The notes under the pieces: generated by a model
Databases searched by the model: none
Seen by the model: only the letters and a program-made list of their open reading frames with translations
What the model was told of the DNA's origin: nothing
Shown: positions 1 through 64,000 of the stretch, piece after piece
How the letters are laid out: every line of letters starts with the position of its first letter
How positions within the stretch are numbered: the stretch's first letter is position 1
Origin: Pseudomonas taiwanensis
GTDB taxonomy: Bacteria > Pseudomonadota > Gammaproteobacteria > Pseudomonadales > Pseudomonadaceae
Length of the DNA: 64,000 nucleotides
Assembly (NCBI RefSeq): GCF_013393345.1
Contig: NZ_QJRF01000031.1
Span: forward strand, 1 to 64,000
Direction of reading: 5' to 3'
Made by a program: the position numbers and the translations under genes

Positions 1-366
1 GGTGCCGAAGTCGGCTGCCAGGGCGAAGTGGGCTCGGCCTGCGCGATGGCCGCCGCTGGCCTGGCGGAAGTGCTGGGCGCGACCCCGGCGCAGCTGGAGA
101 ACGCCGCCGAGATCGGCCTGGAACACAACCTCGGGCTGACCTGCGACCCGGTGGGCGGGCTGGTGCAAGTGCCGTGCATCGAGCGCAACGCGATTGCCGC
201 GGTGAAGGCGATCAACGCCGCGCAGATGGCCCTGCGCGGCGACGGCGAGCACTTCATCTCGCTGGACCAGGTGATCCGCACCATGCGCGACACCGGCGCC
301 GACATGCACGACAAGTACAAGGAAACCTCACGCGGTGGCCTGGCCGTGAGTGCGGTGGAGTGCTGA
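1..366 (+). CDS. sdaB: L-serine dehydratase, C-terminal fragment (5' end outside window)
   Basis: This is the last ~121 residues of an iron-sulfur L-serine ammonia-lyase, which converts serine to pyruvate and ammonia in the cytosol. The reading frame is open from base 1, so the gene starts upstream of the window. Family signatures are visible: a [12 protein letters not shown] motif with two cysteines, a [16 protein letters not shown] segment carrying cluster-ligand cysteines, and a C-terminal [16 protein letters not shown] stretch. It ends 4 bases before the ATG of the downstream AraC-type gene, so the two are probably co-transcribed. Serine dehydratase is the logical exit of the glycine/serine route encoded downstream. 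The family call is secure; sdaB versus sdaA is inferred from the neighbourhood (P. aeruginosa is recalled to have sdaB next to the gbdR regulator). Confidence 0.9.
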
Positions 367-370
367 TGCC

Positions 371-1165
371 ATGACCGCCTATCAAGCCCTGCCGCCGTCT
401 GAACACTGCTTCCAATCCATCGGCTTCCTGCTGTTGGAGGATTTCAGCCTGATCGCCTTGGCCGGCTCTCTCGAGCCGCTGCGCCTGGCCAACCAGCAGC
501 CCGGAGCGGGCCGTTATCGCTGGTGCATCCTGACGTTCGACGGCAACCCGGTGCGCGCCGGCAACGGCATGCAGCTGACGGCCGAAGGCAGCCTCGCCGA
601 GGCAAGTGGGTTGGACGCCCTGATTCTCTGCGGCGGCGACGGCGCTCCGCTCGCTCACGCCGGATTGCTCGCGCAACTCCGCGACCTGGCCGCCCGCGGC
701 GTGAAGCTGGGCGCGCTGGAGTCCGCCCGTGCACTGTTGGTCGAGGCCGGTCTGCTTCCGTGCAGCGAAAGCGTCCCGGCCTGGGCCAGCCGGATGACCC
801 TGCGCGAAGCCCTGGCCAGCGCCCAGCCCAAGCTTCAGGAGGTGATCGCGCTGATGGAGGCGAACCTGGAGGAACCCCTCGACCTCGACGACCTGGCCAG
901 CTTCGTCGAGCTGTCGCGTCGTCAGCTGGAAAGGCTGTTCCAGAAGTACCTGCGCTGCTCGCCATCGCGCCACTACCTGAAACTGCGCCTGCTGCGCGCC
1001 CGCCAGCTCCTGCGCCAGACCGCGCTGCCGGTGGTGCAGGTAGCCACTGGTTGCGGCTTCCTGTCCGCGCAGAACTTCTCCAAGTGCTACCGCGAGCACT
1101 TCGGCATCCCGCCCAGCAACGAACGGCTGGACAAGCCGCAGCTCTGCCGCGTCGCCATGCACTGA
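371..1165 (+). CDS. GlxA-type AraC family transcriptional regulator, internally shortened
   Basis: The 264-aa product has an N-terminal DJ-1/PfpI-like (class I amidotransferase-like) domain, about residues 15-135, and a C-terminal AraC HTH pair, about 155-255, with the typical segments RRQLERLFQKYL and FSKCYREHFGIPP. The ATG at 371 is preferred over an upstream GTG at 350, which lies inside the sdaB end. Compared with the paralogue at 7153-8172 it lacks roughly 55-60 residues between the end of the GATase-like core and the HTH: the paralogue has the HWE, SNQLFELDRDR and TCSGGT segments there and this protein does not. The frame is intact and the HTH looks normal. It occupies the place where P. 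aeruginosa is recalled to carry gbdR, the glycine betaine/dimethylglycine regulator. Whether it still senses a ligand is unclear. Confidence 0.85.
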   Translation: MTAYQALPPSEHCFQSIGFLLLEDFSLIALAGSLEPLRLANQQPGAGRYRWCILTFDGNPVRAGNGMQLTAEGSLAEASGLDALILCGGDGAPLAHAGLLAQLRDLAARGVKLGALESARALLVEAGLLPCSESVPAWASRMTLREALASAQPKLQEVIALMEANLEEPLDLDDLASFVELSRRQLERLFQKYLRCSPSRHYLKLRLLRARQLLRQTALPVVQVATGCGFLSAQNFSKCYREHFGIPPSNERLDKPQLCRVAMH

Positions 1166-1185
1166 TACCGAGTGACACCACCTTC

Positions 1186-1228
1186 GGGCCCGCCCGTGCC
1201 TGGCAGCATGGTTCGGGCCTGTTTTTTT
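1186..1228 (+). terminator. Possible intrinsic terminator after AraC gene
   Basis: GGCCCG near 1187 can pair with CGGGCC at 1214-1219, followed by a seven-T run at 1222-1228. The loop is long (about 22 nt), so this is only moderately convincing. Confidence 0.4.
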
Positions 1229-1261
1229 GGTGGTGCGAGTACGGCGTTGGGCCTTTCCCTT

Positions 1262-1355
1262 GTGGGGGTGAATTCATTCGCTATGGGCAGCGCAGCTGCC
1301 CCGGCCGACCTCTTGGGCTGACCTGCGGCCTGCTTAGCGAATGAATTCGCCCCAC
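1262..1355. repeat. R1 dispersed palindromic repeat, copy a
   Basis: Terminal arms GTGGGGGTGAATTCATTCGC and its complement at 1334-1355 enclose a second palindrome (GGGCAGCGCAGCTGCCC). It is one of at least six ~94-bp copies in the window (also 7019, 17701, 24451, 39686, 60458). It lies immediately left of the creatinine cassette. Confidence 0.9.
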
Positions 1356-1403
1356 GGTAAAAAGCGGTTTGCGCCTGCCGGCAAACCTGAGTCACCCCAC
1401 CTT

Positions 1404-1515
1404 CCCTCACCCCAACCCTCTCCCAGAGGGAGAGGGGGCAGTCCGTGCGCGCTTGGCACGTCGCATCCAGCCTGAGTCACCCCTCTCCCTCCGGGAGAGG
1501 GGCCGGGGGTGAGGG
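1404..1515. repeat. R2 dispersed repeat pair, copy a
   Basis: Two facing hairpins: CCCTCACCCCAACCCTCTCCC with GGGAGAGGG, then CCCCTCTCCC with GGGAGAGGGGCC and GGGGGTGAGGG. The outer and inner arms are mutually complementary, so the whole can fold as one large cruciform. Further copies lie at 11080 and 16188. Confidence 0.85.
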
Positions 1516-1583
1516 TGCCCAATCCCCCGCTCGCAGTCATCAAAGACACCGCGGATCGCAACCAACCCACCCCAGCGGATCTG

Positions 1584-1640
1584 ACCAATTACGGGTCGGA
1601 TACGTACAAAAAATGGCGGGGACCTTCTGTTGCAATGCTT
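1584..1640 (+). promoter_or_regulatory. Conserved regulatory element upstream of creatinase (copy A)
   Basis: A block containing GGGTCGGAT at 1593, GTACAAAAA at 1604 and CTTCTGTTGCAATGCT from 1624 aligns without gaps to a block at 4572-4626 upstream of the creatininase gene. The spacing between the first and last conserved words is identical (22 nt). Sharing by two functionally linked catabolic promoters implies a common operator/promoter. No regulator is assigned; the inner TTGTACAA-like word in copy B is palindromic. Confidence 0.65.
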
Positions 1641-1699
1641 TCCAACGGCCCACCAGCCCGGTGAGTCGAGTCACTGGAAAACAACAAGGGTTCACCGCC

Positions 1700-2911
1700 A
1701 TGCAAATGCCCAAGACGCTCCGCATCCGTAACGGCGACAAGGTCAAATCCACCTTCTCCGCCCAGGAATTCGCCAATCGCCATGCCAAGCTGCGCGCCCA
1801 TCTGGCGGCGGAGAACATCGACGCTGCGATCTTCACCTCGTACCACAACATCAACTACTACTCCGACTTCCTCTACTGCTCCTTCGGCCGTCCCTACGCG
1901 CTGGTGGTGACCCAGGACGACGTCATCAGCATCAGCGCCAACATCGACGGCGGCCAGCCGTGGCGTCGCACCGTCGGCACCGACAACATCGTTTACACCG
2001 ACTGGCAGCGCGATAACTACTTCGTCGCCATCCAGCAGGCCCTGCCCAAGGCCCGCCGCATCGGCATCGAACACGACCACCTGAACCTGCAGAACCGTGA
2101 CAAGCTGGCTGCCCGCTACCCGGACGCCGAGCTGGTGGATGTGGCCGCTGCCTGCATGCGCATGCGCATGATCAAGTCCGCCGAAGAGCACGTGATGATC
2201 CGCCACGGCGCACGCATCGCCGACATTGGCGGCGCGGCAGTGGTGGAAGCCCTGCGTGACCAGGTGCAGGAATACGAAGTGGCGCTGCACGCCACCCAGG
2301 CCATGGTCCGCGCCATTGCCGACACCTTCGAAGACGTAGAGCTGATGGACACCTGGACCTGGTTCCAGTCCGGCATCAACACCGACGGCGCCCACAACCC
2401 GGTGACCACCCGCAAGGTGAACAAGGGCGACATCCTCAGCCTCAACTGCTTCCCGATGATCGCCGGCTACTACACCGCGCTGGAACGCACGCTGTTCCTC
2501 GACCATTGCTCGGACGACCACCTGCGCCTGTGGCAGGTCAACGTCGAGGTGCATGAAGCCGGCCTGAAGCTGATCAAGCCCGGCGCGCGCTGCAGCGACA
2601 TCGCCCGCGAGCTGAACGAGATCTTCCTCAAGCACGACGTGCTGCAGTACCGCACCTTCGGCTACGGCCACTCCTTCGGCACCCTCAGTCACTACTACGG
2701 TCGCGAGGCCGGGCTGGAGCTGCGCGAGGACATCGACACGGTGCTGGAGCCGGGCATGGTGGTGTCCATGGAACCGATGATCATGCTGCCGGAAGGCCTG
2801 CCGGGCGCCGGCGGTTACCGCGAGCACGACATCCTCATCGTCAACGAGAACGGTGCCGAGAACATCACCAAGTTCCCCTACGGCCCGGAGAAAAACATCA
2901 TCCGTAAATGA
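1700..2911 (+). CDS. creA: Creatinase (creatine amidinohydrolase)
   Basis: The 403-aa cytosolic enzyme hydrolyses creatine to sarcosine and urea. The sequence matches, almost residue for residue, my recollection of the structurally characterised P. putida creatinase of the same length. It has an N-terminal creatinase domain (about 1-160) and a C-terminal pita-bread M24 fold (about 160-403) that lacks the metal ligands of true aminopeptidases. The catalytic histidine falls at residue 232 in the GINTDGAH motif. The ATG at 1700 is chosen because it gives the canonical MQMPKTLRIRNGDK start; the open frame continues upstream only through repeat sequence. A conserved promoter element lies about 60-115 bases upstream. 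The downstream transporter gene probably belongs to the same transcript. Confidence 0.97.
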   Translation: MQMPKTLRIRNGDKVKSTFSAQEFANRHAKLRAHLAAENIDAAIFTSYHNINYYSDFLYCSFGRPYALVVTQDDVISISANIDGGQPWRRTVGTDNIVYTDWQRDNYFVAIQQALPKARRIGIEHDHLNLQNRDKLAARYPDAELVDVAAACMRMRMIKSAEEHVMIRHGARIADIGGAAVVEALRDQVQEYEVALHATQAMVRAIADTFEDVELMDTWTWFQSGINTDGAHNPVTTRKVNKGDILSLNCFPMIAGYYTALERTLFLDHCSDDHLRLWQVNVEVHEAGLKLIKPGARCSDIARELNEIFLKHDVLQYRTFGYGHSFGTLSHYYGREAGLELREDIDTVLEPGMVVSMEPMIMLPEGLPGAGGYREHDILIVNENGAENITKFPYGPEKNIIRK

Positions 2912-2918
2912 TCCAGCC

Positions 2919-2956
2919 CACGCCCGCGCAGAGCCGACCTCCTGCGCGGGCCGTGG
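2919..2956 (+). other. Hairpin between creatinase and leader ORF
   Basis: CCACG-CCCGCGCAG pairs with CTGCGCGGG-CCGTGG around a short loop. There is no T-run, so it is more likely an mRNA stabiliser or attenuating stem than a terminator. Confidence 0.5.
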
Positions 2957-3077
2957 TTTCACGCATCACCACAACAAGAATCGACGCGCGGCATTCACGG
3001 GGCCAGAGCCCCGCGCACGCGCCGCCTTTTGACTACCCGCTGCCGAACTACACGACATAACAATAGAGGTACAGGCA

Positions 3078-3209
3078 ATGGTCAGGTTTATTGCAGGAAC
3101 GCTCCCCTGGGGAGCTGCCGACTCAGTGTTCTTCAACAACGGTCGGGGCGCTCCCGTCCATACTCCAGGCAACCAGGCGCAGCTCCCGTGTGAAGGGGGT
3201 GCCCAATGA
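3078..3209 (+). CDS. Putative 43-aa leader ORF coupled to the transporter gene
   Basis: An ATG at 3078 follows a GAGG Shine-Dalgarno-like sequence (in AATAGAGGTACAGGCA). The frame runs 43 codons (start MVRFIAGTLPWGAADS) to a TGA whose first two bases overlap the ATG of the MFS transporter in an ATGA junction. Such a junction is the classical arrangement for translational coupling. The peptide has no recognisable family, no membrane segment and no long run of one amino acid. It may be a regulatory leader or a chance frame; the transporter also has its own AAGGGGGT ribosome-binding site. Confidence 0.4.
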   Translation: MVRFIAGTLPWGAADSVFFNNGRGAPVHTPGNQAQLPCEGGAQ

Positions 3210-4549
3210 GTACATCCAACCAGACCCTGGCCTACGGCCAGGCCGGCAGCCAGATGGCCAGCAGCGAGCGCAGCACCCTCCGCCGCGCGGCGACCGCCAG
3301 CTTCATCGGCAACTTCGTCGAGTGGTTCGACTACGCCGCCTACGGTTATCTGGCCGCGGTGATCGCGGTGGTGTTCTTCCCCGCCACCGACAAGACCACC
3401 GGTCTGCTGGCGGCCTTCGCGGTGTTCGCCATTTCCTTCATCATCCGCCCCATCGGGGGCATCGTCTGGGGTCATATCGGCGACCGTTACGGCCGGCGTA
3501 ATGCCCTGTCCCTGTCCATCCTGATCATGTCCGGCGCCACCTTCTGCATCGCACTGCTGCCGACCTACGCCCAGGTGGGCATGTTGGCGCCGCTGCTGCT
3601 CCTGCTGATTCGCCTGGTACAGGGCTTCTCCGCCTCGGGCGAATACGCCGGCGCGGCGGCCTTCCTCGCCGAGTACGCCCCGGACAACAAGCGCGGCTTC
3701 TACACCTGCCTGGTCCCGGCGAGCACGGCGGCGGGGCTGTTGTTCGGTTCGCTGTTCGCGGCGCTGCTCTACTCGCAACTGGACACCGAGCAGCTGCACA
3801 GCTGGGGCTGGCGCATTCCGTTCCTGCTGGCAGCGCCACTGGGCCTGATCGGCCGCTACATCCGCCTGCACCTGCAGGACACGCCGAAGTTCCGTGAAAT
3901 GGAGCAGGCGATGGAGCAGAAGGAAGCCGGGCACAAGGTGCCGATCCGCGAACTCATGGGTGTGCACCGCAGGAAGGTGCTGGTGGCGATCGGCGTTACC
4001 TGCCTCAACGCGGTGGCCTTCTACCTGATCCTCAGCTACATGCCGACCTACCTCTCCACCGAGATGGGCATGACCGAAACCGATTCCTTCCTGGCGTCCA
4101 CCGTGTCACTGGCGACCTACATCGGTTTCATCTTCCTGATGGGCAAGCTCTCCGACCGCTTCGGCCGCAAGACCATGCTGATCGCCGCGTCCCTGCTGTT
4201 CCTCGGGCTCACGGTGCCGCTGTTCGGTCTGCTGGAGGGCAAGTCCTTCGCCTTCATCCTGCTGATCCAGATCGCCTTCGGCCTGATGCTGGCGATGAAC
4301 GACGGCACCCTGCCGTGCTTCCTCGCCGAGGTCTTCCCGACGCGGGTGCGCTACAGCGGCTTCGCTTTCAGCTTCAACACCGCCAACGCCCTGTTCGGCG
4401 GCACCGCGCCCTTCATCGCCACCTGGTTCATCAGCCAGACCGGCGACAAGCTGGCGCCGGCCTGGATGCTGGTGGGTGCGGCCGCCGTGGCGCTGCTGGC
4501 GATGCTCTGCATCAGCGAGACGGCGCACAAGGCGCTGGCAGACGACTAA
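3206..4549 (+). CDS. MFS transporter, metabolite:H+ symporter (MHS/ProP-like), probable creatine uptake
   Basis: The 447-aa inner-membrane protein has about 12 hydrophobic segments. MHS-family motifs are visible: NFVEWFDYAAYGYLA near residue 33, GHIGDRYGRRNAL after TM2 (the MFS loop 2-3 signature), a RLVQGFSASGEY motif in TM4, and a repeat KLSDRFGRKTML in the second half. Family members take up osmolytes and organic cations or acids with protons. Its place between creatinase and creatininase suggests creatine or creatinine as substrate; that is inference from context. The ATG follows a strong AAGGGGGT ribosome-binding site and overlaps the stop of the small leader ORF. Confidence 0.88.
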   Translation: MSTSNQTLAYGQAGSQMASSERSTLRRAATASFIGNFVEWFDYAAYGYLAAVIAVVFFPATDKTTGLLAAFAVFAISFIIRPIGGIVWGHIGDRYGRRNALSLSILIMSGATFCIALLPTYAQVGMLAPLLLLLIRLVQGFSASGEYAGAAAFLAEYAPDNKRGFYTCLVPASTAAGLLFGSLFAALLYSQLDTEQLHSWGWRIPFLLAAPLGLIGRYIRLHLQDTPKFREMEQAMEQKEAGHKVPIRELMGVHRRKVLVAIGVTCLNAVAFYLILSYMPTYLSTEMGMTETDSFLASTVSLATYIGFIFLMGKLSDRFGRKTMLIAASLLFLGLTVPLFGLLEGKSFAFILLIQIAFGLMLAMNDGTLPCFLAEVFPTRVRYSGFAFSFNTANALFGGTAPFIATWFISQTGDKLAPAWMLVGAAAVALLAMLCISETAHKALADD

Positions 4550-4571
4550 CGGACAGACCCCGGCGATCCTG

Positions 4572-4626
4572 CCAACTTCGGGTCGGATTTGTACAAAAAT
4601 CGTCCACGCGCTTCTGATGCAATGCT
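4572..4626 (+). promoter_or_regulatory. Conserved regulatory element upstream of creatininase (copy B)
   Basis: This is the counterpart of the element at 1584-1640: CCAACTTCGGGTCGGAT, TTGTACAAAAA and CTTCTGATGCAATGCT in the same order and spacing. It sits 46 bases before the creatininase ATG and implies a second promoter inside the cassette. Confidence 0.65.
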
Positions 4627-4671
4627 GCAAGCGGAAGTCCGTCTGGCGCCCTGAATTCCTGGAGTATTTCG

Positions 4672-5454
4672 ATGAGCAAGAGTGTTTTCGTAGGTGAGCT
4701 GACCTGGAAGGAGTACGAAGCGCGCGTCGCAGGCGGCGATTGCGTGCTGATGCTGCCGGTCGGTGCCCTGGAGCAGCATGGCCATCACATGTGCATGAAC
4801 GTCGACGTCCTGCTGCCCACGGCGGTGTGCCGGCAGGTCGCCGAACGCATTGGCGCGCTGGTGCTGCCGGGTCTGCAGTACGGCTACAAGTCCCAGCAGA
4901 AGTCCGGCGGCGGTAACCACTTCCCCGGTACCACCAGCCTGGACGGCGCCACCCTCACCGGCACGGTACAGGACATCATCCGCGAGCTGGCGCGCCACGG
5001 CGTGCGCCGTCTGGTGCTGATGAACGGCCACTACGAGAACTCGATGTTCATCGTCGAAGGCATCGACCTTGCCCTGCGTGAGCTGCGCTACGCCGGCATC
5101 CACGACTTCAAGGTGGTGGTGCTCTCCTACTGGGACTTCGTGAAGGACCCGGCGGTGATCCAGCAGCTCTATCCCGAGGGCTTCCTCGGCTGGGACATCG
5201 AGCACGGCGGTGTCTTCGAGACCTCCCTGATGCTCGCCCTGTACCCGGACCTGGTGGACCTGGAGCGCGTCGTCGATCACCCGCCCGCGACCTTCCCGCC
5301 CTACGACGTGTTCCCGGTCGATCCGGCGCGCACGCCAGCACCGGGCACCTTGTCGTCGGCGAAGACGGCCAGCCGGGAGAAGGGCGAGCTGATCCTGGAA
5401 GTCTGTGTCCAGGGCATCGCCGACGCCATCGAGCAGGAGTTCCCGAGCGCCTGA
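4672..5454 (+). CDS. crnA: Creatininase (creatinine amidohydrolase)
   Basis: The 260-aa product catalyses reversible hydration of creatinine to creatine, the first step of creatinine breakdown. It matches the recalled P. putida creatininase in length and almost throughout in sequence. The binuclear metal site is recognisable: Glu34 and His36 in PVGALEQHGHH, Asp45 in MNVDVLLPT, and the His/Glu of LMNGHYEN near residues 120-122. The substrate-loop motif YWDFVKDP and the EHGGVFETS segment are also present. A GGAG ribosome-binding site lies just before the ATG. It has its own conserved promoter element and is followed 88 bases later by a permease gene. Symbols vary in the literature (crnA, crn). 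Confidence 0.97.
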   Translation: MSKSVFVGELTWKEYEARVAGGDCVLMLPVGALEQHGHHMCMNVDVLLPTAVCRQVAERIGALVLPGLQYGYKSQQKSGGGNHFPGTTSLDGATLTGTVQDIIRELARHGVRRLVLMNGHYENSMFIVEGIDLALRELRYAGIHDFKVVVLSYWDFVKDPAVIQQLYPEGFLGWDIEHGGVFETSLMLALYPDLVDLERVVDHPPATFPPYDVFPVDPARTPAPGTLSSAKTASREKGELILEVCVQGIADAIEQEFPSA

Positions 5455-5542
5455 CACGGCATTGCGTCAACCCGAACAGAACAAGCGACTTCAACAATTA
5501 CAACAGCGGACCGCCACGCCGGTTCGCGAGGAAGTTTCAGCT

Positions 5543-6937
5543 ATGTCGAATTCAGACGCACACAAAGAGTACGGGCTCAGCCAGATCAAGCCCGAGGAGC
5601 GCAGTTACGGGTTCGCCGATACGGTCTGGACCTGGTTTGGCTCCGGTATCAACACCGGTTCCTGGTTCTTCGGCGGCATGGCCGCCGCGCTGGGCATGGT
5701 CTTCGTCTTGCAATACAGCCTGCTCTGGCTGCCGTTGATGATGATCCCCTGGGCGGTGGTGGCGTATATCGGCTACCGCTATGGCGCCAGCACGGCGGTG
5801 GTATCGCGTCCGTCGTTGGGCACCAAGGGCTCGCGCCTGACCGGCGTCGCTCAGTTCCTGGTGCTGATCGGCTGGCCCAGCGTGAACAGCTTCATTGCGG
5901 CCATTTCCCTCAGCCATGTCTTCGGCGCGGCGTTTGGCTGGCCGACGTTCGGCCAGCCAGGGTCAACGGGACCGATGGTCCTGGGCATCCTGCTGACTGC
6001 GGTGGCCCAGGGCGTGATCACCTTCCTCGGGCATGAGGCGATCCGCTATCTGGAGCGCGTGGCAGGCATCCTTTTGCTGGTGCTGGGCGCCTGGGTGACC
6101 TACGTGGTGCTGTCGCAGTGGGAGCTGAAGCAGATCATGGAGTTCAAGGTGGCGGCGCCAACCCACAGCGTGGCCTTCTTCATCGACCTGGCCTTCGGCT
6201 TCTCCTGGACCTGGGCGCAGGTCGCGGATTTCTCGCGCTTTTCCAAGACCGGGACGGCGGCCAGTGTCGGCAGCTGGCTGGGGCTGAACATCGGCCAGGG
6301 CTGGTTCATGGTGATAGGCGCCGTCGGTGCCATCGGCGTGGCGTTGCAGAGCGGCTTCGTCGACCCGAACAACTCCGATCCCAGTTCCACGCTGGCAACC
6401 CTCGGCCTGGGCATGGTGTCGTTCCTGGTATTGATCTTCGCCACCGTGAGCACCAACGTGACCGTGCTCTACGGCTCGGGCATGGGCCTGCTCGGTGCCT
6501 TCAAGGGCCTCACGCCGAAGAAGGCGCTGGCGATCATCGTCGTGCTGCAACTGGTGCTGTGCTTCGTGCCCATGGCCTTCGACTCCTTCCTGCATTACTT
6601 CGAAGCCTTCCTCGGGGTGATCGGCGGCATCTTCATTCCGCTCTGGACCATCATCCTGGTGGATTACTTCTGCGTGCGCGGCAAGCGCCTGTCCGACCGC
6701 GACCTGTTCGCCGAAGCCGGCGGCGCCTACTACGGCAGCAATGGCTGGAATATGGCAGGCATCGCGTCGCTGGTAGTGGGCTTCGGCGTCTACTTCGTCC
6801 TGGCCCATGTGTTCAAGGATGTCGCCGAGCAGATCACTGCGAGCTTCCCGGCGATCCTGGTATCCGGCGTCGTTTACTGGCTGCTGGCGAAGAAGCCGGT
6901 GGTGGCGCTCAGCGGAGGTGTTGAGCGGGACGCCTGA
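5543..6937 (+). CDS. NCS1-family permease (CodB-like), probable creatinine uptake
   Basis: The 464-aa polytopic membrane protein has about 12 transmembrane segments. It resembles cytosine permease CodB and other NCS1 transporters: WTWFGSGINTGSWFFGGM in TM1, SRPSLGTKGSRL between TM2 and TM3, and SWTWAQVADFSRFSK in the middle. The ATG at 5543 follows GAGGAAG; the open frame extends upstream into creatininase and is not used. NCS1 transporters import nucleobases, hydantoins and allantoin. Creatinine is a cyclic urea-like compound, so creatinine (or 1-methylhydantoin) uptake is the best contextual guess. It is the last gene of the cassette and is followed by a strong terminator. Confidence 0.85.
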   Translation: MSNSDAHKEYGLSQIKPEERSYGFADTVWTWFGSGINTGSWFFGGMAAALGMVFVLQYSLLWLPLMMIPWAVVAYIGYRYGASTAVVSRPSLGTKGSRLTGVAQFLVLIGWPSVNSFIAAISLSHVFGAAFGWPTFGQPGSTGPMVLGILLTAVAQGVITFLGHEAIRYLERVAGILLLVLGAWVTYVVLSQWELKQIMEFKVAAPTHSVAFFIDLAFGFSWTWAQVADFSRFSKTGTAASVGSWLGLNIGQGWFMVIGAVGAIGVALQSGFVDPNNSDPSSTLATLGLGMVSFLVLIFATVSTNVTVLYGSGMGLLGAFKGLTPKKALAIIVVLQLVLCFVPMAFDSFLHYFEAFLGVIGGIFIPLWTIILVDYFCVRGKRLSDRDLFAEAGGAYYGSNGWNMAGIASLVVGFGVYFVLAHVFKDVAEQITASFPAILVSGVVYWLLAKKPVVALSGGVERDA

Positions 6938-6960
6938 TTCAGCAGGTCGTGAAAAGAAAA

Positions 6961-6990
6961 CGCCGCCCCCGAGAGGAGGGCGGCGTTTTT
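6961..6990 (+). terminator. Intrinsic terminator of the creatinine cassette
   Basis: An 8-bp GC stem (CGCCGCCC / GGGCGGCG) is followed directly by five T. It lies 23 bases after the permease stop. Confidence 0.9.
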
Positions 6991-7018
6991 GTTTCCGGCG
7001 AGCGGGTTCCGTTTTCTT

Positions 7019-7112
7019 GTGGGGGCGAATTCATTCGCTATGGGCAGCGCAGCTGCCCCCGCAAGATTGATGGCAGGACTGCGTCCTGCTTAGCGAATGA
7101 ATTCGCCCCCAC
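7019..7112. repeat. R1 dispersed palindromic repeat, copy b
   Basis: Perfect 22-bp terminal arms (GTGGGGGCGAATTCATTCGC...) enclose two inner palindromes, GGGCAGCGCAGCTGCCC and GCAGGACTGCGTCCTGC. It sits directly right of the creatinine cassette, mirroring copy a. Confidence 0.95.
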
Positions 7113-7152
7113 AGAAGAGCGGTCCCACTGGAAAGCGATGTCGGTGGAGGCC

Positions 7153-8172
7153 TCAGACGTGCAACGGACTCTGCTTGCGCTCCCCGCGCGGCGAATGGCC
7201 GAAGAAGCGGCTGTAGCACTTGGAGAAGTGCGCCGGCGAGGCAAAGCCGCAGGCCAGGGCGATGTCGCGGACCTGGGACTCGCTGCGCAGCAGCAGGTCG
7301 CGGGCGCGGTTCAGGCGCAGTTCCAGGTAGTACTGGCTGGGAGTGCGGTCCAGGTACTTGTGGAACAGCCGTTCCAGCTGGCGCACCGATACCTCGTTGA
7401 GTTGCGCCAGTTCTTCCAGCTCCAGCGGCTCCTCCAGGTTGGCTTCCATGATCGCGACGATCTGGCTCAGCTTCGGCTGGGCGTGGCCGAGCTTCTGTCG
7501 CAGCGGAACGCGTTGCTGTTCGCGGGCGCCGCGCATGCGGTCGCAGAGCAGCAGTTCGGCGGCGCGGGTGGCGATTTCCACGCCGCCCGGCTCGCGGGCG
7601 ATCAGTTGCAGGGTCATGTCCATGGATGCGGTGCCGCCGGAGCAGGTGTAGCGGTCGCGATCCAGTTCGAACAGCTGGTTGGAAATGACGATGCCGGGGA
7701 ACTTGTCCTTGACCTGCTCGATGTCCTCCCAATGCACCGTGCAGCGATAGCCCTTGAGCAATTCGGCGCTGGCCAGCAGGTGGCTGCCGGTGCAGATGCC
7801 GCCCAGCGCCACGTCGTGCTGGGACAGCTTGCGCACCCAGTTGAGCAGGCGGCGGTCGTAGCGGGTCGGCATGGGGTTGGAGCCGACGACGAACAGGGCG
7901 TCCAGTGCGGGAGCGTCCTCGAAGCTGTGGTCGGGGACCACGCGCATGCCATTGCTGGCTTGCACCGGCTCGTGGTCGGCGGCGATCAGCAGGGTACGGA
8001 ACAGGGTGCGCTTGGCGGCCAGGTTGGCCATGCGCAGGGTCTCGATCGCCGAAGCGAAGCCGATGGTGGTGAAGTTGGGGATCAGCAGGAAACCGAAGGT
8101 CTTCACTGCGTCAGGCCGGGACTGGGCCTGGATTTCGTCGACGGACGGCGGCGCAAGATTCGCAACAGCCAT
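7153..8172 (-). CDS. GlxA-type AraC family transcriptional regulator
   Basis: The 339-aa product has a DJ-1/PfpI-like ligand-sensing domain (about 25-215, including CTGSHLLASAELL, the HWEDIEQV segment and TCSGGTASMDM) and an AraC HTH (about 235-330, including VRQLERLFHKYL and FSKCYSRFFGHSP). The ATG at 8172 is preferred because GGAGGAAG sits 5-6 bases upstream; a GTG at 8187 would overlap that site. It is divergent from glyA-sox and convergent with the creatinine permease. Members of this family (GbdR, CdhR, SouR, ArgR) control quaternary-amine, sarcosine and arginine catabolism. A role as the local sarcosine/creatine regulator is plausible but unproven. Confidence 0.9.
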   Translation of the reverse strand: MAVANLAPPSVDEIQAQSRPDAVKTFGFLLIPNFTTIGFASAIETLRMANLAAKRTLFRTLLIAADHEPVQASNGMRVVPDHSFEDAPALDALFVVGSNPMPTRYDRRLLNWVRKLSQHDVALGGICTGSHLLASAELLKGYRCTVHWEDIEQVKDKFPGIVISNQLFELDRDRYTCSGGTASMDMTLQLIAREPGGVEIATRAAELLLCDRMRGAREQQRVPLRQKLGHAQPKLSQIVAIMEANLEEPLELEELAQLNEVSVRQLERLFHKYLDRTPSQYYLELRLNRARDLLLRSESQVRDIALACGFASPAHFSKCYSRFFGHSPRGERKQSPLHV

Positions 8173-8552
8173 GGGTTCTTCCTCCACTGCATCGACTGTC
8201 GTTTTTGGGTATTGGCGGGTGAGGCAGGAGTCGAAGTGCAGTTCTGTCTTTTTATTGTTCTGAGGCGCGGGAGCGAGCCTGCGCCGGGGTCCAGCTTACA
8301 CCCATTCCAGCCCTGCATCAGCGGCGTTCCTGCGCGATATCCGGGGGCTGGCGGAGAGGTCTTCGGTAATCGAACGGTTTTACTTCGCTGCCAGGGTAGG
8401 TTTGGGCATTTACACGTCGCAAACAGGCAAACGGGGTGTCGGACTAACTCGCACAATCGGCCGCAACAGGCTGGCACCGACCGTATTGCAGCGGTAGGCG
8501 CCAAGCCCCCAAAACAACAGAGACGACAGCGGGTTGTCGCAGGAGATCATCG
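8173..8552. promoter_or_regulatory. Divergent intergenic region between AraC gene and glyA-sox operon
   Basis: These 380 bases contain no credible gene. They must hold the promoters for both the leftward regulator and the rightward operon. I do not see a clean sigma-70 pair or a perfect operator; a short direct recurrence of GCAAACAGGCAAAC occurs near 8420. The glyA ribosome-binding site is CAGGAGATCATCG. Confidence 0.4.
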
Positions 8553-9806
8553 ATGTTCAGCAAGCAAGACCAGATCCAGGGTTACGACGACGAACTGTTC
8601 AGCGCGATTCAGGAAGAAGAGCAGCGTCAGGAAGACCACATCGAGCTGATCGCCTCGGAAAACTACACCAGCAAGCGCGTGATGGAAGCCCAGGGCAGCG
8701 GCCTGACCAACAAGTACGCCGAAGGCTACCCGGGCAAGCGCTACTACGGTGGCTGCGAGTTCGTCGACAAGGTCGAACAGCTGGCCATCGACCGTGCCAA
8801 GCAGCTGTTCGGCGCCGATTACGCCAACGTCCAGCCGCACTCCGGCTCGCAAGCCAACAGCGCCGTCTACCTGGCCCTGCTGAACGCCGGTGACACCATC
8901 CTCGGCATGAGCCTGGCCCACGGCGGCCACCTGACCCACGGCGCCAAGGTCTCCTCCTCCGGCAAGCTGTACAACGCCGTGCAGTACGGCCTGGACACCG
9001 CCACCGGCCTGATCGATTACGACGAAGTCGAGCGCCTGGCCGTCGAGCATAAGCCGAAGATGATCGTTGCCGGCTTCTCCGCCTACTCCAAGACCCTCGA
9101 CTTCCCGCGCTTCCGCGCCATCGCCGACAAGGTGGGTGCGCTGCTGTTCGTCGACATGGCCCACGTCGCCGGCCTGGTTGCCGCTGGCCTGTACCCGAAC
9201 CCGCTGCCCTACGCCGATGTGGTCACCACCACCACCCACAAGACCCTGCGCGGTCCGCGTGGCGGCCTGATCCTGGCCAAGTCCAACGAAGAGATCGAGA
9301 AGAAGCTGAACTCCGCTGTCTTCCCCGGCGCCCAGGGTGGCCCGCTGATGCACGTGATCGCCGCCAAGGCCGTGTGCTTCAAGGAAGCGCTGGAGCCCGG
9401 CTTCAAGGAGTACCAGGCCCAGGTGATCCAGAACGCCCAGGCCATGGCCAAGGTGTTCATCGACCGTGGCTACGACGTGGTCTCCGGCGGCACCGACAAC
9501 CACCTGTTCCTGGTTAGCCTGATCAAGCAAGGCAAGACCGGCAAGGAAGCTGACGCCGCCCTTGGCCGCGCTGGCATCACCGTGAACAAGAACGCCGTAC
9601 CGAACGACCCGCAGTCGCCCTTCGTGACTTCCGGCGTGCGCATCGGTACCCCGGCCATCACCAGCCGTGGCTTCAAGGAAGCCCAGAGCATCGAGCTGGC
9701 CGGCTGGATCTGCGACATCCTCGACCACCTCGGCGATGCCGACGTCGAAGCCCAGGTGGCCAAGCAGGTCGCCGGCCTCTGCGCCGACTTCCCTGTCTAC
9801 CGCTAA
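8553..9806 (+). CDS. glyA: Serine hydroxymethyltransferase
   Basis: The 417-aa PLP enzyme interconverts glycine + 5,10-methylene-THF and serine + THF. Length and sequence are typical of bacterial SHMT: the N-terminal [11 protein letters not shown] motif, the [18 protein letters not shown] substrate segment, and the PLP-lysine motif [14 protein letters not shown] strong AGGAG ribosome-binding site precedes the ATG. It opens an operon with soxBDAG, in line with a catabolic isozyme (P. aeruginosa glyA1 is recalled in the same place). It would convert the glycine and methylene-THF released by sarcosine oxidase into serine for the serine dehydratase encoded at the left edge of the window. Confidence 0.96.
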
Positions 9807-9821
9807 TCCAGGAGTCCGAAC

Positions 9822-11072
9822 ATGCAACGTTATTCCGGCTTCGGTCTGTTCAAGCACTCCCTGAGCCACCACGAAAACTGGCAACGCATGTGGCGCAACC
9901 CGACGCCGAAGCCGGTCTATGACGTGATCATCGTCGGCGGTGGCGGCCACGGCCTGGCCACTGCCTACTACCTGGCCAAGGAGTTCGGCGTGAAGAACGT
10001 CGCGGTGGTGGAGAAGGGCTGGCTGGGCGGCGGCAACACTGCGCGCAACACCACCATCGTCCGCTCCAACTACCTGTGGGACGAGGCGGCGCAGCTGTAC
10101 GAACACGCCATGAAACTGTGGGAAGGCCTGTCCCAGGACCTGAACTACAACGTGATGTTCTCCCAGCGTGGCGTCTACAACCTCTGCCACACCCTGCAGG
10201 ACATGCGTGACTCGGCTCGCCGGGTCAACGCCAACCGCCTCAACGGCGTCGACGGCGAACTGCTGGACGCCCGCCAGGTAGCCGAGGAGATTCCTTTCCT
10301 CGACTGCAGCAAGAGCACCCGTTACCCGATCATGGGTTCCACCGTTCAGCGTCGTGGGGGCGTGGCCCGCCATGACGCCGTGGCCTGGGGCTACGCCCGT
10401 GCCGCCGACGCCCTGGGTGTCGACCTGCTGCAGAACACCGAGGTGCTCGGTTTCCGCAAGCAGGATGGCGCGGTGATCGGTGTCGAAACCAATCGCGGCT
10501 TCATCGGCGCCAAGCGAGTCGGCGTGGTCACCGCTGGTAACTCCGGTCATATGGCCAAGCAGGCCGGCTTCCGTCTGCCGCTGGAATCCCACCCGCTGCA
10601 GGCCCTGGTGTCCGAGCCGATCAAGCCGATCATCCACAGCGTGATCATGTCCAACGCCGTGCATGGCTACATCAGCCAGTCGGACAAGGGCGACCTGGTC
10701 ATCGGTGCCGGTATCGACGGCTACAACGGCTACGGCCAACGCGGCTCCTACGGGACCATCGAGCACACCCTGCAGGCCATCGTGGAGATGTTCCCGATCC
10801 TCTCCCGCGTGCGCATGAACCGTCAGTGGGGCGGCATCGTGGATACGACTCCGGACGCCTGCCCGATCATCTCCAAGACCCCGGTGAAGAACCTGTTCTT
10901 CAACTGCGGCTGGGGCACCGGCGGCTTCAAGGCCACCCCGGGCTCGGGCCATGTCTTCGCGGCGAGCCTGGCGCGCGGCGAAATGCACCCGCTGGCCAAG
11001 CCCTTCTCCATCGACCGTTTCCACACCGGCGCACTGATCGATGAACACGGGGCTGCCGCGGTAGCGCACTGA
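9822..11072 (+). CDS. soxB: Sarcosine oxidase beta subunit
   Basis: The 416-aa DAO-family flavoprotein is a subunit of the heterotetrameric sarcosine oxidase (alpha-beta-gamma-delta), which demethylates sarcosine to glycine. A dinucleotide-binding motif ([20 protein letters not shown], residues ~32-51) is followed by [20 protein letters not shown], typical of SoxB. The C-terminal [14 protein letters not shown] segment is also family-typical. It starts 15 bases after glyA with a CAGGAG site. A ~100-bp R2 palindromic repeat separates it from soxD. Confidence 0.96.
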
Positions 11073-11079
11073 TCAAGCT

Positions 11080-11175
11080 CCCTCTCCCTTGGGGAGAGGG
11101 CTGGGGTGAGGGGACCGGCTACCGCGCCAAGGCCGACATCCCTCACCCCCGGCCCCTCTCCCAAGGGGAGAGGGG
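11080..11175. repeat. R2 dispersed repeat inside the sox operon, copy b
   Basis: CCCTCTCCC...GGGAGAGGG and a second facing hairpin (CCCTCACCCCCGGCCCCTCTCCC with GGGGAGAGGGG) lie between soxB and soxD. It occupies an otherwise tightly packed operon and could alter mRNA stability or subunit stoichiometry. Confidence 0.85.
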
Positions 11176-11205
11176 AGATAAAGAGATTCACCGGAGACCA
11201 CCACC

Positions 11206-11532
11206 ATGCTGCACATCTTCTGCCCCTACTGCGGGGAGCTGCGCTCCGAAGAGGAATTCCACGCCAAGGGCCAGGCGCACATCCCGCGCCCCCTGGATCC
11301 GAACGCCTGCACCGACGAGGAGTGGGGCGACTACATCTTCTTCCGCGACAACCCGCGCGGCATCCACCACGAGCTGTGGGTGCACGCCGCTGGCTGCCGC
11401 AAGTACTTCAACGCCACGCGCCACACCGTGAGCTACGAAATCCTCGAAACCTACAAGATCGGTGAGAAGCCCACTGTCACCGAGGCCAACGTCGGCGAGA
11501 AGAAAGCCGCGACCGCAGGAGTAACGGCATGA
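11206..11532 (+). CDS. soxD: Sarcosine oxidase delta subunit
   Basis: The 108-aa small zinc-binding subunit of heterotetrameric sarcosine oxidase has an N-terminal CPYCG pair and a later HAAGCRKYFN segment that supply zinc ligands; SoxD proteins are usually about 90-110 aa. It follows the R2 repeat, with CCGGAG ahead of the ATG, and overlaps the soxA start by 4 bases (ATGA). Confidence 0.95.
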   Translation: MLHIFCPYCGELRSEEEFHAKGQAHIPRPLDPNACTDEEWGDYIFFRDNPRGIHHELWVHAAGCRKYFNATRHTVSYEILETYKIGEKPTVTEANVGEKKAATAGVTA

Positions 11533-14500
11533 GCCAGGTCAATCGCCTCCCCAAGGGTGGCCGCGTCGATCGCAGTCAACCGCTGACCTTCACCTTCAAC
11601 GGCCAGAACTATCAGGGCTTCGCGGGTGACACCCTGGCTGCCGCCCTGCTGGCCAACGGCGTCGACATCGTCGGCCGCAGCTTCAAGTACTCCCGTCCGC
11701 GCGGCATCGTCGCCGCCGGTGCGGAAGAGCCCAACGCCGTGCTGCAGATCGGTTCCACCGAGAGCTCCCAGGTGCCGAACGTGCGCGCCACCCAGCAGGC
11801 CCTCTACGCAGGCCTGGTGGCGACCAGCACCAACGGCTGGCCGAACGTGAACAACGACGTCATGGGCATCCTCGGCAAGGTCGGCGGCTCCATGATGCCG
11901 CCCGGGTTCTACTACAAGACCTTCATGTACCCGCAGAACCTGTGGCTGACCTACGAGAAGTACATCCGCAAGGCCGCTGGCCTCGGTCGTGCCCCTCTGG
12001 AAGTCGACCCGGACATCTACGACCACATGAACCAGTACTGCGACGTGCTGGTGGTTGGCGCCGGCCCTGCCGGTATCGCCGCCGCCCTGGCCGCCGGCCG
12101 CAGTGGCGCCCGTGTGATCCTGGCTGACGAGCAGGAAGAATTCGGTGGCAGTCTGCTGGACACCCGCGAAACCCTGGACGGCAAGCCCGCTTCGGAGTGG
12201 GTGACCAAGGCCATCGCCGAACTGGCCAAGCTGCCGGAAGTGACCCTGCTGCCGCGCGCCACGGTGAACGGCTATCACGACCACAACTTCCTCACCATCC
12301 ACCAGCGCCTGACTGACCACCTGGGCGAGGTCGCGCCCCATGGCCAGGCCCGTCACCGCGTCCACCGCGTCCGCGCCAAGCGCGTGGTGCTGGCCGCCGG
12401 CGCCCACGAGCGTCCGCTGGTGTATTCGAACAACGACGTGCCGGGCAACATGCTCGCCGGCGCCGTCTCCACCTACGTGAACCGCTATGGCGTGGCCCCG
12501 GGCCGCCAGCTGGTGCTGTCCACCAACAACGACTACGCCTACCGCGTCGCGCTGGACTGGCTGGATGCCGGCCAGAAAGTAGTGGCTGTGGCCGATGCCC
12601 GCAGCAACCCGCGCGGCGCCTGGGTCGAAGAAGCCCGCGCTCGTGGCGTGCGCATCCTCACCGGCAGCGCCGTGGTCGAGGCTCGTGGTAGCAAGCGCGT
12701 CACCGGTGCCCGCATCTGCGCCATCGACCTGAAGAGCCACAAGGTCACCAGCCCCGGTGAAGTGGTGGATTGCGACCTGATCGCCAGCTCCGGCGGCTAC
12801 AGCCCGGTGGTACACCTGGCGTCGCACCTGGGCGGCAAGCCGACCTGGCGTGAAGACATCCTCGCCTTCGTGCCCGGTGAAGGCTTCCAGAAGCGCATCT
12901 GCGCCGGTGCCGTGAATGGCGTGTTCGGTCTGGGCGATGCCCTGGCGGACGGTTTCGAGGCCGGTGCCAAGGCTGCGGCCGAAGCCGGCTTCAAGCTGGT
13001 CGAAGGCACCGTACCGAAGACCGAGAAGCGCAAGGAAGAAGCGACCGTGGGCCTGTTCCAGGTGCCGCACGACAAGTCCACCTCCCGTGCGCCGAAGCAG
13101 TTCGTCGACCTGCAGAACGACGTCACCTCCGCCGGTATCGAACTGGCCACCCGTGAAGGCTTCGAGTCGGTCGAGCACGTCAAGCGCTACACCGCGCTGG
13201 GCTTCGGTACCGACCAGGGCAAGCTGGGCAACATCAACGGCCTGGCCATCGCCGCTCGCTCGATGGGTATCTCCATCGCCGAGATGGGCACCACCATGTT
13301 CCGCCCGAACTACACCCCGGTGACCTTCGGCGCTGTCGCCGGTCGTCACTGCGGCCACCTGTTCGAGCCCAAGCGTTACACCGCGATGCACCGCTGGCAC
13401 CTGGAGCAGGGCGCCGAGTTCGAGGACGTCGGCCAGTGGAAGCGCCCGTGGTTCTTCCCCAAGCGCGGCGAAGACATGCACGCTGCGGTCGCCCGCGAGT
13501 GCAAGGCCGTGCGTGACAGCGTGGGCATCCTCGATGCGTCCACCCTCGGCAAGATCGACATCCAGGGCCCGGATGCCCGCGAGTTCCTCAACCGCGTGTA
13601 CACCAACGCCTGGACCAAGCTGGACGTGGGCAAGGCCCGCTACGGCCTGATGTGCAAGGAAGACGGCATGGTCTTCGACGACGGCGTGACCGCCTGCGTC
13701 GCCGAGAACCACTTCATCATGACCACCACCACCGGCGGTGCCGCCCGGGTGATGGAATGGCTGGAGATCTACCACCAGACCGAATGGCCGGAGCTGAAGG
13801 TGTACTTCACCTCGGTCACCGACCACTGGGCCACCATGACCCTGTCCGGCCCCAACAGCCGCAAGCTGCTGGCCGAAGTCACCGACATCGACCTGGACAA
13901 GGACGCCTTCCCCTTCATGAGCTGGAAGGAAGGCCTGGTAGGTGGTGTGCCGGCTCGTGTGTTCCGCATCTCCTTCACCGGTGAGCTGAGCTACGAAGTG
14001 AACGTGCAGGCCGACTACGCCCTGGGCGTGTGGGAAAAAATCGTCGAGGCCGGCAAGAAGTACAACCTGACCCCGTACGGCACTGAAACCATGCACGTAC
14101 TGCGGGCCGAGAAGGGCTTCATCATCGTCGGCCAGGACACCGATGGCTCGGTGACCCCGGACGACCTGAACATGGGCTGGTGCGTGGGTCGCAACAAGGC
14201 GTTCTCGTGGATCGGCTGGCGCGGCATGAACCGCGAAGACAGCCTGCGCGAAGACCGCAAGCAACTGGTAGGCCTCAAGCCCATCGACCCGAACAAGGTG
14301 CTGCCGGAAGGCGCCCAGCTGGTGTTCGATCCGAAGCAGTCCATCCCGATGAAGATGGTCGGCCACGTCACCTCCAGCTACATGAGTTCGACCATGGGTT
14401 ATTCCTTCGCCATGGCCGTGGTCAAGGGTGGCCTCAAGCGTATGGGCGAGCGTGTCTTCGCGCCGCTGGCCGATGGCAGCGTGATCGAAGCCGAAATCTG

Positions 14501-14546
14501 CAGCTCCGTGTTCTATGACCCGAAAGGGGACCGCCAGAATGTCTAA
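11529..14546 (+). CDS. soxA: Sarcosine oxidase alpha subunit
   Basis: The 1005-aa subunit has an N-terminal 2Fe-2S-like fold without cluster ligands (about 15-100) and a pyridine-nucleotide/FAD Rossmann domain beginning CDVLVVGAGPAGIAAALAAG at 171-190. A C-terminal GcvT-like folate-binding domain spans about 610-1000. The GcvT part captures the sarcosine methyl group on THF as 5,10-methylene-THF, which the adjacent glyA can use. Length is normal for the family. The start overlaps soxD and the end overlaps soxG by 8 bases, indicating translational coupling of the complex. Confidence 0.97.
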   Translation: MSQVNRLPKGGRVDRSQPLTFTFNGQNYQGFAGDTLAAALLANGVDIVGRSFKYSRPRGIVAAGAEEPNAVLQIGSTESSQVPNVRATQQALYAGLVATSTNGWPNVNNDVMGILGKVGGSMMPPGFYYKTFMYPQNLWLTYEKYIRKAAGLGRAPLEVDPDIYDHMNQYCDVLVVGAGPAGIAAALAAGRSGARVILADEQEEFGGSLLDTRETLDGKPASEWVTKAIAELAKLPEVTLLPRATVNGYHDHNFLTIHQRLTDHLGEVAPHGQARHRVHRVRAKRVVLAAGAHERPLVYSNNDVPGNMLAGAVSTYVNRYGVAPGRQLVLSTNNDYAYRVALDWLDAGQKVVAVADARSNPRGAWVEEARARGVRILTGSAVVEARGSKRVTGARICAIDLKSHKVTSPGEVVDCDLIASSGGYSPVVHLASHLGGKPTWREDILAFVPGEGFQKRICAGAVNGVFGLGDALADGFEAGAKAAAEAGFKLVEGTVPKTEKRKEEATVGLFQVPHDKSTSRAPKQFVDLQNDVTSAGIELATREGFESVEHVKRYTALGFGTDQGKLGNINGLAIAARSMGISIAEMGTTMFRPNYTPVTFGAVAGRHCGHLFEPKRYTAMHRWHLEQGAEFEDVGQWKRPWFFPKRGEDMHAAVARECKAVRDSVGILDASTLGKIDIQGPDAREFLNRVYTNAWTKLDVGKARYGLMCKEDGMVFDDGVTACVAENHFIMTTTTGGAARVMEWLEIYHQTEWPELKVYFTSVTDHWATMTLSGPNSRKLLAEVTDIDLDKDAFPFMSWKEGLVGGVPARVFRISFTGELSYEVNVQADYALGVWEKIVEAGKKYNLTPYGTETMHVLRAEKGFIIVGQDTDGSVTPDDLNMGWCVGRNKAFSWIGWRGMNREDSLREDRKQLVGLKPIDPNKVLPEGAQLVFDPKQSIPMKMVGHVTSSYMSSTMGYSFAMAVVKGGLKRMGERVFAPLADGSVIEAEICSSVFYDPKGDRQNV

Positions 14547-15168
14547 CGTGAACGTCTACAAACAGCGTCCTGATGCCGCCCACGCCGAATCGCCGCTGTT
14601 CCATGCCGGCCTCGACGAGCTGGCGCGCAAAGGCAAGAGCAGCGCAGGTGTGGTCCTGCGCGAGAAGAAGCTCCTCGGTCACCTGGTGATCCGTGGCGAC
14701 GCCAAGGATCCGGCCTTCGCCGGTGGCGTGCACAGCGCCCTGGGCCTGGAGCTGCCGGTCGCGCTGACCCTGGTGGCCAGCGGCGACACCTCGCTGCAGT
14801 GGCTGGGCCCGGACGAGTGGCTGCTGATCGTGCCGAGTGGCCAGGAGTTCGAGACCGAACAGCGCCTGCGCAAGGCACTGGATGGCCAGCACATCTCCGT
14901 GGTCAACGTCAGCGGCGGCCAGACCATCCTCGAGCTCTCCGGACCCAAGGTCCGCGAGGTGCTGATGAAGTCGACCCCCTATGACGTGCACCCGAGCAAC
15001 TTCCCGGTGGGCAAGGCCGTCGGCAGCACCTTCGCCAAGGCCTCGCTGGTGATTCGCCATACCGGCGAAGACACCTGGGAACTGCTGATCCGTCGCAGCT
15101 TCTCCGACTACTTCTGGCTCTGGCTGCAAGACGCCAGCGCGGAGTTCGGACTGGCGGTGAAGGCCTGA
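14539..15168 (+). CDS. soxG: Sarcosine oxidase gamma subunit
   Basis: The 209-aa subunit completes the SoxBDAG complex. The ATG at 14539 gives the usual MSNVNVYKQRPDA start and overlaps the soxA stop by 8 bases. A GcvT-like fold is indicated by LGPDEWLLIVPSG and the C-terminal RRSFSDYFWLWL. The gamma subunit is structural and helps bind the FMN/folate region. The reading frame is open further upstream (14515), but that start has no advantage. Confidence 0.95.
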   Translation: MSNVNVYKQRPDAAHAESPLFHAGLDELARKGKSSAGVVLREKKLLGHLVIRGDAKDPAFAGGVHSALGLELPVALTLVASGDTSLQWLGPDEWLLIVPSGQEFETEQRLRKALDGQHISVVNVSGGQTILELSGPKVREVLMKSTPYDVHPSNFPVGKAVGSTFAKASLVIRHTGEDTWELLIRRSFSDYFWLWLQDASAEFGLAVKA

Positions 15169-15185
15169 TCGGCACGGGGCGTTCC

Positions 15186-15292
15186 GTAGGTTGGGCCAAG
15201 CGCAGCGCGGCCCAACGAGCGGAGCCCCGGATGGACTTCAGGGAGCGCTGCGCGCTCCTTGTTGGGCTTCGCAAGCTCAGCACCAACCTACG
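15186..15292. repeat. R3 dispersed repeat, copy a
   Basis: CGTAGGTTGGGCC... with complementary end CACCAACCTACG, enclosing GAGCGCTGCGCGCTCC. It lies between soxG and purU. Confidence 0.75.
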
Positions 15293-15315
15293 TCGTTGCG
15301 CCGTTGGAGATCGAG

Positions 15316-16179
15316 ATGAGCCGCACCCCCGATACCTGGATTCTCACCGCCCAATGCCCGAGCGTGCTCGGCACCGTGGATGCGGTGACGCGCTTTCTCT
15401 TCGAGCAGCGTTGCTACGTCACCGAACACCATTCCTTCGATGACCGGCTGTCTTCGCGCTTCTTCATTCGTGTCGAATTCCGCCAGCCGGACGACTTCGA
15501 CGAGCAAGCCTTCCGCGCTGGCCTCGATGAGCGCCTGGCGCCGTTCGACATGCAGCTGGAACTGACACCGCCGGGCTATCGCGCCAAGGTGGTGTTGATG
15601 GTCTCCAAGGCCGACCACTGCTTGAACGACCTGCTCTACCGCCAGCGCATCGGCCAACTGGCCATGGACGTGGTGGCAGTGGTGTCCAACCACCCGGACC
15701 TGGAACCGCTCGCCCGTTGGCACGGGATTCCCTATCACCACTTCCCCCTCGACCCGAACGACAAGCCGTCGCAGGAGCGCAAGGTGCTGCAGGTGATCGA
15801 GCAGTCCGGCGCCGAACTGGTGGTGCTCGCGCGCTACATGCAGGTGCTGTCGCCCGAGCTGTGCAAGAAGCTCGATGGCTGGGCGATCAATATCCACCAC
15901 TCGCTGCTGCCCGGCTTCAAGGGCGCCAAGCCTTACCACCAGGCCTACCAGAAGGGCGTGAAGCTGGTGGGTGCCACGGCGCATTACATCAATAACGACC
16001 TCGACGAAGGCCCGATCATCGCCCAGGGCGTCGAAGCGGTGGATCACGCGCACTACCCCGAGGACCTGATCGCCAAGGGCCGCGACATCGAGTGCCTGAC
16101 CCTGGCCAAGGCTGTCGGCTACCACATCGAACGCCGCGTGTTCCTCAACGCCAACCGCACGGTGGTGCTCAACGCATAA
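15316..16179 (+). CDS. purU: Formyltetrahydrofolate deformylase
   Basis: The 287-aa enzyme hydrolyses 10-formyl-THF to formate and THF, balancing the one-carbon pool loaded by sarcosine oxidase. It has an N-terminal ACT-like domain (about 8-85) and a C-terminal formyltransferase fold with the catalytic region NIHHSLLPGFKGAKPYHQA and the aspartate in NNDLDEGPIIAQ. The ATG at 15316 (MSRTPDTW) follows GGAGATCGAG; the longer upstream frame runs into repeat R3. Its place in the sox operon marks it as the catabolic paralogue (recalled as purU2 in P. aeruginosa). Confidence 0.95.
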   Translation: MSRTPDTWILTAQCPSVLGTVDAVTRFLFEQRCYVTEHHSFDDRLSSRFFIRVEFRQPDDFDEQAFRAGLDERLAPFDMQLELTPPGYRAKVVLMVSKADHCLNDLLYRQRIGQLAMDVVAVVSNHPDLEPLARWHGIPYHHFPLDPNDKPSQERKVLQVIEQSGAELVVLARYMQVLSPELCKKLDGWAINIHHSLLPGFKGAKPYHQAYQKGVKLVGATAHYINNDLDEGPIIAQGVEAVDHAHYPEDLIAKGRDIECLTLAKAVGYHIERRVFLNANRTVVLNA

Positions 16180-16187
16180 GGCTTTTC

Positions 16188-16272
16188 TCCCTCTCCCTTC
16201 AGGGAGAGGGCCGGGGAGAGGGTGCGTCCTCTTCTTGGTGGGCTGAAGCGGAACGCCGCCCGGCCCACCCTA
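16188..16272. repeat. R2 (copy c) and R3-like fragments between purU and fdhA
   Basis: 16188-16222 is a single R2 hairpin (CTCCCTCTCCCTTCAGGGAGAGGG). 16236-16272 resembles the R3 right end (GGCGGAACGCCG-like core and CCCACCCTA). Confidence 0.6.
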
Positions 16273-16395
16273 CTTGAGGAACTCGCCTCTGCCAGGTTTC
16301 ACCGGCGGGTTCCGGCAACAGATGCAAGCTCCAGTGCAAGGCCGCGTGGCCGTCGGTCGCGCCTTTGTGTTCACAACAACAACGGAGAATTACGC

Positions 16396-17595
16396 ATGTC
16401 TGGTAATCGTGGTGTCGTTTATCTCGGTTCGGGCAAGGTCGAAGTCCAGAAGATCGACTACCCCAAAATGCAGGACCCTCGCGGCAAGAAGATCGAACAC
16501 GGGGTCATCCTCAAAGTCGTCTCCACCAACATCTGCGGCTCGGACCAGCACATGGTGCGCGGCCGTACGACCGCACAGGTCGGCCTGGTGCTCGGCCACG
16601 AGATCACCGGCGAGGTGATCGAGAAGGGTAGCGACGTGGAGAACCTGAAGATCGGCGACCTGGTTTCCGTGCCCTTCAACGTGGCCTGCGGCCGCTGCCG
16701 TTCCTGCAAGGAAATGCACACCGGCGTGTGCCTGACCGTCAACCCGGCCCGTGCCGGCGGCGCCTACGGCTATGTCGACATGGGCGACTGGACCGGCGGC
16801 CAGGCCGAATACGTGCTGGTTCCCTACGCCGACTTCAACCTGCTGAAGCTGCCGGATCGCGACAAGGCCATGGAGAAGATCCGTGACCTGACCTGCCTCT
16901 CCGACATCCTGCCCACCGGCTACCACGGCGCGGTCACTGCCGGAGTTGGTCCGGGCAGCACCGTATACGTTGCCGGCGCAGGTCCGGTTGGCCTCGCCGC
17001 TGCCGCCTCCGCCCGTCTGCTGGGCGCTGCCGTGGTCATCGTCGGCGACCTCAACCCCGCCCGCCTGGCCCACGCCAAGGCACAAGGCTTCGAGATCGCC
17101 GACCTGTCGCTGGACACCCCGCTGCACGAGCAGATCGCCGCGCTGCTGGGCGAGCCGGAAGTGGATTGCGCAGTGGATGCGGTGGGCTTCGAAGCTCGCG
17201 GCCACGGCCATGAAGGCGCCAAGCACGAAGCTCCGGCCACCGTGCTCAACTCGCTGATGCAGGTCACCCGCGTGGCCGGCAAGATCGGTATCCCCGGCCT
17301 CTACGTGACCGAAGACCCGGGTGCGGTGGATGCAGCCGCCAAGATCGGCGCCCTGAGTATTCGCTTCGGCCTCGGCTGGGCGAAATCCCACAGCTTCCAC
17401 ACCGGCCAGACCCCGGTGATGAAGTACAACCGCGCGCTCATGCAAGCGATCATGTGGGACCGCATCAACATCGCCGAAGTGGTGGGCGTGCAGGTCATCA
17501 GCCTGGACGACGCCCCGCGCGGCTACGGCGAGTTCGATGCTGGCGTACCGAAGAAATTCGTCATCGACCCGCACAAGACCTTCAGCGCGGCCTGA
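16396..17595 (+). CDS. fdhA: Formaldehyde dehydrogenase, glutathione-independent
   Basis: The 399-aa zinc- and NAD-dependent medium-chain alcohol dehydrogenase oxidises formaldehyde to formate. The catalytic zinc ligands are visible in NICGSDQH and LGHEITGEV. The structural zinc comes from the four-cysteine lobe CGRCRSCKEMHTGVC, and the NAD Rossmann motif is VAGAGPVGLAAA. The length matches the P. putida glutathione-independent enzyme. It detoxifies formaldehyde set free when sarcosine oxidase turns over without THF. It is the last gene of the sox operon and is followed by a clear terminator. Confidence 0.96.
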   Translation: MSGNRGVVYLGSGKVEVQKIDYPKMQDPRGKKIEHGVILKVVSTNICGSDQHMVRGRTTAQVGLVLGHEITGEVIEKGSDVENLKIGDLVSVPFNVACGRCRSCKEMHTGVCLTVNPARAGGAYGYVDMGDWTGGQAEYVLVPYADFNLLKLPDRDKAMEKIRDLTCLSDILPTGYHGAVTAGVGPGSTVYVAGAGPVGLAAAASARLLGAAVVIVGDLNPARLAHAKAQGFEIADLSLDTPLHEQIAALLGEPEVDCAVDAVGFEARGHGHEGAKHEAPATVLNSLMQVTRVAGKIGIPGLYVTEDPGAVDAAAKIGALSIRFGLGWAKSHSFHTGQTPVMKYNRALMQAIMWDRINIAEVVGVQVISLDDAPRGYGEFDAGVPKKFVIDPHKTFSAA

Positions 17596-17648
17596 TCGAC
17601 TGCAAGACCCCGACGCCGTGATGTGACAGCCATGGCGTCTGTCCCTCA

Positions 17649-17674
17649 AGGGGCCCTTCGGGGCTCCTTTTTTT
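17649..17674 (+). terminator. Intrinsic terminator of the glyA-sox-fdhA operon
   Basis: AGGGGCCC-TTCG-GGGCTCCT stem with a UUCG-type tetraloop followed by a run of seven T. Confidence 0.9.
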
Positions 17675-17700
17675 ATTCGTCCGGTGGGAATGGAATCCCT

Positions 17701-17794
17701 GTGGGGGCGAATTCATTCGCTAAGCAGGACACAGTCCTGCCATTGGTTTGTATAGGGCAGCTGCGCTGCCATTAGCGAATGAATTCGCCCCCAC
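17701..17794. repeat. R1 dispersed palindromic repeat, copy c
   Basis: GTGGGGGCGAATTCATTCGC and its perfect complement at the right end, with GCAGGACACAGTCCTGC and GGGCAGCTGCGCTGCC inside. The inner palindromes are in the opposite order from copy b. Confidence 0.95.
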
Positions 17795-17822
17795 AAAGAG
17801 CGGCCCAAAACGAAGCGGGTGG

Positions 17823-19076
17823 TTACTCGTCCTCCAACTCCACGAACCGCTCCAGCTCGATCACCTCCAGATTGATTCGCCCGACGAAGGCGGAGAAAGC
17901 CAGGGTCGCGGCCAGGCGGCGCAGGTCGGCCGCCCAGGGTGGAACGTAGCGCGGTTGCTCCAGCCAGCCGGATTCGAACAGCGGCGCCAGGCGCACCACG
18001 TCGCCTGCGGTCATCCGCCCGGCGAACAGCTGGCGCAGCAGTTCCGGACGGTTGTCGCGCACCGCCACCCGCAACAGGGTGTGCACGCCGAGCATCCCGA
18101 TCACGTAGCAGGCGTCCTTGGTGAAAGCATTGCCACCGCGCACATCGGCCCCGCGGAACACGCGCTGAGTGGAGCGGAACGACTCTTCTTCGGACTGTCC
18201 GGCCTCCAGGAAGCCCTTGAACACCTCGATGAAGTCAGCTCCGTCGAGTGCCTGCTGCACCGCCACCACCCGCAGGGCGATGCGGCGCAGGCGCTGGATG
18301 TCGATGCTGCCAGTGAGCAACTCGGCGAGCATGGCGATGCCTTCCTGGGTCAGGGTGGTGCGCGGTGCGCCAAGGCCCAGGCTGGTCAGGCGTTTCTGCG
18401 CCCGGCCGTTCAGTGCGGTGCCGGCATGGACGAACGCTTCGTGTTGCAGCAGCTGGGCCTTGTCCAGCTCGGAAAAAAGTGCCGAAGCCCGCAGGCGGAT
18501 ACGCGTGGCGCCGGCAATGGCTTTGGAAGCGAGGTCCGGGTCCACCACGACGCGAACCTGGTCGGGGCCGAAGAAAGCGTCCACTTCGGTGCGCATCCAG
18601 GCGGCGAAATCCTCGGCAGGGATGCAGGCATCGGTGGCCGGAATGCAGCGGCTGTCGAGCAGCGCGTCGGTGGTATCGAGGAAGAAACGCGCCGCATCCA
18701 GGGGCGTCATTTTCTGCCGTTCGTAGTAGTGGTCGGGACGCTGGTAGAGGCGCGCGGAGAAGTCGCTGAAGGCCGGTGTACCGATGGCGCCGAGCATGCG
18801 CCCAGTGCAGGCATAGCTGCCGGCGGTGGCGGCGAGGAAAGCACCCGCCGGGTGGCCCGTGTCGCAGCGGCTGGCGAGGTGTTCCAGGGCTTCAATCTCG
18901 GCAGTGTGATCGCGGGGCTGCAGCGACACCTCTGGAAGCCGAGGCCGCCCGGCGCGCCAGTCGGTGAGGAAACGCTCTTCGACGCCATCGGGCCAGGCGA
19001 TGGCCTCCAGCACGCGGATCTTGCGGGCAAGGCGGGGGAGGGCGGCATCGAGTTCGGCGATCAGGGATTCGTTCAT
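17823..19076 (-). CDS. DUF1704 / MATCAP-like putative metallopeptidase (QEGLA-motif protein)
   Basis: The 417-aa protein matches DUF1704, long annotated in bacteria as 'flavohemoglobin expression-modulating QEGLA motif protein'. The key motifs are HEAFVH at residues 212-217, fitting the family HExxxH zinc site, and TLTQEGIAML at 242-251, whose Glu245 would be the third zinc ligand. The eukaryotic branch of the family contains the tubulin tyrosine carboxypeptidase MATCAP, so a carboxypeptidase-like activity is a reasonable guess for the bacterial protein. The ATG at 19076 (MNESLIAELD) is preferred; the upstream open frame is repeat R3. There is no signal peptide, so it is cytosolic. The target is unknown. 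Confidence 0.8.
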   Translation of the reverse strand: MNESLIAELDAALPRLARKIRVLEAIAWPDGVEERFLTDWRAGRPRLPEVSLQPRDHTAEIEALEHLASRCDTGHPAGAFLAATAGSYACTGRMLGAIGTPAFSDFSARLYQRPDHYYERQKMTPLDAARFFLDTTDALLDSRCIPATDACIPAEDFAAWMRTEVDAFFGPDQVRVVVDPDLASKAIAGATRIRLRASALFSELDKAQLLQHEAFVHAGTALNGRAQKRLTSLGLGAPRTTLTQEGIAMLAELLTGSIDIQRLRRIALRVVAVQQALDGADFIEVFKGFLEAGQSEEESFRSTQRVFRGADVRGGNAFTKDACYVIGMLGVHTLLRVAVRDNRPELLRQLFAGRMTAGDVVRLAPLFESGWLEQPRYVPPWAADLRRLAATLAFSAFVGRINLEVIELERFVELEDE

Positions 19077-19127
19077 GGCGGATGCCCGGGAGGGTGATCT
19101 TTCAAGGCTAGTCCAGCACCAGTCCCG

Positions 19128-19217
19128 CGTAGGATGGGTAGAGCCTGCGAAACCCATCGATTCGAAGTGATGGGTTTCGCTGCGCTCTAGCGGAACGCCG
19201 CCCGCCACATCCTACGG
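19128..19217. repeat. R3 dispersed repeat, copy b
   Basis: CGTAGGATGGG...CCACATCCTACGG, enclosing GAAACCCATCGATTCG with TGATGGGTTTCGC. The ends are complementary. Confidence 0.75.
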
Positions 19218-19333
19218 ACCTGACCGACGGGAGGCGGGGAACACCCGGCCGGTCGCCGCTGTCACAGCCTCGAGTTTCCGCTCACAGTCCGGTACGTAGT
19301 GTTCCGGCGCGGACTTTTCCTTGAGGTCGACCT

Positions 19334-20005
19334 ATGCACATTCCCCGAAGCCTGACCCTGGCAGCCCTGCTGAGCCTGGCGGCCAGCCCGGTATTCGCCG
19401 TCACCCTGGGCGATGTCATTTCCGCCGCTGCAACCAGTGGAGCGGGCAGTCAGGAGGACAACGCACCGGGCGTCGCACCGGCGGAGTCGGCGGCCTTGTT
19501 GGGGCAATTGGGTAACCAGTTGAACATCACCCCGGAGCAAGCCATTGGTGGCCTCACCGCGATGTTCGGCCTGGCGCGCAACAACCTGCCGGCCGATCAG
19601 TTCGCCCAACTGGACCAGGCGGTACCGGGCGTGGGCATGCTCACCGATCCCAATACCCAGGGCTTGCTCAGCAGCATCGGTGGCCTGCTTGGCCAGCAGT
19701 CGGGCAATGCGTTGGGCGGCCAGCCCGGCGTGCTCGCCGGCCAGCAGATGAACAACATGACAGACGTGGGCCAGGCCTTTGGCTCGCTGGGGATGGACAC
19801 CGGCCTGATCGGCCAGTTCGCCCCGTTGATCCTGTCCTTCCTTGGTCAGCAGGGTCTGGCCGAATCGCTGCTGCAGAACCTGGGCAACCTGTGGAAATGG
19901 ACGGTGCCGCCGGTCACCCCCGGCTTGCAGCAGGCGCCGGCCCAGCAGACGCCGGTCCAGCAAATGCCCGTACAACCGGCTCCGGTACACGGGCTGTCGA
20001 CCTGA
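19334..20005 (+). CDS. DUF2780 exported protein
   Basis: The 223-aa protein has a clear Sec signal peptide (about 1-22, ending SPVFA). The core segment NITPEQAIGGLTAMFGLARNNL...FAQLDQAVPGVGML is characteristic of DUF2780 (VcgC/VcgE family), whose function is unknown. The C terminus (about 195-215) is a short Pro/Gln-rich tail of QQxPV-like repeats. It is probably periplasmic. It is monocistronic and converges with the acyltransferase gene. Confidence 0.8.
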   Translation: MHIPRSLTLAALLSLAASPVFAVTLGDVISAAATSGAGSQEDNAPGVAPAESAALLGQLGNQLNITPEQAIGGLTAMFGLARNNLPADQFAQLDQAVPGVGMLTDPNTQGLLSSIGGLLGQQSGNALGGQPGVLAGQQMNNMTDVGQAFGSLGMDTGLIGQFAPLILSFLGQQGLAESLLQNLGNLWKWTVPPVTPGLQQAPAQQTPVQQMPVQPAPVHGLST

Positions 20006-20013
20006 GGTGACCG

Positions 20014-20036
20014 AGGGTAGGCCGCGTGCCTACCCT
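20014..20036. terminator. Hairpin between convergent genes
   Basis: GGGTAGGC / GCCTACCC stem followed by TTGTATTT on the + strand. The right arm overlaps the stop codon of the leftward acyltransferase gene. Confidence 0.5.
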
Positions 20037-20923
20037 TGTATTTGCGTGCGGAGTTCGTTGATCCGCGCATCCTTCTCCTGCCAGAGCTGGCTGACCCAGG
20101 CCTGCACGTACTGGCGGAATTTTCCGTCGTTCTCGTAATCGCCCTGCCACAAGGCGGGGTCCAGCGGACGCGTCTGGATGTCCACGATTACCTTCGGTAC
20201 CCGCCCGGACAGCAATGCCCAGAAACCCGGTACGCCGTCACCGGGGTAGACCAGGGTGACGTCGAGAATCGCATCCAGCTGCTCGCCCAGCGCCGCCAGG
20301 ACGAAGGCGACGCCGCCGGCCTTGGGCTTGAGCAGGTGCTGGTAGGGGGAGTCCTGGTTGGCGTGTTTCACCGGGGTGAAACGGGTGCCTTCGAGGTAGT
20401 TCACCACCGTCACCGGCATGCGCTTGAACTTCTCGCAGGCGGCCTTGGTGATCTCCAGATCCTTGCCCTTCATCTCCGGGTGCTTGTCCAGGAAGGCCTT
20501 GCTGTAGCGCTTCATGAAGGGGTAGTCCAGGGCCCAGAAGGCCAGGCCGAGAAAGGGCACCCAGATCAGCTCCTTCTTCAGGAAGAACTTGAAGTAGGGC
20601 GCCTTGCGGTTGAAGGCCTGGACCAGCGCGGGGATATCCACCCAGGACTGATGGTTGCTGATGACCAGGTAGGACGTGTCGTTGCGCAGCCCTTCGCCAC
20701 CGCGGATGTCCCAGCGGGTCGGGGTGAACGCGGCGAACACACGCTTGCAGTTTTCCGCCCAGGCCTCGGCGACCCACATCACGCCGCGGGAGCAGGCGTC
20801 GCGCAGGGCCTGGCCGGGCAGGATGAGCTTGAGCAGGGCAATGGCCAGCATCGGGCCGATCAGGATCAGGGTGTTGAGCAACAGCAGCAGGGTGGTGGCG
20901 ATTCCGGTCAGCAACGGCCGCAT
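20030..20923 (-). CDS. Lysophospholipid acyltransferase family protein (YihG-like)
   Basis: The 297-aa membrane-bound protein has an N-terminal hydrophobic helix (about 5-35) and a PlsC-type acyltransferase domain. The catalytic NHQSWVD motif (HX4D) lies at about residue 89, and the substrate-binding block VNYLEGTRFT near 173. It resembles E. coli YihG, a 1-acylglycerol-3-phosphate acyltransferase homologue. The ATG at 20923 follows GAGGAGCCGAGG; the longer frame upstream is not needed. It is divergent from the zinc-protease-family gene. Confidence 0.88.
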   Translation of the reverse strand: MRPLLTGIATTLLLLLNTLILIGPMLAIALLKLILPGQALRDACSRGVMWVAEAWAENCKRVFAAFTPTRWDIRGGEGLRNDTSYLVISNHQSWVDIPALVQAFNRKAPYFKFFLKKELIWVPFLGLAFWALDYPFMKRYSKAFLDKHPEMKGKDLEITKAACEKFKRMPVTVVNYLEGTRFTPVKHANQDSPYQHLLKPKAGGVAFVLAALGEQLDAILDVTLVYPGDGVPGFWALLSGRVPKVIVDIQTRPLDPALWQGDYENDGKFRQYVQAWVSQLWQEKDARINELRTQIQG

Positions 20924-21113
20924 GGGTCCTCGGCTCCTCGTCCTCTGGTGTGCGCGCCATGATACCCAGTCGCTGCCGACGCGACGAGCGGTTGGGAGCC
21001 TTGCTACCCGCAAGGGGGCGAGTATGCTGCGGGCACTCGCTGAACCCGCCGTGACGAACCATTGGCCGTCGCGCCAGTCCCAGAACCGTACCCCTCAACC
21101 AGGAGATGCTGCG

Positions 21114-21626
21114 TTGAAACCCCTGATTGCCCTGCTTGCCCTGGCGGCCCTGCCTGCTGTCGCTGCCGAGGAACCCACCCTGTATGGCCGCTACGAATAC
21201 GTGCGCCTGCCGGAGATCGGCCAGACCATGAAGGCGAAGATGGACACCGGTGCCCTCACCGCTTCCCTCTCAGCCAAGGACATCGAACGCTTCAAGCGCG
21301 ATGGCGAGGAATGGGTACGGTTCCGCCTTGCCACCAAGGGCGCCGATGACACGGTGTTCGAACATCGCTTGTCGCGCATCAGCAAGATCAAGAACCGCGC
21401 CGACGAACTCGGCGAGGAAGACGAGGCGCCCTCGGCGGAGATTTCCAAGCGACCGGTGGTGGACATGGAAATGTGCCTGGGTGGCGTCAAGCGCACGGTG
21501 GAGGTCAACCTCACCGACCGTTCCAGCTTCAACTACCCGCTGCTGATCGGCGCCAAGGCCCTGCGCGAGTTCAAGGCTGCGGTCTACGCCGGACGCAAGT
21601 TCACCGCCGGCAAGCCGCAGTGCTGA
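21114..21626 (+). CDS. Retropepsin-like 'ATP-dependent zinc protease' family protein
   Basis: With a TTG start at 21114 the product is 170 aa, beginning with a hydrophobic signal peptide (KPLIALLALAALPAVAA). The TTG is supported by AGGAG at 21101-21105; an ATG at 21106 reads into a stop after three codons. The mature part has the retropepsin-like DTGA motif (KAKMDTGALTASLSA), the VVDMEMCLGGVKRTVEV strand and the NYPLLIGAKAL motif of the DUF785/Zn_protease family. It lies 59 bases before creB, so it may be part of the creBC transcript. Enzymatic activity of this family is poorly established. Confidence 0.85.
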   Translation: MKPLIALLALAALPAVAAEEPTLYGRYEYVRLPEIGQTMKAKMDTGALTASLSAKDIERFKRDGEEWVRFRLATKGADDTVFEHRLSRISKIKNRADELGEEDEAPSAEISKRPVVDMEMCLGGVKRTVEVNLTDRSSFNYPLLIGAKALREFKAAVYAGRKFTAGKPQC

Positions 21627-21685
21627 TTGACGGGGAGAGGGCCGTGCGGCACTTTCCCCTGTCACCTCCATGAGCCGGGACGCCC

Positions 21686-22372
21686 ATGCCGCACATCCTC
21701 ATCGTCGAAGATGAATCGTCCATCGCCGACACGCTGGTCTATGCCCTCGAGGCCGACGGCAACGTCACCACCTGGCTGAGCCTCGGCGGTCCGGCGCTGG
21801 AGCTGCTGCGCCAGCAACCGGTGGACCTGGTGATCCTCGACGTGGGCCTGCCGGACACCAGTGGCTTCGAGCTGTGCAAGGCATTGCGGCGTTTCTCCGA
21901 AGTGCCGGTGCTGTTCCTCACCGCGCGCAACGCCGAGATTGACCGCGTGGTCGGCCTGGAGATCGGCGCCGACGATTACGTGGTGAAACCCTTCAGCCCT
22001 CGCGAAGTGGCGGCGCGCGTGCGCGTCATCCTCAAGCGCACGGCCCCCCGTGAAGCGCCCCCGGCGGCCACTGCCGGCGGACCATTCCAGGTGGACGGCG
22101 AGCGCGTGCGCATCCACTACCACGGCCAGCTCCTGGGGCTGACCCGCCATGAGTTCCGCCTGCTCCAGGCCCTGCTGGCGCAGCCCGAGCGGGTGTTCAG
22201 TCGCGAGCAGTTGCTGGATGCCCTGGGCGTCGCCGCCGACGCCGGCTACGAGCGCAACATCGATAGCCACATCAAGAGCCTGCGCGCCAAGCTGCGCCAG
22301 GTGGCGCCCAATGCGGAACCCATCCAGACCCATCGCGGCCTGGGCTATAGCTACTCGCCGGATCACGCCTGA
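21686..22372 (+). CDS. creB: Two-component response regulator CreB
   Basis: The 228-aa OmpR-family protein has a receiver domain (1-115, phospho-acceptor Asp52 in ILDVGLPD, Lys in VVKPFSP) and a winged-helix effector (about 130-225, RHEFRLLQALLAQP). The identity as CreB rests on the directly following CreC kinase and the downstream creD gene. In Pseudomonas, CreBC (BlrAB) influences beta-lactam resistance, biofilm and metabolism. The stop overlaps the creC ATG by one base. Confidence 0.93.
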   Translation: MPHILIVEDESSIADTLVYALEADGNVTTWLSLGGPALELLRQQPVDLVILDVGLPDTSGFELCKALRRFSEVPVLFLTARNAEIDRVVGLEIGADDYVVKPFSPREVAARVRVILKRTAPREAPPAATAGGPFQVDGERVRIHYHGQLLGLTRHEFRLLQALLAQPERVFSREQLLDALGVAADAGYERNIDSHIKSLRAKLRQVAPNAEPIQTHRGLGYSYSPDHA

Positions 22373-23802
22373 TGCCGCTGGGCATTCGCATCTTCCTGGC
22401 CTATTTCCTCTTCGTCGGGCTGGCCGGCTGGTTCGTGCTCAGCACGGTGATGGATGAAATCCGCCCCGGCGTTCGCCAGTCCACCGAAGAAACCCTGGTG
22501 GACACCGCCAACCTGCTGGCGGAAATACTTCGCGACGACGTGCGCGCCGGCACCCTCGACCAGGGCCGCTTGCCCGAGCTGCTGCGCGCCTACGGCAAGC
22601 GCCAGCCAGGGGCGGATATCTGGGGCGTACGCAAGATGCAGGTGAACCACCGCATCTATGTCACCGACGCGCACGGCGTGGTGCTGCTGGACTCCAGCGG
22701 CGCGGCGGTGGGGCAGGATTATTCGCGCTGGAATGACGTCTACCTGACCCTGCGCGGCCAGTACGGCGCCCGTTCCAGCCGGGAAGACCCGAATGACCCG
22801 GACTCCTCGGTGATGTACGTCGCCGCACCGATACGCGATGGCGAGCGGATCATTGGTGTCGTTTCTGTTTCCAAACCCAACGCTTCGCTGCAGCCCTACA
22901 TCGAGCGCTCGCAGCGGCGCCTGGCCTGGCTTGGAGCAGGGCTCATCGGCCTCGGCCTGCTGGTGGGCGGACTGCTTTCCTGGTGGCTGAGCCGCTCGCT
23001 CCGTCGCCTGCGCAACTATGCCCAGACGGTGAGCGAGGGCGCGCGCGCGGAGCTGCCGGCCATGAGCGGCGGCGAACTGCGACAACTGGCGACTGCGGTG
23101 GAGCGCATGCGTACCCAGCTGGAAGGCAAGGCCTACGTCGAGCGCTACGTGCACACCCTGACCCACGAGCTGAAGAGCCCGTTGGCGGCCATCCGTGGCG
23201 CCGCCGAATTGCTGGAGGGCGAGATGCCGGCCGAGCAGCGGCAGCGCTTCGTGGCCAACATCGGCAATGAGGGCGCGCGCCTGCAGCAACTGGTCGAGCG
23301 CCTGCTCAACCTGGCCCAGGTGGAGCAGCGGCAGGGGCTGGAGGAGCGGGTGCCGGTGCCACTTCGCGAACTGGCCGAAGAGCTGTTGCACGCCCAGGCG
23401 GCGCGAATCGAAACGGCGGGCCTGAAGGTGGAGAACCGAATCGCACCAGGACTGTGCGCGACCGGCGAGCGCTTCCTGCTCCGTCAGGCGCTCGCGAACC
23501 TCCTGGACAACGCCCTGGATTTCACCGGGGCCGGCGGCCTTCTCCGGCTGGATGCGGCGCTACAGGACGACTGGCTCGAACTGCGTGTGTTCAACCAGGG
23601 CGAATCCATCCCCGGATTCGCACTTTCGCGCCTCACCGAGCGCTTCTATTCCCTGCCGCGCCCTGCAACGGGGCGCAAGAGCACCGGACTCGGCCTCAAT
23701 TTCGTGCAGGAAGTGGCGGGGCTCCATGGCGGCGACCTTTGCGTGGCGAATGCCGAAGGCGGCGTCGAAGCCTGCTTGCGACTACCTGCCGTCGCGAATT
23801 GA
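22372..23802 (+). CDS. creC: Two-component sensor histidine kinase CreC
   Basis: The 476-aa inner-membrane kinase has TM1 at about 7-25 and a periplasmic sensor of about 155 residues with the CreC-typical ENDPNDPDSSVMYV-like region. TM2 is at about 186-206, followed by HAMP. The H-box HTLTHELKSPLAA contains His265, and the N-box LLDNALDF and G-box STGLGLNFV are present. It is translationally coupled to creB. No separate promoter is visible. Confidence 0.93.
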   Translation: MPLGIRIFLAYFLFVGLAGWFVLSTVMDEIRPGVRQSTEETLVDTANLLAEILRDDVRAGTLDQGRLPELLRAYGKRQPGADIWGVRKMQVNHRIYVTDAHGVVLLDSSGAAVGQDYSRWNDVYLTLRGQYGARSSREDPNDPDSSVMYVAAPIRDGERIIGVVSVSKPNASLQPYIERSQRRLAWLGAGLIGLGLLVGGLLSWWLSRSLRRLRNYAQTVSEGARAELPAMSGGELRQLATAVERMRTQLEGKAYVERYVHTLTHELKSPLAAIRGAAELLEGEMPAEQRQRFVANIGNEGARLQQLVERLLNLAQVEQRQGLEERVPVPLRELAEELLHAQAARIETAGLKVENRIAPGLCATGERFLLRQALANLLDNALDFTGAGGLLRLDAALQDDWLELRVFNQGESIPGFALSRLTERFYSLPRPATGRKSTGLGLNFVQEVAGLHGGDLCVANAEGGVEACLRLPAVAN

Positions 23803-23988
23803 TATGCGACTGCCGCCCGGCGACTTCGGCCGCATCCCGCATCGACTATAAATTGACCAGGACAACGCCCTGACTTTCGGCGGGTGTCGCCACCCTGTAA
23901 CCAGGTTTTGGCTTGATTCTTGATTCGGTCGTATTGCACAGCATCGAGCTTCGACTACAAGAACCACAGGCCCTTCAGGAGCTGCCGG

Positions 23989-24423
23989 ATGAAAACCGTC
24001 GCCGAGATACTCAGAGCCAAGCCCCATACCCACATCTTCAACGTCGAGCCGACCACGACCGTACTGGAAGCCGCCCTGCTGATGGCCGACAAGGACATCG
24101 GCGCGCTGGTGGTGATCCAGGGTGGCGAACTGGTGGGCATCGTCACCGAGCGCGACTTCGTGCGTCGCGTCGCTGCACTGGAGCGTTCGGCTTACGCCAC
24201 CACTATCGAAGAAGTGATGACCTCCAACCTCTTCGTGGTGACCCCGCGCGACAGCAACCAGTACTGCATGCAGCTGATGACCGAAAAGAACCTGCGCCAC
24301 CTGCCGGTACTGCAGGACGGCAAGCTGGTGGGCCTGCTCTCCATCCGCGACCTGGTCCGCGACATCACCGCCGAACAGGAAAGCCTGATCCAGCATCTGG
24401 AGCAGTACATTCGCGGGGCGTAA
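23989..24423 (+). CDS. CBS-domain pair protein
   Basis: The 144-aa cytosolic protein consists essentially of two CBS motifs (about 8-60 and 75-130), with IGALVVIQGGELVGIVTERDF and LRHLPVLQDGKLVGLLSIRDLV. Such stand-alone Bateman modules bind adenosyl nucleotides (AMP, ATP, SAM, NADH) and act as sensors. The ATG at 23989 follows GGAGCTGCCGG. It lies between creC and creD, with repeat R1d directly downstream. A functional tie to CreBC is not shown. Confidence 0.88.
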   Translation: MKTVAEILRAKPHTHIFNVEPTTTVLEAALLMADKDIGALVVIQGGELVGIVTERDFVRRVAALERSAYATTIEEVMTSNLFVVTPRDSNQYCMQLMTEKNLRHLPVLQDGKLVGLLSIRDLVRDITAEQESLIQHLEQYIRGA

Positions 24424-24450
24424 CGCCCCCTGTAGGTCGACGGAAACCTT

Positions 24451-24546
24451 GTGGGGGCGAATTCATTCGCTAAAGGGCAGCGCAGCTGCCCCCTGCAAGA
24501 TCGATGGCAGGACTGCGTCCTGCTTAGCGAATGAATTCGCCCCCAC
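24451..24546. repeat. R1 dispersed palindromic repeat, copy d
   Basis: Same 22-bp arms and the same two inner palindromes, in the same order as copy b (CAGCGCAGCTGCC, then GCAGGACTGCGTCCTGC). Confidence 0.95.
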
Positions 24547-24653
24547 AGGAAAAGCGACCACCACCCAATCCCCACACAGTCTCCACACACTCCCCATAAC
24601 CCCACCACGGACGCTCCCCAGACTCTCCTCATCCCGACACAAGGAGAGTCGCC

Positions 24654-26003
24654 ATGACCCGAACCCTCGGATTCAAGCTGGGCACCATTGCCCTGTTGAT
24701 GCTGTTGTTGATGATCCCGCTGATACTGATCGACGGCCTGATTGGCGAGCGCCAGACCGCGCGTGATGGCGTGCTGGCCAACATTGCCCAGAGTTCCAGC
24801 TACAGCCAGCGGATCACCGGGCCGATCCTGGTGGTGCCTTACAAGCGCACGGTGCGCGAGTGGAAGACCTACGAGCAGACCGGCCAGCGCCATCTGGAAG
24901 AACGCGAGGTGAGCAGCCGGCTGTACTTCCTCCCGGAGCGCTTCAACCTGACCGGCAGCGTCGACACCGAGCTGCGTGCGCGGGGCATCTACAAGGCACG
25001 GCTGTACAAGAGCGACAGCCAGATCAGCGGGCAGATTCTCGTTCCGGCCAACTACGGCATCGACGAAGACCTCGCGGACTACCGCTTCGAACAGCCATTC
25101 CTTGCGGTCGGGATCAGTGATATCCGCGGCATCGGCAATGCGCTGAAGCTTCGCTTGAATGGCCAGTCCCTGGACTTCCAACCCGGCAGCGGCGACCGCT
25201 TGCTGAACGGGGGCGTGCATGTGCCGTTGGCGCCGTTGCAGGCCGGGGTCGTGCAGAGCCTCGATTTCGCTTTCGACCTCAAGTTGCAGGGCACGTCCAG
25301 CCTGAGCGTGACGCCTGTGGGCCGCGATTCGCGGGTGGAATTGAGTTCGACCTGGCCGCATCCGAGCTTCATCGGCGAGTTCCTGCCCAGCGAGCGCAGC
25401 ATCGATGCCAAGGGCTTCAGCGCGACCTGGCAAACCAGCTTCTTCGCCACGAACCTGCAGGAAGCGCTGGCCCAGTGCACCGGTGGGGAGCAGTGCGACG
25501 CGTTCTACTCGCGGGACTTTGGCGTGAGCTTCGTCGACCCGGTGGACCAGTACCTGAAGACCGACCGCGCCATCAAATACGCGCTGCTGTTCGTGGCCCT
25601 GACCTTCGCCGGATTCTTCCTGGTGGAAGTGCTCAAGCGCCTGGCGGTGCACCCGGTGCAGTACGGTCTTGTGGGGCTGGCGCTGGCGTTCTTCTACCTG
25701 TTGCTGCTGTCGCTGTCCGAACACCTGGAGTTCGCCGTCGCCTATGTCATCTCGGCGTCCGCCTGTGTGGCGCTGGTGGGGTTCTACGTCAGCCATGTGT
25801 TGCACAGCTGGATGCGGGGCGGCGGTTTCACCCTGGGACTCGCGGCACTCTACGGGATGCTTTACGGCCTGCTGAGCGCCGAGGACTACGCCCTGCTGAT
25901 GGGCTCGCTGCTGGTGTTCGGCCTGCTCGCCTGTGTGATGGTGCTGACCCGCAAGCTCGACTGGTACGGCGTCGGTCGTGCCCAGCCGGCCAGTGGCAAC
26001 TGA
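24654..26003 (+). CDS. creD: Inner membrane protein CreD
   Basis: The 449-aa protein has one N-terminal TM helix (about 8-28), a large periplasmic domain (about 30-300, with SSSYSQRITGPILVVPYKR) and a cluster of C-terminal TM helices (about 302-435). This is the CreD (Cet) architecture. creD is the classical target of CreBC. The usual cre-tag (TTCAC-N6-TTCAC) is not evident in the 230 bases between the CBS gene and this ATG. An AAGGAG site precedes the start. Confidence 0.93.
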   Translation: MTRTLGFKLGTIALLMLLLMIPLILIDGLIGERQTARDGVLANIAQSSSYSQRITGPILVVPYKRTVREWKTYEQTGQRHLEEREVSSRLYFLPERFNLTGSVDTELRARGIYKARLYKSDSQISGQILVPANYGIDEDLADYRFEQPFLAVGISDIRGIGNALKLRLNGQSLDFQPGSGDRLLNGGVHVPLAPLQAGVVQSLDFAFDLKLQGTSSLSVTPVGRDSRVELSSTWPHPSFIGEFLPSERSIDAKGFSATWQTSFFATNLQEALAQCTGGEQCDAFYSRDFGVSFVDPVDQYLKTDRAIKYALLFVALTFAGFFLVEVLKRLAVHPVQYGLVGLALAFFYLLLLSLSEHLEFAVAYVISASACVALVGFYVSHVLHSWMRGGGFTLGLAALYGMLYGLLSAEDYALLMGSLLVFGLLACVMVLTRKLDWYGVGRAQPASGN

Positions 26004-26025
26004 AGTGAAACGCCGGAGGTGAGCA

Positions 26026-26202
26026 ATGAGCTGGTTGGGATTGCGTGAGGACCAGGCGAATGGAGCCGAACTGGCCGCAAGGATCGCAAGGTTGTTTCCC
26101 CGCCCGTGGTTTCAACGCCAACTGCTGATGGACCGAGCTCGCGTGGTGGTGGATGGAAAAGCGCCATCCACCCTACATGGGAGATCCGGAAGTGGGAGGT
26201 GA
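26026..26202 (+). CDS. Possible small ORF after creD (58 aa)
   Basis: An ATG at 26026 has a near-perfect GGAGGTGAGCA ribosome-binding site and starts 22 bases after the creD stop. The peptide (beginning MSWLGLREDQANGAEL) has a Trp/Arg-rich middle, RIARLFPRPWFQRQLL. Its last ~20 codons are read through repeat R3c, which suggests the original 3' end was replaced by the repeat. No family is recognised. Confidence 0.4.
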   Translation: MSWLGLREDQANGAELAARIARLFPRPWFQRQLLMDRARVVVDGKAPSTLHGRSGSGR

Positions 26203-26296
26203 GCCTTTGTAGGGTGGAAGTCGCTCTTCACTTCCACCAGCGGAGCCGTGATTGCGCTCGTAATGTTGGATGGAAAAAGCGCCATCCAACCTACGG
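26146..26296. repeat. R3 dispersed repeat cluster, copy c
   Basis: Three successive hairpins: GGTGGATGG-N7-CCATCCACC, GGTGGAAGTCG...CTTCCACC and TTGGATGG-N8-CCATCCAA, bounded by CCCTAC/GTAGGG/CCTACGG words. Confidence 0.75.
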
Positions 26297-26307
26297 AGCG
26301 CAGGACG

Positions 26308-26931
26308 TCAGGGCGCCGGGGCGGTGGCTTTGAGGGAGGGGCGCTGGCTGGTCGTGGCGTACCAGGCGGCCAGCTGCGGGCAGTCGCGGCGCCAGTTGAG
26401 GTCGGGCATGCGGAAGTCCAGGTAGCCCAGGGCGCAGGCGGCGCTGATGGCGGCGACGTCGAAGCGCTCGTCCAGTTCGCCAGCGGATTTCTCGAAGCTT
26501 TCCAGGGCGCGGTCGATCTTGCTGCACTGGCCCAGCACCCAGTCGTCCCAGCGCTTGTCCTCGGGACGCAGGAAGGTTTCGTAGCGCACCAGGATGGCCG
26601 CATCCGTTACCGCGTCCGCAAGGGAGGCCAGGGTCAGGCGCCGCCAGCGCTCGGGTCCATCACGTGGGATCAGCGGCTGACCGCCGTGCTGGTGATCGAA
26701 GTAGTCGAGGATCACGCGGCTGTCGTGCAGCACGCTGCCGTCGGCCAGCTGCAGGGCGGGAATCTTGCCGGCCGGGTTGTGCTCGTTCACGTCGGCGCTG
26801 GGGTTGACCGGCGTGAGCGTCACGCCATGCAGCGTCACCGTATCCAGCTGACCGGTTTCGTGGAGCAGCACCATGACCTTGCGGACGTAGGGGGACGTGG
26901 GGGAGAAGAACAGGATCTGGCTGGCGCTCAT
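26308..26931 (-). CDS. Glutathione S-transferase family protein
   Basis: The 207-aa cytosolic protein has a thioredoxin-like N-domain (about 1-82: LFFSPTSPYVRKVMVLLHE, with NPAGKIPAL and the DSRVILDYF motif that binds the glutathione gamma-glutamyl group) and an all-alpha C-domain. The ATG at 26931 gives the usual short pre-domain leader. The substrate is unknown; a detoxification role is only a family inference. Confidence 0.9.
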   Translation of the reverse strand: MSASQILFFSPTSPYVRKVMVLLHETGQLDTVTLHGVTLTPVNPSADVNEHNPAGKIPALQLADGSVLHDSRVILDYFDHQHGGQPLIPRDGPERWRRLTLASLADAVTDAAILVRYETFLRPEDKRWDDWVLGQCSKIDRALESFEKSAGELDERFDVAAISAACALGYLDFRMPDLNWRRDCPQLAAWYATTSQRPSLKATAPAP

Positions 26932-27040
26932 GCGGATTCCTCGGCGTCTGCAGCGGTCAATGGCGCAGTTATACCGCATTGGATTGCCGCAGGGCATGCG
27001 AGGTCCGCGGTCGCACGCTTGTAGGAACACTGTCCGCTGA

Positions 27041-27991
27041 TCAGTACCGGATCATCACCAGGCGATCCTGGGCCGACTCGGCCCCCCAGACTTCGCCGGT
27101 GCGGCCGGAGAGGTGAGTCACGCGAGCGGCGGGGCGGTCGCTGGGGAAGCTGGCGAAGATACGGCTGAACGGGTTGAAGCGCAGGATCGCATTGGCGCGA
27201 TAGTCGCTTAGCCATACCCGCTCCTGCTCATCGACGTAGAGCGCATGGGCGTCGGCGTTGTTGCCCGGAATGTCCCAGCTGCTCCAGGTCTCTCCCAGCG
27301 GATCGAAGCGGCTCAAGCGTCCACTGCCGGCCTCGCCGACCCAGAGCGTACCGCGCGAGTCACTCCATATCAGACGTGGGCCGGCACTTTCTTCAGGTAC
27401 ATCCACCAGGGTCGGGGTCCCGGATTCGGGGTCGATCCGGCCGATGTGCCGGGCCGTTTCATTGGCGTACCAGACTTCGCCATTGGGCGTTACGGTGATG
27501 CCGTTGGGACCGGGGCCACCCGGCGCTGGCCAGATTTGCAGGCTGTCGCTGGCCGGTCTGAAGCGCCCGAAAAACCCCTTCTGTCCGGTGAACCAGAGGT
27601 TGCCGTTGCGATCCATCGCCAGGCCTTCGAGGCCGATGCCAGTGGTGCTGCCCTTGAGGGGAAACGTGCGCACGGAGCGGTCTAGCGGGTCGACCCGTAC
27701 CAGGGCATCCAGGCCGGCGTCGGTGATCCAGGCGGCACCGTCCTGGTCCACCACCAGGGCGCGGGGCGAGGAGCCCACGCCCAGGGTAATCAGCTGGGTT
27801 TCGCCAGTCAGCGGATCGAGGAGCCCGACCGAGCCCAGGCGTTGGGCGGTGAACCACACACGTCCGTCCGTGGCGGGGGCTACATCGCGCGGGCCGGTGC
27901 CCGTCGGAACCGGATAGTAGGTGACCTCCGCCGCTGTGGCTGTTGCGCAAAACAGCGCGGCGCACAGGGCGAGCACGTATGGACGGATCAT
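27041..27991 (-). CDS. Exported Vgb/SMP-30-like beta-propeller protein
   Basis: The 316-aa protein has a signal peptide (about 1-20, ending TATAA) followed by about seven blades of the virginiamycin B lyase type. Repeating units such as DGRVWFTAQRLGSVGLLDP, DRNGNLWFTGQKGFFGRF and NGEVWYANETARHIGRIDP are visible. The resemblance to streptogramin lyase is structural; periplasmic Pseudomonas homologues have no confirmed lyase activity. A GGAGG ribosome-binding site precedes the ATG. Confidence 0.82.
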   Translation of the reverse strand: MIRPYVLALCAALFCATATAAEVTYYPVPTGTGPRDVAPATDGRVWFTAQRLGSVGLLDPLTGETQLITLGVGSSPRALVVDQDGAAWITDAGLDALVRVDPLDRSVRTFPLKGSTTGIGLEGLAMDRNGNLWFTGQKGFFGRFRPASDSLQIWPAPGGPGPNGITVTPNGEVWYANETARHIGRIDPESGTPTLVDVPEESAGPRLIWSDSRGTLWVGEAGSGRLSRFDPLGETWSSWDIPGNNADAHALYVDEQERVWLSDYRANAILRFNPFSRIFASFPSDRPAARVTHLSGRTGEVWGAESAQDRLVMIRY

Positions 27992-28077
27992 TGGGAAGAC
28001 CTCCGCTTCCGGGGGTGGTCTTCAGTCGACGCCGGATCAGCGGCGAGGGTTCGAAGAAATCGACCGGGCGGTGCGTC

Positions 28078-28782
28078 TCAGAGGGCGGGGGCGTGCTGCC
28101 GACGCTGCCAGCGCGCGAGGGCGGAGGCCAATGCTGCCGGGGTTTCCAGACCCTGGCGCCGGGCTCGGCTGAAGAGGATCAGGGCGATCTCGGCGGTCAC
28201 CAGGGCATCGGCGCTGGCGTTGTGGCGCTGCTGCACATGCAGGCCGAAATGCTCCACCCACTGGTCCAGACCGCCATTGCGGATGCCGGATTCCGGGCAG
28301 AGCATGGGCGCCAGTTCAGCGATGTCGAGGAAGCAGTGGCGCAACCTGTGGTCGAGGTCCTGCTTGAGGGCGCGGCTCAGCATGCGCTGGTCGAAGGTGG
28401 CGTGGAAGGCCAGTAGTGGGCTGTCGCCGACGAACTCCATGAAGCCCAGCAGGGCCTCGGCGGGTTCGACGCCGGCTGCCAGCTCGCTCGGCGCAATGCC
28501 ATGAATCAGCACGCTGGCGCTGAGCTTGCCGGTCTCGCGTTGCAGGGTGCATTCGAACTGGTTGCCGAGATCAATGGCGCCGTCCTCGATGCTCACTGCG
28601 CCGATGGACAGTACGAGGTCCCGGCTCATGTTCAGGCCGCTGGTTTCCAGGTCCAGGACCACGAAGCGCTGCTGACGCAGAGGGCGTTCGTCGAGTGCCT
28701 GCGGGTCGGGCAGGGCGTCGCGACGGGCTGCGAGGTCCGGGGCCAGCGGCGTGCGACGGGAGAACCAGGGGAAACCATTCAT
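28078..28782 (-). CDS. DnaQ-like 3'-5' exonuclease
   Basis: The 234-aa DEDD-family exonuclease has ExoI VVLDLETSGL (about residue 42), ExoII LLAFHATFDQRML and ExoIII near HNASADALVTAEIAL. The closest type is the PolC/epsilon-like stand-alone exonuclease commonly found next to a DUF294/CBS protein. Its start overlaps the end of the upstream gene by 4 bases, so the two proteins are translationally coupled. Confidence 0.88.
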   Translation of the reverse strand: MNGFPWFSRRTPLAPDLAARRDALPDPQALDERPLRQQRFVVLDLETSGLNMSRDLVLSIGAVSIEDGAIDLGNQFECTLQRETGKLSASVLIHGIAPSELAAGVEPAEALLGFMEFVGDSPLLAFHATFDQRMLSRALKQDLDHRLRHCFLDIAELAPMLCPESGIRNGGLDQWVEHFGLHVQQRHNASADALVTAEIALILFSRARRQGLETPAALASALARWQRRQHAPAL

Positions 28783-30713
28783 AGCTGGTAGCGTAGCGCC
28801 AGACTGGATTGCAGGCGCTGGGCCTGTCGGAAGGACTCGCGCAGGATGCGCCGGTCCAGGTGATTGAGGGTGTCCGGGTCGAGCCGGTTGGAGTAGGGCA
28901 GGCCTTGCCGCGCCTGATGCTGGTGCTGCTGCATGCGGGTCTGCTGGATGAAGTGGTACGCCTCTTCGTAAGCCGCGCCGTCCAACGCATCCACCACCTC
29001 ACGGGCCACCAGCTGACGCAGGCGCTCCAGGGTGCCGCTGGCGCTGATACCGTTGGCCAGCGCCAGCAGCCGGGCGCCGTCGACGAAGGGGGTGAGACCC
29101 TGCACCTTGAGGTCGAGGGTGTCTTTTTCAGCGCCCTTGCGCGCGACCACGAAATCACGGAATCGGCCCACTGGCGGACGCTGGCGCAGGGCATTGTCGG
29201 CCAGCATGCGCTGGAACAGGCTGTTGTCGGCCACCAGCACCAGCAGTTCCCGTTGCAGCGCGGCGCATCCTTCGCCAGGGCCCCAGACCGCACGCAGGTC
29301 GAAGTAGATGGAGGAGCCCAGCAGATTCTCCGGCGTCGCCTCGCGGACGAAGCTGGCGAAACGACGACTCCACTCGTTGCGGGACAGGCAGAGCTCAGGG
29401 TTGCCGGCCATGATCCCGCCCTTGCACAGCTCGAATCCGCATTGTGCGAGGGATTGATTGATGCGCTCGGCAAGCGGCAGCAGCCGGCCGCGAATGGCGG
29501 CAGCCTCCACTGCATCGGCTGCTTCGAAGAGGATGCCGTTGTCCTGGTCGGTATGCAGGGTCTGTTCGCAGCGGCCTTCACTACCGAAGCAGAGCCAGGT
29601 GAAAGGAATGCCCGGGTCGCCCATTTCTTCCAGGGTCAGCTCGATGACCCGGCACACGGTGTGGTCGTTGAGCAGGGTGATGATGCGGGTGATCTGGGTG
29701 GAACTGGCGCCGTGGGCGAGCATGTTGTCCACCAGGCGCTGGATTTCTCCACGCAGGGCGGCCAGGGTTTCGACCCGTCCGGCATGGCGGATGGTCCGCG
29801 CCAGGTGCACCAGGTCGACCCGTTGCAGGGAGAACAGGTCGCGCTCGGATACCACTCCCAGCAGGCGGTTGTCGCTGACCACGCAAACGTGGGCGATGTG
29901 CCGCTCGGTCATGGCCAGGGCGGCGTCGAAGGCGCTGGCCTCCGGTGGCAGGTGGAACGGCGCCTGGGTCATGACTTCGGCGATGGGCTGGGCCAGGTCG
30001 GCGCTGGCATCGGCGATCACCCGGCGCAGGTCGCGCAGGGTGAAGATGCCCAGCGGCCGCTGCCTGGCATCGACGATCACGATGCTGCCCACCTGTTGTT
30101 CGTGCATCAGCCGCACCGCGTCGCGCAGGGGCAGCTCCGGCAGGCAGGCGATGGGGTGACGCACCGCCAGTTCACCCAGACGGGTGTCCAGGGAGTATTG
30201 GGCGCCAAGGGTTTCCGTGGCGCGCAACTGGACCTGCTGGTTGACCTGGTCGAGCAGGCTGCTGACGCCACGCAGGGCGAAGTCGCGGAACGGGTTGGAC
30301 AGGGCGAACAGTTTGATGAAGGCGGCTTTGCCCAGCAGCAGGCAGAAGGTGTCTTCGCCAGCCAGGTGTTCCGTGCGCGTCGCGCGCTCGCCGAGCAGGG
30401 CGGCCAGCGGGAAGCATTCGCCGCTGGCGATCTCGAATGTGGTTTCGGTGCCGCGCCTGGCCGAGTGCGGGCGTTCGCCCACCACACGGCCCTGTTTGAC
30501 GATGTAGAAGTGCTCCACCGGCCCGTCCTGGGGCTTGATGATGGATTCGCCGGCCGCATAGAAGCGCAGCAGGCAATGCTCGACGAGGAAGGCGAGGTGG
30601 GCGCTTTCCATCTGATTGAAGGGCGGGTACTTCTGCAGGAACTCCATGGTGCCATGGACGTTCTGCAGCACCGCTTGTTTGCCGGCCTGGGCGAAGGCGT
30701 CTGCCTTGGTCAT
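28779..30713 (-). CDS. cNMP-binding / CBS / DUF294 nucleotidyltransferase-like protein
   Basis: The 644-aa cytosolic signalling protein has, in order, a cyclic-nucleotide-binding-like domain (about 20-140), a CBS pair (about 165-285, AVRLMHEQQVGSIVIVDARQRPLGIFTLRDL) and a GlnD-like DUF294 nucleotidyltransferase segment. The last has LCFGSEGRCEQTLHTDQDNG (GS...D.D active-site pattern, about 380-400) and is followed by the DUF294_C helical domain to the end. The architecture recalls GlnD-like regulators; the modified target is unknown. It heads an operon with the exonuclease. Confidence 0.88.
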   Translation of the reverse strand: MTKADAFAQAGKQAVLQNVHGTMEFLQKYPPFNQMESAHLAFLVEHCLLRFYAAGESIIKPQDGPVEHFYIVKQGRVVGERPHSARRGTETTFEIASGECFPLAALLGERATRTEHLAGEDTFCLLLGKAAFIKLFALSNPFRDFALRGVSSLLDQVNQQVQLRATETLGAQYSLDTRLGELAVRHPIACLPELPLRDAVRLMHEQQVGSIVIVDARQRPLGIFTLRDLRRVIADASADLAQPIAEVMTQAPFHLPPEASAFDAALAMTERHIAHVCVVSDNRLLGVVSERDLFSLQRVDLVHLARTIRHAGRVETLAALRGEIQRLVDNMLAHGASSTQITRIITLLNDHTVCRVIELTLEEMGDPGIPFTWLCFGSEGRCEQTLHTDQDNGILFEAADAVEAAAIRGRLLPLAERINQSLAQCGFELCKGGIMAGNPELCLSRNEWSRRFASFVREATPENLLGSSIYFDLRAVWGPGEGCAALQRELLVLVADNSLFQRMLADNALRQRPPVGRFRDFVVARKGAEKDTLDLKVQGLTPFVDGARLLALANGISASGTLERLRQLVAREVVDALDGAAYEEAYHFIQQTRMQQHQHQARQGLPYSNRLDPDTLNHLDRRILRESFRQAQRLQSSLALRYQL

Positions 30714-30966
30714 CTTGCTGCCCGTCGTTTCTTCTTGTCAGGAGAGCCATGCTGCGCGTGACGGCAGGGGACACAAATTGGACGTAAGTCTAAGGGATGG
30801 GACGCAGATCGTCGGAAATCCCGATAGGCCACTACCGTTCGGCGGATGCTGCAATCTGCATGGGAACTTGCGTGCATTTTGCCTATCCGACCTGCGTACC
30901 CCGTGCTACAGCTTAGTAGTGAGGGGAGTTGGGCCTGCTAGGGAAGGCCCCTTCGAGGACGACCCC

Positions 30967-31494
30967 ATGAGTTATGGTGACCTGCTGAGCGACGCCGAGC
31001 TGCAAGCGCTTGATGAAATCATGCGCGTACCCAGCGCGCCGCCCAGTGTTCTGCTGGTGGATGACGACGAGTCCGGGCGCGATGCCCTGGCCGATGCCCT
31101 GGTTGCCCAGGGAATTCCGTGCATCACTGCCGACAGTGGCGAACAGGCGCTGGCGCTGCTGGTTACCCGCCCCTCCATCGGTCTGATGATCACCGAGCTG
31201 CACATGCAATGCGGCAGTGGCCTCGAACTGGTGCGTCAGGTGCGCCAGTCGGCACGGGCGACCCTCCCGGTCATCATCGTTTCCGGCGACGCCGACGTGC
31301 AGGACGCCATCGAGGCGATGCACATGAAAGTGGTCGACTTCATGCTCAAACCGGTGGACATGAGCCGTCTCACCAATCTGGTACGCAACGAGATTGGCAC
31401 CCCGCCAGAACCCAAGGCACCGCCACCCGAGGTGCGGCCCAGGCCGGCGAAAGCGAAAGCCAAAGCGAAGGTCATCGCGCTGAAAAGCGCCTGA
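30967..31494 (+). CDS. Receiver-domain protein with Glu at the phospho-acceptor position
   Basis: The 175-aa protein has a short N-terminal extension, one receiver domain (about 27-145) and a basic Ala/Lys-rich tail (KAKAKAKVIALKSA). The acidic pocket DDDE (32-35), the switch Ser of IIVSGDAD and the Lys of MLKPVD are conserved. The phospho-acceptor, expected as Asp in the strand LMITxLHM, is Glu77. A Glu there often mimics the phosphorylated state. There is no output domain, so it likely works by protein-protein contact. An intrinsic terminator follows. Confidence 0.85.
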   Translation: MSYGDLLSDAELQALDEIMRVPSAPPSVLLVDDDESGRDALADALVAQGIPCITADSGEQALALLVTRPSIGLMITELHMQCGSGLELVRQVRQSARATLPVIIVSGDADVQDAIEAMHMKVVDFMLKPVDMSRLTNLVRNEIGTPPEPKAPPPEVRPRPAKAKAKAKVIALKSA

Positions 31495-31498
31495 AAAA

Positions 31499-31523
31499 AC
31501 CGCCACGGACAGGCGGTTTTTTT
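31499..31523 (+). terminator. Intrinsic terminator after receiver gene
   Basis: ACCGCC-N7-GGCGGT stem followed by seven T. Confidence 0.88.
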
Positions 31524-31618
31524 ATGCCTGCGCGGCGATCGGAGTGCTGACTACCCGTCCATTCACAATCCCTATTCAGCCTCGAAGTCCATTGTGTTTG
31601 GTTGGTTTCTGATCAAAG

Positions 31619-31638
31619 TATTTAGACCGGTCTATATA
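31619..31638 (+). promoter_or_regulatory. TetR (LmrA/YxaF-type) operator
   Basis: A perfect 12-bp palindrome TAGACCGGTCTA (31623-31634) in AT-rich flanks lies about 46 bases upstream of the first thioesterase gene and overlaps a -10-like TATAAA. It matches the recalled LmrA/YxaF operator pattern, and the TetR protein encoded two genes downstream is of that subfamily, so autoregulation of the operon is likely. Confidence 0.75.
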
Positions 31639-31683
31639 AAATGACCGGAAAGATCACTCTCCGCCAACAGAAGGATTCCAGCA

Positions 31684-32115
31684 ATGGCACACGATCAACG
31701 CATGCAGGAACGGCTTGAGGCCGTAATAAACGTCACCCCGTTCGCGCGAGTGATGGGCGCGCGGGTCACTTCGATCGGGGGCGGCGCCGTCGAGTTCGAG
31801 ATCGACGTGAAGCCCGAACTGATGCACCAGCACCATGGCTTCGTGCATGGCGCTGTAGTCGGTTTCATGGCCGACAGCGCCTGCGCCTGGGCGGCGGCCT
31901 CGGTGGCGGGGGATGTGGTGACCTCCGAGTACAAGCTGAACCTGCTGGCGCCGGCCGTGGGCGAGCGGTTGCTGGCGAAGGGACGGGTGGTGAAGTCTTC
32001 GGGACGGTTGCTCGTCGCTCTGGCGGAAATCTTCGCGCTGCGGGATGGCGAGCAGACGCTGGTCGCCATGGCACTGGCGAGCGTGGCCAAAGTGGGCGGC
32101 GAGGGTGGCCGCTGA
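31684..32115 (+). CDS. PaaI-type hotdog thioesterase (first of pair)
   Basis: The 143-aa single hotdog domain has the PaaI-like motif FVHGAVVGFMADSACAWAA, where the HGG-type motif is HGA and an acidic residue sits on the following helix. It probably hydrolyses an acyl- or aryl-CoA. Its stop overlaps the ATG of the second thioesterase by one base. Expression is probably controlled by the TetR operator just upstream. Confidence 0.88.
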   Translation: MAHDQRMQERLEAVINVTPFARVMGARVTSIGGGAVEFEIDVKPELMHQHHGFVHGAVVGFMADSACAWAAASVAGDVVTSEYKLNLLAPAVGERLLAKGRVVKSSGRLLVALAEIFALRDGEQTLVAMALASVAKVGGEGGR

Positions 32116-32522
32116 TGGAAAGCACGCTTCCTGCGGGCTATGCACCGCTGTTTCGCAGCAGCCCCTTTCTGGATCTGCTCGGATCGCTGTACTACCGCCG
32201 CGATGAAGAGGCGGGGATGGTCATTGCCCTGCGGGTCAAGCAGCAACACTGTAACCAGCGAGGCACCGCCCATGGCGGGCTGCTCTGCAGCCTGGCCGAT
32301 GCAGCCCTCGGCTATTCCACGGCCTTTTCCCAGGAGCCTCCGCTGCCCATGGCAACGGTCAATCTCCGCGTGGATTTCTGCGGTGCGGCCCGTCTGGGGG
32401 ATCTACTAGAAGTGCGTACGCGCATCGAAAAGATCGGCCAACGCCTGGCCTTCGCCAGCGCGGCGATCGACGTGGGTGAACAGCCGGTAGCCCGCGCCAG
32501 CGCCGTGTTTCATATTCCCTGA
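32115..32522 (+). CDS. PaaI-type hotdog thioesterase (second of pair)
   Basis: The 135-aa hotdog-fold protein has QRGTAHGGLLCSLADAALGY (canonical HGG and Asp) and VNLRVDFCGAARLGD. It shares family with the upstream gene but is clearly divergent, so the two may form a heteromer or act on different CoA esters. Start and stop codons interlock (TGATG). Confidence 0.9.
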   Translation: MESTLPAGYAPLFRSSPFLDLLGSLYYRRDEEAGMVIALRVKQQHCNQRGTAHGGLLCSLADAALGYSTAFSQEPPLPMATVNLRVDFCGAARLGDLLEVRTRIEKIGQRLAFASAAIDVGEQPVARASAVFHIP

Positions 32523-32584
32523 CGCTGGGGCATCCTTGGCGCGCGCCGGCCAGGCGGCGCGCCGTTCCCGGATGGAGAGATGTC

Positions 32585-33157
32585 TTGCCGAAGAAATCCA
32601 ACGCCGCCGACCGCGTCGTTCGTGCCACCGCCTCATTGCTGGCCAGCCGCGGCTATTTCGGTACCGGCCTGGGCGACATCATCGCCCGCTCGGAGACGCC
32701 CAAAGGCTCGCTCTACCATTACTTTCCTGAAGGCAAGCCGGCGATCGTCAGTGCCGCTGTCGATTTCGTCGCCGACGAGGTGCTGCAGCACCTCGACCAT
32801 GCCGGCGAAAAGGCCCCTCACGCCCGCAATGCCCTGCGTCGCTTTACGGCGACCCTGCGAGGCTGGTTGGAGGCTTCGGCTTTCGCCGAGTCCTGCCCGA
32901 TTTTCGCCACGACCCTGAGCATTGACGACGAGTTGCAACAGGTCCACCTGCGTTGCCGCAGGGCCTTGCAGGCATGGCAGGGGAGTTTCGAGCGGTCACT
33001 GTGTGCCGATGGCCTGGACAGCGTCTCGGCCCATAGTCGGGCCTGGCTGATCATCGCGGCTCTGGAAGGGGCACTGGGGATTGCCAAGGCAGAGCGATCG
33101 CTGGTCGCGCTGAATCTGGTCGAGGAAGAGCTGCTCGGTCTGCTGCCGGACCAGTAA
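32585..33157 (+). CDS. TetR family regulator (LmrA/YxaF-like)
   Basis: The 190-aa repressor has an N-terminal HTH (about 8-55) with GYFGTGLGDIIARSETPKGSLYHYFPEGK, the signature of the LmrA/YxaF group. It starts with TTG at 32585 behind GGAGAG; the nearby ATG at 32580 is in a different, shadow frame. It is the third gene of the thioesterase operon and the likely ligand of the upstream palindrome. The inducer is unknown; flavonoids and other aromatics induce relatives. Confidence 0.88.
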   Translation: MPKKSNAADRVVRATASLLASRGYFGTGLGDIIARSETPKGSLYHYFPEGKPAIVSAAVDFVADEVLQHLDHAGEKAPHARNALRRFTATLRGWLEASAFAESCPIFATTLSIDDELQQVHLRCRRALQAWQGSFERSLCADGLDSVSAHSRAWLIIAALEGALGIAKAERSLVALNLVEEELLGLLPDQ

Positions 33158-33170
33158 TGCAGGACTGACA

Positions 33171-33198
33171 AGGGGCAAGCGCTCCGGCACTTGCCCCT
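33171..33198. terminator. Hairpin between convergent TetR and NCS1 genes
   Basis: AGGGGCAAG / CTTGCCCCT stem with a 10-nt loop and no strong T-run. It could serve either strand. Confidence 0.4.
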
Positions 33199-33204
33199 CA
33201 TACC

Positions 33205-34725
33205 TCAGTGGTGCGCGCTATCCACCGCGATCTCTTCGCCGGACACATCCAAATGCTCGGTGCGGCGGTCGGCGATGGTGTAGTGGATCAGTGCCCCAAG
33301 GCCCGCGCCGAAGAACCACGAGAACTGCGACAGCGATTCGAACGCCGGCACCAGGGCCAGCACGATGGCGATCGCCGCCGAGGGAATGAACGCTGCTACC
33401 GCGCGCAGGTTGATGCCACGGCGATAGTGGTAGGCGGCTTCGCTGCTTTCGCTGTAGAGCTCCGGCAGGTTCACCCGGCCACGGCGCACCAGGTAGTAAT
33501 CGGTGACGATGATGCCGTACAGCGGGCCGAGCAGGGCGCCGAGGCCGCCGAGGAAGTACAGGATCACCGTCGGGCTGTTGTACAGGTGCCAGGGCAGGAT
33601 GAGCACGGCGATGGTGGCGCTGAGCAGGCCGGCGCGGCGGAAGTTCAGCAGCTTCGGCGCCAGGTTGGTGAGCACATAGGCCGGGGCGACGAAGTTGGCC
33701 ATGATGTTCACCGCCACGGTGACGATCAGGAAGGCCAGGCAGGCCAGCACCAGGCCTACGGTGTTGGGGATGCTGGCGACGATCTCGGTCGGGCTCTGCA
33801 CCAGCTTGCCGTCGATGCTGAATTGCGCGCCGGCGAGTACCACCGCGATCACCGCGAAGCCCAGCATGTTTACCGGCAACCCCCAGAAGTTACCCACGCT
33901 GATGGTGCGGCGGTCCGGGCAGTTACGGGTGAAATCGCAGAAGTTGAGGATCATGGTGCCGTACAGCGATACCCAGAGTGCAGCGGCGCCCAGCACCTTC
34001 AACCACATCGTCGAGCCCGTGAAACCTTCACCGGTGGACCAAGTGATGGAGAAGCCGCTGCGCTGATACATCCAGTAGGCCAGGGCGGCGAAGGTCACCA
34101 GAATCACCGGACCGGCGAAGGATTCGTAGCGGCGCACCATCTCCATTCCATAGGCGAAGATCGCCAGCTGCACCAACCAGATGCCGAGGAAGGTGATCCA
34201 GCCGAGCGTCGACAGGCCGAGAATCGAATCCTGGTCGAACTCGCGCAGGCCCGGCGCCACGGCGGCCAGCAATACGCGCAGGACGACCGAGGCTAGATAG
34301 GTCTGGATGCCGAACCAGGCGATGGCGATGACCGCGCGGATCAGCGCCGGAATCTGTGCGCCGTGGATGCCGAAGCTGATCCGGCACATCACCGGGTAGG
34401 GCAGGCCGGTCTTCTGGCCCATGTAGCCGGACAGGTTCATCAGCCCATAGATCACCAGCGCGCCGAGGGCGAAGGCGGCGAGGATCTGCGCGCCGCTCAT
34501 GCCCAGGGCGAAGAGGCCTATGGCGAAGGAATAGTTGGCAATGTTGTGCACATCGTTGGTCCACAGCGCGAACAGGCTGTAGCGGCCCCAACTGCGGTTT
34601 GCCGCGCGGGTCGGCGCGAGGTCGGCGCTGTACAGGCGTGGACTCAAGGTCACCGCACCGGGAGCGACCGAATCGGCGGCTGGGGAGTCGAGCTGGGTAA
34701 CAGCGGAAACGGGAGTGGGCGCCAT
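33205..34725 (-). CDS. NCS1-family nucleobase/hydantoin-type permease
   Basis: The 506-aa membrane protein has about 12 TM segments and is typical of the allantoin/uracil/hydantoin NCS1 branch. Features include NRSWGRYSLFALWTNDVHNIANY near the N terminus, the substrate-site segments GKTGLPYPV-like (QKTGLPYPVMCR) and NFCDFTRNC, and a C-terminal DYYLVRRGRVNLPELY. In P. aeruginosa a similar permease is recalled next to the reductive pyrimidine catabolic genes, but here no such enzymes are adjacent. A GGAGG site precedes the ATG. Direct-repeat operators lie upstream. Confidence 0.88.
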   Translation of the reverse strand: MAPTPVSAVTQLDSPAADSVAPGAVTLSPRLYSADLAPTRAANRSWGRYSLFALWTNDVHNIANYSFAIGLFALGMSGAQILAAFALGALVIYGLMNLSGYMGQKTGLPYPVMCRISFGIHGAQIPALIRAVIAIAWFGIQTYLASVVLRVLLAAVAPGLREFDQDSILGLSTLGWITFLGIWLVQLAIFAYGMEMVRRYESFAGPVILVTFAALAYWMYQRSGFSITWSTGEGFTGSTMWLKVLGAAALWVSLYGTMILNFCDFTRNCPDRRTISVGNFWGLPVNMLGFAVIAVVLAGAQFSIDGKLVQSPTEIVASIPNTVGLVLACLAFLIVTVAVNIMANFVAPAYVLTNLAPKLLNFRRAGLLSATIAVLILPWHLYNSPTVILYFLGGLGALLGPLYGIIVTDYYLVRRGRVNLPELYSESSEAAYHYRRGINLRAVAAFIPSAAIAIVLALVPAFESLSQFSWFFGAGLGALIHYTIADRRTEHLDVSGEEIAVDSAHH

Positions 34726-34736
34726 GGGGCCTCCGT

Positions 34737-34988
34737 AAACTTGTGTGCACTGTTTTTGTGTTTTTTGTATGCAAGCCAGTTTCGTGCCATCCAGAGGCGT
34801 CGCTTATCCTTGCCTTGAGATTGGCCCTTTCGTGCACCACTAGAGGTCATCGCAAGCCCAGCTCTGGCGCCCGTTGCGCCCGCCCATCGGAAAATTGTCT
34901 TTATATTTCATTGACTTGAAAGTCAGCTTTGCTTGGGCTGGCGGAGCTCAGGGAATGGGGGTTTTGTACACAAGTTTTGTATGCAAGC
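34737..34988 (-). promoter_or_regulatory. Operator-like repeats upstream of NCS1 permease
   Basis: The 14-mer TTTTGTATGCAAGC occurs at 34763-34776 and again at 34975-34988. Related words TTTTGTACACAAG (34962-34974) and ACTTGTGTGCACT (34739-34751) accompany them. The near-palindromic core TTGTATGCAA resembles GntR/FCD-type operators. The rest of this 338-base gap holds no credible gene. Confidence 0.55.
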
Positions 34989-35029
34989 GTAACGTCGATG
35001 CCCGCCCGACTTTTCTGCAGGCAATAAAA

Positions 35030-35049
35030 AACCGCCCCGAAGGGCGGTT
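35030..35049 (-). terminator. Intrinsic terminator of glcB
   Basis: AACCGCCC-CGAA-GGGCGGTT stem. On the minus strand it is followed by TTTTTATTG, 15 bases beyond the glcB stop. Confidence 0.88.
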
Positions 35050-35063
35050 TTCATGAGCAGGTC

Positions 35064-37241
35064 TTAAAGACCGTTCTTCGCCTTGAACTCGCGGCGACGA
35101 CGGTGCAGGACCGGTTCGGTGTAGCCGTTGGGCTGCTTGGTGCCTTCAACTACCAGTTCCAGTGCGGCCTGGAAGGCCACGTTGTCGGCGAAGTTCGGCG
35201 CCATCGGGCGGTACAGCGGGTCGTTGGCGTTCTGACGGTCCACCACCGAGGCCATGCGCTCCAGGCTCTCGACGATCTGGGCCTGGCTGACGATGCCGTG
35301 GCGCAGCCAGTTGGCCAGCAGCTGGCTGGAGATACGCAGGGTGGCGCGGTCTTCCATCAGGCCGACATCGTTGATGTCCGGCACCTTGGAGCAGCCGACG
35401 CCCTGGTCGATCCAGCGGACCACGTAACCGAGGATGCCCTGGGCGTTGTTGTCCAGTTCGTTCTGGATTTCTTCGCGGGTCCAGTCGGTGTTCGGCGCCA
35501 GCGGGATGGTCAGGATGTCATCCACCGAGGCGGCGGCACGCTTGGCCAGCTCAGCCTGACGGGCGAACACGTCGACCTTGTGGTAGTGCAGGGCGTGCAG
35601 GGTGGCGGCGGTCGGCGACGGTACCCAGGCGGTGTTGGCGCCGGCCAGCGGGTGGCCGATCTTCTGCTCGAGCATGGCGGCCATCAGGTCCGGCATGGCC
35701 CACATGCCCTTGCCGATCTGCGCTTTGCCCTGCAGGCCAGTGGCCAGGCCGACGTCGACGTTGTTGTTCTCGTAGGAACCGATCCACTTCTCGGACTTCA
35801 TGGCGCCCTTGCGCACCATGGCGCCGGCTTCCATCGAGGTGTGGATTTCGTCACCGGTGCGGTCGAGGAAGCCGGTGTTGATGAACACCACGCGCTCGGC
35901 AGCGGCCTGGATGCAGGCCTTGAGGTTGACGGTGGTGCGGCGCTCCTCGTCCATGATGCCGACCTTCAGGGTGTTGCGCGGCAGGCCCAGGACGTCTTCG
36001 ACGCGGCCGAAGATTTCGGTGGCGAAGGCCACTTCTTCCGGGCCGTGCATCTTCGGCTTCACGATGTACATCGAGCCGGTGCGGGTGTTCTTGCGGCTGG
36101 TGTTGCCCTTCAGGTTGTGCAGGGCGATCAGGCCGGTGAACAGGCCGTCCTGGATACCTTCCGGTACTTCGTTGCCAGCGGCATCGAGGATGGCCGGGTT
36201 GGTCATCAGGTGACCGACGTTGCGCACGAACAGCAGGGAGCGGCCGTGCAGGGTCAGCTCGGAACCGTCGGCCTTGGTGTAGACGCGGTCCGGGTTCATG
36301 GTGCGGGTGAAGGTCTGGCCGCCCTTGCTGACGGATTCAGCCAGGTCGCCCTTCATCAGGCCGAGCCAGTTGCGGTAGACCACGACCTTGTCGTCGGCAT
36401 CGACGGCGGCGACGGAGTCTTCGCAGTCCATGATGGTGGTCAGCGCGGATTCCATCAGCACGTCTTTCACGCCGGCGGCGTCGGTCTGGCCGATGGGACT
36501 GGTCGGGTCGATCTGGATCTCGAAGTGCAGGCCGTTGTTCTTCAGCAGCACGGCGGCCGGCTTGGCGGCGTCGCCCTGCAAGGCGATGAACTGGGCGGCG
36601 TTTTTCAGGCCGACTTCGCTGCCGTTCTTCAGGGTCACGGCCAGGCGGCCGTTCTTCACGGTGTAGGCGGTGGCGTCGACGTGGGAAGCACCTTCCAGCG
36701 GCGCGGCTTCGTCGAGGAAGGCGCGGGCGAAGGCGATCACCTTGTCACCACGGACCTTGTTGTAGCCCTTGCCCTTCTCGGCGCCGCCTTCTTCGCTGAT
36801 GGCGTCAGTGCCGTAGAGGGCGTCGTAGAGCGAACCCCAACGGGCGTTGGCGGCGTTCAGGGCGAAGCGCGCATTCATCACCGGCACAACCAGCTGCGGG
36901 CCGGCCATGGTGGCGATTTCTTCGTCGACATTCTGGGTAGTGGCCTGGAAGTCTGCCGGTTCCGGCAGCAGGTAGCCGATCTCCTGGAGGAACGCTTTGT
37001 AGGCCACTGCGTCGTGGGCCTGGCCGGCACGTGCCTGGTGCCAGGCATCGATCTTGGCCTGCAGTTCATCGCGTTTGGCGAGGAGGGCTTTGTTCTTCGG
37101 AGCCAGGTCATTGATGACGGCTTCCACACCGGCCCAGAACTGCTCGGCCGCAATGCCGGTTCCGGGGATGGCTTCGTTGTTCACGAAGTCGAACAGGACT
37201 CTGGCGACCTGAAGGCCACCGACTTGAACGCGCTCAGTCAT
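35064..37241 (-). CDS. glcB: Malate synthase G
   Basis: The 725-aa cytosolic enzyme condenses glyoxylate and acetyl-CoA to malate in the glyoxylate shunt and glycolate use. The length and the blocks [49 protein letters not shown] and [18 protein letters not shown] are typical of isoform G. The ATG at 37241 (MTERVQVGG) follows GAGGCAAGCA, so the seven-codon longer start is rejected. It is monocistronic with its own terminator. Confidence 0.97.
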
Positions 37242-37560
37242 TGCTTGCCTCACTCTGCTCAATATCCGCTCGGACCGGGGGTTTCCCTTCTTGTAGTCCG
37301 AAGCGCGGCATACTACATGAAGCCGTTGTGAAAATCAGTGGGGTCGCGTCGCTATGCGACTAAAAGCTGCTTTACGGTCACAACGGCGGGCAGAATGTTC
37401 GCAAAAAAATGGCGCTTTGTTCCAGTTAAATCTGAAAAATGTACACGATTTATTTTTCGGAGGAACTGCGACAGGCCGTCGCACGGGATTCCGCACGGGA
37501 TTCCGCGCGGGTTTTCCGGCGCTTTCCTATACTCCAGCGAATTCGTCCCGGAGCCTTTCC
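37242..37560. other. Divergent intergenic region glcB / GNAT gene
   Basis: No gene is seen in these ~320 bases. The leftmost part must hold the glcB promoter. At 37480-37516 a 12-bp unit CGCACGGGATTC is repeated twice in tandem plus a degenerate third copy (CGCGCGGGTTTTC). Confidence 0.6.
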
Positions 37561-38007
37561 ATGCCTGTAAATGCTGCCACTTTCAGCGATCTTGATGATC
37601 TCTCCAGACTTTTCGCCGGTTACCTCGAGTTCTATCAGGTGCCAAGACCCCAATCGGACATCCGTGCGTTCCTCGAACAGCGGCTGGATCGCGGCGACTC
37701 CACGCTGTTCATTGCTCGTGGTGAGGATGGCGCGCCCCTCGGGTTCACCCAGCTCTATCCCTTTCTCTCGTCGCTGGCGCTGGCACCGGCCTGGTTGTTG
37801 AGCGATCTTTATGTAGTGCCCGCCGCCCGGCGCCAGGGCGTCGGCGAAGACCTGATGAACGCTGCCCGCGCCCATGCCGAACGCACCGGCGCTTGCGGCA
37901 TCCAGCTGGAAACCGCGAAGACCAATCTTGCCGGCCAGGCGCTTTATGAACGACTCGGCTATGTGCGGGACGAGATTTACTTCACCTACTGGCTGAGCCT
38001 GGCCTGA
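37561..38007 (+). CDS. GNAT family N-acetyltransferase
   Basis: The 148-aa GNAT domain has the acetyl-CoA site in LYVVPAARRQGVGEDLMNAARAH (Q/RxxGxG/A pattern) and the C-terminal YERLGYVRDEIYFTYWL. The ATG at 37561 is preceded by GGAGCC; the longer open frame upstream passes through tandem repeats and is not likely translated. The substrate is unknown. Confidence 0.9.
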   Translation: MPVNAATFSDLDDLSRLFAGYLEFYQVPRPQSDIRAFLEQRLDRGDSTLFIARGEDGAPLGFTQLYPFLSSLALAPAWLLSDLYVVPAARRQGVGEDLMNAARAHAERTGACGIQLETAKTNLAGQALYERLGYVRDEIYFTYWLSLA

Positions 38008-38044
38008 GGCCGGGTGCCGGTTCCCTACCAATAAGGAGTCGAGC

Positions 38045-38563
38045 GTGGATCATCTGGTACTTACCGTTATCGCGGCGGACCAGCCCGGACTGGTGGAGCG
38101 CGTCGCGCAGTGCATCGCCGCCCATGGCGGCAACTGGCTGGAGAGCCGCATGTCGCGCATGGCCGGGCAGTTCGCCGGGATATTGCGCGTAGCGGTCCCG
38201 GCCGAAGGCTACGACGAGCTGGTGGAGGGATTGCAGGGCCTCAGCGCCCACGGCATCCGCGTGATGCTGGCGCAGAGTGGCATCGAACCGGCCTGCACCT
38301 GGAAGCCGATCCTGCTGGACCTGGTGGGCAACGACCGGCCGGGCATCGTCCGAGACATCACGCGCCTGCTGGCGGAGCTGGGGGTGAACCTGGAAAGCCT
38401 GATCACCGAGGTGATGCCGGCGCCCATGAGCAGCGAACCGTTGTTCCACGCCGAAGCGGTGCTGGCAGTGCCGCTGACGCTGTCGCTGGACGTTTTGCAG
38501 GCCAAGCTGGAAACCCTGGCCGATGACCTGATGGTGGAGCTGAACCTGCATCAGGAGAAGTGA
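38045..38563 (+). CDS. GcvR-like double ACT-domain protein
   Basis: The 172-aa protein has two ACT domains (about 3-75 and 88-165: LTVIAADQPGLVERVA and VGNDRPGIVRDITRLLAELG). It resembles GcvR, the glycine-cleavage repressor partner. It starts with GTG at 38045 behind AAGGAG. Regulation of glycine metabolism is suggested only by homology; no gcv genes are nearby. Confidence 0.85.
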   Translation: MDHLVLTVIAADQPGLVERVAQCIAAHGGNWLESRMSRMAGQFAGILRVAVPAEGYDELVEGLQGLSAHGIRVMLAQSGIEPACTWKPILLDLVGNDRPGIVRDITRLLAELGVNLESLITEVMPAPMSSEPLFHAEAVLAVPLTLSLDVLQAKLETLADDLMVELNLHQEK

Positions 38564-38641
38564 GCTTTCTCGGCGTGTTACGAAGCCCAGCGTGCGCACT
38601 ACAAGGGCGTCCGTTTGGCTTCGCTGCGCTACGGGAGTAGG

Positions 38642-39529
38642 TCAGGAATTACGGCGGAGGGTGAGCCAGGCGTCGACGCTGTAGATGGCCAGGCCCGCCC
38701 AGATGAAGCAGAAGGCCAGCAGCTTGCTCGGGTCGAAGTGCTCGCCGAACAGGAAGATCGCCTGCAGCATCACCAGGGTCGGCGCCAGGTACTGGAGGAA
38801 GCCCAGCGTCGTGTAGGGCAGGTGGCGCGCAGCCGCGTTGAAGCACACCAGCGGCACGAGCGTGATGGGGCCGGCGGCGACCAGCCAGAGCGCCTCGGAA
38901 CTGGTCCAGAAGCTTGTCTGCGTGGACGCTGCCTCCGGGCTCAGCAGCAGCCAGCCCACTGCCAGCGGTAACAGCAACCAGGTTTCCACGACGAGGCCGG
39001 GTAGGGCGGCTACCGGTGCCTGCTTGCGGATCAGCCCATAGAAACCGAAGGTCAGTGCCAGGGTCAGGGATACCCAGGGCAGCGCACCCACTTGCCAGAT
39101 CTGCTGTGCCACGCCGACGGCGGCAAGCAGCACGGCGACCCACTGCAGGCGACGCAGGCGCTCACCGAGGATCAGCATCCCCAGCAGCACATTCACCAGC
39201 GGGTTGATGTAGTAACCGAGGCTCGCTTCCAGCATGCGCCCGTTGTTCACCGCCCAGACGTACACCAGCCAGTTGCCGGCGATCAGCATGCCGCTGGCGG
39301 CCAGCACGCCGAAGCGCTTGGGATTTTCCCGCAGCTCGCGGAACCAGCCGGGGTGCTTCCACACCAGCAACAGTGCCGCGCCGAACAGGGCGGACCACAG
39401 CGCACGATGGACAATGATCTCCAGCGCCGGAACGTTCTGGATGACTTTGAAGTAGAGCGGAAAGAGTCCCCAGATGATGTAGGCGGAGAGCCCCAGGATG
39501 TACCCGCGACGCGGGTCGGCGGTGGCCAT
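38642..39529 (-). CDS. rarD: EamA-family transporter RarD
   Basis: The 295-aa inner-membrane protein has 10 predicted TM helices. RarD-type features include GLSAYIIWGLFPLYFKV at the N terminus, EIIVHRALWSALFG and the ASLGYYINPLVNVLLGMLILGE segment. RarD is usually annotated as chloramphenicol-sensitive protein, but its substrate is undefined. An AAGGA site precedes the ATG. Confidence 0.88.
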   Translation of the reverse strand: MATADPRRGYILGLSAYIIWGLFPLYFKVIQNVPALEIIVHRALWSALFGAALLLVWKHPGWFRELRENPKRFGVLAASGMLIAGNWLVYVWAVNNGRMLEASLGYYINPLVNVLLGMLILGERLRRLQWVAVLLAAVGVAQQIWQVGALPWVSLTLALTFGFYGLIRKQAPVAALPGLVVETWLLLPLAVGWLLLSPEAASTQTSFWTSSEALWLVAAGPITLVPLVCFNAAARHLPYTTLGFLQYLAPTLVMLQAIFLFGEHFDPSKLLAFCFIWAGLAIYSVDAWLTLRRNS

Positions 39530-39685
39530 GGAATGTCCTTGCTTAGGCAGCTATCGAGTGGTGCGACATTCTAGTTGTCGCCATCACGACTTGTCTGTGC
39601 GCTCAGGTTTTTCAGCAGGGCCGTGCAAGCGAAACGCGTAAGGGGTTCTTTACGCCTGTTCTCGAGACGCGCTCTCTGCTCTTTT

Positions 39686-39778
39686 GTGGGGGCGATTTCA
39701 ATCGCTGAGCGGACCGTAGGTTCGCCCTGCGAGGTTTGGGGCTGCTGCGCAGCCTATAGCGAATGAATTCGCCTCCAC
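39686..39778. repeat. R1 dispersed palindromic repeat, copy e (degenerate)
   Basis: The left arm GTGGGGGCGATTTCAATCGC differs from the consensus at compensating positions, so its own inner symmetry is kept. The right arm GCGAATGAATTCGCCTCCAC is near-consensus. Confidence 0.8.
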
Positions 39779-39793
39779 AGAGGACTCGACCGC

Positions 39794-40768
39794 TCAGAAG
39801 AGTTTCAACGGCTCTTCATCCAGCGCCGAGAGTTGCTCGCGCAGGGTAAGGATCTGGTCGCCCCAGTAGCGTTCGCTGCCGAACCAGGAGAAGTGCATGG
39901 GGAAAGCCGGATCGTCCCAGCGGCGGGCAATCCAGGCGCTGTGGTGCATCAGGCGCAGGGCGCGCAAGCCCTCGATCAGCGGCAGCTCGCGCGGGTCGAA
40001 GTCGTGGAATTCCTGGTAGCCATCCATCAACTCGGATAGCTGGCCGAGGCGTTCGTGACGTTCGCCGGCCAGCATCATCCAGAGGTCCTGGACTGCCGGG
40101 CCCATGCGGCAGTCGTCGAGGTCGACCATGTGGTAGACGTCGTCGCGGCATAGCAGGTTGCCGGGATGGCAATCGCCGTGCAGCCGGATCGGCTGGTAGC
40201 GCACGTCGGCGAACAGCTTGTCCAGGCGCTTGAGCAGGTCGCGGGCTACCGACTCATAGGCTGGCAGCAGGCTGCGGGGGACGAAGTTGCCTTCCAGGAG
40301 AGTGGCCAGCGATTGGTGACCGAAGTTCTCTACCGCCAGGGTTTCGCGGTGTTCGAACGGGCGTGTGGAACCAACTGCATGTAGACGACCAAGCAGCTGG
40401 CCGAGGCGGTAGAGCTGGTCCAGATTGCCCGGCTCCGGTGCACGGCCGCCGCGGCGAGGGAAGAGGGCGAAGCGAAAGCCGGCGTGTTCGAACAGGCTTT
40501 CACCGTCGCGTTGCAGCGGCGCCACCACCGGTACTTCGCACTCCGCGAGTTCGGCGCTGAAGCTGTGCTCCTCGTGTATCGCCGCGTCGCTCCAGCGTTG
40601 CGGGCGGTAGAACTTGGCGATCAGCGGCTCGGCGTCCTCGATGCCCACCTGGTAGACGCGGTTCTCGTAGCTGTTCAGCGCGAGGATGCGCATGTCGCTG
40701 AGGAAGCCAAGGCTTTCCACTGCGTCGAGTACGAGGTCGGGGGTAAGGTCATCGAAGGGGTGGGACAT
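39794..40768 (-). CDS. srkA: Stress response Ser/Thr kinase YihE/SrkA
   Basis: The 324-aa APH-fold protein kinase has a start typical for YihE (MSHPFDDLTPDLVLDAVESLGF), NSYENRVYQVG as the glycine-loop equivalent and IAKFYRPQRW containing the ATP-binding Lys. LHGDCHPGNLL is the catalytic loop and MVDLDDCRMGPAVQDLWM the metal-binding Asp region. The ATG at 40768 is preferred over an upstream start that adds six residues. SrkA protects against MazEF- and ROS-linked death in E. coli. Confidence 0.92.
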   Translation of the reverse strand: MSHPFDDLTPDLVLDAVESLGFLSDMRILALNSYENRVYQVGIEDAEPLIAKFYRPQRWSDAAIHEEHSFSAELAECEVPVVAPLQRDGESLFEHAGFRFALFPRRGGRAPEPGNLDQLYRLGQLLGRLHAVGSTRPFEHRETLAVENFGHQSLATLLEGNFVPRSLLPAYESVARDLLKRLDKLFADVRYQPIRLHGDCHPGNLLCRDDVYHMVDLDDCRMGPAVQDLWMMLAGERHERLGQLSELMDGYQEFHDFDPRELPLIEGLRALRLMHHSAWIARRWDDPAFPMHFSWFGSERYWGDQILTLREQLSALDEEPLKLF

Positions 40769-40850
40769 GGGAGACTCCGGCAGCAAGGCGCCCAGTCTAT
40801 CCCCGGAAACGATTTGCTGCTCTCTAGCTCGCGAAATCGCCTGCTGAGCT

Positions 40851-41615
40851 TCAGAGCGCTGTGCCGAGCAGCACCTGGCCGGCGGCGAACTGAGCGCGCA
40901 CCGCGTGGCCGGCCTTCAGGCCAAGCGCGGCCAGCCGCTCGGGCTCGACCAGGGCGCAGAGGGTCTGGCCGCTGGCGAGGGCGATGCGCACTTCGCTGGG
41001 GCCATCGTCGGCGTCGAAGATCTCCTCGATCCGGCCCTGCAACTGGTTCAGGGTTTCGTCCGCCTGTTCGGAGATCGTTTGCAGGCGCAACCAACCAGCC
41101 TTGATCAGGGCAACCACGCTGCGACCCGGGGCCAGTTCCAGCTTCTCGGTACTGTCGTGGGTGATCTGGGCCGAGAGTCGGATACCACCCGGCAGTTCGA
41201 CGCGCACCAGGTCGTTGCGCCCCCTGGATTCGATGTCGAGCACGCGGCCGCTCAGCTGATTGCGTGCGCTGGTGCGCAGCATCAGGCGGCCGAGCAGTTC
41301 CAGGTCCCGCTCGCTTTCAGCGCTTTCCAGCAGGCGCGCTTGCAGGCTTTCCAAGCGCTTGTAGAGTGCCAGCAGGCGTTCCCCTTCGGCCGACAATCGC
41401 GCGCCACCGCCGCCCTTACCGCCCACCGAGCGTTCCACCAAGGGGCGTTCGGCGAGGTTGTTCAATTCGTCGATGGCGTCCCAGGCAGCCTTGTAGCTCA
41501 GCCCCGCAGCCTTGGCGGCGCGGGTGATGGAGCCTTGCACGGCGATCTGTTCCAGCAGGGCCAGGCGCTGCGGGCGGCGGGTGAGTTGCTGGGTGAGGGC
41601 GCTGGTCAGGCTCAT
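40851..41615 (-). CDS. modE: Molybdate-responsive regulator ModE
   Basis: The 254-aa protein has an N-terminal winged HTH (about 12-110, with GSITRAAKAAGLSYKAAWDAIDELN and LVERSVGGKGGGGARL) and two molybdate-binding Mop/TOBE domains (about 120-185, ARNQLSGRVLDIE, and about 190-254, LQGRIEEIFDADD). It represses modABC and adjusts molybdoenzyme expression; no mod transport genes lie in this window. The ATG at 41615 gives the standard length. Confidence 0.92.
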   Translation of the reverse strand: MSLTSALTQQLTRRPQRLALLEQIAVQGSITRAAKAAGLSYKAAWDAIDELNNLAERPLVERSVGGKGGGGARLSAEGERLLALYKRLESLQARLLESAESERDLELLGRLMLRTSARNQLSGRVLDIESRGRNDLVRVELPGGIRLSAQITHDSTEKLELAPGRSVVALIKAGWLRLQTISEQADETLNQLQGRIEEIFDADDGPSEVRIALASGQTLCALVEPERLAALGLKAGHAVRAQFAAGQVLLGTAL

Positions 41616-41681
41616 GGGCGGATGGGTTCCTCCGGGCTTCTGGCGCGCAGGCTGCTCCCACGGGTGCGCCACGTCAAGACT

Positions 41682-42410
41682 TCAACGGTCGCCGGGACGG
41701 GGCGTGCGTGCGAGGCAGTAGACGTCCACCCGCAAGGCTCCCGCTCGCTTCAGCAGGCGGGCGAGGAAATGCGCGGTGGTGCCGGTGGTCAGCACGTCGT
41801 CCACCAGGGCCAGATGCTGGTCTTTCACGTCGGCGAGAACGTCCAGGGCGAACGCACGTCGCAGGTTGCGGCGCCGTTCTGCCGCGTCCAGCCCCTGCTG
41901 GGGCGGGCCATCCTCTATCCGTTGCAGCCACCCCTCCTGCAACGGGATATGCAGTTCCTCGCTCAGCCAGCGCCCCAGCATCTGTGCCTGGTTGAAGCCG
42001 CGTCGACGCAATCGGGGCGCTGCCAGTGGTACGGGCAGGAGCGCCCGTGGCCGGGGCAGGCCCTCGTTGAACGCATGGGCGAGATGACGCGCCAGCAACT
42101 CCCCCAGCAAGCGACCCTGGGGCCAGTTGCCCTGGTGCTTGAAGCGGGTAATCAGGCTGTCTACCGGAAAGCCATAGCGCCATGGCGCCTCGACCCGGGT
42201 AAAGGGCGGTGGGCGCTTCAGGCAATCGCCGCAGGGCAGCCCATGGGTGGGCAGGGGCAGGGCGCAAATGGAGCAATGTCCACTGAGCCAGGGCAGCTCC
42301 GCTTCACAGCCGCTGCAAATCGGCAGGACGTCGCCCGGCGCGTGGCAGAGCAGGCAGGCGGGTGTGTGGCGAAGCCAGGCCGGCCGTAGCCGGACGAGCA
42401 GTGCGAACAT
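41682..42410 (-). CDS. ComF family phosphoribosyltransferase-like protein
   Basis: The 242-aa protein has an N-terminal double zinc ribbon with four CxxC pairs (CLLCHAPGD, CSGCEAELP, CSICALPL, CGDCLKRP) and a C-terminal PRTase domain whose PRPP loop is LALVDDVLTTGTT. ComF/GntX proteins take part in DNA uptake or gluconate use in other species; the exact role here is unknown. The gene lies between modE and a small membrane-protein gene, all leftward. Confidence 0.92.
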   Translation of the reverse strand: MFALLVRLRPAWLRHTPACLLCHAPGDVLPICSGCEAELPWLSGHCSICALPLPTHGLPCGDCLKRPPPFTRVEAPWRYGFPVDSLITRFKHQGNWPQGRLLGELLARHLAHAFNEGLPRPRALLPVPLAAPRLRRRGFNQAQMLGRWLSEELHIPLQEGWLQRIEDGPPQQGLDAAERRRNLRRAFALDVLADVKDQHLALVDDVLTTGTTAHFLARLLKRAGALRVDVYCLARTPRPGDR

Positions 42411-42434
42411 GGTCCCCTCCGTGGGACATGGGGT

Positions 42435-42728
42435 TCAGACGATCAGCCAGCTCATCACCACCAGGCCAAGGAAGGTGAGCACCAGGCCGCCAATGATGGA
42501 CTTGCGAATGAAGGCGCGTATCCCGCTGTAGAGCAGGAGCAGGCCGATAACCAGCAGGAACAGGCTGAAGAACGACACATCCATGCCGATGGCCCGCGCC
42601 AGGCCGTTGAAAAAATCGTCGATGGCTTGGCCAATGCCGCCGAGCACGCCTGAAAGCAGGTCGACGACGAAGCGAATGACGGTGCCGATGATCCGGCCGA
42701 GCCATTCGAAAAATCCTTCCGTACGCAT
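42435..42728 (-). CDS. Small membrane protein of unknown function (97 aa)
   Basis: The 97-aa protein has an amphipathic N-terminal half (FFEWLGRIIGTVIRFVVDLLSGVLGGIG) and two strong C-terminal TM helices (about 51-69 and 78-96). No named family is recognised. It is the first gene leftward from the bio promoter region, 24 bases upstream of comF in transcription order. Confidence 0.75.
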   Translation of the reverse strand: MRTEGFFEWLGRIIGTVIRFVVDLLSGVLGGIGQAIDDFFNGLARAIGMDVSFFSLFLLVIGLLLLYSGIRAFIRKSIIGGLVLTFLGLVVMSWLIV

Positions 42729-42823
42729 TGCAGTGTGATGCTCCTTCAGCAGCGGGCTGCCCTGGATTTGAGCCTCGCTGGTGATTCTGGTTCATTGGTC
42801 GATGTGATTAATAAGTGATCAGA

Positions 42824-42875
42824 TGTCAACCTGTGTCGCAAATCTGGTTGACAGCGTCATAGCTCCACATATGAT
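42824..42875 (+). promoter_or_regulatory. bioB promoter with BirA-type operator
   Basis: TGTCAACC (42824-42831) and GGTTGACA (42846-42853) form a perfect inverted repeat with a 14-nt spacer, the BirA box layout. The right half contains the -35 TTGACA (42848-42853), followed at 16-nt spacing by the -10 TATGAT (42870-42875). Biotin-loaded BirA would therefore block the -35 region. The bioB ATG is 78 bases downstream. Confidence 0.88.
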
Positions 42876-42952
42876 GCCCTAAGCCTGAATTCCCGGACTG
42901 CCGGTCCGGGTATCCCTGACAAAGGCGCCCTACAGCGTCGAAGGAAACCTAC

Positions 42953-44011
42953 ATGAGCGCAACCGCATCCATCGCTACCCGCCACGACTGGTCCCTCGCT
43001 GAGGTGAAGGCGCTGTTCGAACAGCCGTTCAACGACCTGCTGTTCCAGGCCCAAATCGCTCACCGGGCACACTTCGATCCGAATCGGGTACAGGTTTCCA
43101 CCCTGCTGTCGATCAAGACCGGCGCCTGCCCGGAAGACTGCAAATATTGCCCGCAGTCCGGCCACTACAACACCGGCCTGGACAAGGAAAAGCTGATGGA
43201 AGTGCAGAAGGTCCTCGAGGCCGCTGCCGAAGCCAAGGCCATCGGCTCCACCCGTTTCTGCATGGGCGCCGCCTGGAAGCACCCGTCCGCCAAGGACATG
43301 CCCTACGTCCTGGAAATGGTCAAAGGCGTGAAGAAGCTCGGCCTGGAAACCTGCATGACCCTTGGTCGCCTGGACCAGGAGCAGACCAAGGCCCTCGCCG
43401 ACGCCGGCCTGGACTACTACAACCACAACCTGGATACCTCGCCGGAGTTCTACGGCAACATCATCACCACCCGCACCTACAGCGAGCGTCTGCAGACCCT
43501 CGCCTACGTGCGCGAGGCGGGGATGAAGATCTGCTCCGGCGGTATCCTCGGCATGGGCGAGTCGGTGGACGACCGCGCCGGCCTGCTGATCCAGCTGGCC
43601 AACCTGCCCGAGCACCCGGAGTCGGTGCCGATCAACATGCTGGTGAAAGTGAAGGGCACTCCCCTCGCGGAAGAGAAGGACGTCGATCCGTTCGACTTCA
43701 TCCGCACCCTGGCGGTCGCCCGGATCATGATGCCGAAGTCCCACGTGCGCCTGTCCGCCGGCCGCGAGCAGATGAACGAGCAGATGCAGGCCCTGGCCTT
43801 CATGGCGGGCGCCAACTCGATCTTCTACGGCGAAAAACTGCTGACCACCAAGAACCCGCAGGCCGACAAGGACATGCAGCTGTTCGCGCGCCTCGGCATC
43901 AAGCCGGAAGAGCGCGAAGAGCATGCCGACGAAGTGCACCAGGCTGCCATCGAGCAGGCCCTGGTCGAGCAGCGCGATTCGCAGATGTTCTACAACGCCG
44001 CGTCTGCCTGA
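42953..44011 (+). CDS. bioB: Biotin synthase
   Basis: The 352-aa radical SAM enzyme inserts sulfur into dethiobiotin. The 4Fe-4S motif CxxxCxxC is at Cys59-Cys63-Cys66 ([14 protein letters not shown]). The other signature blocks [22 protein letters not shown] and GGILGMGE are present. AAGGAAA precedes the ATG. It is first in bioBFHCD; repeat R4a separates it from bioF. Confidence 0.97.
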
Positions 44012-44030
44012 TACCGCGTTATCGAACCCT

Positions 44031-44093
44031 GTAGGAGCGAGCTTGCTCGCGAAGGGCGGCTCCTGCAGGTTCGCCAGCAAGCTGGCTCCTACG
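44031..44093. repeat. R4 REP-type palindrome, copy a
   Basis: GTAGGAGCGAGCTTGCTCGC facing GCCAGCAAGCTGGCTCCTACG. This is a typical Pseudomonas extragenic palindrome, here inside the bio operon. Confidence 0.85.
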
Positions 44094-44109
44094 AAAAACC
44101 GAACCGCCC

Positions 44110-45291
44110 ATGCCTTTTGATCTCGCCTCGCGCCTTGCCGCCCGCCATGCGGACAACCTCTATCGCCAGCGCCCATTACTGGAAAGCCCCCAGGGGCCGG
44201 AGGTGGTGGTGGACGGCCGCCCCATGCTGGCCTTCTGTTCCAACGACTACCTTGGCCTGGCCGCCCATCCTGAGGTGAAGGCTGCCTTGCAGTCCGGCGT
44301 GGAGCGCTGGGGGGCCGGAGGTGGCGCTTCGCATCTGGTGATAGGCCATAGCGGACCGCATCACGATCTCGAACTGGCCCTGGCCGAGTTCACCGGCAGG
44401 CCTCGCGCACTGCTGTTCTCCACCGGCTACATGGCCAACCTGGGCGCAGTCACCGCGCTGCTGGCCAAGGGCGATACCGTGCTGGAGGACCGTCTCAATC
44501 ACGCATCTCTGCTGGATGCCGGACTGCTCTCCGGCGCGCGTTTTTCGCGCTATCTGCACAACGACGTGGACAGCCTGTCCAGCCGTCTTGAAAAGGCGGA
44601 AGGCAATACCCTGGTGGTGACCGATGGCGTGTTCAGCATGGACGGTGACCTCGCGGAGCTGCCGGCCATCTGCGCCGCCGCGAAAGCCCGTGGCGCTTGG
44701 GTGATGGTGGATGATGCCCACGGTTTCGGTCCGCTGGGCGCCACTGGTGGCGGCATCGTCGAACACTTCGGTCTGAGCCAGGACGATGTGCCCGTGCTGG
44801 TGGGCACCCTCGGCAAGGCCTTCGGTACCGCTGGTGCATTTGTCGCCGGTAGCGAAGAACTCATCGAGACCTTGATCCAGTTCGCTCGTCCCTATATCTA
44901 CACCACCAGCCAACCCCCGGCGGTGGCCTGCGCCACGCTGAAGAGCCTGGAGTTGCTGCAGCATGAAAGCTGGCGCCGGGACCATCTGAACGCGCTGATT
45001 CGCCGCTTCCGCGAGGGCGCAGCCGAGATCGGCCTGACGCTGATGGACAGCCCGACGCCGATTCAGCCGATCCTGATCGGAGACAGCGCCCGCGCCATGA
45101 AGCTGTCCGCCATGCTGCGCGAGCGCGGCATCCTGGTCGGCGCCATTCGCCCGCCCACCGTGCCGGCTGGCAGCGCGCGACTGCGTGTCACTTTCTCCGC
45201 CGCTCACAGTGAAGAGCAGCTTGAATCCTTGCTGAGTGCCCTGGCGGAATGCTGGGAGAAACTGGCGAAGGAGGATGCCCCCAATGCGTGA
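44110..45291 (+). CDS. bioF: 8-amino-7-oxononanoate synthase
   Basis: The 393-aa PLP-dependent enzyme condenses pimeloyl-ACP with L-alanine. The PLP lysine is Lys236 in [23 protein letters not shown], the glycine-rich [13 protein letters not shown] and [11 protein letters not shown] are conserved. The end overlaps bioH by 8 bases. Confidence 0.97.
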
Positions 45292-46009
45292 GCGCCTGAT
45301 TTTGCTGCCGGGCTGGGCCATTGGCCCCGCCGCCCTCGAACCCTTGCGCGAAGCTCTGCTGGAGCGCGCGCCGCACCTGGTGATTGAGGTCGCGCCGCTG
45401 CCTGCCCTGGAACAGGCCGGTGCCTGGCTCGATGAGCTGGATTCCCGCCTCGCCACCGACAGCTGGCTGGCCGGCTGGTCGCTGGGCGGCATGCTCGCCG
45501 CGCAACTGGCCGCGCGCCGGGGCGGTGCCTGCCGTGGCCTGATCGGCCTGTGCAGCAACATGAGTTTCCATGACCGCGACGACTGGCCCTGCGCCATGTC
45601 CCAGGAAGTCTTCGCGGCTTTCCACGAGGCTTGCCGTCTCGATCCGGCGCAGACCCTCAAGCGCTTCACCATGTTGGTGGCCCAGGGTGCTCGGGACGCC
45701 CGCACCCTGGCGCGACAGCTGCAGGTCACCCAGGTGCCCACCGACCCCAAGGTGCTGGATGCTGGCCTGCGCTTGCTGGATGTGCTGGATATCCGTGCGG
45801 CTATCCAGGGTTACGGCGGACCGCAACTGCATCTGTTCGCCGGGCGCGATGCGCTGGTGCCAGCGACCGCCGCCGATGCGCTGCTGGAATGGCTGCCGGA
45901 TGTGGAGGTGCAGGTATTTGCCGACGCGAGTCACGGCCTGCCGCTGGAGCGGCCGGACGAAGTCGCCGCCGCCATCCTCGGGTTCATGCGTGAGGGTGAT
46001 GATGTCTGA
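45284..46009 (+). CDS. bioH: Pimeloyl-ACP methyl ester esterase
   Basis: The 241-aa alpha/beta hydrolase has nucleophile Ser66 in GWSLGG and acid/base residues in FAGRDALVP and [10 protein letters not shown]. It removes the methyl group added by BioC from pimeloyl-ACP. The ATG at 45284 ([11 protein letters not shown]) overlaps the bioF stop; the longer upstream frame is inside bioF. The end overlaps the bioC start. Confidence 0.94.
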
Positions 46010-46817
46010 TGCTCGAAACGCTGCCGATGCCGAGGGCCATCTGCCGGACAAGCGCCAGGTGGCGGCATCCTTCTCCCGCGCGGCAGACAGCTATGACAGT
46101 GTCGCGGCCCTGCAGCGGACGGTTGGCAACGAACTGCTGCGCCGGCTGCCGGAAGGCTTCACGCCGGATAACTGGGTGGACATGGGCTGCGGTACCGGCT
46201 ACTTCTCCCGCGCGCTGGCCGAGCGTTTCCCACACAGCGACGGCCTGGCGCTGGACATCGCCGAAGGCATGTTGCGCCACGCCCGTCCGCAGGGTGGCGC
46301 CAAGCGATTCGTCGCCGGCGATGCCGAGCACCTGCCGCTGGCCAGCGGCACCCAGCAACTGATCTTCTCCAGCCTGGCCGTGCAGTGGTGCGCCGACTTC
46401 GCCGCCGTACTTGCCGAGGCTCGCCGCGTGCTGCAGCCGGGTGGCGTATTCGCCTTCAGCAGCCTATGCGTCGGCACCCTGCAGGAGTTGCGTGACAGCT
46501 GGCAGGCAGTGGACGGCTTCGTCCACGTCAATCGCTTCCGTCGCCTGGAGGACTACCAGGACCTCTGCGCCGCCAGTGGATTGCTTCCACTGGATCTGGG
46601 CAGCGAACCGCAGGTGCTGCACTACGCCGATCTGCGCACCCTGACTCACGAACTCAAGGCCCTCGGCGCGCACAACCTCAATCCGGGTCGACCAGGCGGG
46701 CTCACCGGGCGGGCGCGTATCCTCGCGTTGGTGGAGGCTTATGAACGCTTCCGCCAGCCCCAAGGCCTGCCAGCCACCTATCAGGTGGTCTATGGCGTCA
46801 TGAAAAAGGAAGACTGA
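46002..46817 (+). CDS. bioC: Malonyl-ACP O-methyltransferase
   Basis: The 271-aa class I SAM methyltransferase starts the pimelate moiety by masking malonyl-ACP. N-terminal [18 protein letters not shown] is BioC-typical; the SAM motif is [12 protein letters not shown]. Two adjacent ATGs (45999 and 46002) are possible; 46002 is better spaced from GAGGGT. The long open frame upstream lies within bioH. One base separates its stop from bioD. Confidence 0.94.
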
Positions 46818-46818
46818 C

Positions 46819-47523
46819 ATGGCTGTGGCCTACTTCGTCACCGGAACCGACACCGAGATCGGCAAGACCACCATCGCCGCAGGCCTGCTCCATTGCGCCC
46901 GGTCCCGGGGACTGTCCACGGCGGCGGCGAAGCCGGTGGCGTCAGGTTGCGAAGAAACCGCCGAAGGCCTGCGCAACAGCGATGCTCTGGCGCTGTTGGG
47001 CGAATGCTCATTGCCCCTGACGTACGACGAGGTCAATCCGCTGGCTTTCGCGCCGGCCATTGCACCTCACCTCGCCGCCCGGGAAGCGGGCGTCCAGCTG
47101 GACGTGGATGCGCTCGCCGCTCCGGTACGGCGTGTGCTGGCCATGGGTGCCGACTTCAGCCTGGTCGAGGGCGCTGGCGGCTGGCGCGTGCCGCTGGCGG
47201 GGCAGGCCAATCTGTCTGATCTGCCCATCGCCCTCGGCTTGCCGGTGATCCTGGTGGTCGGTGTGCGTCTGGGTTGCATCAATCACGCCGTCCTCACCGC
47301 CGAGGCCATCCAGCGTGACGGCCTGACCCTGGCCGGTTGGGTGGCCAATGTGGTCGACCCGAACACTTCTCGCCTGGACGAGAATCTCGCGACCCTGACC
47401 GAGCGCCTTCCAGCACCCTGCCTGGGGCGTATTCCTCGCCTGGACGAGGCGACTCCGGACGCTGTGGCGCGTCATCTCGATCTCTCTCCATTGCTGCGGA
47501 TTGCCGGGTACGTCCGGGCCTGA
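46819..47523 (+). CDS. bioD: Dethiobiotin synthetase
   Basis: The 234-aa ATP-dependent carboxylase-ligase closes the ureido ring of dethiobiotin. The P-loop is GTDTEIGKTTIAAGLL near the N terminus, with KPVASGCE and VEGAGGWRVPL following. It is the last biotin gene and is co-transcribed with bioC. Confidence 0.96.
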   Translation: MAVAYFVTGTDTEIGKTTIAAGLLHCARSRGLSTAAAKPVASGCEETAEGLRNSDALALLGECSLPLTYDEVNPLAFAPAIAPHLAAREAGVQLDVDALAAPVRRVLAMGADFSLVEGAGGWRVPLAGQANLSDLPIALGLPVILVVGVRLGCINHAVLTAEAIQRDGLTLAGWVANVVDPNTSRLDENLATLTERLPAPCLGRIPRLDEATPDAVARHLDLSPLLRIAGYVRA

Positions 47524-47586
47524 TTGCGCGGCGCGGGTTCAGCTGCTTCAATTGCCGGCATTGTCCATCGAGCTTCGGTATCCGAC

Positions 47587-47832
47587 ATGGAAATCCAGGG
47601 AAGTGGCTTCAGCGCAGGACTCGGCGCCATCCAGTCCGGCCAGCGTATGATCCAGCAGGCAGCCGGTGAAATAGCCAGCAAGACTGTCAGCGGCGAGGGG
47701 GCTCAACAACCAGCCGACCTCACCAGCATCCTGCTCGCCCTGGAGGCCGGCAAGGTCCAGGCCGAGGCCGGCAGCATGGTCGCCAAGGCCACTGACCAGA
47801 TGATCGGCAGTCTCATCGATACCTTTGCCTGA
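47587..47832 (+). CDS. Small hypothetical protein (81 aa)
   Basis: The 81-aa soluble, alpha-helical protein begins MEIQGSGFSAGLGAIQSGQRMI. It has a QQAAGEIASKTV segment and a C-terminal helix DQMIGSLIDTFA. The N terminus loosely recalls the amphipathic start helix of flagellar rod/hook proteins, but the evidence is weak. It follows bioD by 63 bases and is closed by a terminator, so it may ride on the bio transcript. A same-place small gene is recalled in P. aeruginosa. Confidence 0.65.
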   Translation: MEIQGSGFSAGLGAIQSGQRMIQQAAGEIASKTVSGEGAQQPADLTSILLALEAGKVQAEAGSMVAKATDQMIGSLIDTFA

Positions 47833-47839
47833 TCCCCTC

Positions 47840-47864
47840 AAGGGCCGCTCAACGCGGCCCTTTT
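47840..47864 (+). terminator. Intrinsic terminator after bio operon
   Basis: AAGGGCCGC-TCAAC-GCGGCCCTT stem followed by TTC. Confidence 0.85.
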
Positions 47865-47983
47865 CGCATCCTCTCCTTCCTGCCTCGTTCTGGCACTGTC
47901 GCGCTGTTTCTTGATCTTTACTGTCATCAGGCAGGGCCTTCGGCTGCCTGCCAGGGAGATGACCGGTCGGTCGGGCGCAGCGC

Positions 47984-48028
47984 TTGACAGGGCATTGGCG
48001 TAAACGTATGTTTCAAACGCCTGTTTGA
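47984..48028 (+). promoter_or_regulatory. Promoter and PsrA-type operator for acyl-CoA dehydrogenase gene
   Basis: TTGACA (47984-47989), a 17-nt spacer and TATGTT (48007-48012) form a near-consensus sigma-70 promoter. Directly adjoining is TCAAAC-GCCT-GTTTGA (48013-48028), which fits the PsrA operator pattern (AAAC-N2-4-GTTT with C/G ends). PsrA is a fatty-acid-responsive TetR repressor that controls beta-oxidation genes in Pseudomonas. Confidence 0.8.
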
Positions 48029-48113
48029 TTGTTCGTACAATCTCCACAAAATGCCGTTAGCGACCGGCGCTCCGGTCAGCTGAACCAGGAACCCACTGCA
48101 GAGGTTTACCGCT

Positions 48114-49919
48114 ATGCCTGATTACAAGGCCCCCTTGCGTGATATTCGCTTCGTTCGTGACGAACTGCTCGGCTACGAAGCGCACTATCAGAGCCTGCCT
48201 GGCTGCCAGGACGCTACCCCGGACATGGTCGACGCCATCCTTGAAGAGGGTGCCAAGTTTTGTGAGCAGGTGATCGCTCCGCTGAACCGTGTGGGTGACA
48301 TCGAAGGCTGCACCTGGAGCGAGTCCGGCGTTAAGACCCCGACCGGCTTCAAGGAAGCCTACAAGCAGTTCGTCGAAGGCGGCTGGCCGAGCCTGGCCCA
48401 CGACGTCGACCACGGCGGTCAAGGTCTGCCGGAATCCCTGGGCCTGGCCATCAGCGAGATGGTCGGCTCCGCAAACTGGTCCTGGGGCATGTACCCCGGC
48501 CTGTCCCATGGCGCGATGAACACCCTGTCCGCCCACGGCACCGACGACCAGAAGCACACCTACCTGACCAAGCTGGTATCCGGCGAGTGGACCGGCACCA
48601 TGTGCCTGACCGAACCGCACTGCGGTACCGACCTGGGCATGCTGCGCACCAAGGCCGAGCCCCAGGCTGATGGTTCCTACAAAGTCTCCGGCACCAAGAT
48701 CTTCATCTCTGCCGGTGAACACGACATGGCCGACAACATCGTCCATATCGTCCTGGCTCGCCTGCCCGACGCTCCGGCCGGCACCAAGGGTATCTCCCTG
48801 TTCATCGTTCCGAAGTTCCTGCCGAACGCCGAAGGCGGCGTAGGCGAGCGCAACGCCGTTTCCTGCGGCTCCATCGAGCACAAGATGGGTATCCACGGCA
48901 ACGCCACCTGCGTGATGAACTTCGACGGCGCCACCGGCTACCTGATCGGCCCGGCGAACAAAGGCCTGAACTGCATGTTCACCTTCATGAACACCGCTCG
49001 CCTGGGTACCGCGCTGCAAGGCCTGGCCCACGCCGAGATCGGTTTCCAGGGTGGCATCAAATACGCTCGCGAGCGTCTGCAGATGCGTTCCCTGACCGGC
49101 CCGAAAGCGCCGGACAAGGCTGCCGACCCGATCATCGTCCACCCGGACGTGCGTCGCATGCTGCTGACCATGAAGGCGTTCGCCGAAGGCAACCGCGCCA
49201 TGGTCTACTTCACCGCCAAACAGGTGGACATCGTCCAGCACAGCCAGGACGAAGAGCAGAAGAAAGCCGCTGACTCCCTGCTGGCCTTCCTGACTCCGAT
49301 CGCCAAGGCCTTCATGACCGAAGTAGGCTTCGAGTCCGCTTCCCACGGCATGCAGATCTACGGTGGCCACGGCTTCATCAGCGAGTGGGGCATGGAGCAG
49401 AACCTGCGTGACTGCCGCATCTCCATGATGTACGAAGGCACCACCGGCGTTCAGGCTCTCGACCTGCTGGGTCGCAAGATCCTGATGACCCAAGGTGAAG
49501 CGCTGAAGGGCTTCACCAAGATCGTGCACAAGTTCTGCCAGGCCAACGAAGGCAACGAAGCCGTCAAGGAATTCGTCGAGCCGCTGGCCAAGCTGAACAA
49601 GGAGTGGGGCGACCTGACCATGAAGGTCGGCATGGCTGCCATGAAGGATCGCGAGGAAGTGGGTGCCGCTTCGGTGGATTACCTGATGTACTCCGGTTAC
49701 GCCTGCCTGGCCTACTTCTGGGCCGACATGGCTCGCCTGGCTGCCGAGAAACTGGCTGCTGGCGACGGCGATGCCGCCTTCTACAAGGCCAAGCTGCAGA
49801 CCGCGCGCTTCTACTTCAAGCGCATCCTGCCGCGTACCCGCACCCACGCTGAAACCATGCTGTCCGGTGCCAACAACCTGATGGACCTGGCCGAAGAAGA
49901 TTTCGCCCTGGGTTACTAA
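48114..49919 (+). CDS. Acyl-CoA dehydrogenase, ~600-aa type (paralogue 1)
   Basis: The 601-aa FAD enzyme performs the first oxidation of fatty-acid beta-oxidation. It has an N-terminal domain ([21 protein letters not shown]), a middle domain with [17 protein letters not shown], and a C-terminal domain with the catalytic Glu in [17 protein letters not shown]. An extra C-terminal extension is typical of the large Pseudomonas class. Promoter and PsrA box lie upstream, a terminator downstream. The symbol fadE is used loosely for this group and is not assigned here (PA0506-like, from memory). Confidence 0.94.
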
Positions 49920-49936
49920 GGTTCGGTGCTACACGA

Positions 49937-49964
49937 AAAGCCCGCCATCTGGCGGGCTTTTTCG
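49937..49964 (+). terminator. Intrinsic terminator
   Basis: AAAGCCCGCC-ATCT-GGCGGGCTTT stem and T-run. Confidence 0.9.
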
Positions 49965-50095
49965 TTGTACGAACCGTCTTCACGTCGGGATGTGGAGAAG
50001 TTCGCATTGGGACCTCGTGCTTTGTGATTCGCGCCTGTGCAATCATATCGCCACCTCGATTTTTCCCCGTCTTTCGAATCCCAGGATCAGACCCC

Positions 50096-51391
50096 GTGCG
50101 GCCTCGTGCGTCCTATCGCGTCAGCCATTTCCTGCCTCCCTTGTCGCTGGTGGTCGGGGGCGGAGTGGTGGGCTCGCTGTCGGGAATGAACGAGTTTTTC
50201 ACCTCCCTGTTCAACGTCCTTCCCACCCTGCTCCTGTTGCTGGGCGGCGCCTTCTGCTCGGCGTATGGCCGGGTGCGCCAGGTGGCGCTGCTGCTGGTGG
50301 TCTACCTGGCCTACTACCAGCTTGATACCCAGGTCGATTACTACCAGGCCGAGCGGGTGGTTCGGGAGGACGCCGGGCTGGTCTTCCATCTCGCCAGCCT
50401 GCTGCTGCCCACGCTCTACGGCCTGTATGGCTGCTGGGAGGAACGCACGCACCTGCTGCAGGATTTTGTCGCCCGTGGTGCGGTGCTGGTGGCCGTGCTC
50501 GGCGTGACAGTGGCACTGGGCAGCAACTACCCGGACGCGCTGCTGGGCTTCATCGGGCAGATCCACTGGCCCCTGCTCCACGGAAGCTGGATGACCCTGG
50601 TGCAGCTGGCCTACCTGGCGTTCGTCGTTGCCCTGGTGGCGTTACTGATCACCTACCTGCGCCAGCCGCGGCCGCAGCATGCGGCTCAATTGCTCGGACT
50701 GGTCGGCCTGCTGTGGATGTTGCCCAAGACCTTCCTGCTGCCCCACGCGCTCCACGTAATGAGCAGCCTGGTGATGCTTGCGCTCACCGCGTCCGTGGCC
50801 CAGGAGGCCTACCAGATGGCTTTCCGCGACGAACTCACCGGCCTGCCCGGACGCCGCGCGCTGAGCGAGCGTCTGCGGCGCCTCGGGCGCAACTACGTGC
50901 TGGCGATGACCGACGTTGACCACTTCAAGAAATTCAACGACACCTACGGCCACGATGTGGGCGACCAGGTGCTGCGCCTAGTGGCCAGCCGCCTGCGCAA
51001 GGTGGGCGGCGGTGGCAAGGCCTACCGCTATGGTGGCGAGGAATTCACCATCCTCTTCCCCGGCAAGTCGGTGGAGGAGTGCATGCCTCACCTGGAAGCC
51101 GTGCGCCAGGCCATCGAGCAGTACCAGATGCACCTGCGCGACCAGGACAGCCGGCCGAAGAGTGACGACACCGGCCGCGCCAAGCGTGGGGCCGCCAGCG
51201 GGCAGACCGTGTCGGTGACCATCAGCATCGGGGTGGCCGAGCGGGATGCCGAACAGCGCACCCCGGAAGAAGTCATCAAGGCTGCCGACCAGGCGCTCTA
51301 CAGCGCCAAGAGCGCCGGGCGTAACCGGGTCTTCCGCCACGGCGAGAATCGCCGGGGGGCGGTGCGGGTGAAAAAGACCGTCAGTAGCTGA
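50096..51391 (+). CDS. Membrane GGDEF protein, probable diguanylate cyclase
   Basis: The 431-aa protein, using a GTG start at 50096 with AGGA upstream, has several N-terminal TM helices (about 6-225) and a C-terminal GGDEF domain (about 245-415). The domain has FRDELTGLPGRRAL and the active-site motif YGGEEF, where Glu replaces Asp as in many active enzymes. No RxxD inhibitory site is seen five residues before it. A further GTG at 50024 would add 24 residues; the start is uncertain. It sits between two acyl-CoA dehydrogenase genes and would make c-di-GMP at the inner membrane. Confidence 0.85.
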   Translation: MRPRASYRVSHFLPPLSLVVGGGVVGSLSGMNEFFTSLFNVLPTLLLLLGGAFCSAYGRVRQVALLLVVYLAYYQLDTQVDYYQAERVVREDAGLVFHLASLLLPTLYGLYGCWEERTHLLQDFVARGAVLVAVLGVTVALGSNYPDALLGFIGQIHWPLLHGSWMTLVQLAYLAFVVALVALLITYLRQPRPQHAAQLLGLVGLLWMLPKTFLLPHALHVMSSLVMLALTASVAQEAYQMAFRDELTGLPGRRALSERLRRLGRNYVLAMTDVDHFKKFNDTYGHDVGDQVLRLVASRLRKVGGGGKAYRYGGEEFTILFPGKSVEECMPHLEAVRQAIEQYQMHLRDQDSRPKSDDTGRAKRGAASGQTVSVTISIGVAERDAEQRTPEEVIKAADQALYSAKSAGRNRVFRHGENRRGAVRVKKTVSS

Positions 51392-51499
51392 GGCGGCTGG
51401 TTATGACGCTCCATTCAGCAGCGGTAGCGTCGTTGTAGGGGAGGTGGGTGCAAAGTAGGGTCGGACGATCGAGTGCTGCCCTCACAAGGAGAATCTGCC

Positions 51500-53293
51500 A
51501 TGCCCGAATACAAGGCCCCGCTTCGCGACATCCGTTTCCTCATCGACGAAGTCTTCGACTACCCGGCCAGCTACGCGGCACTGGGCGCCAGTGATGCCAC
51601 CCCGGACATGGTTGCCGCCATCCTCGAGGAAGGCGCCAAGTTCTGCGAGCAGGTGCTCTCGCCCATCAACCGCTCCGGGGATGAAGAAGAGTGCCAGTGG
51701 CGCGACGGCGTGGTGACCACCCCCAAGGGCTTCAAGGAAGCCTTCGCCCAGTACGTCGAAGGCGGCTGGAACGGCCTGGCGGCGGACCCGGCCTATGGCG
51801 GCCAGGGCCTGCCCCATTCTCTCGGCCTGATCATCAGTGAGATGGTCGCCTCGGCCAACCAGTCCTGGGCCATGTACCCGGGCCTGACCCACGGCGCCAT
51901 GTCGGCCATTCATGCGCACGGCACCGAAGAGCAGAAGCAGACCTACCTGACCCGCCTCACCGAAGGCCGTTGGACCGGCACCATGTGCCTCACCGAGCCC
52001 CATTGCGGCACCGACCTCGGCATCATCAAGACCCGCGCCGTACCCCAGGCCGACGGCAGCTATGCGATCTCCGGCACCAAGATCTTCATCTCTGCCGGCG
52101 AACACGACATGAGCGAGAACATCATCCACCTCGTGCTGGCCAAACTCCCCGATGCACCGGCGGGCACCAAGGGCATTTCGCTGTTCATCGTGCCCAAGTT
52201 CCTCCCGTCCGGTGAGGGCATCGGCGAACGCAATGCCGTGTCCTGCGGCTCCATCGAACACAAGATGGGCATCAAGGCCTCGGCCACCTGCGTGATGAAC
52301 TTCGACGGCGCCACGGGCTTCCTCATTGGAGAGGCCAACAAGGGCCTGAACTGCATGTTCACCATGATGAACCATGCGCGCCTGGGCACCGGCATGCAGG
52401 GCCTTTGCCTCGGTGAAGCCAGCTACCAGGGCGCCGTGCGGTACGCCAACGACCGCCTGCAGATGCGCGCTCTCACTGGACCCAAGGCGCCGGACAAAGC
52501 GGCCGACCCGATCATCGTGCACCCCGACGTGCGCCGCATGCTGCTGACGATGAAGGCCTTCAACGAAGGCAACCGCGCCCTGGCCTACTTCACCGCCCAG
52601 CAACTGGACATCGCCCATCGCAGCGACAGCGCCGAGCAGCGCGAAGAAGCCGAGAACCTGCTCGCCTTCCTCACCCCGATCTGCAAGGCCTTCATGACCG
52701 ATTCCGGTCTCGAAGCCACCAACCTCGGCATGCAGGTGTTCGGCGGCCACGGCTACATCCGCGAATGGGGCATGGAACAGCTGGTGCGCGATTGCCGCAT
52801 TGCCCCCATCTACGAAGGCACCAACGGCATCCAGGCGCTCGACCTGCTAGGCCGCAAGGTACTGGGCAGCCAGGGCAAGCTGCTGCGCGGCTTCACCAAA
52901 TTGATTCACAAGCTCTGCCAGGCCCAGGCCGAGCACCCGCGATTCAAAGCGCAGGTAGCCGAGCTGGCGCGTCTCAATCAGCAGTGGGGCGAGCTGACCC
53001 AGAAGGTCGGCATGGCCGCGATGAAGAACCCGGACGAAGTGGGTGCCGCCGCCCTCGACTACCTCATGTACTCCGGCTACATCACCCTGGCGTGGCTATG
53101 GCTGCGCATGGCCCTGGTGGCCGAAGCCAAGTTGCAGGCGGGCGAGAGCGACAGCGCCTACTATCAGACCAAGCTGGCGACCTGCGATTTCTACTTCAAG
53201 CGCCTGCTGCCGCGCACCGAGGCCCACCGGGCGGCGGTGGAGGCAGGCAGCGATTGCCTGATGCAGTTGCCGGCAGAGAACTTCTCGCTCTGA
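51500..53293 (+). CDS. Acyl-CoA dehydrogenase, ~600-aa type (paralogue 2)
   Basis: The 597-aa product is closely similar to paralogues 1 and 3 along its full length ([37 protein letters not shown], catalytic [17 protein letters not shown]). The ATG at 51500 follows a strong AAGGAG site. It has its own terminator and no obvious PsrA box upstream. Chain-length preference cannot be told from the sequence. Confidence 0.93.
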   Translation: MPEYKAPLRDIRFLIDEVFDYPASYAALGASDATPDMVAAILEEGAKFCEQVLSPINRSGDEEECQWRDGVVTTPKGFKEAFAQYVEGGWNGLAADPAYGGQGLPHSLGLIISEMVASANQSWAMYPGLTHGAMSAIHAHGTEEQKQTYLTRLTEGRWTGTMCLTEPHCGTDLGIIKTRAVPQADGSYAISGTKIFISAGEHDMSENIIHLVLAKLPDAPAGTKGISLFIVPKFLPSGEGIGERNAVSCGSIEHKMGIKASATCVMNFDGATGFLIGEANKGLNCMFTMMNHARLGTGMQGLCLGEASYQGAVRYANDRLQMRALTGPKAPDKAADPIIVHPDVRRMLLTMKAFNEGNRALAYFTAQQLDIAHRSDSAEQREEAENLLAFLTPICKAFMTDSGLEATNLGMQVFGGHGYIREWGMEQLVRDCRIAPIYEGTNGIQALDLLGRKVLGSQGKLLRGFTKLIHKLCQAQAEHPRFKAQVAELARLNQQWGELTQKVGMAAMKNPDEVGAAALDYLMYSGYITLAWLWLRMALVAEAKLQAGESDSAYYQTKLATCDFYFKRLLPRTEAHRAAVEAGSDCLMQLPAENFSL

Positions 53294-53312
53294 CCCCGCC
53301 GATGGACGGTCG

Positions 53313-53338
53313 AAGGCCCGCCTGGAGCGGGCCTTTTA
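53313..53338 (+). terminator. Intrinsic terminator
   Basis: AAGGCCCGC-CTGGA-GCGGGCCTT stem and a four-T run. Confidence 0.8.
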
Positions 53339-53375
53339 CTTTCTGCCGGGGTGCGTGACTGACTGAGACTGTGCG

Positions 53376-53388
53376 GTCACTAAGTGAC
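53376..53388 (+). promoter_or_regulatory. 13-bp palindrome upstream of acyl-CoA dehydrogenase 3
   Basis: GTCACT-A-AGTGAC is a perfect palindrome 92 bases before the gene start, in an AT-richer stretch. It is a candidate operator; the regulator is unknown. Confidence 0.45.
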
Positions 53389-53479
53389 ACTATGTCTCTA
53401 AAAAGTTGTTCATGTACACTCCGGGTCTATCCGTGAAACCGGCCCCACTGGCCACCTGTGAGTGATTACGAGGTTTGCA

Positions 53480-55258
53480 ATGGCTGACTACAAAGCGCCC
53501 CTGCGCGATATGCGCTTCGTCCTCAATGAAGTCTTCGAGGTTGCCAAGCTCTGGGCTGAGCTGCCTGCCCTGGCCGAAGTGGTCGACGCCGAAACCGCCT
53601 CCGCCATCCTGGAAGAAGCTGGCAAGGTCACCGGCGGCGTGATCGCCCCGCTGAACCGCAGCGGCGACGAAGAAGGCTGCCAGTGGAAAGATGGCGCCGT
53701 GAGCACCCCGGCCGGTTTCCCTGCGGCCTACCAGACCTACGCCGAAGGTGGCTGGGTCGGTGTGGGCGGTGACCCCGTCTTCGGCGGCATGGGCATGCCC
53801 AAGGTGATCTCCGCCCAGGTGGAGGAGATGGTCAACGCGGCCAACCTGTCCTTCGGCCTGTACCCGATGCTGACCGCCGGCGCCTGCCTGTCGATCAACG
53901 CCCACGCCAGCGAAGAGCTCAAGGAAAAGTACCTGCCGAACATGTACGCGGGTGTCTGGTCCGGCTCCATGTGCCTGACCGAACCGCACGCCGGCACCGA
54001 CCTCGGCATCATCCGCACCAAGGCCGAACCCCAGGCTGACGGCAGCTACAAGATCACCGGCACCAAGATCTTCATCACCGGTGGCGAGCACGACCTCACC
54101 GAGAACATCATCCACCTGGTACTGGCCAAGCTGCCGGACGCCCCGGCTGGTCCGAAAGGCATCTCCCTGTTCCTGGTGCCCAAGGTGATGGTCAACGCCG
54201 ATGGCTCCCTGGGCGAGCAGAACGCCGTGTCCTGCGGCTCCATCGAACACAAGATGGGCATCAAGGGTTCGGCCACCTGCGTGATGAACTTCGACGGCGC
54301 CACCGGCTACATCGTCGATGCCCCGAACAAGGGCCTGGCCGCCATGTTCACCATGATGAACTACGAGCGTCTGGGCGTGGGTATCCAGGGCCTGGCCTCC
54401 GGCGAGCGTTCCTACCAGAGCGCCGTGGAATACGCCCGCGAGCGTATCCAGAGCCGCGCGCCGACCGGCCCGGTCGCCAAGGAAAAGGCCGCTGACCCGA
54501 TCATCGTCCACCCGGACGTGCGTCGCATGCTGCTGACCATGAAGGCAGCCAACGAAGGCGGCCGTGCCTTCTCCAGCTACGTCGCCATGCAGCTGGACAC
54601 CGCCAAGTTCAGCGAAGACCCCGTCGTGCGCAAGCGCGCCGAAGAAATGGTCGCCCTGCTGACTCCGGTGGCCAAGGCCTTCCTCACCGACCTCGGTCTG
54701 GAAACCACTGTCCACGGCCAGCAGGTCTTCGGCGGCCACGGCTTCATCCGCGAGTGGGGCCAGGAGCAACTGGTGCGTGACGTGCGCATCACCCAGATCT
54801 ACGAAGGCACCAACGGCATCCAGGCCCTCGACCTGGTGGGCCGCAAGATCGTCGGCAGCGGCGGCGCGTTCTACAAGCAGTTCGCCGACGAGATCAAAGC
54901 CTTCGTGGGCGGCGCTTCCGCCGACCTGGCCGAGTTCACCGAGCCGCTGAAAGCCGCTGTCGCCAACCTCGACGAGCTGACCGCCTGGGTCCTGGATAGC
55001 GCGAAGAACAACCCCAACGAAATCGGTGCCGCCTCGGTGGAGTACCTCCACGTGTTCGGCTACACCGCCTACGCCTACATGTGGGCCCTGATGGCACGCG
55101 CCGCCCTCGGCAAGGAAGGTCAGGACGACTTCTACGCCAGCAAGCTCGGCACCGCGCGCTTCTACTTCGCCCGCCTGCTGCCGCGCATCCACTCCCTGAC
55201 CGCCTCCGTGAAGGCCGGCAGCGAGTCGCTCTACCTGCTGGACGCCGAGCAGTTCTGA
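53480..55258 (+). CDS. Acyl-CoA dehydrogenase, ~600-aa type (paralogue 3)
   Basis: The 592-aa product has the same domain order as paralogues 1 and 2 but is the most divergent of the three (GSMCLTEPHAGTDLGII; catalytic IYEGTNGIQALDLVGRK). The ATG at 53480 follows ACGAGGTTTGCA. It has a separate promoter region with a 13-bp palindrome, so the three paralogues are probably independently regulated. PA0508-like from memory. Confidence 0.93.
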   Translation: MADYKAPLRDMRFVLNEVFEVAKLWAELPALAEVVDAETASAILEEAGKVTGGVIAPLNRSGDEEGCQWKDGAVSTPAGFPAAYQTYAEGGWVGVGGDPVFGGMGMPKVISAQVEEMVNAANLSFGLYPMLTAGACLSINAHASEELKEKYLPNMYAGVWSGSMCLTEPHAGTDLGIIRTKAEPQADGSYKITGTKIFITGGEHDLTENIIHLVLAKLPDAPAGPKGISLFLVPKVMVNADGSLGEQNAVSCGSIEHKMGIKGSATCVMNFDGATGYIVDAPNKGLAAMFTMMNYERLGVGIQGLASGERSYQSAVEYARERIQSRAPTGPVAKEKAADPIIVHPDVRRMLLTMKAANEGGRAFSSYVAMQLDTAKFSEDPVVRKRAEEMVALLTPVAKAFLTDLGLETTVHGQQVFGGHGFIREWGQEQLVRDVRITQIYEGTNGIQALDLVGRKIVGSGGAFYKQFADEIKAFVGGASADLAEFTEPLKAAVANLDELTAWVLDSAKNNPNEIGAASVEYLHVFGYTAYAYMWALMARAALGKEGQDDFYASKLGTARFYFARLLPRIHSLTASVKAGSESLYLLDAEQF

Positions 55259-55276
55259 TCGGCACCCCGCAATGAC

Positions 55277-55306
55277 AAGGCCCCGCACTCGCGGGCTTTG
55301 TTTTTT
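55277..55306 (+). terminator. Intrinsic terminator after acyl-CoA dehydrogenase 3
   Basis: AAGGCCCCGC-ACTC-GCGGG-CTTT imperfect stem followed by TTTTTT. Confidence 0.75.
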
Positions 55307-55325
55307 CAGGGGATGCCTTTCTGTA

Positions 55326-55598
55326 TGGGCGAATTCATTTAAACGTGGAAAACCACGTCCTTTGGACGTGGCCATGAGTCATCGGCTCTGCCCGTGACGA
55401 TCGAAATGCTCCGATTGGCAGGTGAAGTCGGATTTACTGTAGGAGCGAGCTTGCTCGCGAAAGGATCCCGCCCCGGCTGTTCGCGAGCAAGCTCGCTCCT
55501 ACACGTTCTACGAACGTGGATGTTTACTCGCCATGGGCGGCGTAGCTGCCCCTCGGGGCTGACCTGCGGTCCGCTTGGCGATTGAAATCGCCCCTACA
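55326..55598. repeat. Mosaic of R1 and R4 repeats filling the acyl-CoA dehydrogenase / endA gap
   Basis: This 335-base gap has no gene. 55326-55342 is an R1 left-arm fragment. An ACGTGG...CCACGT hairpin follows near 55345-55372. 55438-55503 is a near-perfect R4 palindrome (GTAGGAGCGAGCTTGCTCGC / GCGAGCAAGCTCGCTCCTAC). 55526-55598 is a decayed R1 copy whose interior matches that of copy a. Confidence 0.8.
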
Positions 55599-56241
55599 AA
55601 AACGAATCCGCCAGCGTCGGGTCGTCGATAAAACGATTGCGGTTGCCCTGAAGGGCCTCGATGCGGCTGTTGCGAGCGCGTTCTTCGTCATCCACCGGGT
55701 CCAGGCGGTTCCACTGTTGGAACATCTGCACCTGCCCGACGATGGGGAGGCCGTACTCCGTATGCATGTAGAAGATCGCCCGTGCCACGTTGCCCTTGGC
55801 GGCGTCGCGGGGCTCTACCAGTTGGTACGCGGATTTGAAGTCGCAGTCGGCCAGCGTGCTCTGACCGCCTTCGCCCACAGTGCCGAACAGCGCGTTGCGC
55901 CGCGCCAGTTCGATGCGTGACTGGTCCGGGTAGAGGTTGTGCAGGTCGGAAAGCATGTAGGGGTACTGCGGATTAGCAGCCTGGCATTGGCTGTCGGTGA
56001 CGCAGCGCAGCGCGCTCTTGATCTGCTTGGTGCTGTACACCGGGCTCGCGCTGAGCAGGCCGCCCGGAGCGCTGAAGGCCTTGGCGCAATAAAGCGTGAC
56101 ACCGCCGTCAGCGTAGAGCTGCTTCCAAAAGGCCTGCTCGACCGCAGCCTTGGGATCGGCCAGGCGGTCCTGGCCACCGGCGAATGCATGGCTGGCGACT
56201 ACGGCCGCCAGGCAAAAGAGGGCAGTAACAACTGGGCGCAT
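55594..56241 (-). CDS. endA: Endonuclease I (EndA/NucM family), secreted or periplasmic
   Basis: The 215-aa protein has a signal peptide (about 1-21, ending SHAFA). The beta-beta-alpha-metal nuclease signatures are visible: SDLHNLYPDQ, GNVARAIFYMHTEYGLP, the WNRLDPV motif and NRFIDDP near the C terminus. The enzyme cleaves DNA non-specifically outside the cytoplasm. The ATG at 56241 gives the normal N terminus. Confidence 0.92.
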   Translation of the reverse strand: MRPVVTALFCLAAVVASHAFAGGQDRLADPKAAVEQAFWKQLYADGGVTLYCAKAFSAPGGLLSASPVYSTKQIKSALRCVTDSQCQAANPQYPYMLSDLHNLYPDQSRIELARRNALFGTVGEGGQSTLADCDFKSAYQLVEPRDAAKGNVARAIFYMHTEYGLPIVGQVQMFQQWNRLDPVDDEERARNSRIEALQGNRNRFIDDPTLADSFL

Positions 56242-56396
56242 GGTCAGACCCTGAGACCGCCGTGTCGGGGGTCTGTAGTTCTTGTAGGACAAAACGAGTC
56301 TAACAATACAGCCCTGGCCAAACCAAGACCAACCGATCGCTTGCTTGGTTGCACCTTTGGGTTGCAATAAGACTGGCTCAGATAATTCCGAAATCG

Positions 56397-56416
56397 TGTA
56401 AGCATTGGCTTACACG
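56397..56416 (+). promoter_or_regulatory. GacA upstream activating sequence
   Basis: A perfect palindrome GTGTAAGC-ATTG-GCTTACAC contains TGTAAG-N6-CTTACA, the GacA response-regulator box of rsmX/Y/Z promoters. Its centre lies about 62 bases before the inferred sRNA start. Confidence 0.9.
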
Positions 56417-56468
56417 CGCTGGTGGCTATAGCTCCTTTCCGACCCTCAGGCCGGGTATTAATCTTCAA

Positions 56469-56592
56469 ACCATTGGACGTCGCGCAGGAAGCGCATTGCA
56501 AAACAGGGATACGCCGGATTTCCGCCAGGATGGCGGTCAGATCAGGGATGTCGGGACACAGTCTGCAAAACCTCGCTTCGGCGAGGTTTTTC
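56469..56592 (+). ncRNA. rsmY: RsmY-type regulatory sRNA (CsrA/RsmA sponge)
   Basis: The inferred ~123-nt transcript starts about seven bases after a -10-like TATTAA (56456-56461) and ends at an intrinsic terminator (CCTCGC-TTCG-GCGAGG plus T-run, to ~56591). It contains seven GGA motifs (56475, 56487, 56507, 56516, 56528, 56546, 56554). At least two are in hairpin loops: GCGC-AGGAA-GCGC and CCGCC-AGGAT-GGCGG. Together with the GacA box this is diagnostic of an Rsm sRNA that titrates RsmA/CsrA. Its place directly beside this LysR gene agrees with recalled rsmY synteny in P. aeruginosa. No coding frame is plausible here. Confidence 0.88.
56567..56592 (+). terminator. Intrinsic terminator of the rsmY sRNA
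   Basis: AAAACCTCGC-TTCG-GCGAGGTTTT stem followed by TCTTTTTC. The T-run favours the + strand. Confidence 0.9.
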
Positions 56593-56618
56593 TTTTTCTG
56601 CGTACGGAAATCTCCAAG

Positions 56619-57512
56619 TCAGAATTCCTTCGGCCCCACGACGCCTTCCAGCATCGAGCGCAGCAGCTCCAGGGTCGCCTGCTGGCGCTGGGCATCGCGG
56701 AACACCAATCCCACCTTCAACGGCACCCGTGGCTCGCTCAGCGGTTTCCACAGCAGGCCCTGATTGGCGTGCATCTGCCGTGCGCGGCCGGGCAACACCG
56801 TGGCCAACAGGGTGTGCGGCAGGCTGTCGAGGATGCCCGCCATATGGTTCAACTCCGCCTGCACGTGGGGGCGGCGGCCTAGCATGGCAAGCTGTTCCTG
56901 CCAGATCTGCCGGATACGGAACTCCTCACCGAGCAGCAGCATCGGCAGTTCAGCCGCCTGGGCGAGGGAAACCTTCTTGAATTCCTTCAGCGGGTGCTCC
57001 GTGGGAATCACCAGCTGTAACTCATCTTCGTAGAGCAACTGGCTGTGCAGTCCCGGCTGGCGCGGCGGCAGGAAACCGATGCCAATGTCCAGGTTGCCGG
57101 TCAGCAGGCGACGCTCGATATCCAGCCCCGACAGCTCGTAGATCTGCACCACCAGCTGCGGCTGTGCTTCACGCAGGCGTTCCAGCAGCAGGGGGACCAG
57201 CGCCGCATTCACTGTTTGCAGCACGCCGATGGCCAGGCTGCGCGGCGACTGGCCACGGAAGCCGCGCAGGGCTTCGCGGGCGCGCTCGAGACCATCCAGC
57301 AGCGGCAGCGCGTGGCTATACAGGGTGTGCGCGGCCAGGGTCGGCAGCAGGCGTTTGCCGCTGCGTTGGAACAGGCTGACGTCCAGACCCTGTTCCAATT
57401 GACGAATCTGCTGGGAAAGCGCGGGTTGCGACAGGCTGAGGCGCTCGGCGGCTCGACCGACATGGCCTTCCTCGTAGAGCGCGACAAAGTAGCGGAGCTG
57501 GCGAAAATCCAT
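56619..57512 (-). CDS. LysR family transcriptional regulator
   Basis: The 297-aa regulator has an N-terminal winged HTH (about 1-60: MDFRQLRYFVALYEEGHVGRAAERLSLSQPALSQQIRQLE) and a CynR/CbbR-type effector-binding domain (about 90-290). It is divergent from the MOSC operon, with only ~100 bases between the starts; TTATCGATAA near 57522 is a candidate LysR half-site palindrome. It probably controls that operon. Confidence 0.9.
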   Translation of the reverse strand: MDFRQLRYFVALYEEGHVGRAAERLSLSQPALSQQIRQLEQGLDVSLFQRSGKRLLPTLAAHTLYSHALPLLDGLERAREALRGFRGQSPRSLAIGVLQTVNAALVPLLLERLREAQPQLVVQIYELSGLDIERRLLTGNLDIGIGFLPPRQPGLHSQLLYEDELQLVIPTEHPLKEFKKVSLAQAAELPMLLLGEEFRIRQIWQEQLAMLGRRPHVQAELNHMAGILDSLPHTLLATVLPGRARQMHANQGLLWKPLSEPRVPLKVGLVFRDAQRQQATLELLRSMLEGVVGPKEF

Positions 57513-57615
57513 AAGCGTTACTTATCGATAAAACAGGAAAATCGAAATGGCCCGTGATGCCTCAAGACCATAGCCTATGCCGCGTAGAGACTGTATCTCG
57601 CGCTGGAGAGGGCAA

Positions 57616-58314
57616 ATGTGCGCGTTAGTCGTGAAGGGCGTTTTCATAGGTAAAGCCGAAGATATAGGTGGCGGTTTGTCCAGTGCAATCGACAAGCAGC
57701 CGATCGATCACCGACTCTGGCTCTGGCCCCAGGGGCTGGGCAGCGACGAGCAGGGCGACCCCCGCTTCCATGGTGGCCCGGAACGGGCCCTGCACCACTA
57801 TCCGGCCGAGCACTACGCATACTGGCGCAGGCATTTCCGCGACGTCGACTGGAAGGCGCCCAGTTTCGGCGAGAACCTTTCCACCTACGGCCTGACCGAA
57901 GACCAGGTGTGCATCGGCGACATCTTTCGCTGGGGGCAGGCCTTCATCCAGGTCAGTCAGCCGCGTTCGCCCTGCTATCGCCTAAGCCGGCGCTGGGGAA
58001 TTCCCGACCTGCCGCAAAGGGTGCAGGAAACCGGCCGCTGCGGCTGGTTCTACCGCGTGCTGCGGCCCGGCTTCGTCAGCCAGGAAGATTCGCTGGAACT
58101 GATCCAGCGCAGCTACCCCGGCCTGACCGTCGCCCACGCTATTCAGAGCTACTTCCACTACCCGCTGGAGCACGCTGGCCTGCAACTACTGCAGAAGTGC
58201 GAGGCGTTGACCGGTCGCTGGCGCGATACCGTTGCCAGGCGCCTCAGCACCGGCCTGGTGGAAGACTGGAATGCGCGCCTGCAGGGCTTGCCGCTGGAGG
58301 GGATGCGCGCATGA
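57616..58314 (+). CDS. MOSC domain protein (YiiM-like)
   Basis: The 232-aa protein has a MOSC core (about 25-165) including RFHGGPERALHHYPAEHY, FGENLSTYGL and the conserved Cys in SQPRSPCYRLS. YiiM relatives act with molybdenum cofactor in reduction of N-hydroxylated compounds. The ATG at 57616 with GGAGAGGG upstream is preferred over a start 39 bases earlier. It is the first gene of a four-gene coupled operon. Confidence 0.88.
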   Translation: MCALVVKGVFIGKAEDIGGGLSSAIDKQPIDHRLWLWPQGLGSDEQGDPRFHGGPERALHHYPAEHYAYWRRHFRDVDWKAPSFGENLSTYGLTEDQVCIGDIFRWGQAFIQVSQPRSPCYRLSRRWGIPDLPQRVQETGRCGWFYRVLRPGFVSQEDSLELIQRSYPGLTVAHAIQSYFHYPLEHAGLQLLQKCEALTGRWRDTVARRLSTGLVEDWNARLQGLPLEGMRA

Positions 58315-58550
58315 GCGACTACCGCATAAGCCTGCGTCGTGACGACGTGCTGTTCGCCGAAATCAGCGTGAGCCAGGCGCGCTACGTGGAAATGACCCAC
58401 GAGATGCGCAAGCGTTTCCCGCGCGAGGAAGGTTTCAGCCTGCACATCGAGCGTCGCCGGGAACTCCGCCGCATCCTTGAACAGGGTCCAGATGGACTGC
58501 GCCTGCTGGGCGTCGAGTATCGCCATGAAGAGGTGTCCGAGCATGCGTGA
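58311..58550 (+). CDS. Small hypothetical protein (79 aa) in MOSC operon
   Basis: The 79-aa charged, soluble protein (MSDYRISLRRDDVLFAEISV...) overlaps the MOSC stop by 4 bases (ATGA) and the aminotransferase ATG by 8 bases. The tight interlocking on both sides strongly supports that it is a real gene. No family is recognised; the Arg/Glu-rich helix HIERRRELRRILEQG could mediate protein contacts. Confidence 0.75.
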   Translation: MSDYRISLRRDDVLFAEISVSQARYVEMTHEMRKRFPREEGFSLHIERRRELRRILEQGPDGLRLLGVEYRHEEVSEHA

Positions 58551-59739
58551 CGCTCTCGCCGACCTGCGCCTGATGAAAACCGTGGATCGGCCCGCGCAAC
58601 TGTTCGTGCGCGGCCAGGGTTCCTGGCTGTGGGATTCCGAAGGCCACGCCTTCCTGGACTTCACCCAGGGCTGGGCAGTGAACAGCCTCGGCCATAGCCC
58701 CAGCGTCGTGGTGAACGCACTCAAGCGTCAGGCGGAGAGCCTGATCAACCCCGGGCCGGCCTACTACAACCGCGGCATGCTCGAACTGGCCTCGCGCTTG
58801 TGCCAGGCCAGCGGCAGCGACCAGGTGTACTTCCTCAACAGCGGTGCCGAGGCCAACGAAGGGGCCATCAAGCTGGCGCGCAAGTGGGGCCAGCTGCATC
58901 GGGGCGGCGCCTTCGGCATTGTCACCGCGAGCAACAGCTTTCACGGCCGCACGCTGGCCACCATGTCGGCGTCCGGCAAGCCAGCCTTCGAATCGATGTT
59001 CGAGCCCAAGGTGCCCGGTTTTACCAAGGTCCCCTACAACGACCTCGATGCCCTGGCTGCCGCAGTAGGCGATGACACGGTGGCAGTGATGCTGGAGCCG
59101 GTGCAGGGCGAGGCCGGTGTTATTCCCGCCACGCTGGAGTACCTGCAGGGTGCCGAGCGCCTGTGCCGCGAGCGCGGCGTGCTGCTGATCCTCGATGAAG
59201 TGCAGACCGGCATCGGCCGCTGCGGCACCCTGCTGGCCGAAGAGCTGTATGGCATCCGCGCCGACATCATCACCCTCGGCAAGGGCCTGGGCGGTGGCGT
59301 GCCCCTGGCGGCGCTGCTGGCGCGAGGCAATGCCTGCTGCTTTGAGATGGGCGAGCAGGGCGGCACCTACCATGGCAATGCCTTGATGACCGCAGCCGGC
59401 CTCGCCGTACTGAACACGGTGTTGGAGCCCGGTTTCCTCGAGCAGGTAGGCGAGGTTGCCCAGCACCTGCGCGAGGGGCTGGCGCGAGTATCGCGTCGTC
59501 ATGGCCACGGTCCCTTGCGAGGCCACGGATTGATGATCGGCCTGCCGCTGATCCGCCAGTCCGCACCCCTCGTGGCGCGGCAGGCTTTCGCCGAAGGGCT
59601 GCTGATCAATGCGCCGCAGCCCGACTGCCTGCGCTTCACCCCGGCGCTGACGGTAAGCCGCGCCAATGTCGATGAAATGCTCAAGCGTCTGAATCGCGCC
59701 TTCGCGCTGGCCAAGAACAAACCCCTGGAGATTGCCTGA
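58543..59739 (+). CDS. Class III PLP-dependent aminotransferase (acetylornithine-type)
   Basis: The 398-aa fold-type I enzyme has GPAYYNRGMLELA and FLNSGAEANEGAIKLAR (phosphate-binding), VTASNSFHGRTLAT, and LILDEVQTGIGRCG with the conserved Asp. The PLP lysine is Lys247 in ITLGKGLGGGVPL. It resembles acetylornithine/omega-amino-acid aminotransferases. The ATG at 58543 (MRDALADLRL) fits the family. The next gene starts one base after the stop. The substrate is not predictable; no arginine genes are nearby. Confidence 0.9.
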   Translation: MRDALADLRLMKTVDRPAQLFVRGQGSWLWDSEGHAFLDFTQGWAVNSLGHSPSVVVNALKRQAESLINPGPAYYNRGMLELASRLCQASGSDQVYFLNSGAEANEGAIKLARKWGQLHRGGAFGIVTASNSFHGRTLATMSASGKPAFESMFEPKVPGFTKVPYNDLDALAAAVGDDTVAVMLEPVQGEAGVIPATLEYLQGAERLCRERGVLLILDEVQTGIGRCGTLLAEELYGIRADIITLGKGLGGGVPLAALLARGNACCFEMGEQGGTYHGNALMTAAGLAVLNTVLEPGFLEQVGEVAQHLREGLARVSRRHGHGPLRGHGLMIGLPLIRQSAPLVARQAFAEGLLINAPQPDCLRFTPALTVSRANVDEMLKRLNRAFALAKNKPLEIA

Positions 59740-59740
59740 C

Positions 59741-60445
59741 ATGCGCATTGCCACCCTGCAGCATGCCCCCTTTGAAGGCCCCGGCCGCATCCAGCAGTGG
59801 CTCGATCTGCGCGCCGCCAAGGTGCAGGTGTTCAATCTTTACGCTGATGCGTGCCTGCCCAGGCTGGACGACTTCGACCTGCTGGTCGTCATGGGAGGTC
59901 CCATGAGCGTGCATGACGAGGAAGCACTGCCCTGGCTCAAGGCTGAGAAGAAGCTGATCCGAATGTCACTGGATGCCGGCAAGCGGATACTCGGCATCTG
60001 CCTGGGCGGCCAGCTCCTGGCTCAGGCCCTGGGGGCCGAGGTGCGCAAAGGCGAAGCGGAGATCGGCTGGTGGCCCATGGAAAAACGCCCCGAAGCGGAT
60101 CGCTCCCCGCTGGGCCGCATGTTGCCCCAGCGCCTGCTGGCGATGCACTGGCACGGCGAAACCTTCGATCTGGCGCCCGGTGCGATTCCTCTCTACGGTT
60201 CGGCGGCTTGCGCCAATCAGGGATTCGTCTGGGAAGAGCGCGCCATCGGCTTGCAATGCCATCTGGAAAGCACGCCGGAAATCATCGAGGCGATGTTGGA
60301 GGCCTGCGCGGCGGATCTGGAGCTACCCGGCTCAGTGGAGGATGCGGCCGCCATCCGCGACGGCTTCCCCCATTGCAGCGCCCTGGCGCCCACCCTGTTC
60401 CGCCTGCTGGATTACCTCACGGGGCCGCATGCCGCGCTGACTTGA
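59741..60445 (+). CDS. Class I glutamine amidotransferase domain protein
   Basis: The 234-aa GATase1 protein has nucleophile Cys87 in GICLGGQLLAQALG and the His-Glu pair in GLQCHLESTPE. It is a stand-alone domain of the GMP-synthase-like type, lacking any synthetase domain, so it may supply ammonia to a partner or hydrolyse a gamma-glutamyl compound. It is the last gene of the MOSC operon, just before repeat R1f. Confidence 0.88.
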   Translation: MRIATLQHAPFEGPGRIQQWLDLRAAKVQVFNLYADACLPRLDDFDLLVVMGGPMSVHDEEALPWLKAEKKLIRMSLDAGKRILGICLGGQLLAQALGAEVRKGEAEIGWWPMEKRPEADRSPLGRMLPQRLLAMHWHGETFDLAPGAIPLYGSAACANQGFVWEERAIGLQCHLESTPEIIEAMLEACAADLELPGSVEDAAAIRDGFPHCSALAPTLFRLLDYLTGPHAALT

Positions 60446-60457
60446 GTGGACACGCCT

Positions 60458-60551
60458 GTGGGGGCGAATTCATTCGCTAAGCAGGCCGCAGGTCTGCCCT
60501 TCGAGATCGCAGGGCAGCTTCGCTACCCCAAGCGAATGAATTCGCCCCCAC
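60458..60551. repeat. R1 dispersed palindromic repeat, copy f
   Basis: GTGGGGGCGAATTCATTCGC arms with inner GCAGGCCGCAGGTCTGCC and GCAGGGCAGCTTCGCTACCCC; the arms are perfect, the interior more decayed. Confidence 0.92.
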
Positions 60552-60566
60552 AAGGGCTTTACGGAC

Positions 60567-61361
60567 TCAGGTCAGAGGGCGATACAACTCCGCCCGCCGA
60601 TCCCGGAGGTAGGTGAGCCCTGCCCGCGAGGCTTCCAGCTTGTCCCGCTTGAGGTCGGCGAAGGCCAGGGTTTCCTCGCGGCCGCAGATCGCGGCCTGGC
60701 TGCCGTCCGGCGCGCACACGCTGGAGAGACCGCAGTAGCGGATTTCCCCTTCACCACCGCAGTAGTTGGCATAGGCCAGGTAGCACTGGCTCTCGAAGGC
60801 GCGGGTGCGGACAAGCACATCGCAGACGAAATCGTACGGCTCCATGTTGGCGGTCGGCACCAGTATCGCGTCAGCGCCGGCCAGGGCCAGGCGCCGCACG
60901 TTCTCGGGGAACTCCACGTCGTAGCAGATCAGCATGCCCAGCTTCCAGCCGTGCAATTCCACCAGCGGATAGTCGTCGCCGCCGGCGCTGAACATGCTCC
61001 TGTCCAGCTCACCGAAGAGGTGGGTCTTGCGGTAGTTGCCCAGGCGCTGGCCCTGGGCGTCGATCAGTTGCACGGAATTGAAGATGGCGCCTTCGACGCT
61101 ACGTTCCGGATAGCCATAGAGGATGGCGATACCCTGCTCGCGGGCGATCTCGGCAATCCGTCCGGCCCAGGCGCCGTCGCAGGGTTCGGCCAGGGCGCTG
61201 ACCGCTTCCGCGCCGATGTTGTAGCCGCTGAGGTACATCTCCGGCGTGACCAGCAGCTGTGCGCCGCGTCGGGCCGCCTCGGCCGCCCGCAGCTGCAGGC
61301 GATCGAGGTTGGCCGCCGGGTCGCGCGGCAGCGGTGGGCATTGGAAGAGGGCGATGCGCAT
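60567..61361 (-). CDS. davA: 5-aminovaleramide amidase (nitrilase superfamily)
   Basis: The 264-aa carbon-nitrogen hydrolase has catalytic triad Glu41 (TPEMYLSGYNIG), Lys112 (NYRKTHLFGELD) and Cys146 (LICYDVEFPENVRRLA). Immediately upstream in the same operon lies the lysine monooxygenase gene davB, so it should hydrolyse 5-aminovaleramide to 5-aminovalerate. It starts 15 bases after davB. Confidence 0.9.
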   Translation of the reverse strand: MRIALFQCPPLPRDPAANLDRLQLRAAEAARRGAQLLVTPEMYLSGYNIGAEAVSALAEPCDGAWAGRIAEIAREQGIAILYGYPERSVEGAIFNSVQLIDAQGQRLGNYRKTHLFGELDRSMFSAGGDDYPLVELHGWKLGMLICYDVEFPENVRRLALAGADAILVPTANMEPYDFVCDVLVRTRAFESQCYLAYANYCGGEGEIRYCGLSSVCAPDGSQAAICGREETLAFADLKRDKLEASRAGLTYLRDRRAELYRPLT

Positions 61362-61376
61362 GGAGCGTCTCCTGGC

Positions 61377-63059
61377 TCAGTCCGGCAGGGCGATGGGGCC
61401 GAGTTCGGCGAAGCAGTCGCCGGGGCCGGGGTTCTCGGGCGAGGTGCTGCCACCGAAGTGCTTCATGATGCCCCAGACCGCGTTGAGCGAGGTCTGCACC
61501 GCGCCTTCCACCCAGGCCGGGGTCCAGGACACGTCGTCACCGGCGATGAAGATGCCGCGCTGTTCGGCGGGCATGTCGTCCTGCACGAAGTGCGCGTACA
61601 TGCGCTGGTTGTAGCGGTAGTGGCCCGGCAGCGCGCCCTTGAAGGCGCCGAGGAAGTGCGGGTCGGACTCCCAGGAAATGGTGATCGGGTCGCCGATGAT
61701 GTGGCCGGCGATGTCCACGTCCGGGTAGATCTTCTTCAGCGCATCCAGGGCCAGCTTCACGCGCTTCTCCACCGGGTGCGGCAGCATTTTCAGCGCGTCG
61801 CTCATCCACGAGTAGGACAGGCAGATCACGCCCGGTTTGTCGTCGCCGTTGTCGAACAGGTAGGTGCCGCGAGTGAGGCGGTCGGTGAGGGTCATGCTCA
61901 GGGTGTCGCGGCCGGTTTCCGGATTCTTGTCCTTCCAGAACGGGCGGTCGACCATCACGAAGGTCTTGGACGACTGCATGTAGCGGGTGCGGTCCAGGGC
62001 CATCCACATCTTCTGCGAGAACAGCGATTCCTCGCACTCGATCTGGGTGGTCAGCAGCCAGCTCTGGCAGGTGGCGAGCACGGCAGCGTAATGGCGGGTG
62101 TCACCCCAGTTGTCGGTGACGGCGAGGCTGCCATCGGCGGCCCGGGCGATGCGCTTCACGCCTGGACGCGGGGCGCCGTTGTGCAGGGACGCGAGGCTGG
62201 TGCCCGCCGGCCAATGCACGCATTTCTCGGGGACGTGGCGCCAGATGCCCATGGGAACCTGTTGCACGCCGCCGACGATCAGGTGCTGGTTGTCGTCGCA
62301 GGCGGTCATCACCACGCGGAAGATTTCCAACATCGAGTTGGGGAAGTCCGAGTCCCAGCCGCCGGTGCCGAAGCCCACCTGACCGAACACTTCGCGGTGA
62401 TGGAAGGACAGCTTGGCGAAAGCCTTGGAGCTGGCCACGAAGTCGTAGAAGGTGCGGTCGTCCCACAGCGGTACCAGGGTGTCCCACAGCTCCTTCAGGC
62501 GTTTCACATCGCGGTCGCGGATGGCCTGCTGGATGTCGCCGAAGCGGGCGCCGTCCTCCAGCGCATCGGCCCAGGCGTCGGCCACTTCCTGGAACAGCGC
62601 CGGCAGGTCGGCCATCTTCTCGGCGTAGTAGGTCTTGCCTTCGAGATCGATCACCGTGCTGCCCGAAGCTGGGGTCAGCGGGTTGGGGAAGGGCTGGGTC
62701 TTGAGGCCGAGCATGTCCACGTAGTGGTAGAAGGCGGTGGAGGACGCCGGGAAACGCATGCCGCCCAGCTCCGCGATGATGCCGTCGGTGCCTTCGAAGG
62801 TCTGCGAACGCAGGCGCCCGCCCATTTTCGAAGCTTCGTACACCACGGGTTTCAGGCCCAGCTTCATCAACTCGTAAGCCGCCACCAGCCCGGCGATACC
62901 GGCGCCGACGATGGCCACCTCGGCACCATGCTGTTCGGCCGGGATGCTCCCCAGGCCCGCAGGATGTTCGATCCAGTCATCGAAGGCGAAGGGGAAGTCC
63001 GGACCGAAGATGGTGATGGGTTTCTTGCCGTCGGCGGGGTGGCGATTGTTGTTGTTCAT
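61377..63059 (-). CDS. davB: L-lysine 2-monooxygenase
   Basis: The 560-aa FAD enzyme of the amine-oxidase superfamily converts L-lysine to 5-aminovaleramide. The Rossmann motif is VAIVGAGIAGLVAAYELMKLGLKP (about 50-73), followed by YEASKMGGRLRS. GGWDSDFPNSMLEIFRVV and the C-terminal GDDVSWTPAWVEGAVQTSLNAVWG agree with the recalled P. putida DavB of the same length. AAGGTCCAGC precedes the ATG. Downstream davT/davD are not in the window. Confidence 0.94.
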   Translation of the reverse strand: MNNNNRHPADGKKPITIFGPDFPFAFDDWIEHPAGLGSIPAEQHGAEVAIVGAGIAGLVAAYELMKLGLKPVVYEASKMGGRLRSQTFEGTDGIIAELGGMRFPASSTAFYHYVDMLGLKTQPFPNPLTPASGSTVIDLEGKTYYAEKMADLPALFQEVADAWADALEDGARFGDIQQAIRDRDVKRLKELWDTLVPLWDDRTFYDFVASSKAFAKLSFHHREVFGQVGFGTGGWDSDFPNSMLEIFRVVMTACDDNQHLIVGGVQQVPMGIWRHVPEKCVHWPAGTSLASLHNGAPRPGVKRIARAADGSLAVTDNWGDTRHYAAVLATCQSWLLTTQIECEESLFSQKMWMALDRTRYMQSSKTFVMVDRPFWKDKNPETGRDTLSMTLTDRLTRGTYLFDNGDDKPGVICLSYSWMSDALKMLPHPVEKRVKLALDALKKIYPDVDIAGHIIGDPITISWESDPHFLGAFKGALPGHYRYNQRMYAHFVQDDMPAEQRGIFIAGDDVSWTPAWVEGAVQTSLNAVWGIMKHFGGSTSPENPGPGDCFAELGPIALPD

Positions 63060-63143
63060 GCTGGACCTTGAAGGCTTGTGGGAGAGCGGCCCGTTGGGCG
63101 CGGTGGGGCCATTCTAGGGAGCGTCGTTTTCGTCCATAAGACG

Positions 63144-63205
63144 CAAAGTGTCGTCATTTGGAGCGCTGGTAATACAAAGTGACGATAGAAAAGTTAATAG
63201 TGACG
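63144..63205. promoter_or_regulatory. Three direct half-sites in the davB / AraC gap
   Basis: CAAAGTGTCG (63144), CAAAGTGACG (63175) and AATAGTGACG (63196) recur in the same orientation at 31- and 21-base spacing, that is about three and two helical turns. An inverted CCAAATGACG lies at 63152-63161. AraC-type regulators bind such phased direct repeats; the PAS-AraC protein encoded next door is the obvious candidate. Confidence 0.55.
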
Positions 63206-63256
63206 AATATGCTTCACGCGTCCCTTCCTCAGGCTAGTCGCGGAGAGAAGAAGCCG

Positions 63257-63283
63257 TAGGCTGAGCTTGCTCGCGAAGGGCTG
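63257..63283. repeat. R4 half-element remnant, copy c
   Basis: GTAGGCTGAGCTTGCTCGCGAAGGG retains one arm of the R4 palindrome; the second arm is missing. Confidence 0.6.
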
Positions 63284-63298
63284 CACCTGCCCATGGCG

Positions 63299-64000
63299 CT
63301 ATCTGCTGGCCGCGGTCGCTTGCCGATACTGCCGGGGTGTGAACCCGGTCAGCAGCTTGAACTGCCGGCTGAATGCGCTGTGGTCGGTGTAGCCGCACTG
63401 CAGGGCGACTTCCGTGATCGGCAGATCGGTCTGCAACAGGCGATGGGCGTGCTCGAGCCGCACCTTGTTGATCATCTGTCGTGGCGTCAGGTGGAACACA
63501 CGCTTGCAGTAGCGTTCCAGTTGGGCGACGGAGATGCCGGCGATCCGCGTCAGCGTGTCCAGGGTGATGGGCTCGTGGAAGTGCGTGCGGATGTGCTCGT
63601 CCACTGCGGCGAGACGCTCATAGGCCGGGTGCGTATGGCTCGCGGACTGCAGATCCATCGAGATGCCCGCCAGGCCGATGATCTCGCCTGCGCGACTATG
63701 CAGGGGGCGCTTGTGCGTCAGGCACCAGCCCGGCTCCCGGCTGCCATACAGGTGCAGTTCCAATTGGTCTTCCAACACCTGGCCCTGTTCCAGCACCCGC
63801 CGGTCCTGCTCGGTGTAGCCAGGGCCGAATTGTGCGGGGAACACCTCGGCGCTGGTCTTGCCCAGAAGAGGCTTCACGCCACAGCGCTGGACCAGCGTGC
63901 GATTGGCCATTACGTAACGGGCCTGGGCGTCCTTGATGAAGATCGCCGCGCTGGAGATCGCATCCAGCATCGGCAGCAGCATCTGCACGCTCGCCAGCAG
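63299..64000 (-). CDS. PAS-AraC transcriptional regulator (5' end outside window)
   Basis: At least 230 residues are visible. A PAS domain (about 10-110: AISSAAIFIKDAQARYVMANRTLVQRCG, with ISMDLQ closing the fold) precedes an AraC HTH (about 130-225: ITLDTLTRIAGISVAQLERYCKRVF and VALQCGYTDHSAFSRQF). The first in-window start (GTG at 63988) is not convincing and the frame is open to the window edge, so the gene probably begins beyond 64000. It lies just downstream of davB in the leftward direction's upstream region and is likely the lysine-catabolism regulator. Confidence 0.88.
   Translation of the reverse strand: MLASVQMLLPMLDAISSAAIFIKDAQARYVMANRTLVQRCGVKPLLGKTSAEVFPAQFGPGYTEQDRRVLEQGQVLEDQLELHLYGSREPGWCLTHKRPLHSRAGEIIGLAGISMDLQSASHTHPAYERLAAVDEHIRTHFHEPITLDTLTRIAGISVAQLERYCKRVFHLTPRQMINKVRLEHAHRLLQTDLPITEVALQCGYTDHSAFSRQFKLLTGFTPRQYRQATAASR

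Follow-up and report, generated by a model that had tools for sequence, protein, structure and literature searches.

Closest described systems

In work of 2022 attributed to Hinkel et al., CahR is said to be the regulator of creA in Pseudomonas putida KT2440, and its binding is reportedly described only at the creA promoter of that strain. The gene order there is presumably PP_3665 (cahR), PP_3666, PP_3667 (creA). The locus considered here resembles the CahR system in combining an AraC/DJ-1 (GATase-1-like) regulator with creA as target. It differs in that the box is defined base by base and also stands before the creatininase gene (crn) and an ABC transporter.

Two published operators are relevant. 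The CdhR site at P. aeruginosa caiX is a direct repeat of the half-site GGTCGC with a 15-bp spacer, hence a 21-bp period, and CdhR is described as a class I activator bound upstream of the promoter (PMC5806209). The ARG box of ArgR is TGTCGC-N6-G-N-AA, in tandem copies 5 bp apart (21-bp period) with the second less conserved, and variable spacing is reported for the ARG boxes of KT2440 (PMC10963909).

By sequence our block fits this type of direct-repeat operator, with a GTCG half-site, AA eight bases past the six-base core and a 21-bp period. It has in common with the CdhR site a direct repeat of 21-bp period, but the proximal half-site lies on the -35 region and reads GGTCGG, not GGTCGC. It is like the ARG box in its half-site, GGTCGG-N8-AA, and in the period of 21, and unlike it in GGTCGGAT, in a conserved C before the AA and in spacing that is constant in all aligned sites. 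To call the element apparently undescribed, as an earlier note on this DNA did, was therefore too strong. The parts are of known type; what is new, as far as we have searched, is the box in its exact form and its presence before creatininase and the ABC importer.

The cassette and its two blocks

The window, which is the whole 64-kb stretch of DNA analysed, carries the following genes.

371..1165, + strand, GbdR-like AraC regulator, 264 aa, lacking about 70 aa of the DJ-1 domain
1700..2911, + strand, creatinase (creA), 403 aa, Pfam Peptidase_M24 and Creatinase_N
3206..4549, + strand, MFS transporter, MFS_1 and Sugar_tr
4672..5454, + strand, creatininase (crn), 260 aa, TIGR04448, 381 bits (cut-off 235)
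5543..6937, + strand, NCS1-type transporter, 88 bp behind crn, Transp_cyt_pur, 119.6 bits
7153..8187, - strand, AraC-family regulator with DJ-1/PfpI domain, HTH_18 83.2 bits (cut-off 33.6) and DJ-1_PfpI 63.7 bits (cut-off 26.6)

No NCBIfam equivalog scores above cut-off for creA, the name of which is based on domains, locus and identity among relatives.

Ungapped comparison of positions 1585-1639, ahead of creA, with 4572-4626, ahead of crn, gives 42 identical bases out of 55. The earlier note had the block right and the register wrong by one base, since 1586-1640 against 4572-4626 yields only 16 identities out of 55. Its three conserved words at identical spacing before both genes are indeed present, and the match is beyond chance: none of 1000 pairs of dinucleotide-shuffled upstream regions reaches 42/55, the maximum being 32. 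A repeat search of the window extends the similarity to 69 nt (1571-1639 against 4558-4626, 72% identical). Elsewhere in the window, on both strands, the best match to either copy is at most 29/55. The 6.69-Mb genome holds two matches to a strict block pattern with up to three mismatches, two to a looser pattern with up to two, and none to either pattern read backwards.

Architecture of the block

In the block, two half-sites NCGGAT-N5-CAA form a direct repeat of 21 bp, which is followed at a fixed distance, without gaps, by an extended -10, TGnTnnAAT. Since this distance is fixed, the proximal half-site falls on the -35 region. The predicted elements are listed below.

1575..1588, + strand, creA operator, distal half-site, GCGGAT-N5-CAA (column conservation in 47 distinct creA sites; 21-bp offset)
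1595..1609, + strand, creA operator, proximal half-site, GTCGGAT-N5-CAA, overlapping the expected -35 position 1608-1613 (columns invariant or nearly so in 47 creA and 35 crn sites)
1628..1636, + strand, creA extended -10, TG-T-TGCAAT (conservation of TG-n-TnnAAT)
4562..4575, + strand, crn operator, distal half-site, a weaker copy (21-bp offset best in crn sites)
4582..4596, + strand, crn operator, proximal half-site, GTCGGAT-N5-CAA (genome pattern match; columns of the aligned sites)
4615..4623, + strand, crn extended -10, TG-A-TGCAAT (conserved across sites)

These assignments come from alignments of creA and crn sites, restricted to hits of at least 75% identity and to sites with at least 19/33 matches. 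Identical sites were counted once (L003 and L090, for example, are apparently the same genome), leaving 47 distinct creA and 35 crn sites. Across them GGTCGG-N8-AA is invariant or nearly so. Nearly all have the extended -10, TG-n-TnnAAT, and rare variants such as TATCAG and TATCTG retain the TG-n-T frame. Conservation is as strong in the upstream repeat as in the -10; the 16 bases that separate them are constant in number and free in sequence. An offset of 21 bp comes first among the 16 compared for each set separately, in creA sites with 8.6 of 14 matches (next best 6.1) and, more weakly, in crn sites with 7.1 of 14 (next best 5.3). A variable 11-base stretch downstream of GGTCGG was considered as the second half-site and set aside, the conserved copy being 21 bp upstream.

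Neither form of the -10 hexamer, TGCAAT or TCGAAT, has the usual A at position 2, and a good -35 hexamer is missing from the -35 region. A sigma-70 consensus scan of 1166-7152, which demands A at that -10 position, returned no promoter-like site. Could the creA block be a sigma-54 promoter? The signature GG-N10-GC can be read over the window's creA copy, but it is not conserved: in the 47 creA sites the consensus in the two GG columns is at most 0.53, the GG is absent from the window's crn copy, and many sites have TTCGAAT instead of TTGCAAT. We reject this reading as having almost no chance of being correct. On the preferred reading, a regulator-dependent promoter with an extended -10, creA transcription would start near 1643.

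The two hexamer forms were also considered as a mark of regulator-operator co-evolution, creA and crn having the same form within a group. This was discarded because ABC promoters of those very genomes, L012 and L020 for example, have the other form.

Conservation and placement in Pseudomonas

The motif search in relatives that had been proposed finds the similarity in close relatives and beyond, the block recurring across Pseudomonas, in the resinovorans, putida and fluorescens groups alike. The strict pattern matches 11 of 18 genus genomes and the looser one 12, the additional match (G015) having two mismatches and being taken as chance; the backwards control gives a single match (G055) in 119 family genomes. 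No block was found within the 9 kb examined around each of two divergent creA genes (66%; G116 and G095).

Placement was assessed in 45 Pseudomonas loci, a set that excludes the loci of the strict-pattern genus search. The block precedes all 42 creatinase genes and all 33 crn genes that are not close behind creA or an ABC ATPase gene, and none of the 12 crn genes that are. For creA and crn these counts are circular in part, since those sites had served to train the model. An MFS gene lies 119-171 bp ahead of eight crn genes, among them the window's; they were counted as not internal and all carry the block. In addition the block heads all 27 PotD-like ABC transporter operons, before the substrate-binding gene. 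These ABC sites were left out of training, and with a creA-only model they score between 30.1 and 76.9 bits, whereas none of 121 other upstream regions exceeds -6.7. The same model on crn sites has a median of 12.1 and a minimum of -5.1, so some are close to the best background. An element shared by creatinase and creatininase, as first proposed, is confirmed at both genes; the proposal was too narrow in scope, an ABC operon being headed as well in 27 of the 45 loci.

Two further blocks, both divergent from crn, have no assigned gene (L037 at 8734, 31.6 bits; L042 at 8808, 40.7 bits); no ABC substrate-binding gene was found there at the thresholds used.

The conserved words might instead represent a shared promoter that was duplicated with its neighbourhood and persists through recent shared ancestry, no regulator being dedicated to it. 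In favour, the copies within a genome resemble each other in sequence and spacing, and related species inherit the cluster as a unit. However, the repeat and the -10 are equally well conserved, with freely varying bases between them, the block also stands before an unrelated gene, that of the ABC substrate-binding protein, and it is kept over the full range of groups given above. We regard such an origin as very improbable and retain the regulated promoter.

The candidate regulator

The AraC-type gene at 7153-8187 starts at GTG 8187, with an ATG at 8172. Its product has the layout of a GATase-1-like AraC regulator (GATR), an N-terminal DJ-1/PfpI domain and a C-terminal AraC helix-turn-helix. 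Block and gene are present in the same 13 of 119 family genomes, spanning four genera, which upholds the gene as the best regulator candidate, although the count overstates independence, given related genomes and a cluster able to move as a unit. In one genome (G088) the two are about 1.5 Mb apart and both kept. The order regulator-MFS-creA at a P. putida locus (L034) fits the order given above for KT2440, and on that basis we propose the protein as the likely CahR orthologue.

Two other identities were considered. SouR is the sarcosine regulator. The sarcosine oxidase gene soxB is present in 18/18 genus genomes, and therefore the regulator follows creatinase, not sarcosine oxidase; it is absent from 6 of the 13 genus members of the family sample, and assignment as SouR is disfavoured. 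The protein is not GbdR itself, scoring 386.5 bits against profile NF052371, below the cut-off of 480, with the genome's GbdR at C25:760-1839 (651.4 bits).

Conceivably the reading as binding site and promoter is right, but with the GbdR-like protein of 371-1165, or GbdR, as the regulator. That gene is on the strand of creA, 535 bp upstream of it; strong purifying selection acts on the helix-turn-helix that it encodes (dN/dS 0.01-0.09), and proteins of this group bind related boxes (PMC5806209). Against this, about 70 aa of the sensor domain are missing from the window's copy, and a GbdR orthologue above the curated cut-off is encoded elsewhere in the genome (C25:760-1839). Orthologues (at least 60% identity, E up to 1e-70) occur in only 10 of 13 block-bearing genomes, being absent from G056, G080 and G108, and one is present in G026, which has no block; GbdR-like genes are found in many family genomes without it. 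We judge this alternative unlikely and favour the 7153-8187 protein.

A proposed shared promoter for the regulon

With block, repeat, spacing, placement and co-occurrence as described, we consider it likely that the blocks are a CahR-dependent class II promoter shared by a creatinine/creatine regulon. Binding, activation, start and inducer would be as follows. Each block would be one activator-dependent promoter, with a dimer of the AraC/DJ-1 regulator bound to two NCGGAT-N5-CAA half-sites 21 bp, or two helical turns, apart. The proximal half-site would cover the -35 region, and the regulator would keep RNA polymerase at the extended -10 (TGnTnnAAT), which is 21 bp downstream. An inducer, probably creatine, would then switch on creA, perhaps with the MFS gene, together with crn and the permease, and in relatives a third copy would drive the PotD-like ABC importer.

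The two transcription units predicted earlier are supported in part. A block stands at each head, and fluorescens-type loci have creA and crn on opposite strands, hence as separate units. In the window, however, the intervals from creA through the MFS gene to crn showed no terminator-like site, and transcription from creA/MFS may read through into crn. The MFS gene has no block of its own (no place above 14 bits upstream) and is possibly co-transcribed with creA.

A broader proposal, for and against which we see the balance as even, is that the block is a portable promoter cassette marking the whole creatinine regulon. The cargo of the PotD-like ABC system, which is made up of a substrate-binding protein, two permeases and an ATPase, would be creatinine, creatine or a related guanidino compound, and from lineage to lineage one importer would replace another (ABC plus a GABA-permease-like protein, or NCS1) under one conserved operator. 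The analysis offers a base-level operator model for the group of GATase-1-like AraC regulators, two of whose sites, those of CdhR and ArgR, are compared above, and a creatinine regulon, candidate importer included, predicted from sequence alone; the block might be used as a promoter part that responds to creatine or creatinine.

A related box before glyA1

One further box, weaker and related, precedes glyA1-soxBDAG.

8396..8457, + strand, GTCGC-N8-AA with AAT at the same place, 16 of 20 shared invariant columns

Two places elsewhere in the window follow with 15 of 20, and glyA1 upstream regions make up the top 14 of the 121 background scores. The sequence suggests that this is probably the site of another regulator of the GATase-1-like AraC kind. 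Its shared register suggests that several regulators of this group use a common promoter layout and that a few bases set the specificity.

Identification and anatomy of the block

The likeness that an earlier note reported between the upstream regions of the creatinase (creA) and creatininase (crn) genes is real, but its coordinates were off by one. Superposition of 1585-1639 on 4572-4626 gives 42 identical bases out of 55, as against just 16 of 55 in the register originally proposed. None of 1000 dinucleotide-shuffled upstream pairs attains 42 identities (maximum 32), and a repeat finder stretches the similarity to 69 nt at 72% identity. In the genome that carries the window a strict pattern with up to three mismatches and a looser pattern with up to two each return two matches.

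Features of the locus (window coordinates, strand, description)
1-366, +, end portion of a gene we take to be L-serine dehydratase-like
371-1165, +, GbdR-like AraC regulator
1575-1588 and 1595-1609, +, creA half-sites
1631-1636, +, creA -10
1700-2911, +, creatinase creA
3206-4549, +, MFS transporter
4562-4575 and 4582-4596, +, crn half-sites
4618-4623, +, crn -10
4672-5454, +, creatininase crn
5543-6937, +, NCS1-type transporter
7153-8187, -, AraC/DJ-1 regulator
from 8553, presumably glyA1 and sox genes, named by position and sequence features

The element recurs in relatives, the strict pattern finding it in 11 of 18 genus genomes. Creatininase relatives were sought in named genomes; of the 80 loci obtained, 44 (L003-L044, L074 and L078) belong to Pseudomonas or are filed there. 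Gapless alignment of creA and crn upstream regions yielded 47 distinct sites for the former gene and 35 for the latter. With the first G of GGGTCGGAT numbered as column 0, the invariant or nearly invariant columns in both sets are C-7, A-6, T-3, C-1, G1 to A7 and C14-A15-A16 upstream, then T33-C34-T35-G36, T38 and A41-A42-T43 downstream. Columns 17 to 32 are constant in length and variable in sequence. Upstream, the block is built as a direct repeat, for which a period of 21 is best among offsets 14 to 29 (8.6 of 14 matches in creA sites, runner-up 6.1; 7.1 of 14 in crn sites, runner-up 5.3). Downstream lies an extended -10, in which TG-n leads into TGCAAT or TCGAAT in the majority of sites; rare variants are TATCAG, TATCTG and others, and TAAAAC stands before the ABC operon of one further genome (L147). 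The expected -35 position, columns 15-20, lies within the proximal half-site.

Genes headed by the block

A weight matrix from the aligned creA and crn sites was run on 45 loci, the 44 from Pseudomonas plus the window. The block precedes all 42 creA genes and all 33 crn genes that are not close behind creA or an ABC ATPase gene, counts not fully independent of the training set; the 33 class as not internal eight crn genes, that of the window included, which lie 119-171 bp behind an MFS gene and carry the block. Independent of training are the counts for the 12 crn genes within 400 bp behind creA or an ABC ATPase gene, none with a block, and for additional copies in 27 of the 45 loci, placed before a PotD-like substrate-binding protein gene that heads an ABC transporter operon (27 of 27 such genes).

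Trained on creA sites only, a model gives the ABC sites 30.1 to 76.9 bits; the maximum over 121 regions upstream of other genes in the same loci is -6.7, the top 14 all belonging to glyA1. Under this model crn sites range from -5.1 to 58.1 bits (median 12.1) and have therefore drifted. No place exceeds 14 bits in the 36 non-Pseudomonas loci of the 80. Two loci, L037 and L042, each hold one block without an assigned gene.

The ABC operon under a block is exemplified by L010:4999-8952, and in some of the loci with this operon crn is a downstream gene. Locus L015 has two creA genes (6742-7953 and 12019-13227), each with its own block and 89% identical to that of the window. A box before glyA1 at 8396-8457 keeps exactly the register of the creA and crn blocks, with GTCGCAAACAGGCAA; this type is present also in L010, L018, L145, L146 and L147.

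Candidate regulators

The block (up to one mismatch) occurs in 13 of 119 family genomes, and exactly these 13 contain a match to the 7153-8187 protein (E up to 1e-110). Kinship among the genomes, and a cluster that may travel in one piece, mean that these figures are not independent trials. In one of the 13, G088, the regulator gene is some 1.5 Mb away from creA and crn, both block-bearing. The GbdR-like protein at 371-1165 is the rival candidate; its type is found in 10 of the 13, being absent from G056, G080 and G108, and also in G026, a genome without the block. With soxB present in 18 of 18 genomes of the genus, sarcosine oxidase alone does not explain where the 7153-8187 protein is found. 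Its type is encoded in crn's own locus in 44 of 45 cases, the sole exception (L028) being a contig of 5.4 kb. The order in P. putida L034, regulator, MFS, creA, fits the KT2440 order cahR, PP_3666, creA; on this basis the 7153-8187 protein is provisionally taken as CahR, the published creatinase regulator.

Matches to creA (E up to 1e-120) comprise the 13 block genomes and G116. A second creatinase type (66% identity), lacking the block, is seen at L142:3749-4951 and L143:3195-4397. No block occurs in the 9 kb read for the 66% creA of G116 or the second, 66% creA of G095; G116 also lacks the 7153-8187 regulator.

The 371-1165 protein has 264 residues as opposed to 334 in a relative (L005), about 70 residues of the DJ-1 domain being missing, in frame. 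L003, L004, L085, L088 and L089 show the same loss, which is common to a clade. The helix-turn-helix is under strong purifying selection (dN/dS 0.01-0.09, 15 pairs). For the remaining N-terminal domain the ratio is 0.31-0.52 in 12 pairs, and three pairs give 0.10-0.18, compared with 0.15-0.26 in six pairs of intact relatives. The impression is of a conserved DNA-binding protein whose sensor is relaxed or altered.

Proposed mechanism and comparison with known operators

The sequence points most probably to a class II promoter of the AraC type. A regulator dimer would occupy both half-sites, which are spaced by two turns, with the inner site over the -35 region, and the bound protein would hold polymerase at the -10. 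The latter is probably too poor to act alone, since the usual A at position 2 is missing and a consensus promoter scan of 1166-7152 found no promoter-like site. Creatine would be the inducer, judging from the pathway and reported work on CahR. The earlier note predicted two transcription units. creA and the MFS gene may form one transcript, which may run on into crn; the + strand terminator-like sites found all lie inside the MFS and NCS1 genes.

In the literature searched, which covers only a minority of subscription papers, there is no description of the block or of a Pseudomonas creatininase regulator. Related operators are known. According to one report, the CdhR site consists of GGTCGC half-sites separated by a 15-bp spacer and is similar to GbdR, SouR and ArgR sites (PMC5806209). 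For P. aeruginosa the ARG box is given as TGTCGC-N6-G-N-AA, tandem copies of which lie 5 bp apart; in KT2440 the spacing is reported as variable (PMC10963909). Both share the 21-bp period of the block, the half-site of which is GGTCGG-N8-AA.

Variation in the locus

The window comes from a Pseudomonas genome near P. resinovorans, its creatininase being 96% identical to that of Pseudomonas sp. JM0905a and 95% to that of P. resinovorans DSM 21078. The transporter after crn varies, the NCS1 type (5543-6937) in the group of the window and a GABA-permease-like protein (L010:9846-11255) elsewhere, such proteins scoring above the TIGR01773 cut-off. A same-genus genome (L147) has the ABC and permease set. 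Two near-identical copies of inverted repeats lie between genes at 1265-1353 and about 7020-7115 (GGGGTGAATTCATTCGCTA ... TAGCGAATGAATTCGCCCC), of a type common in Pseudomonas intergenic DNA.
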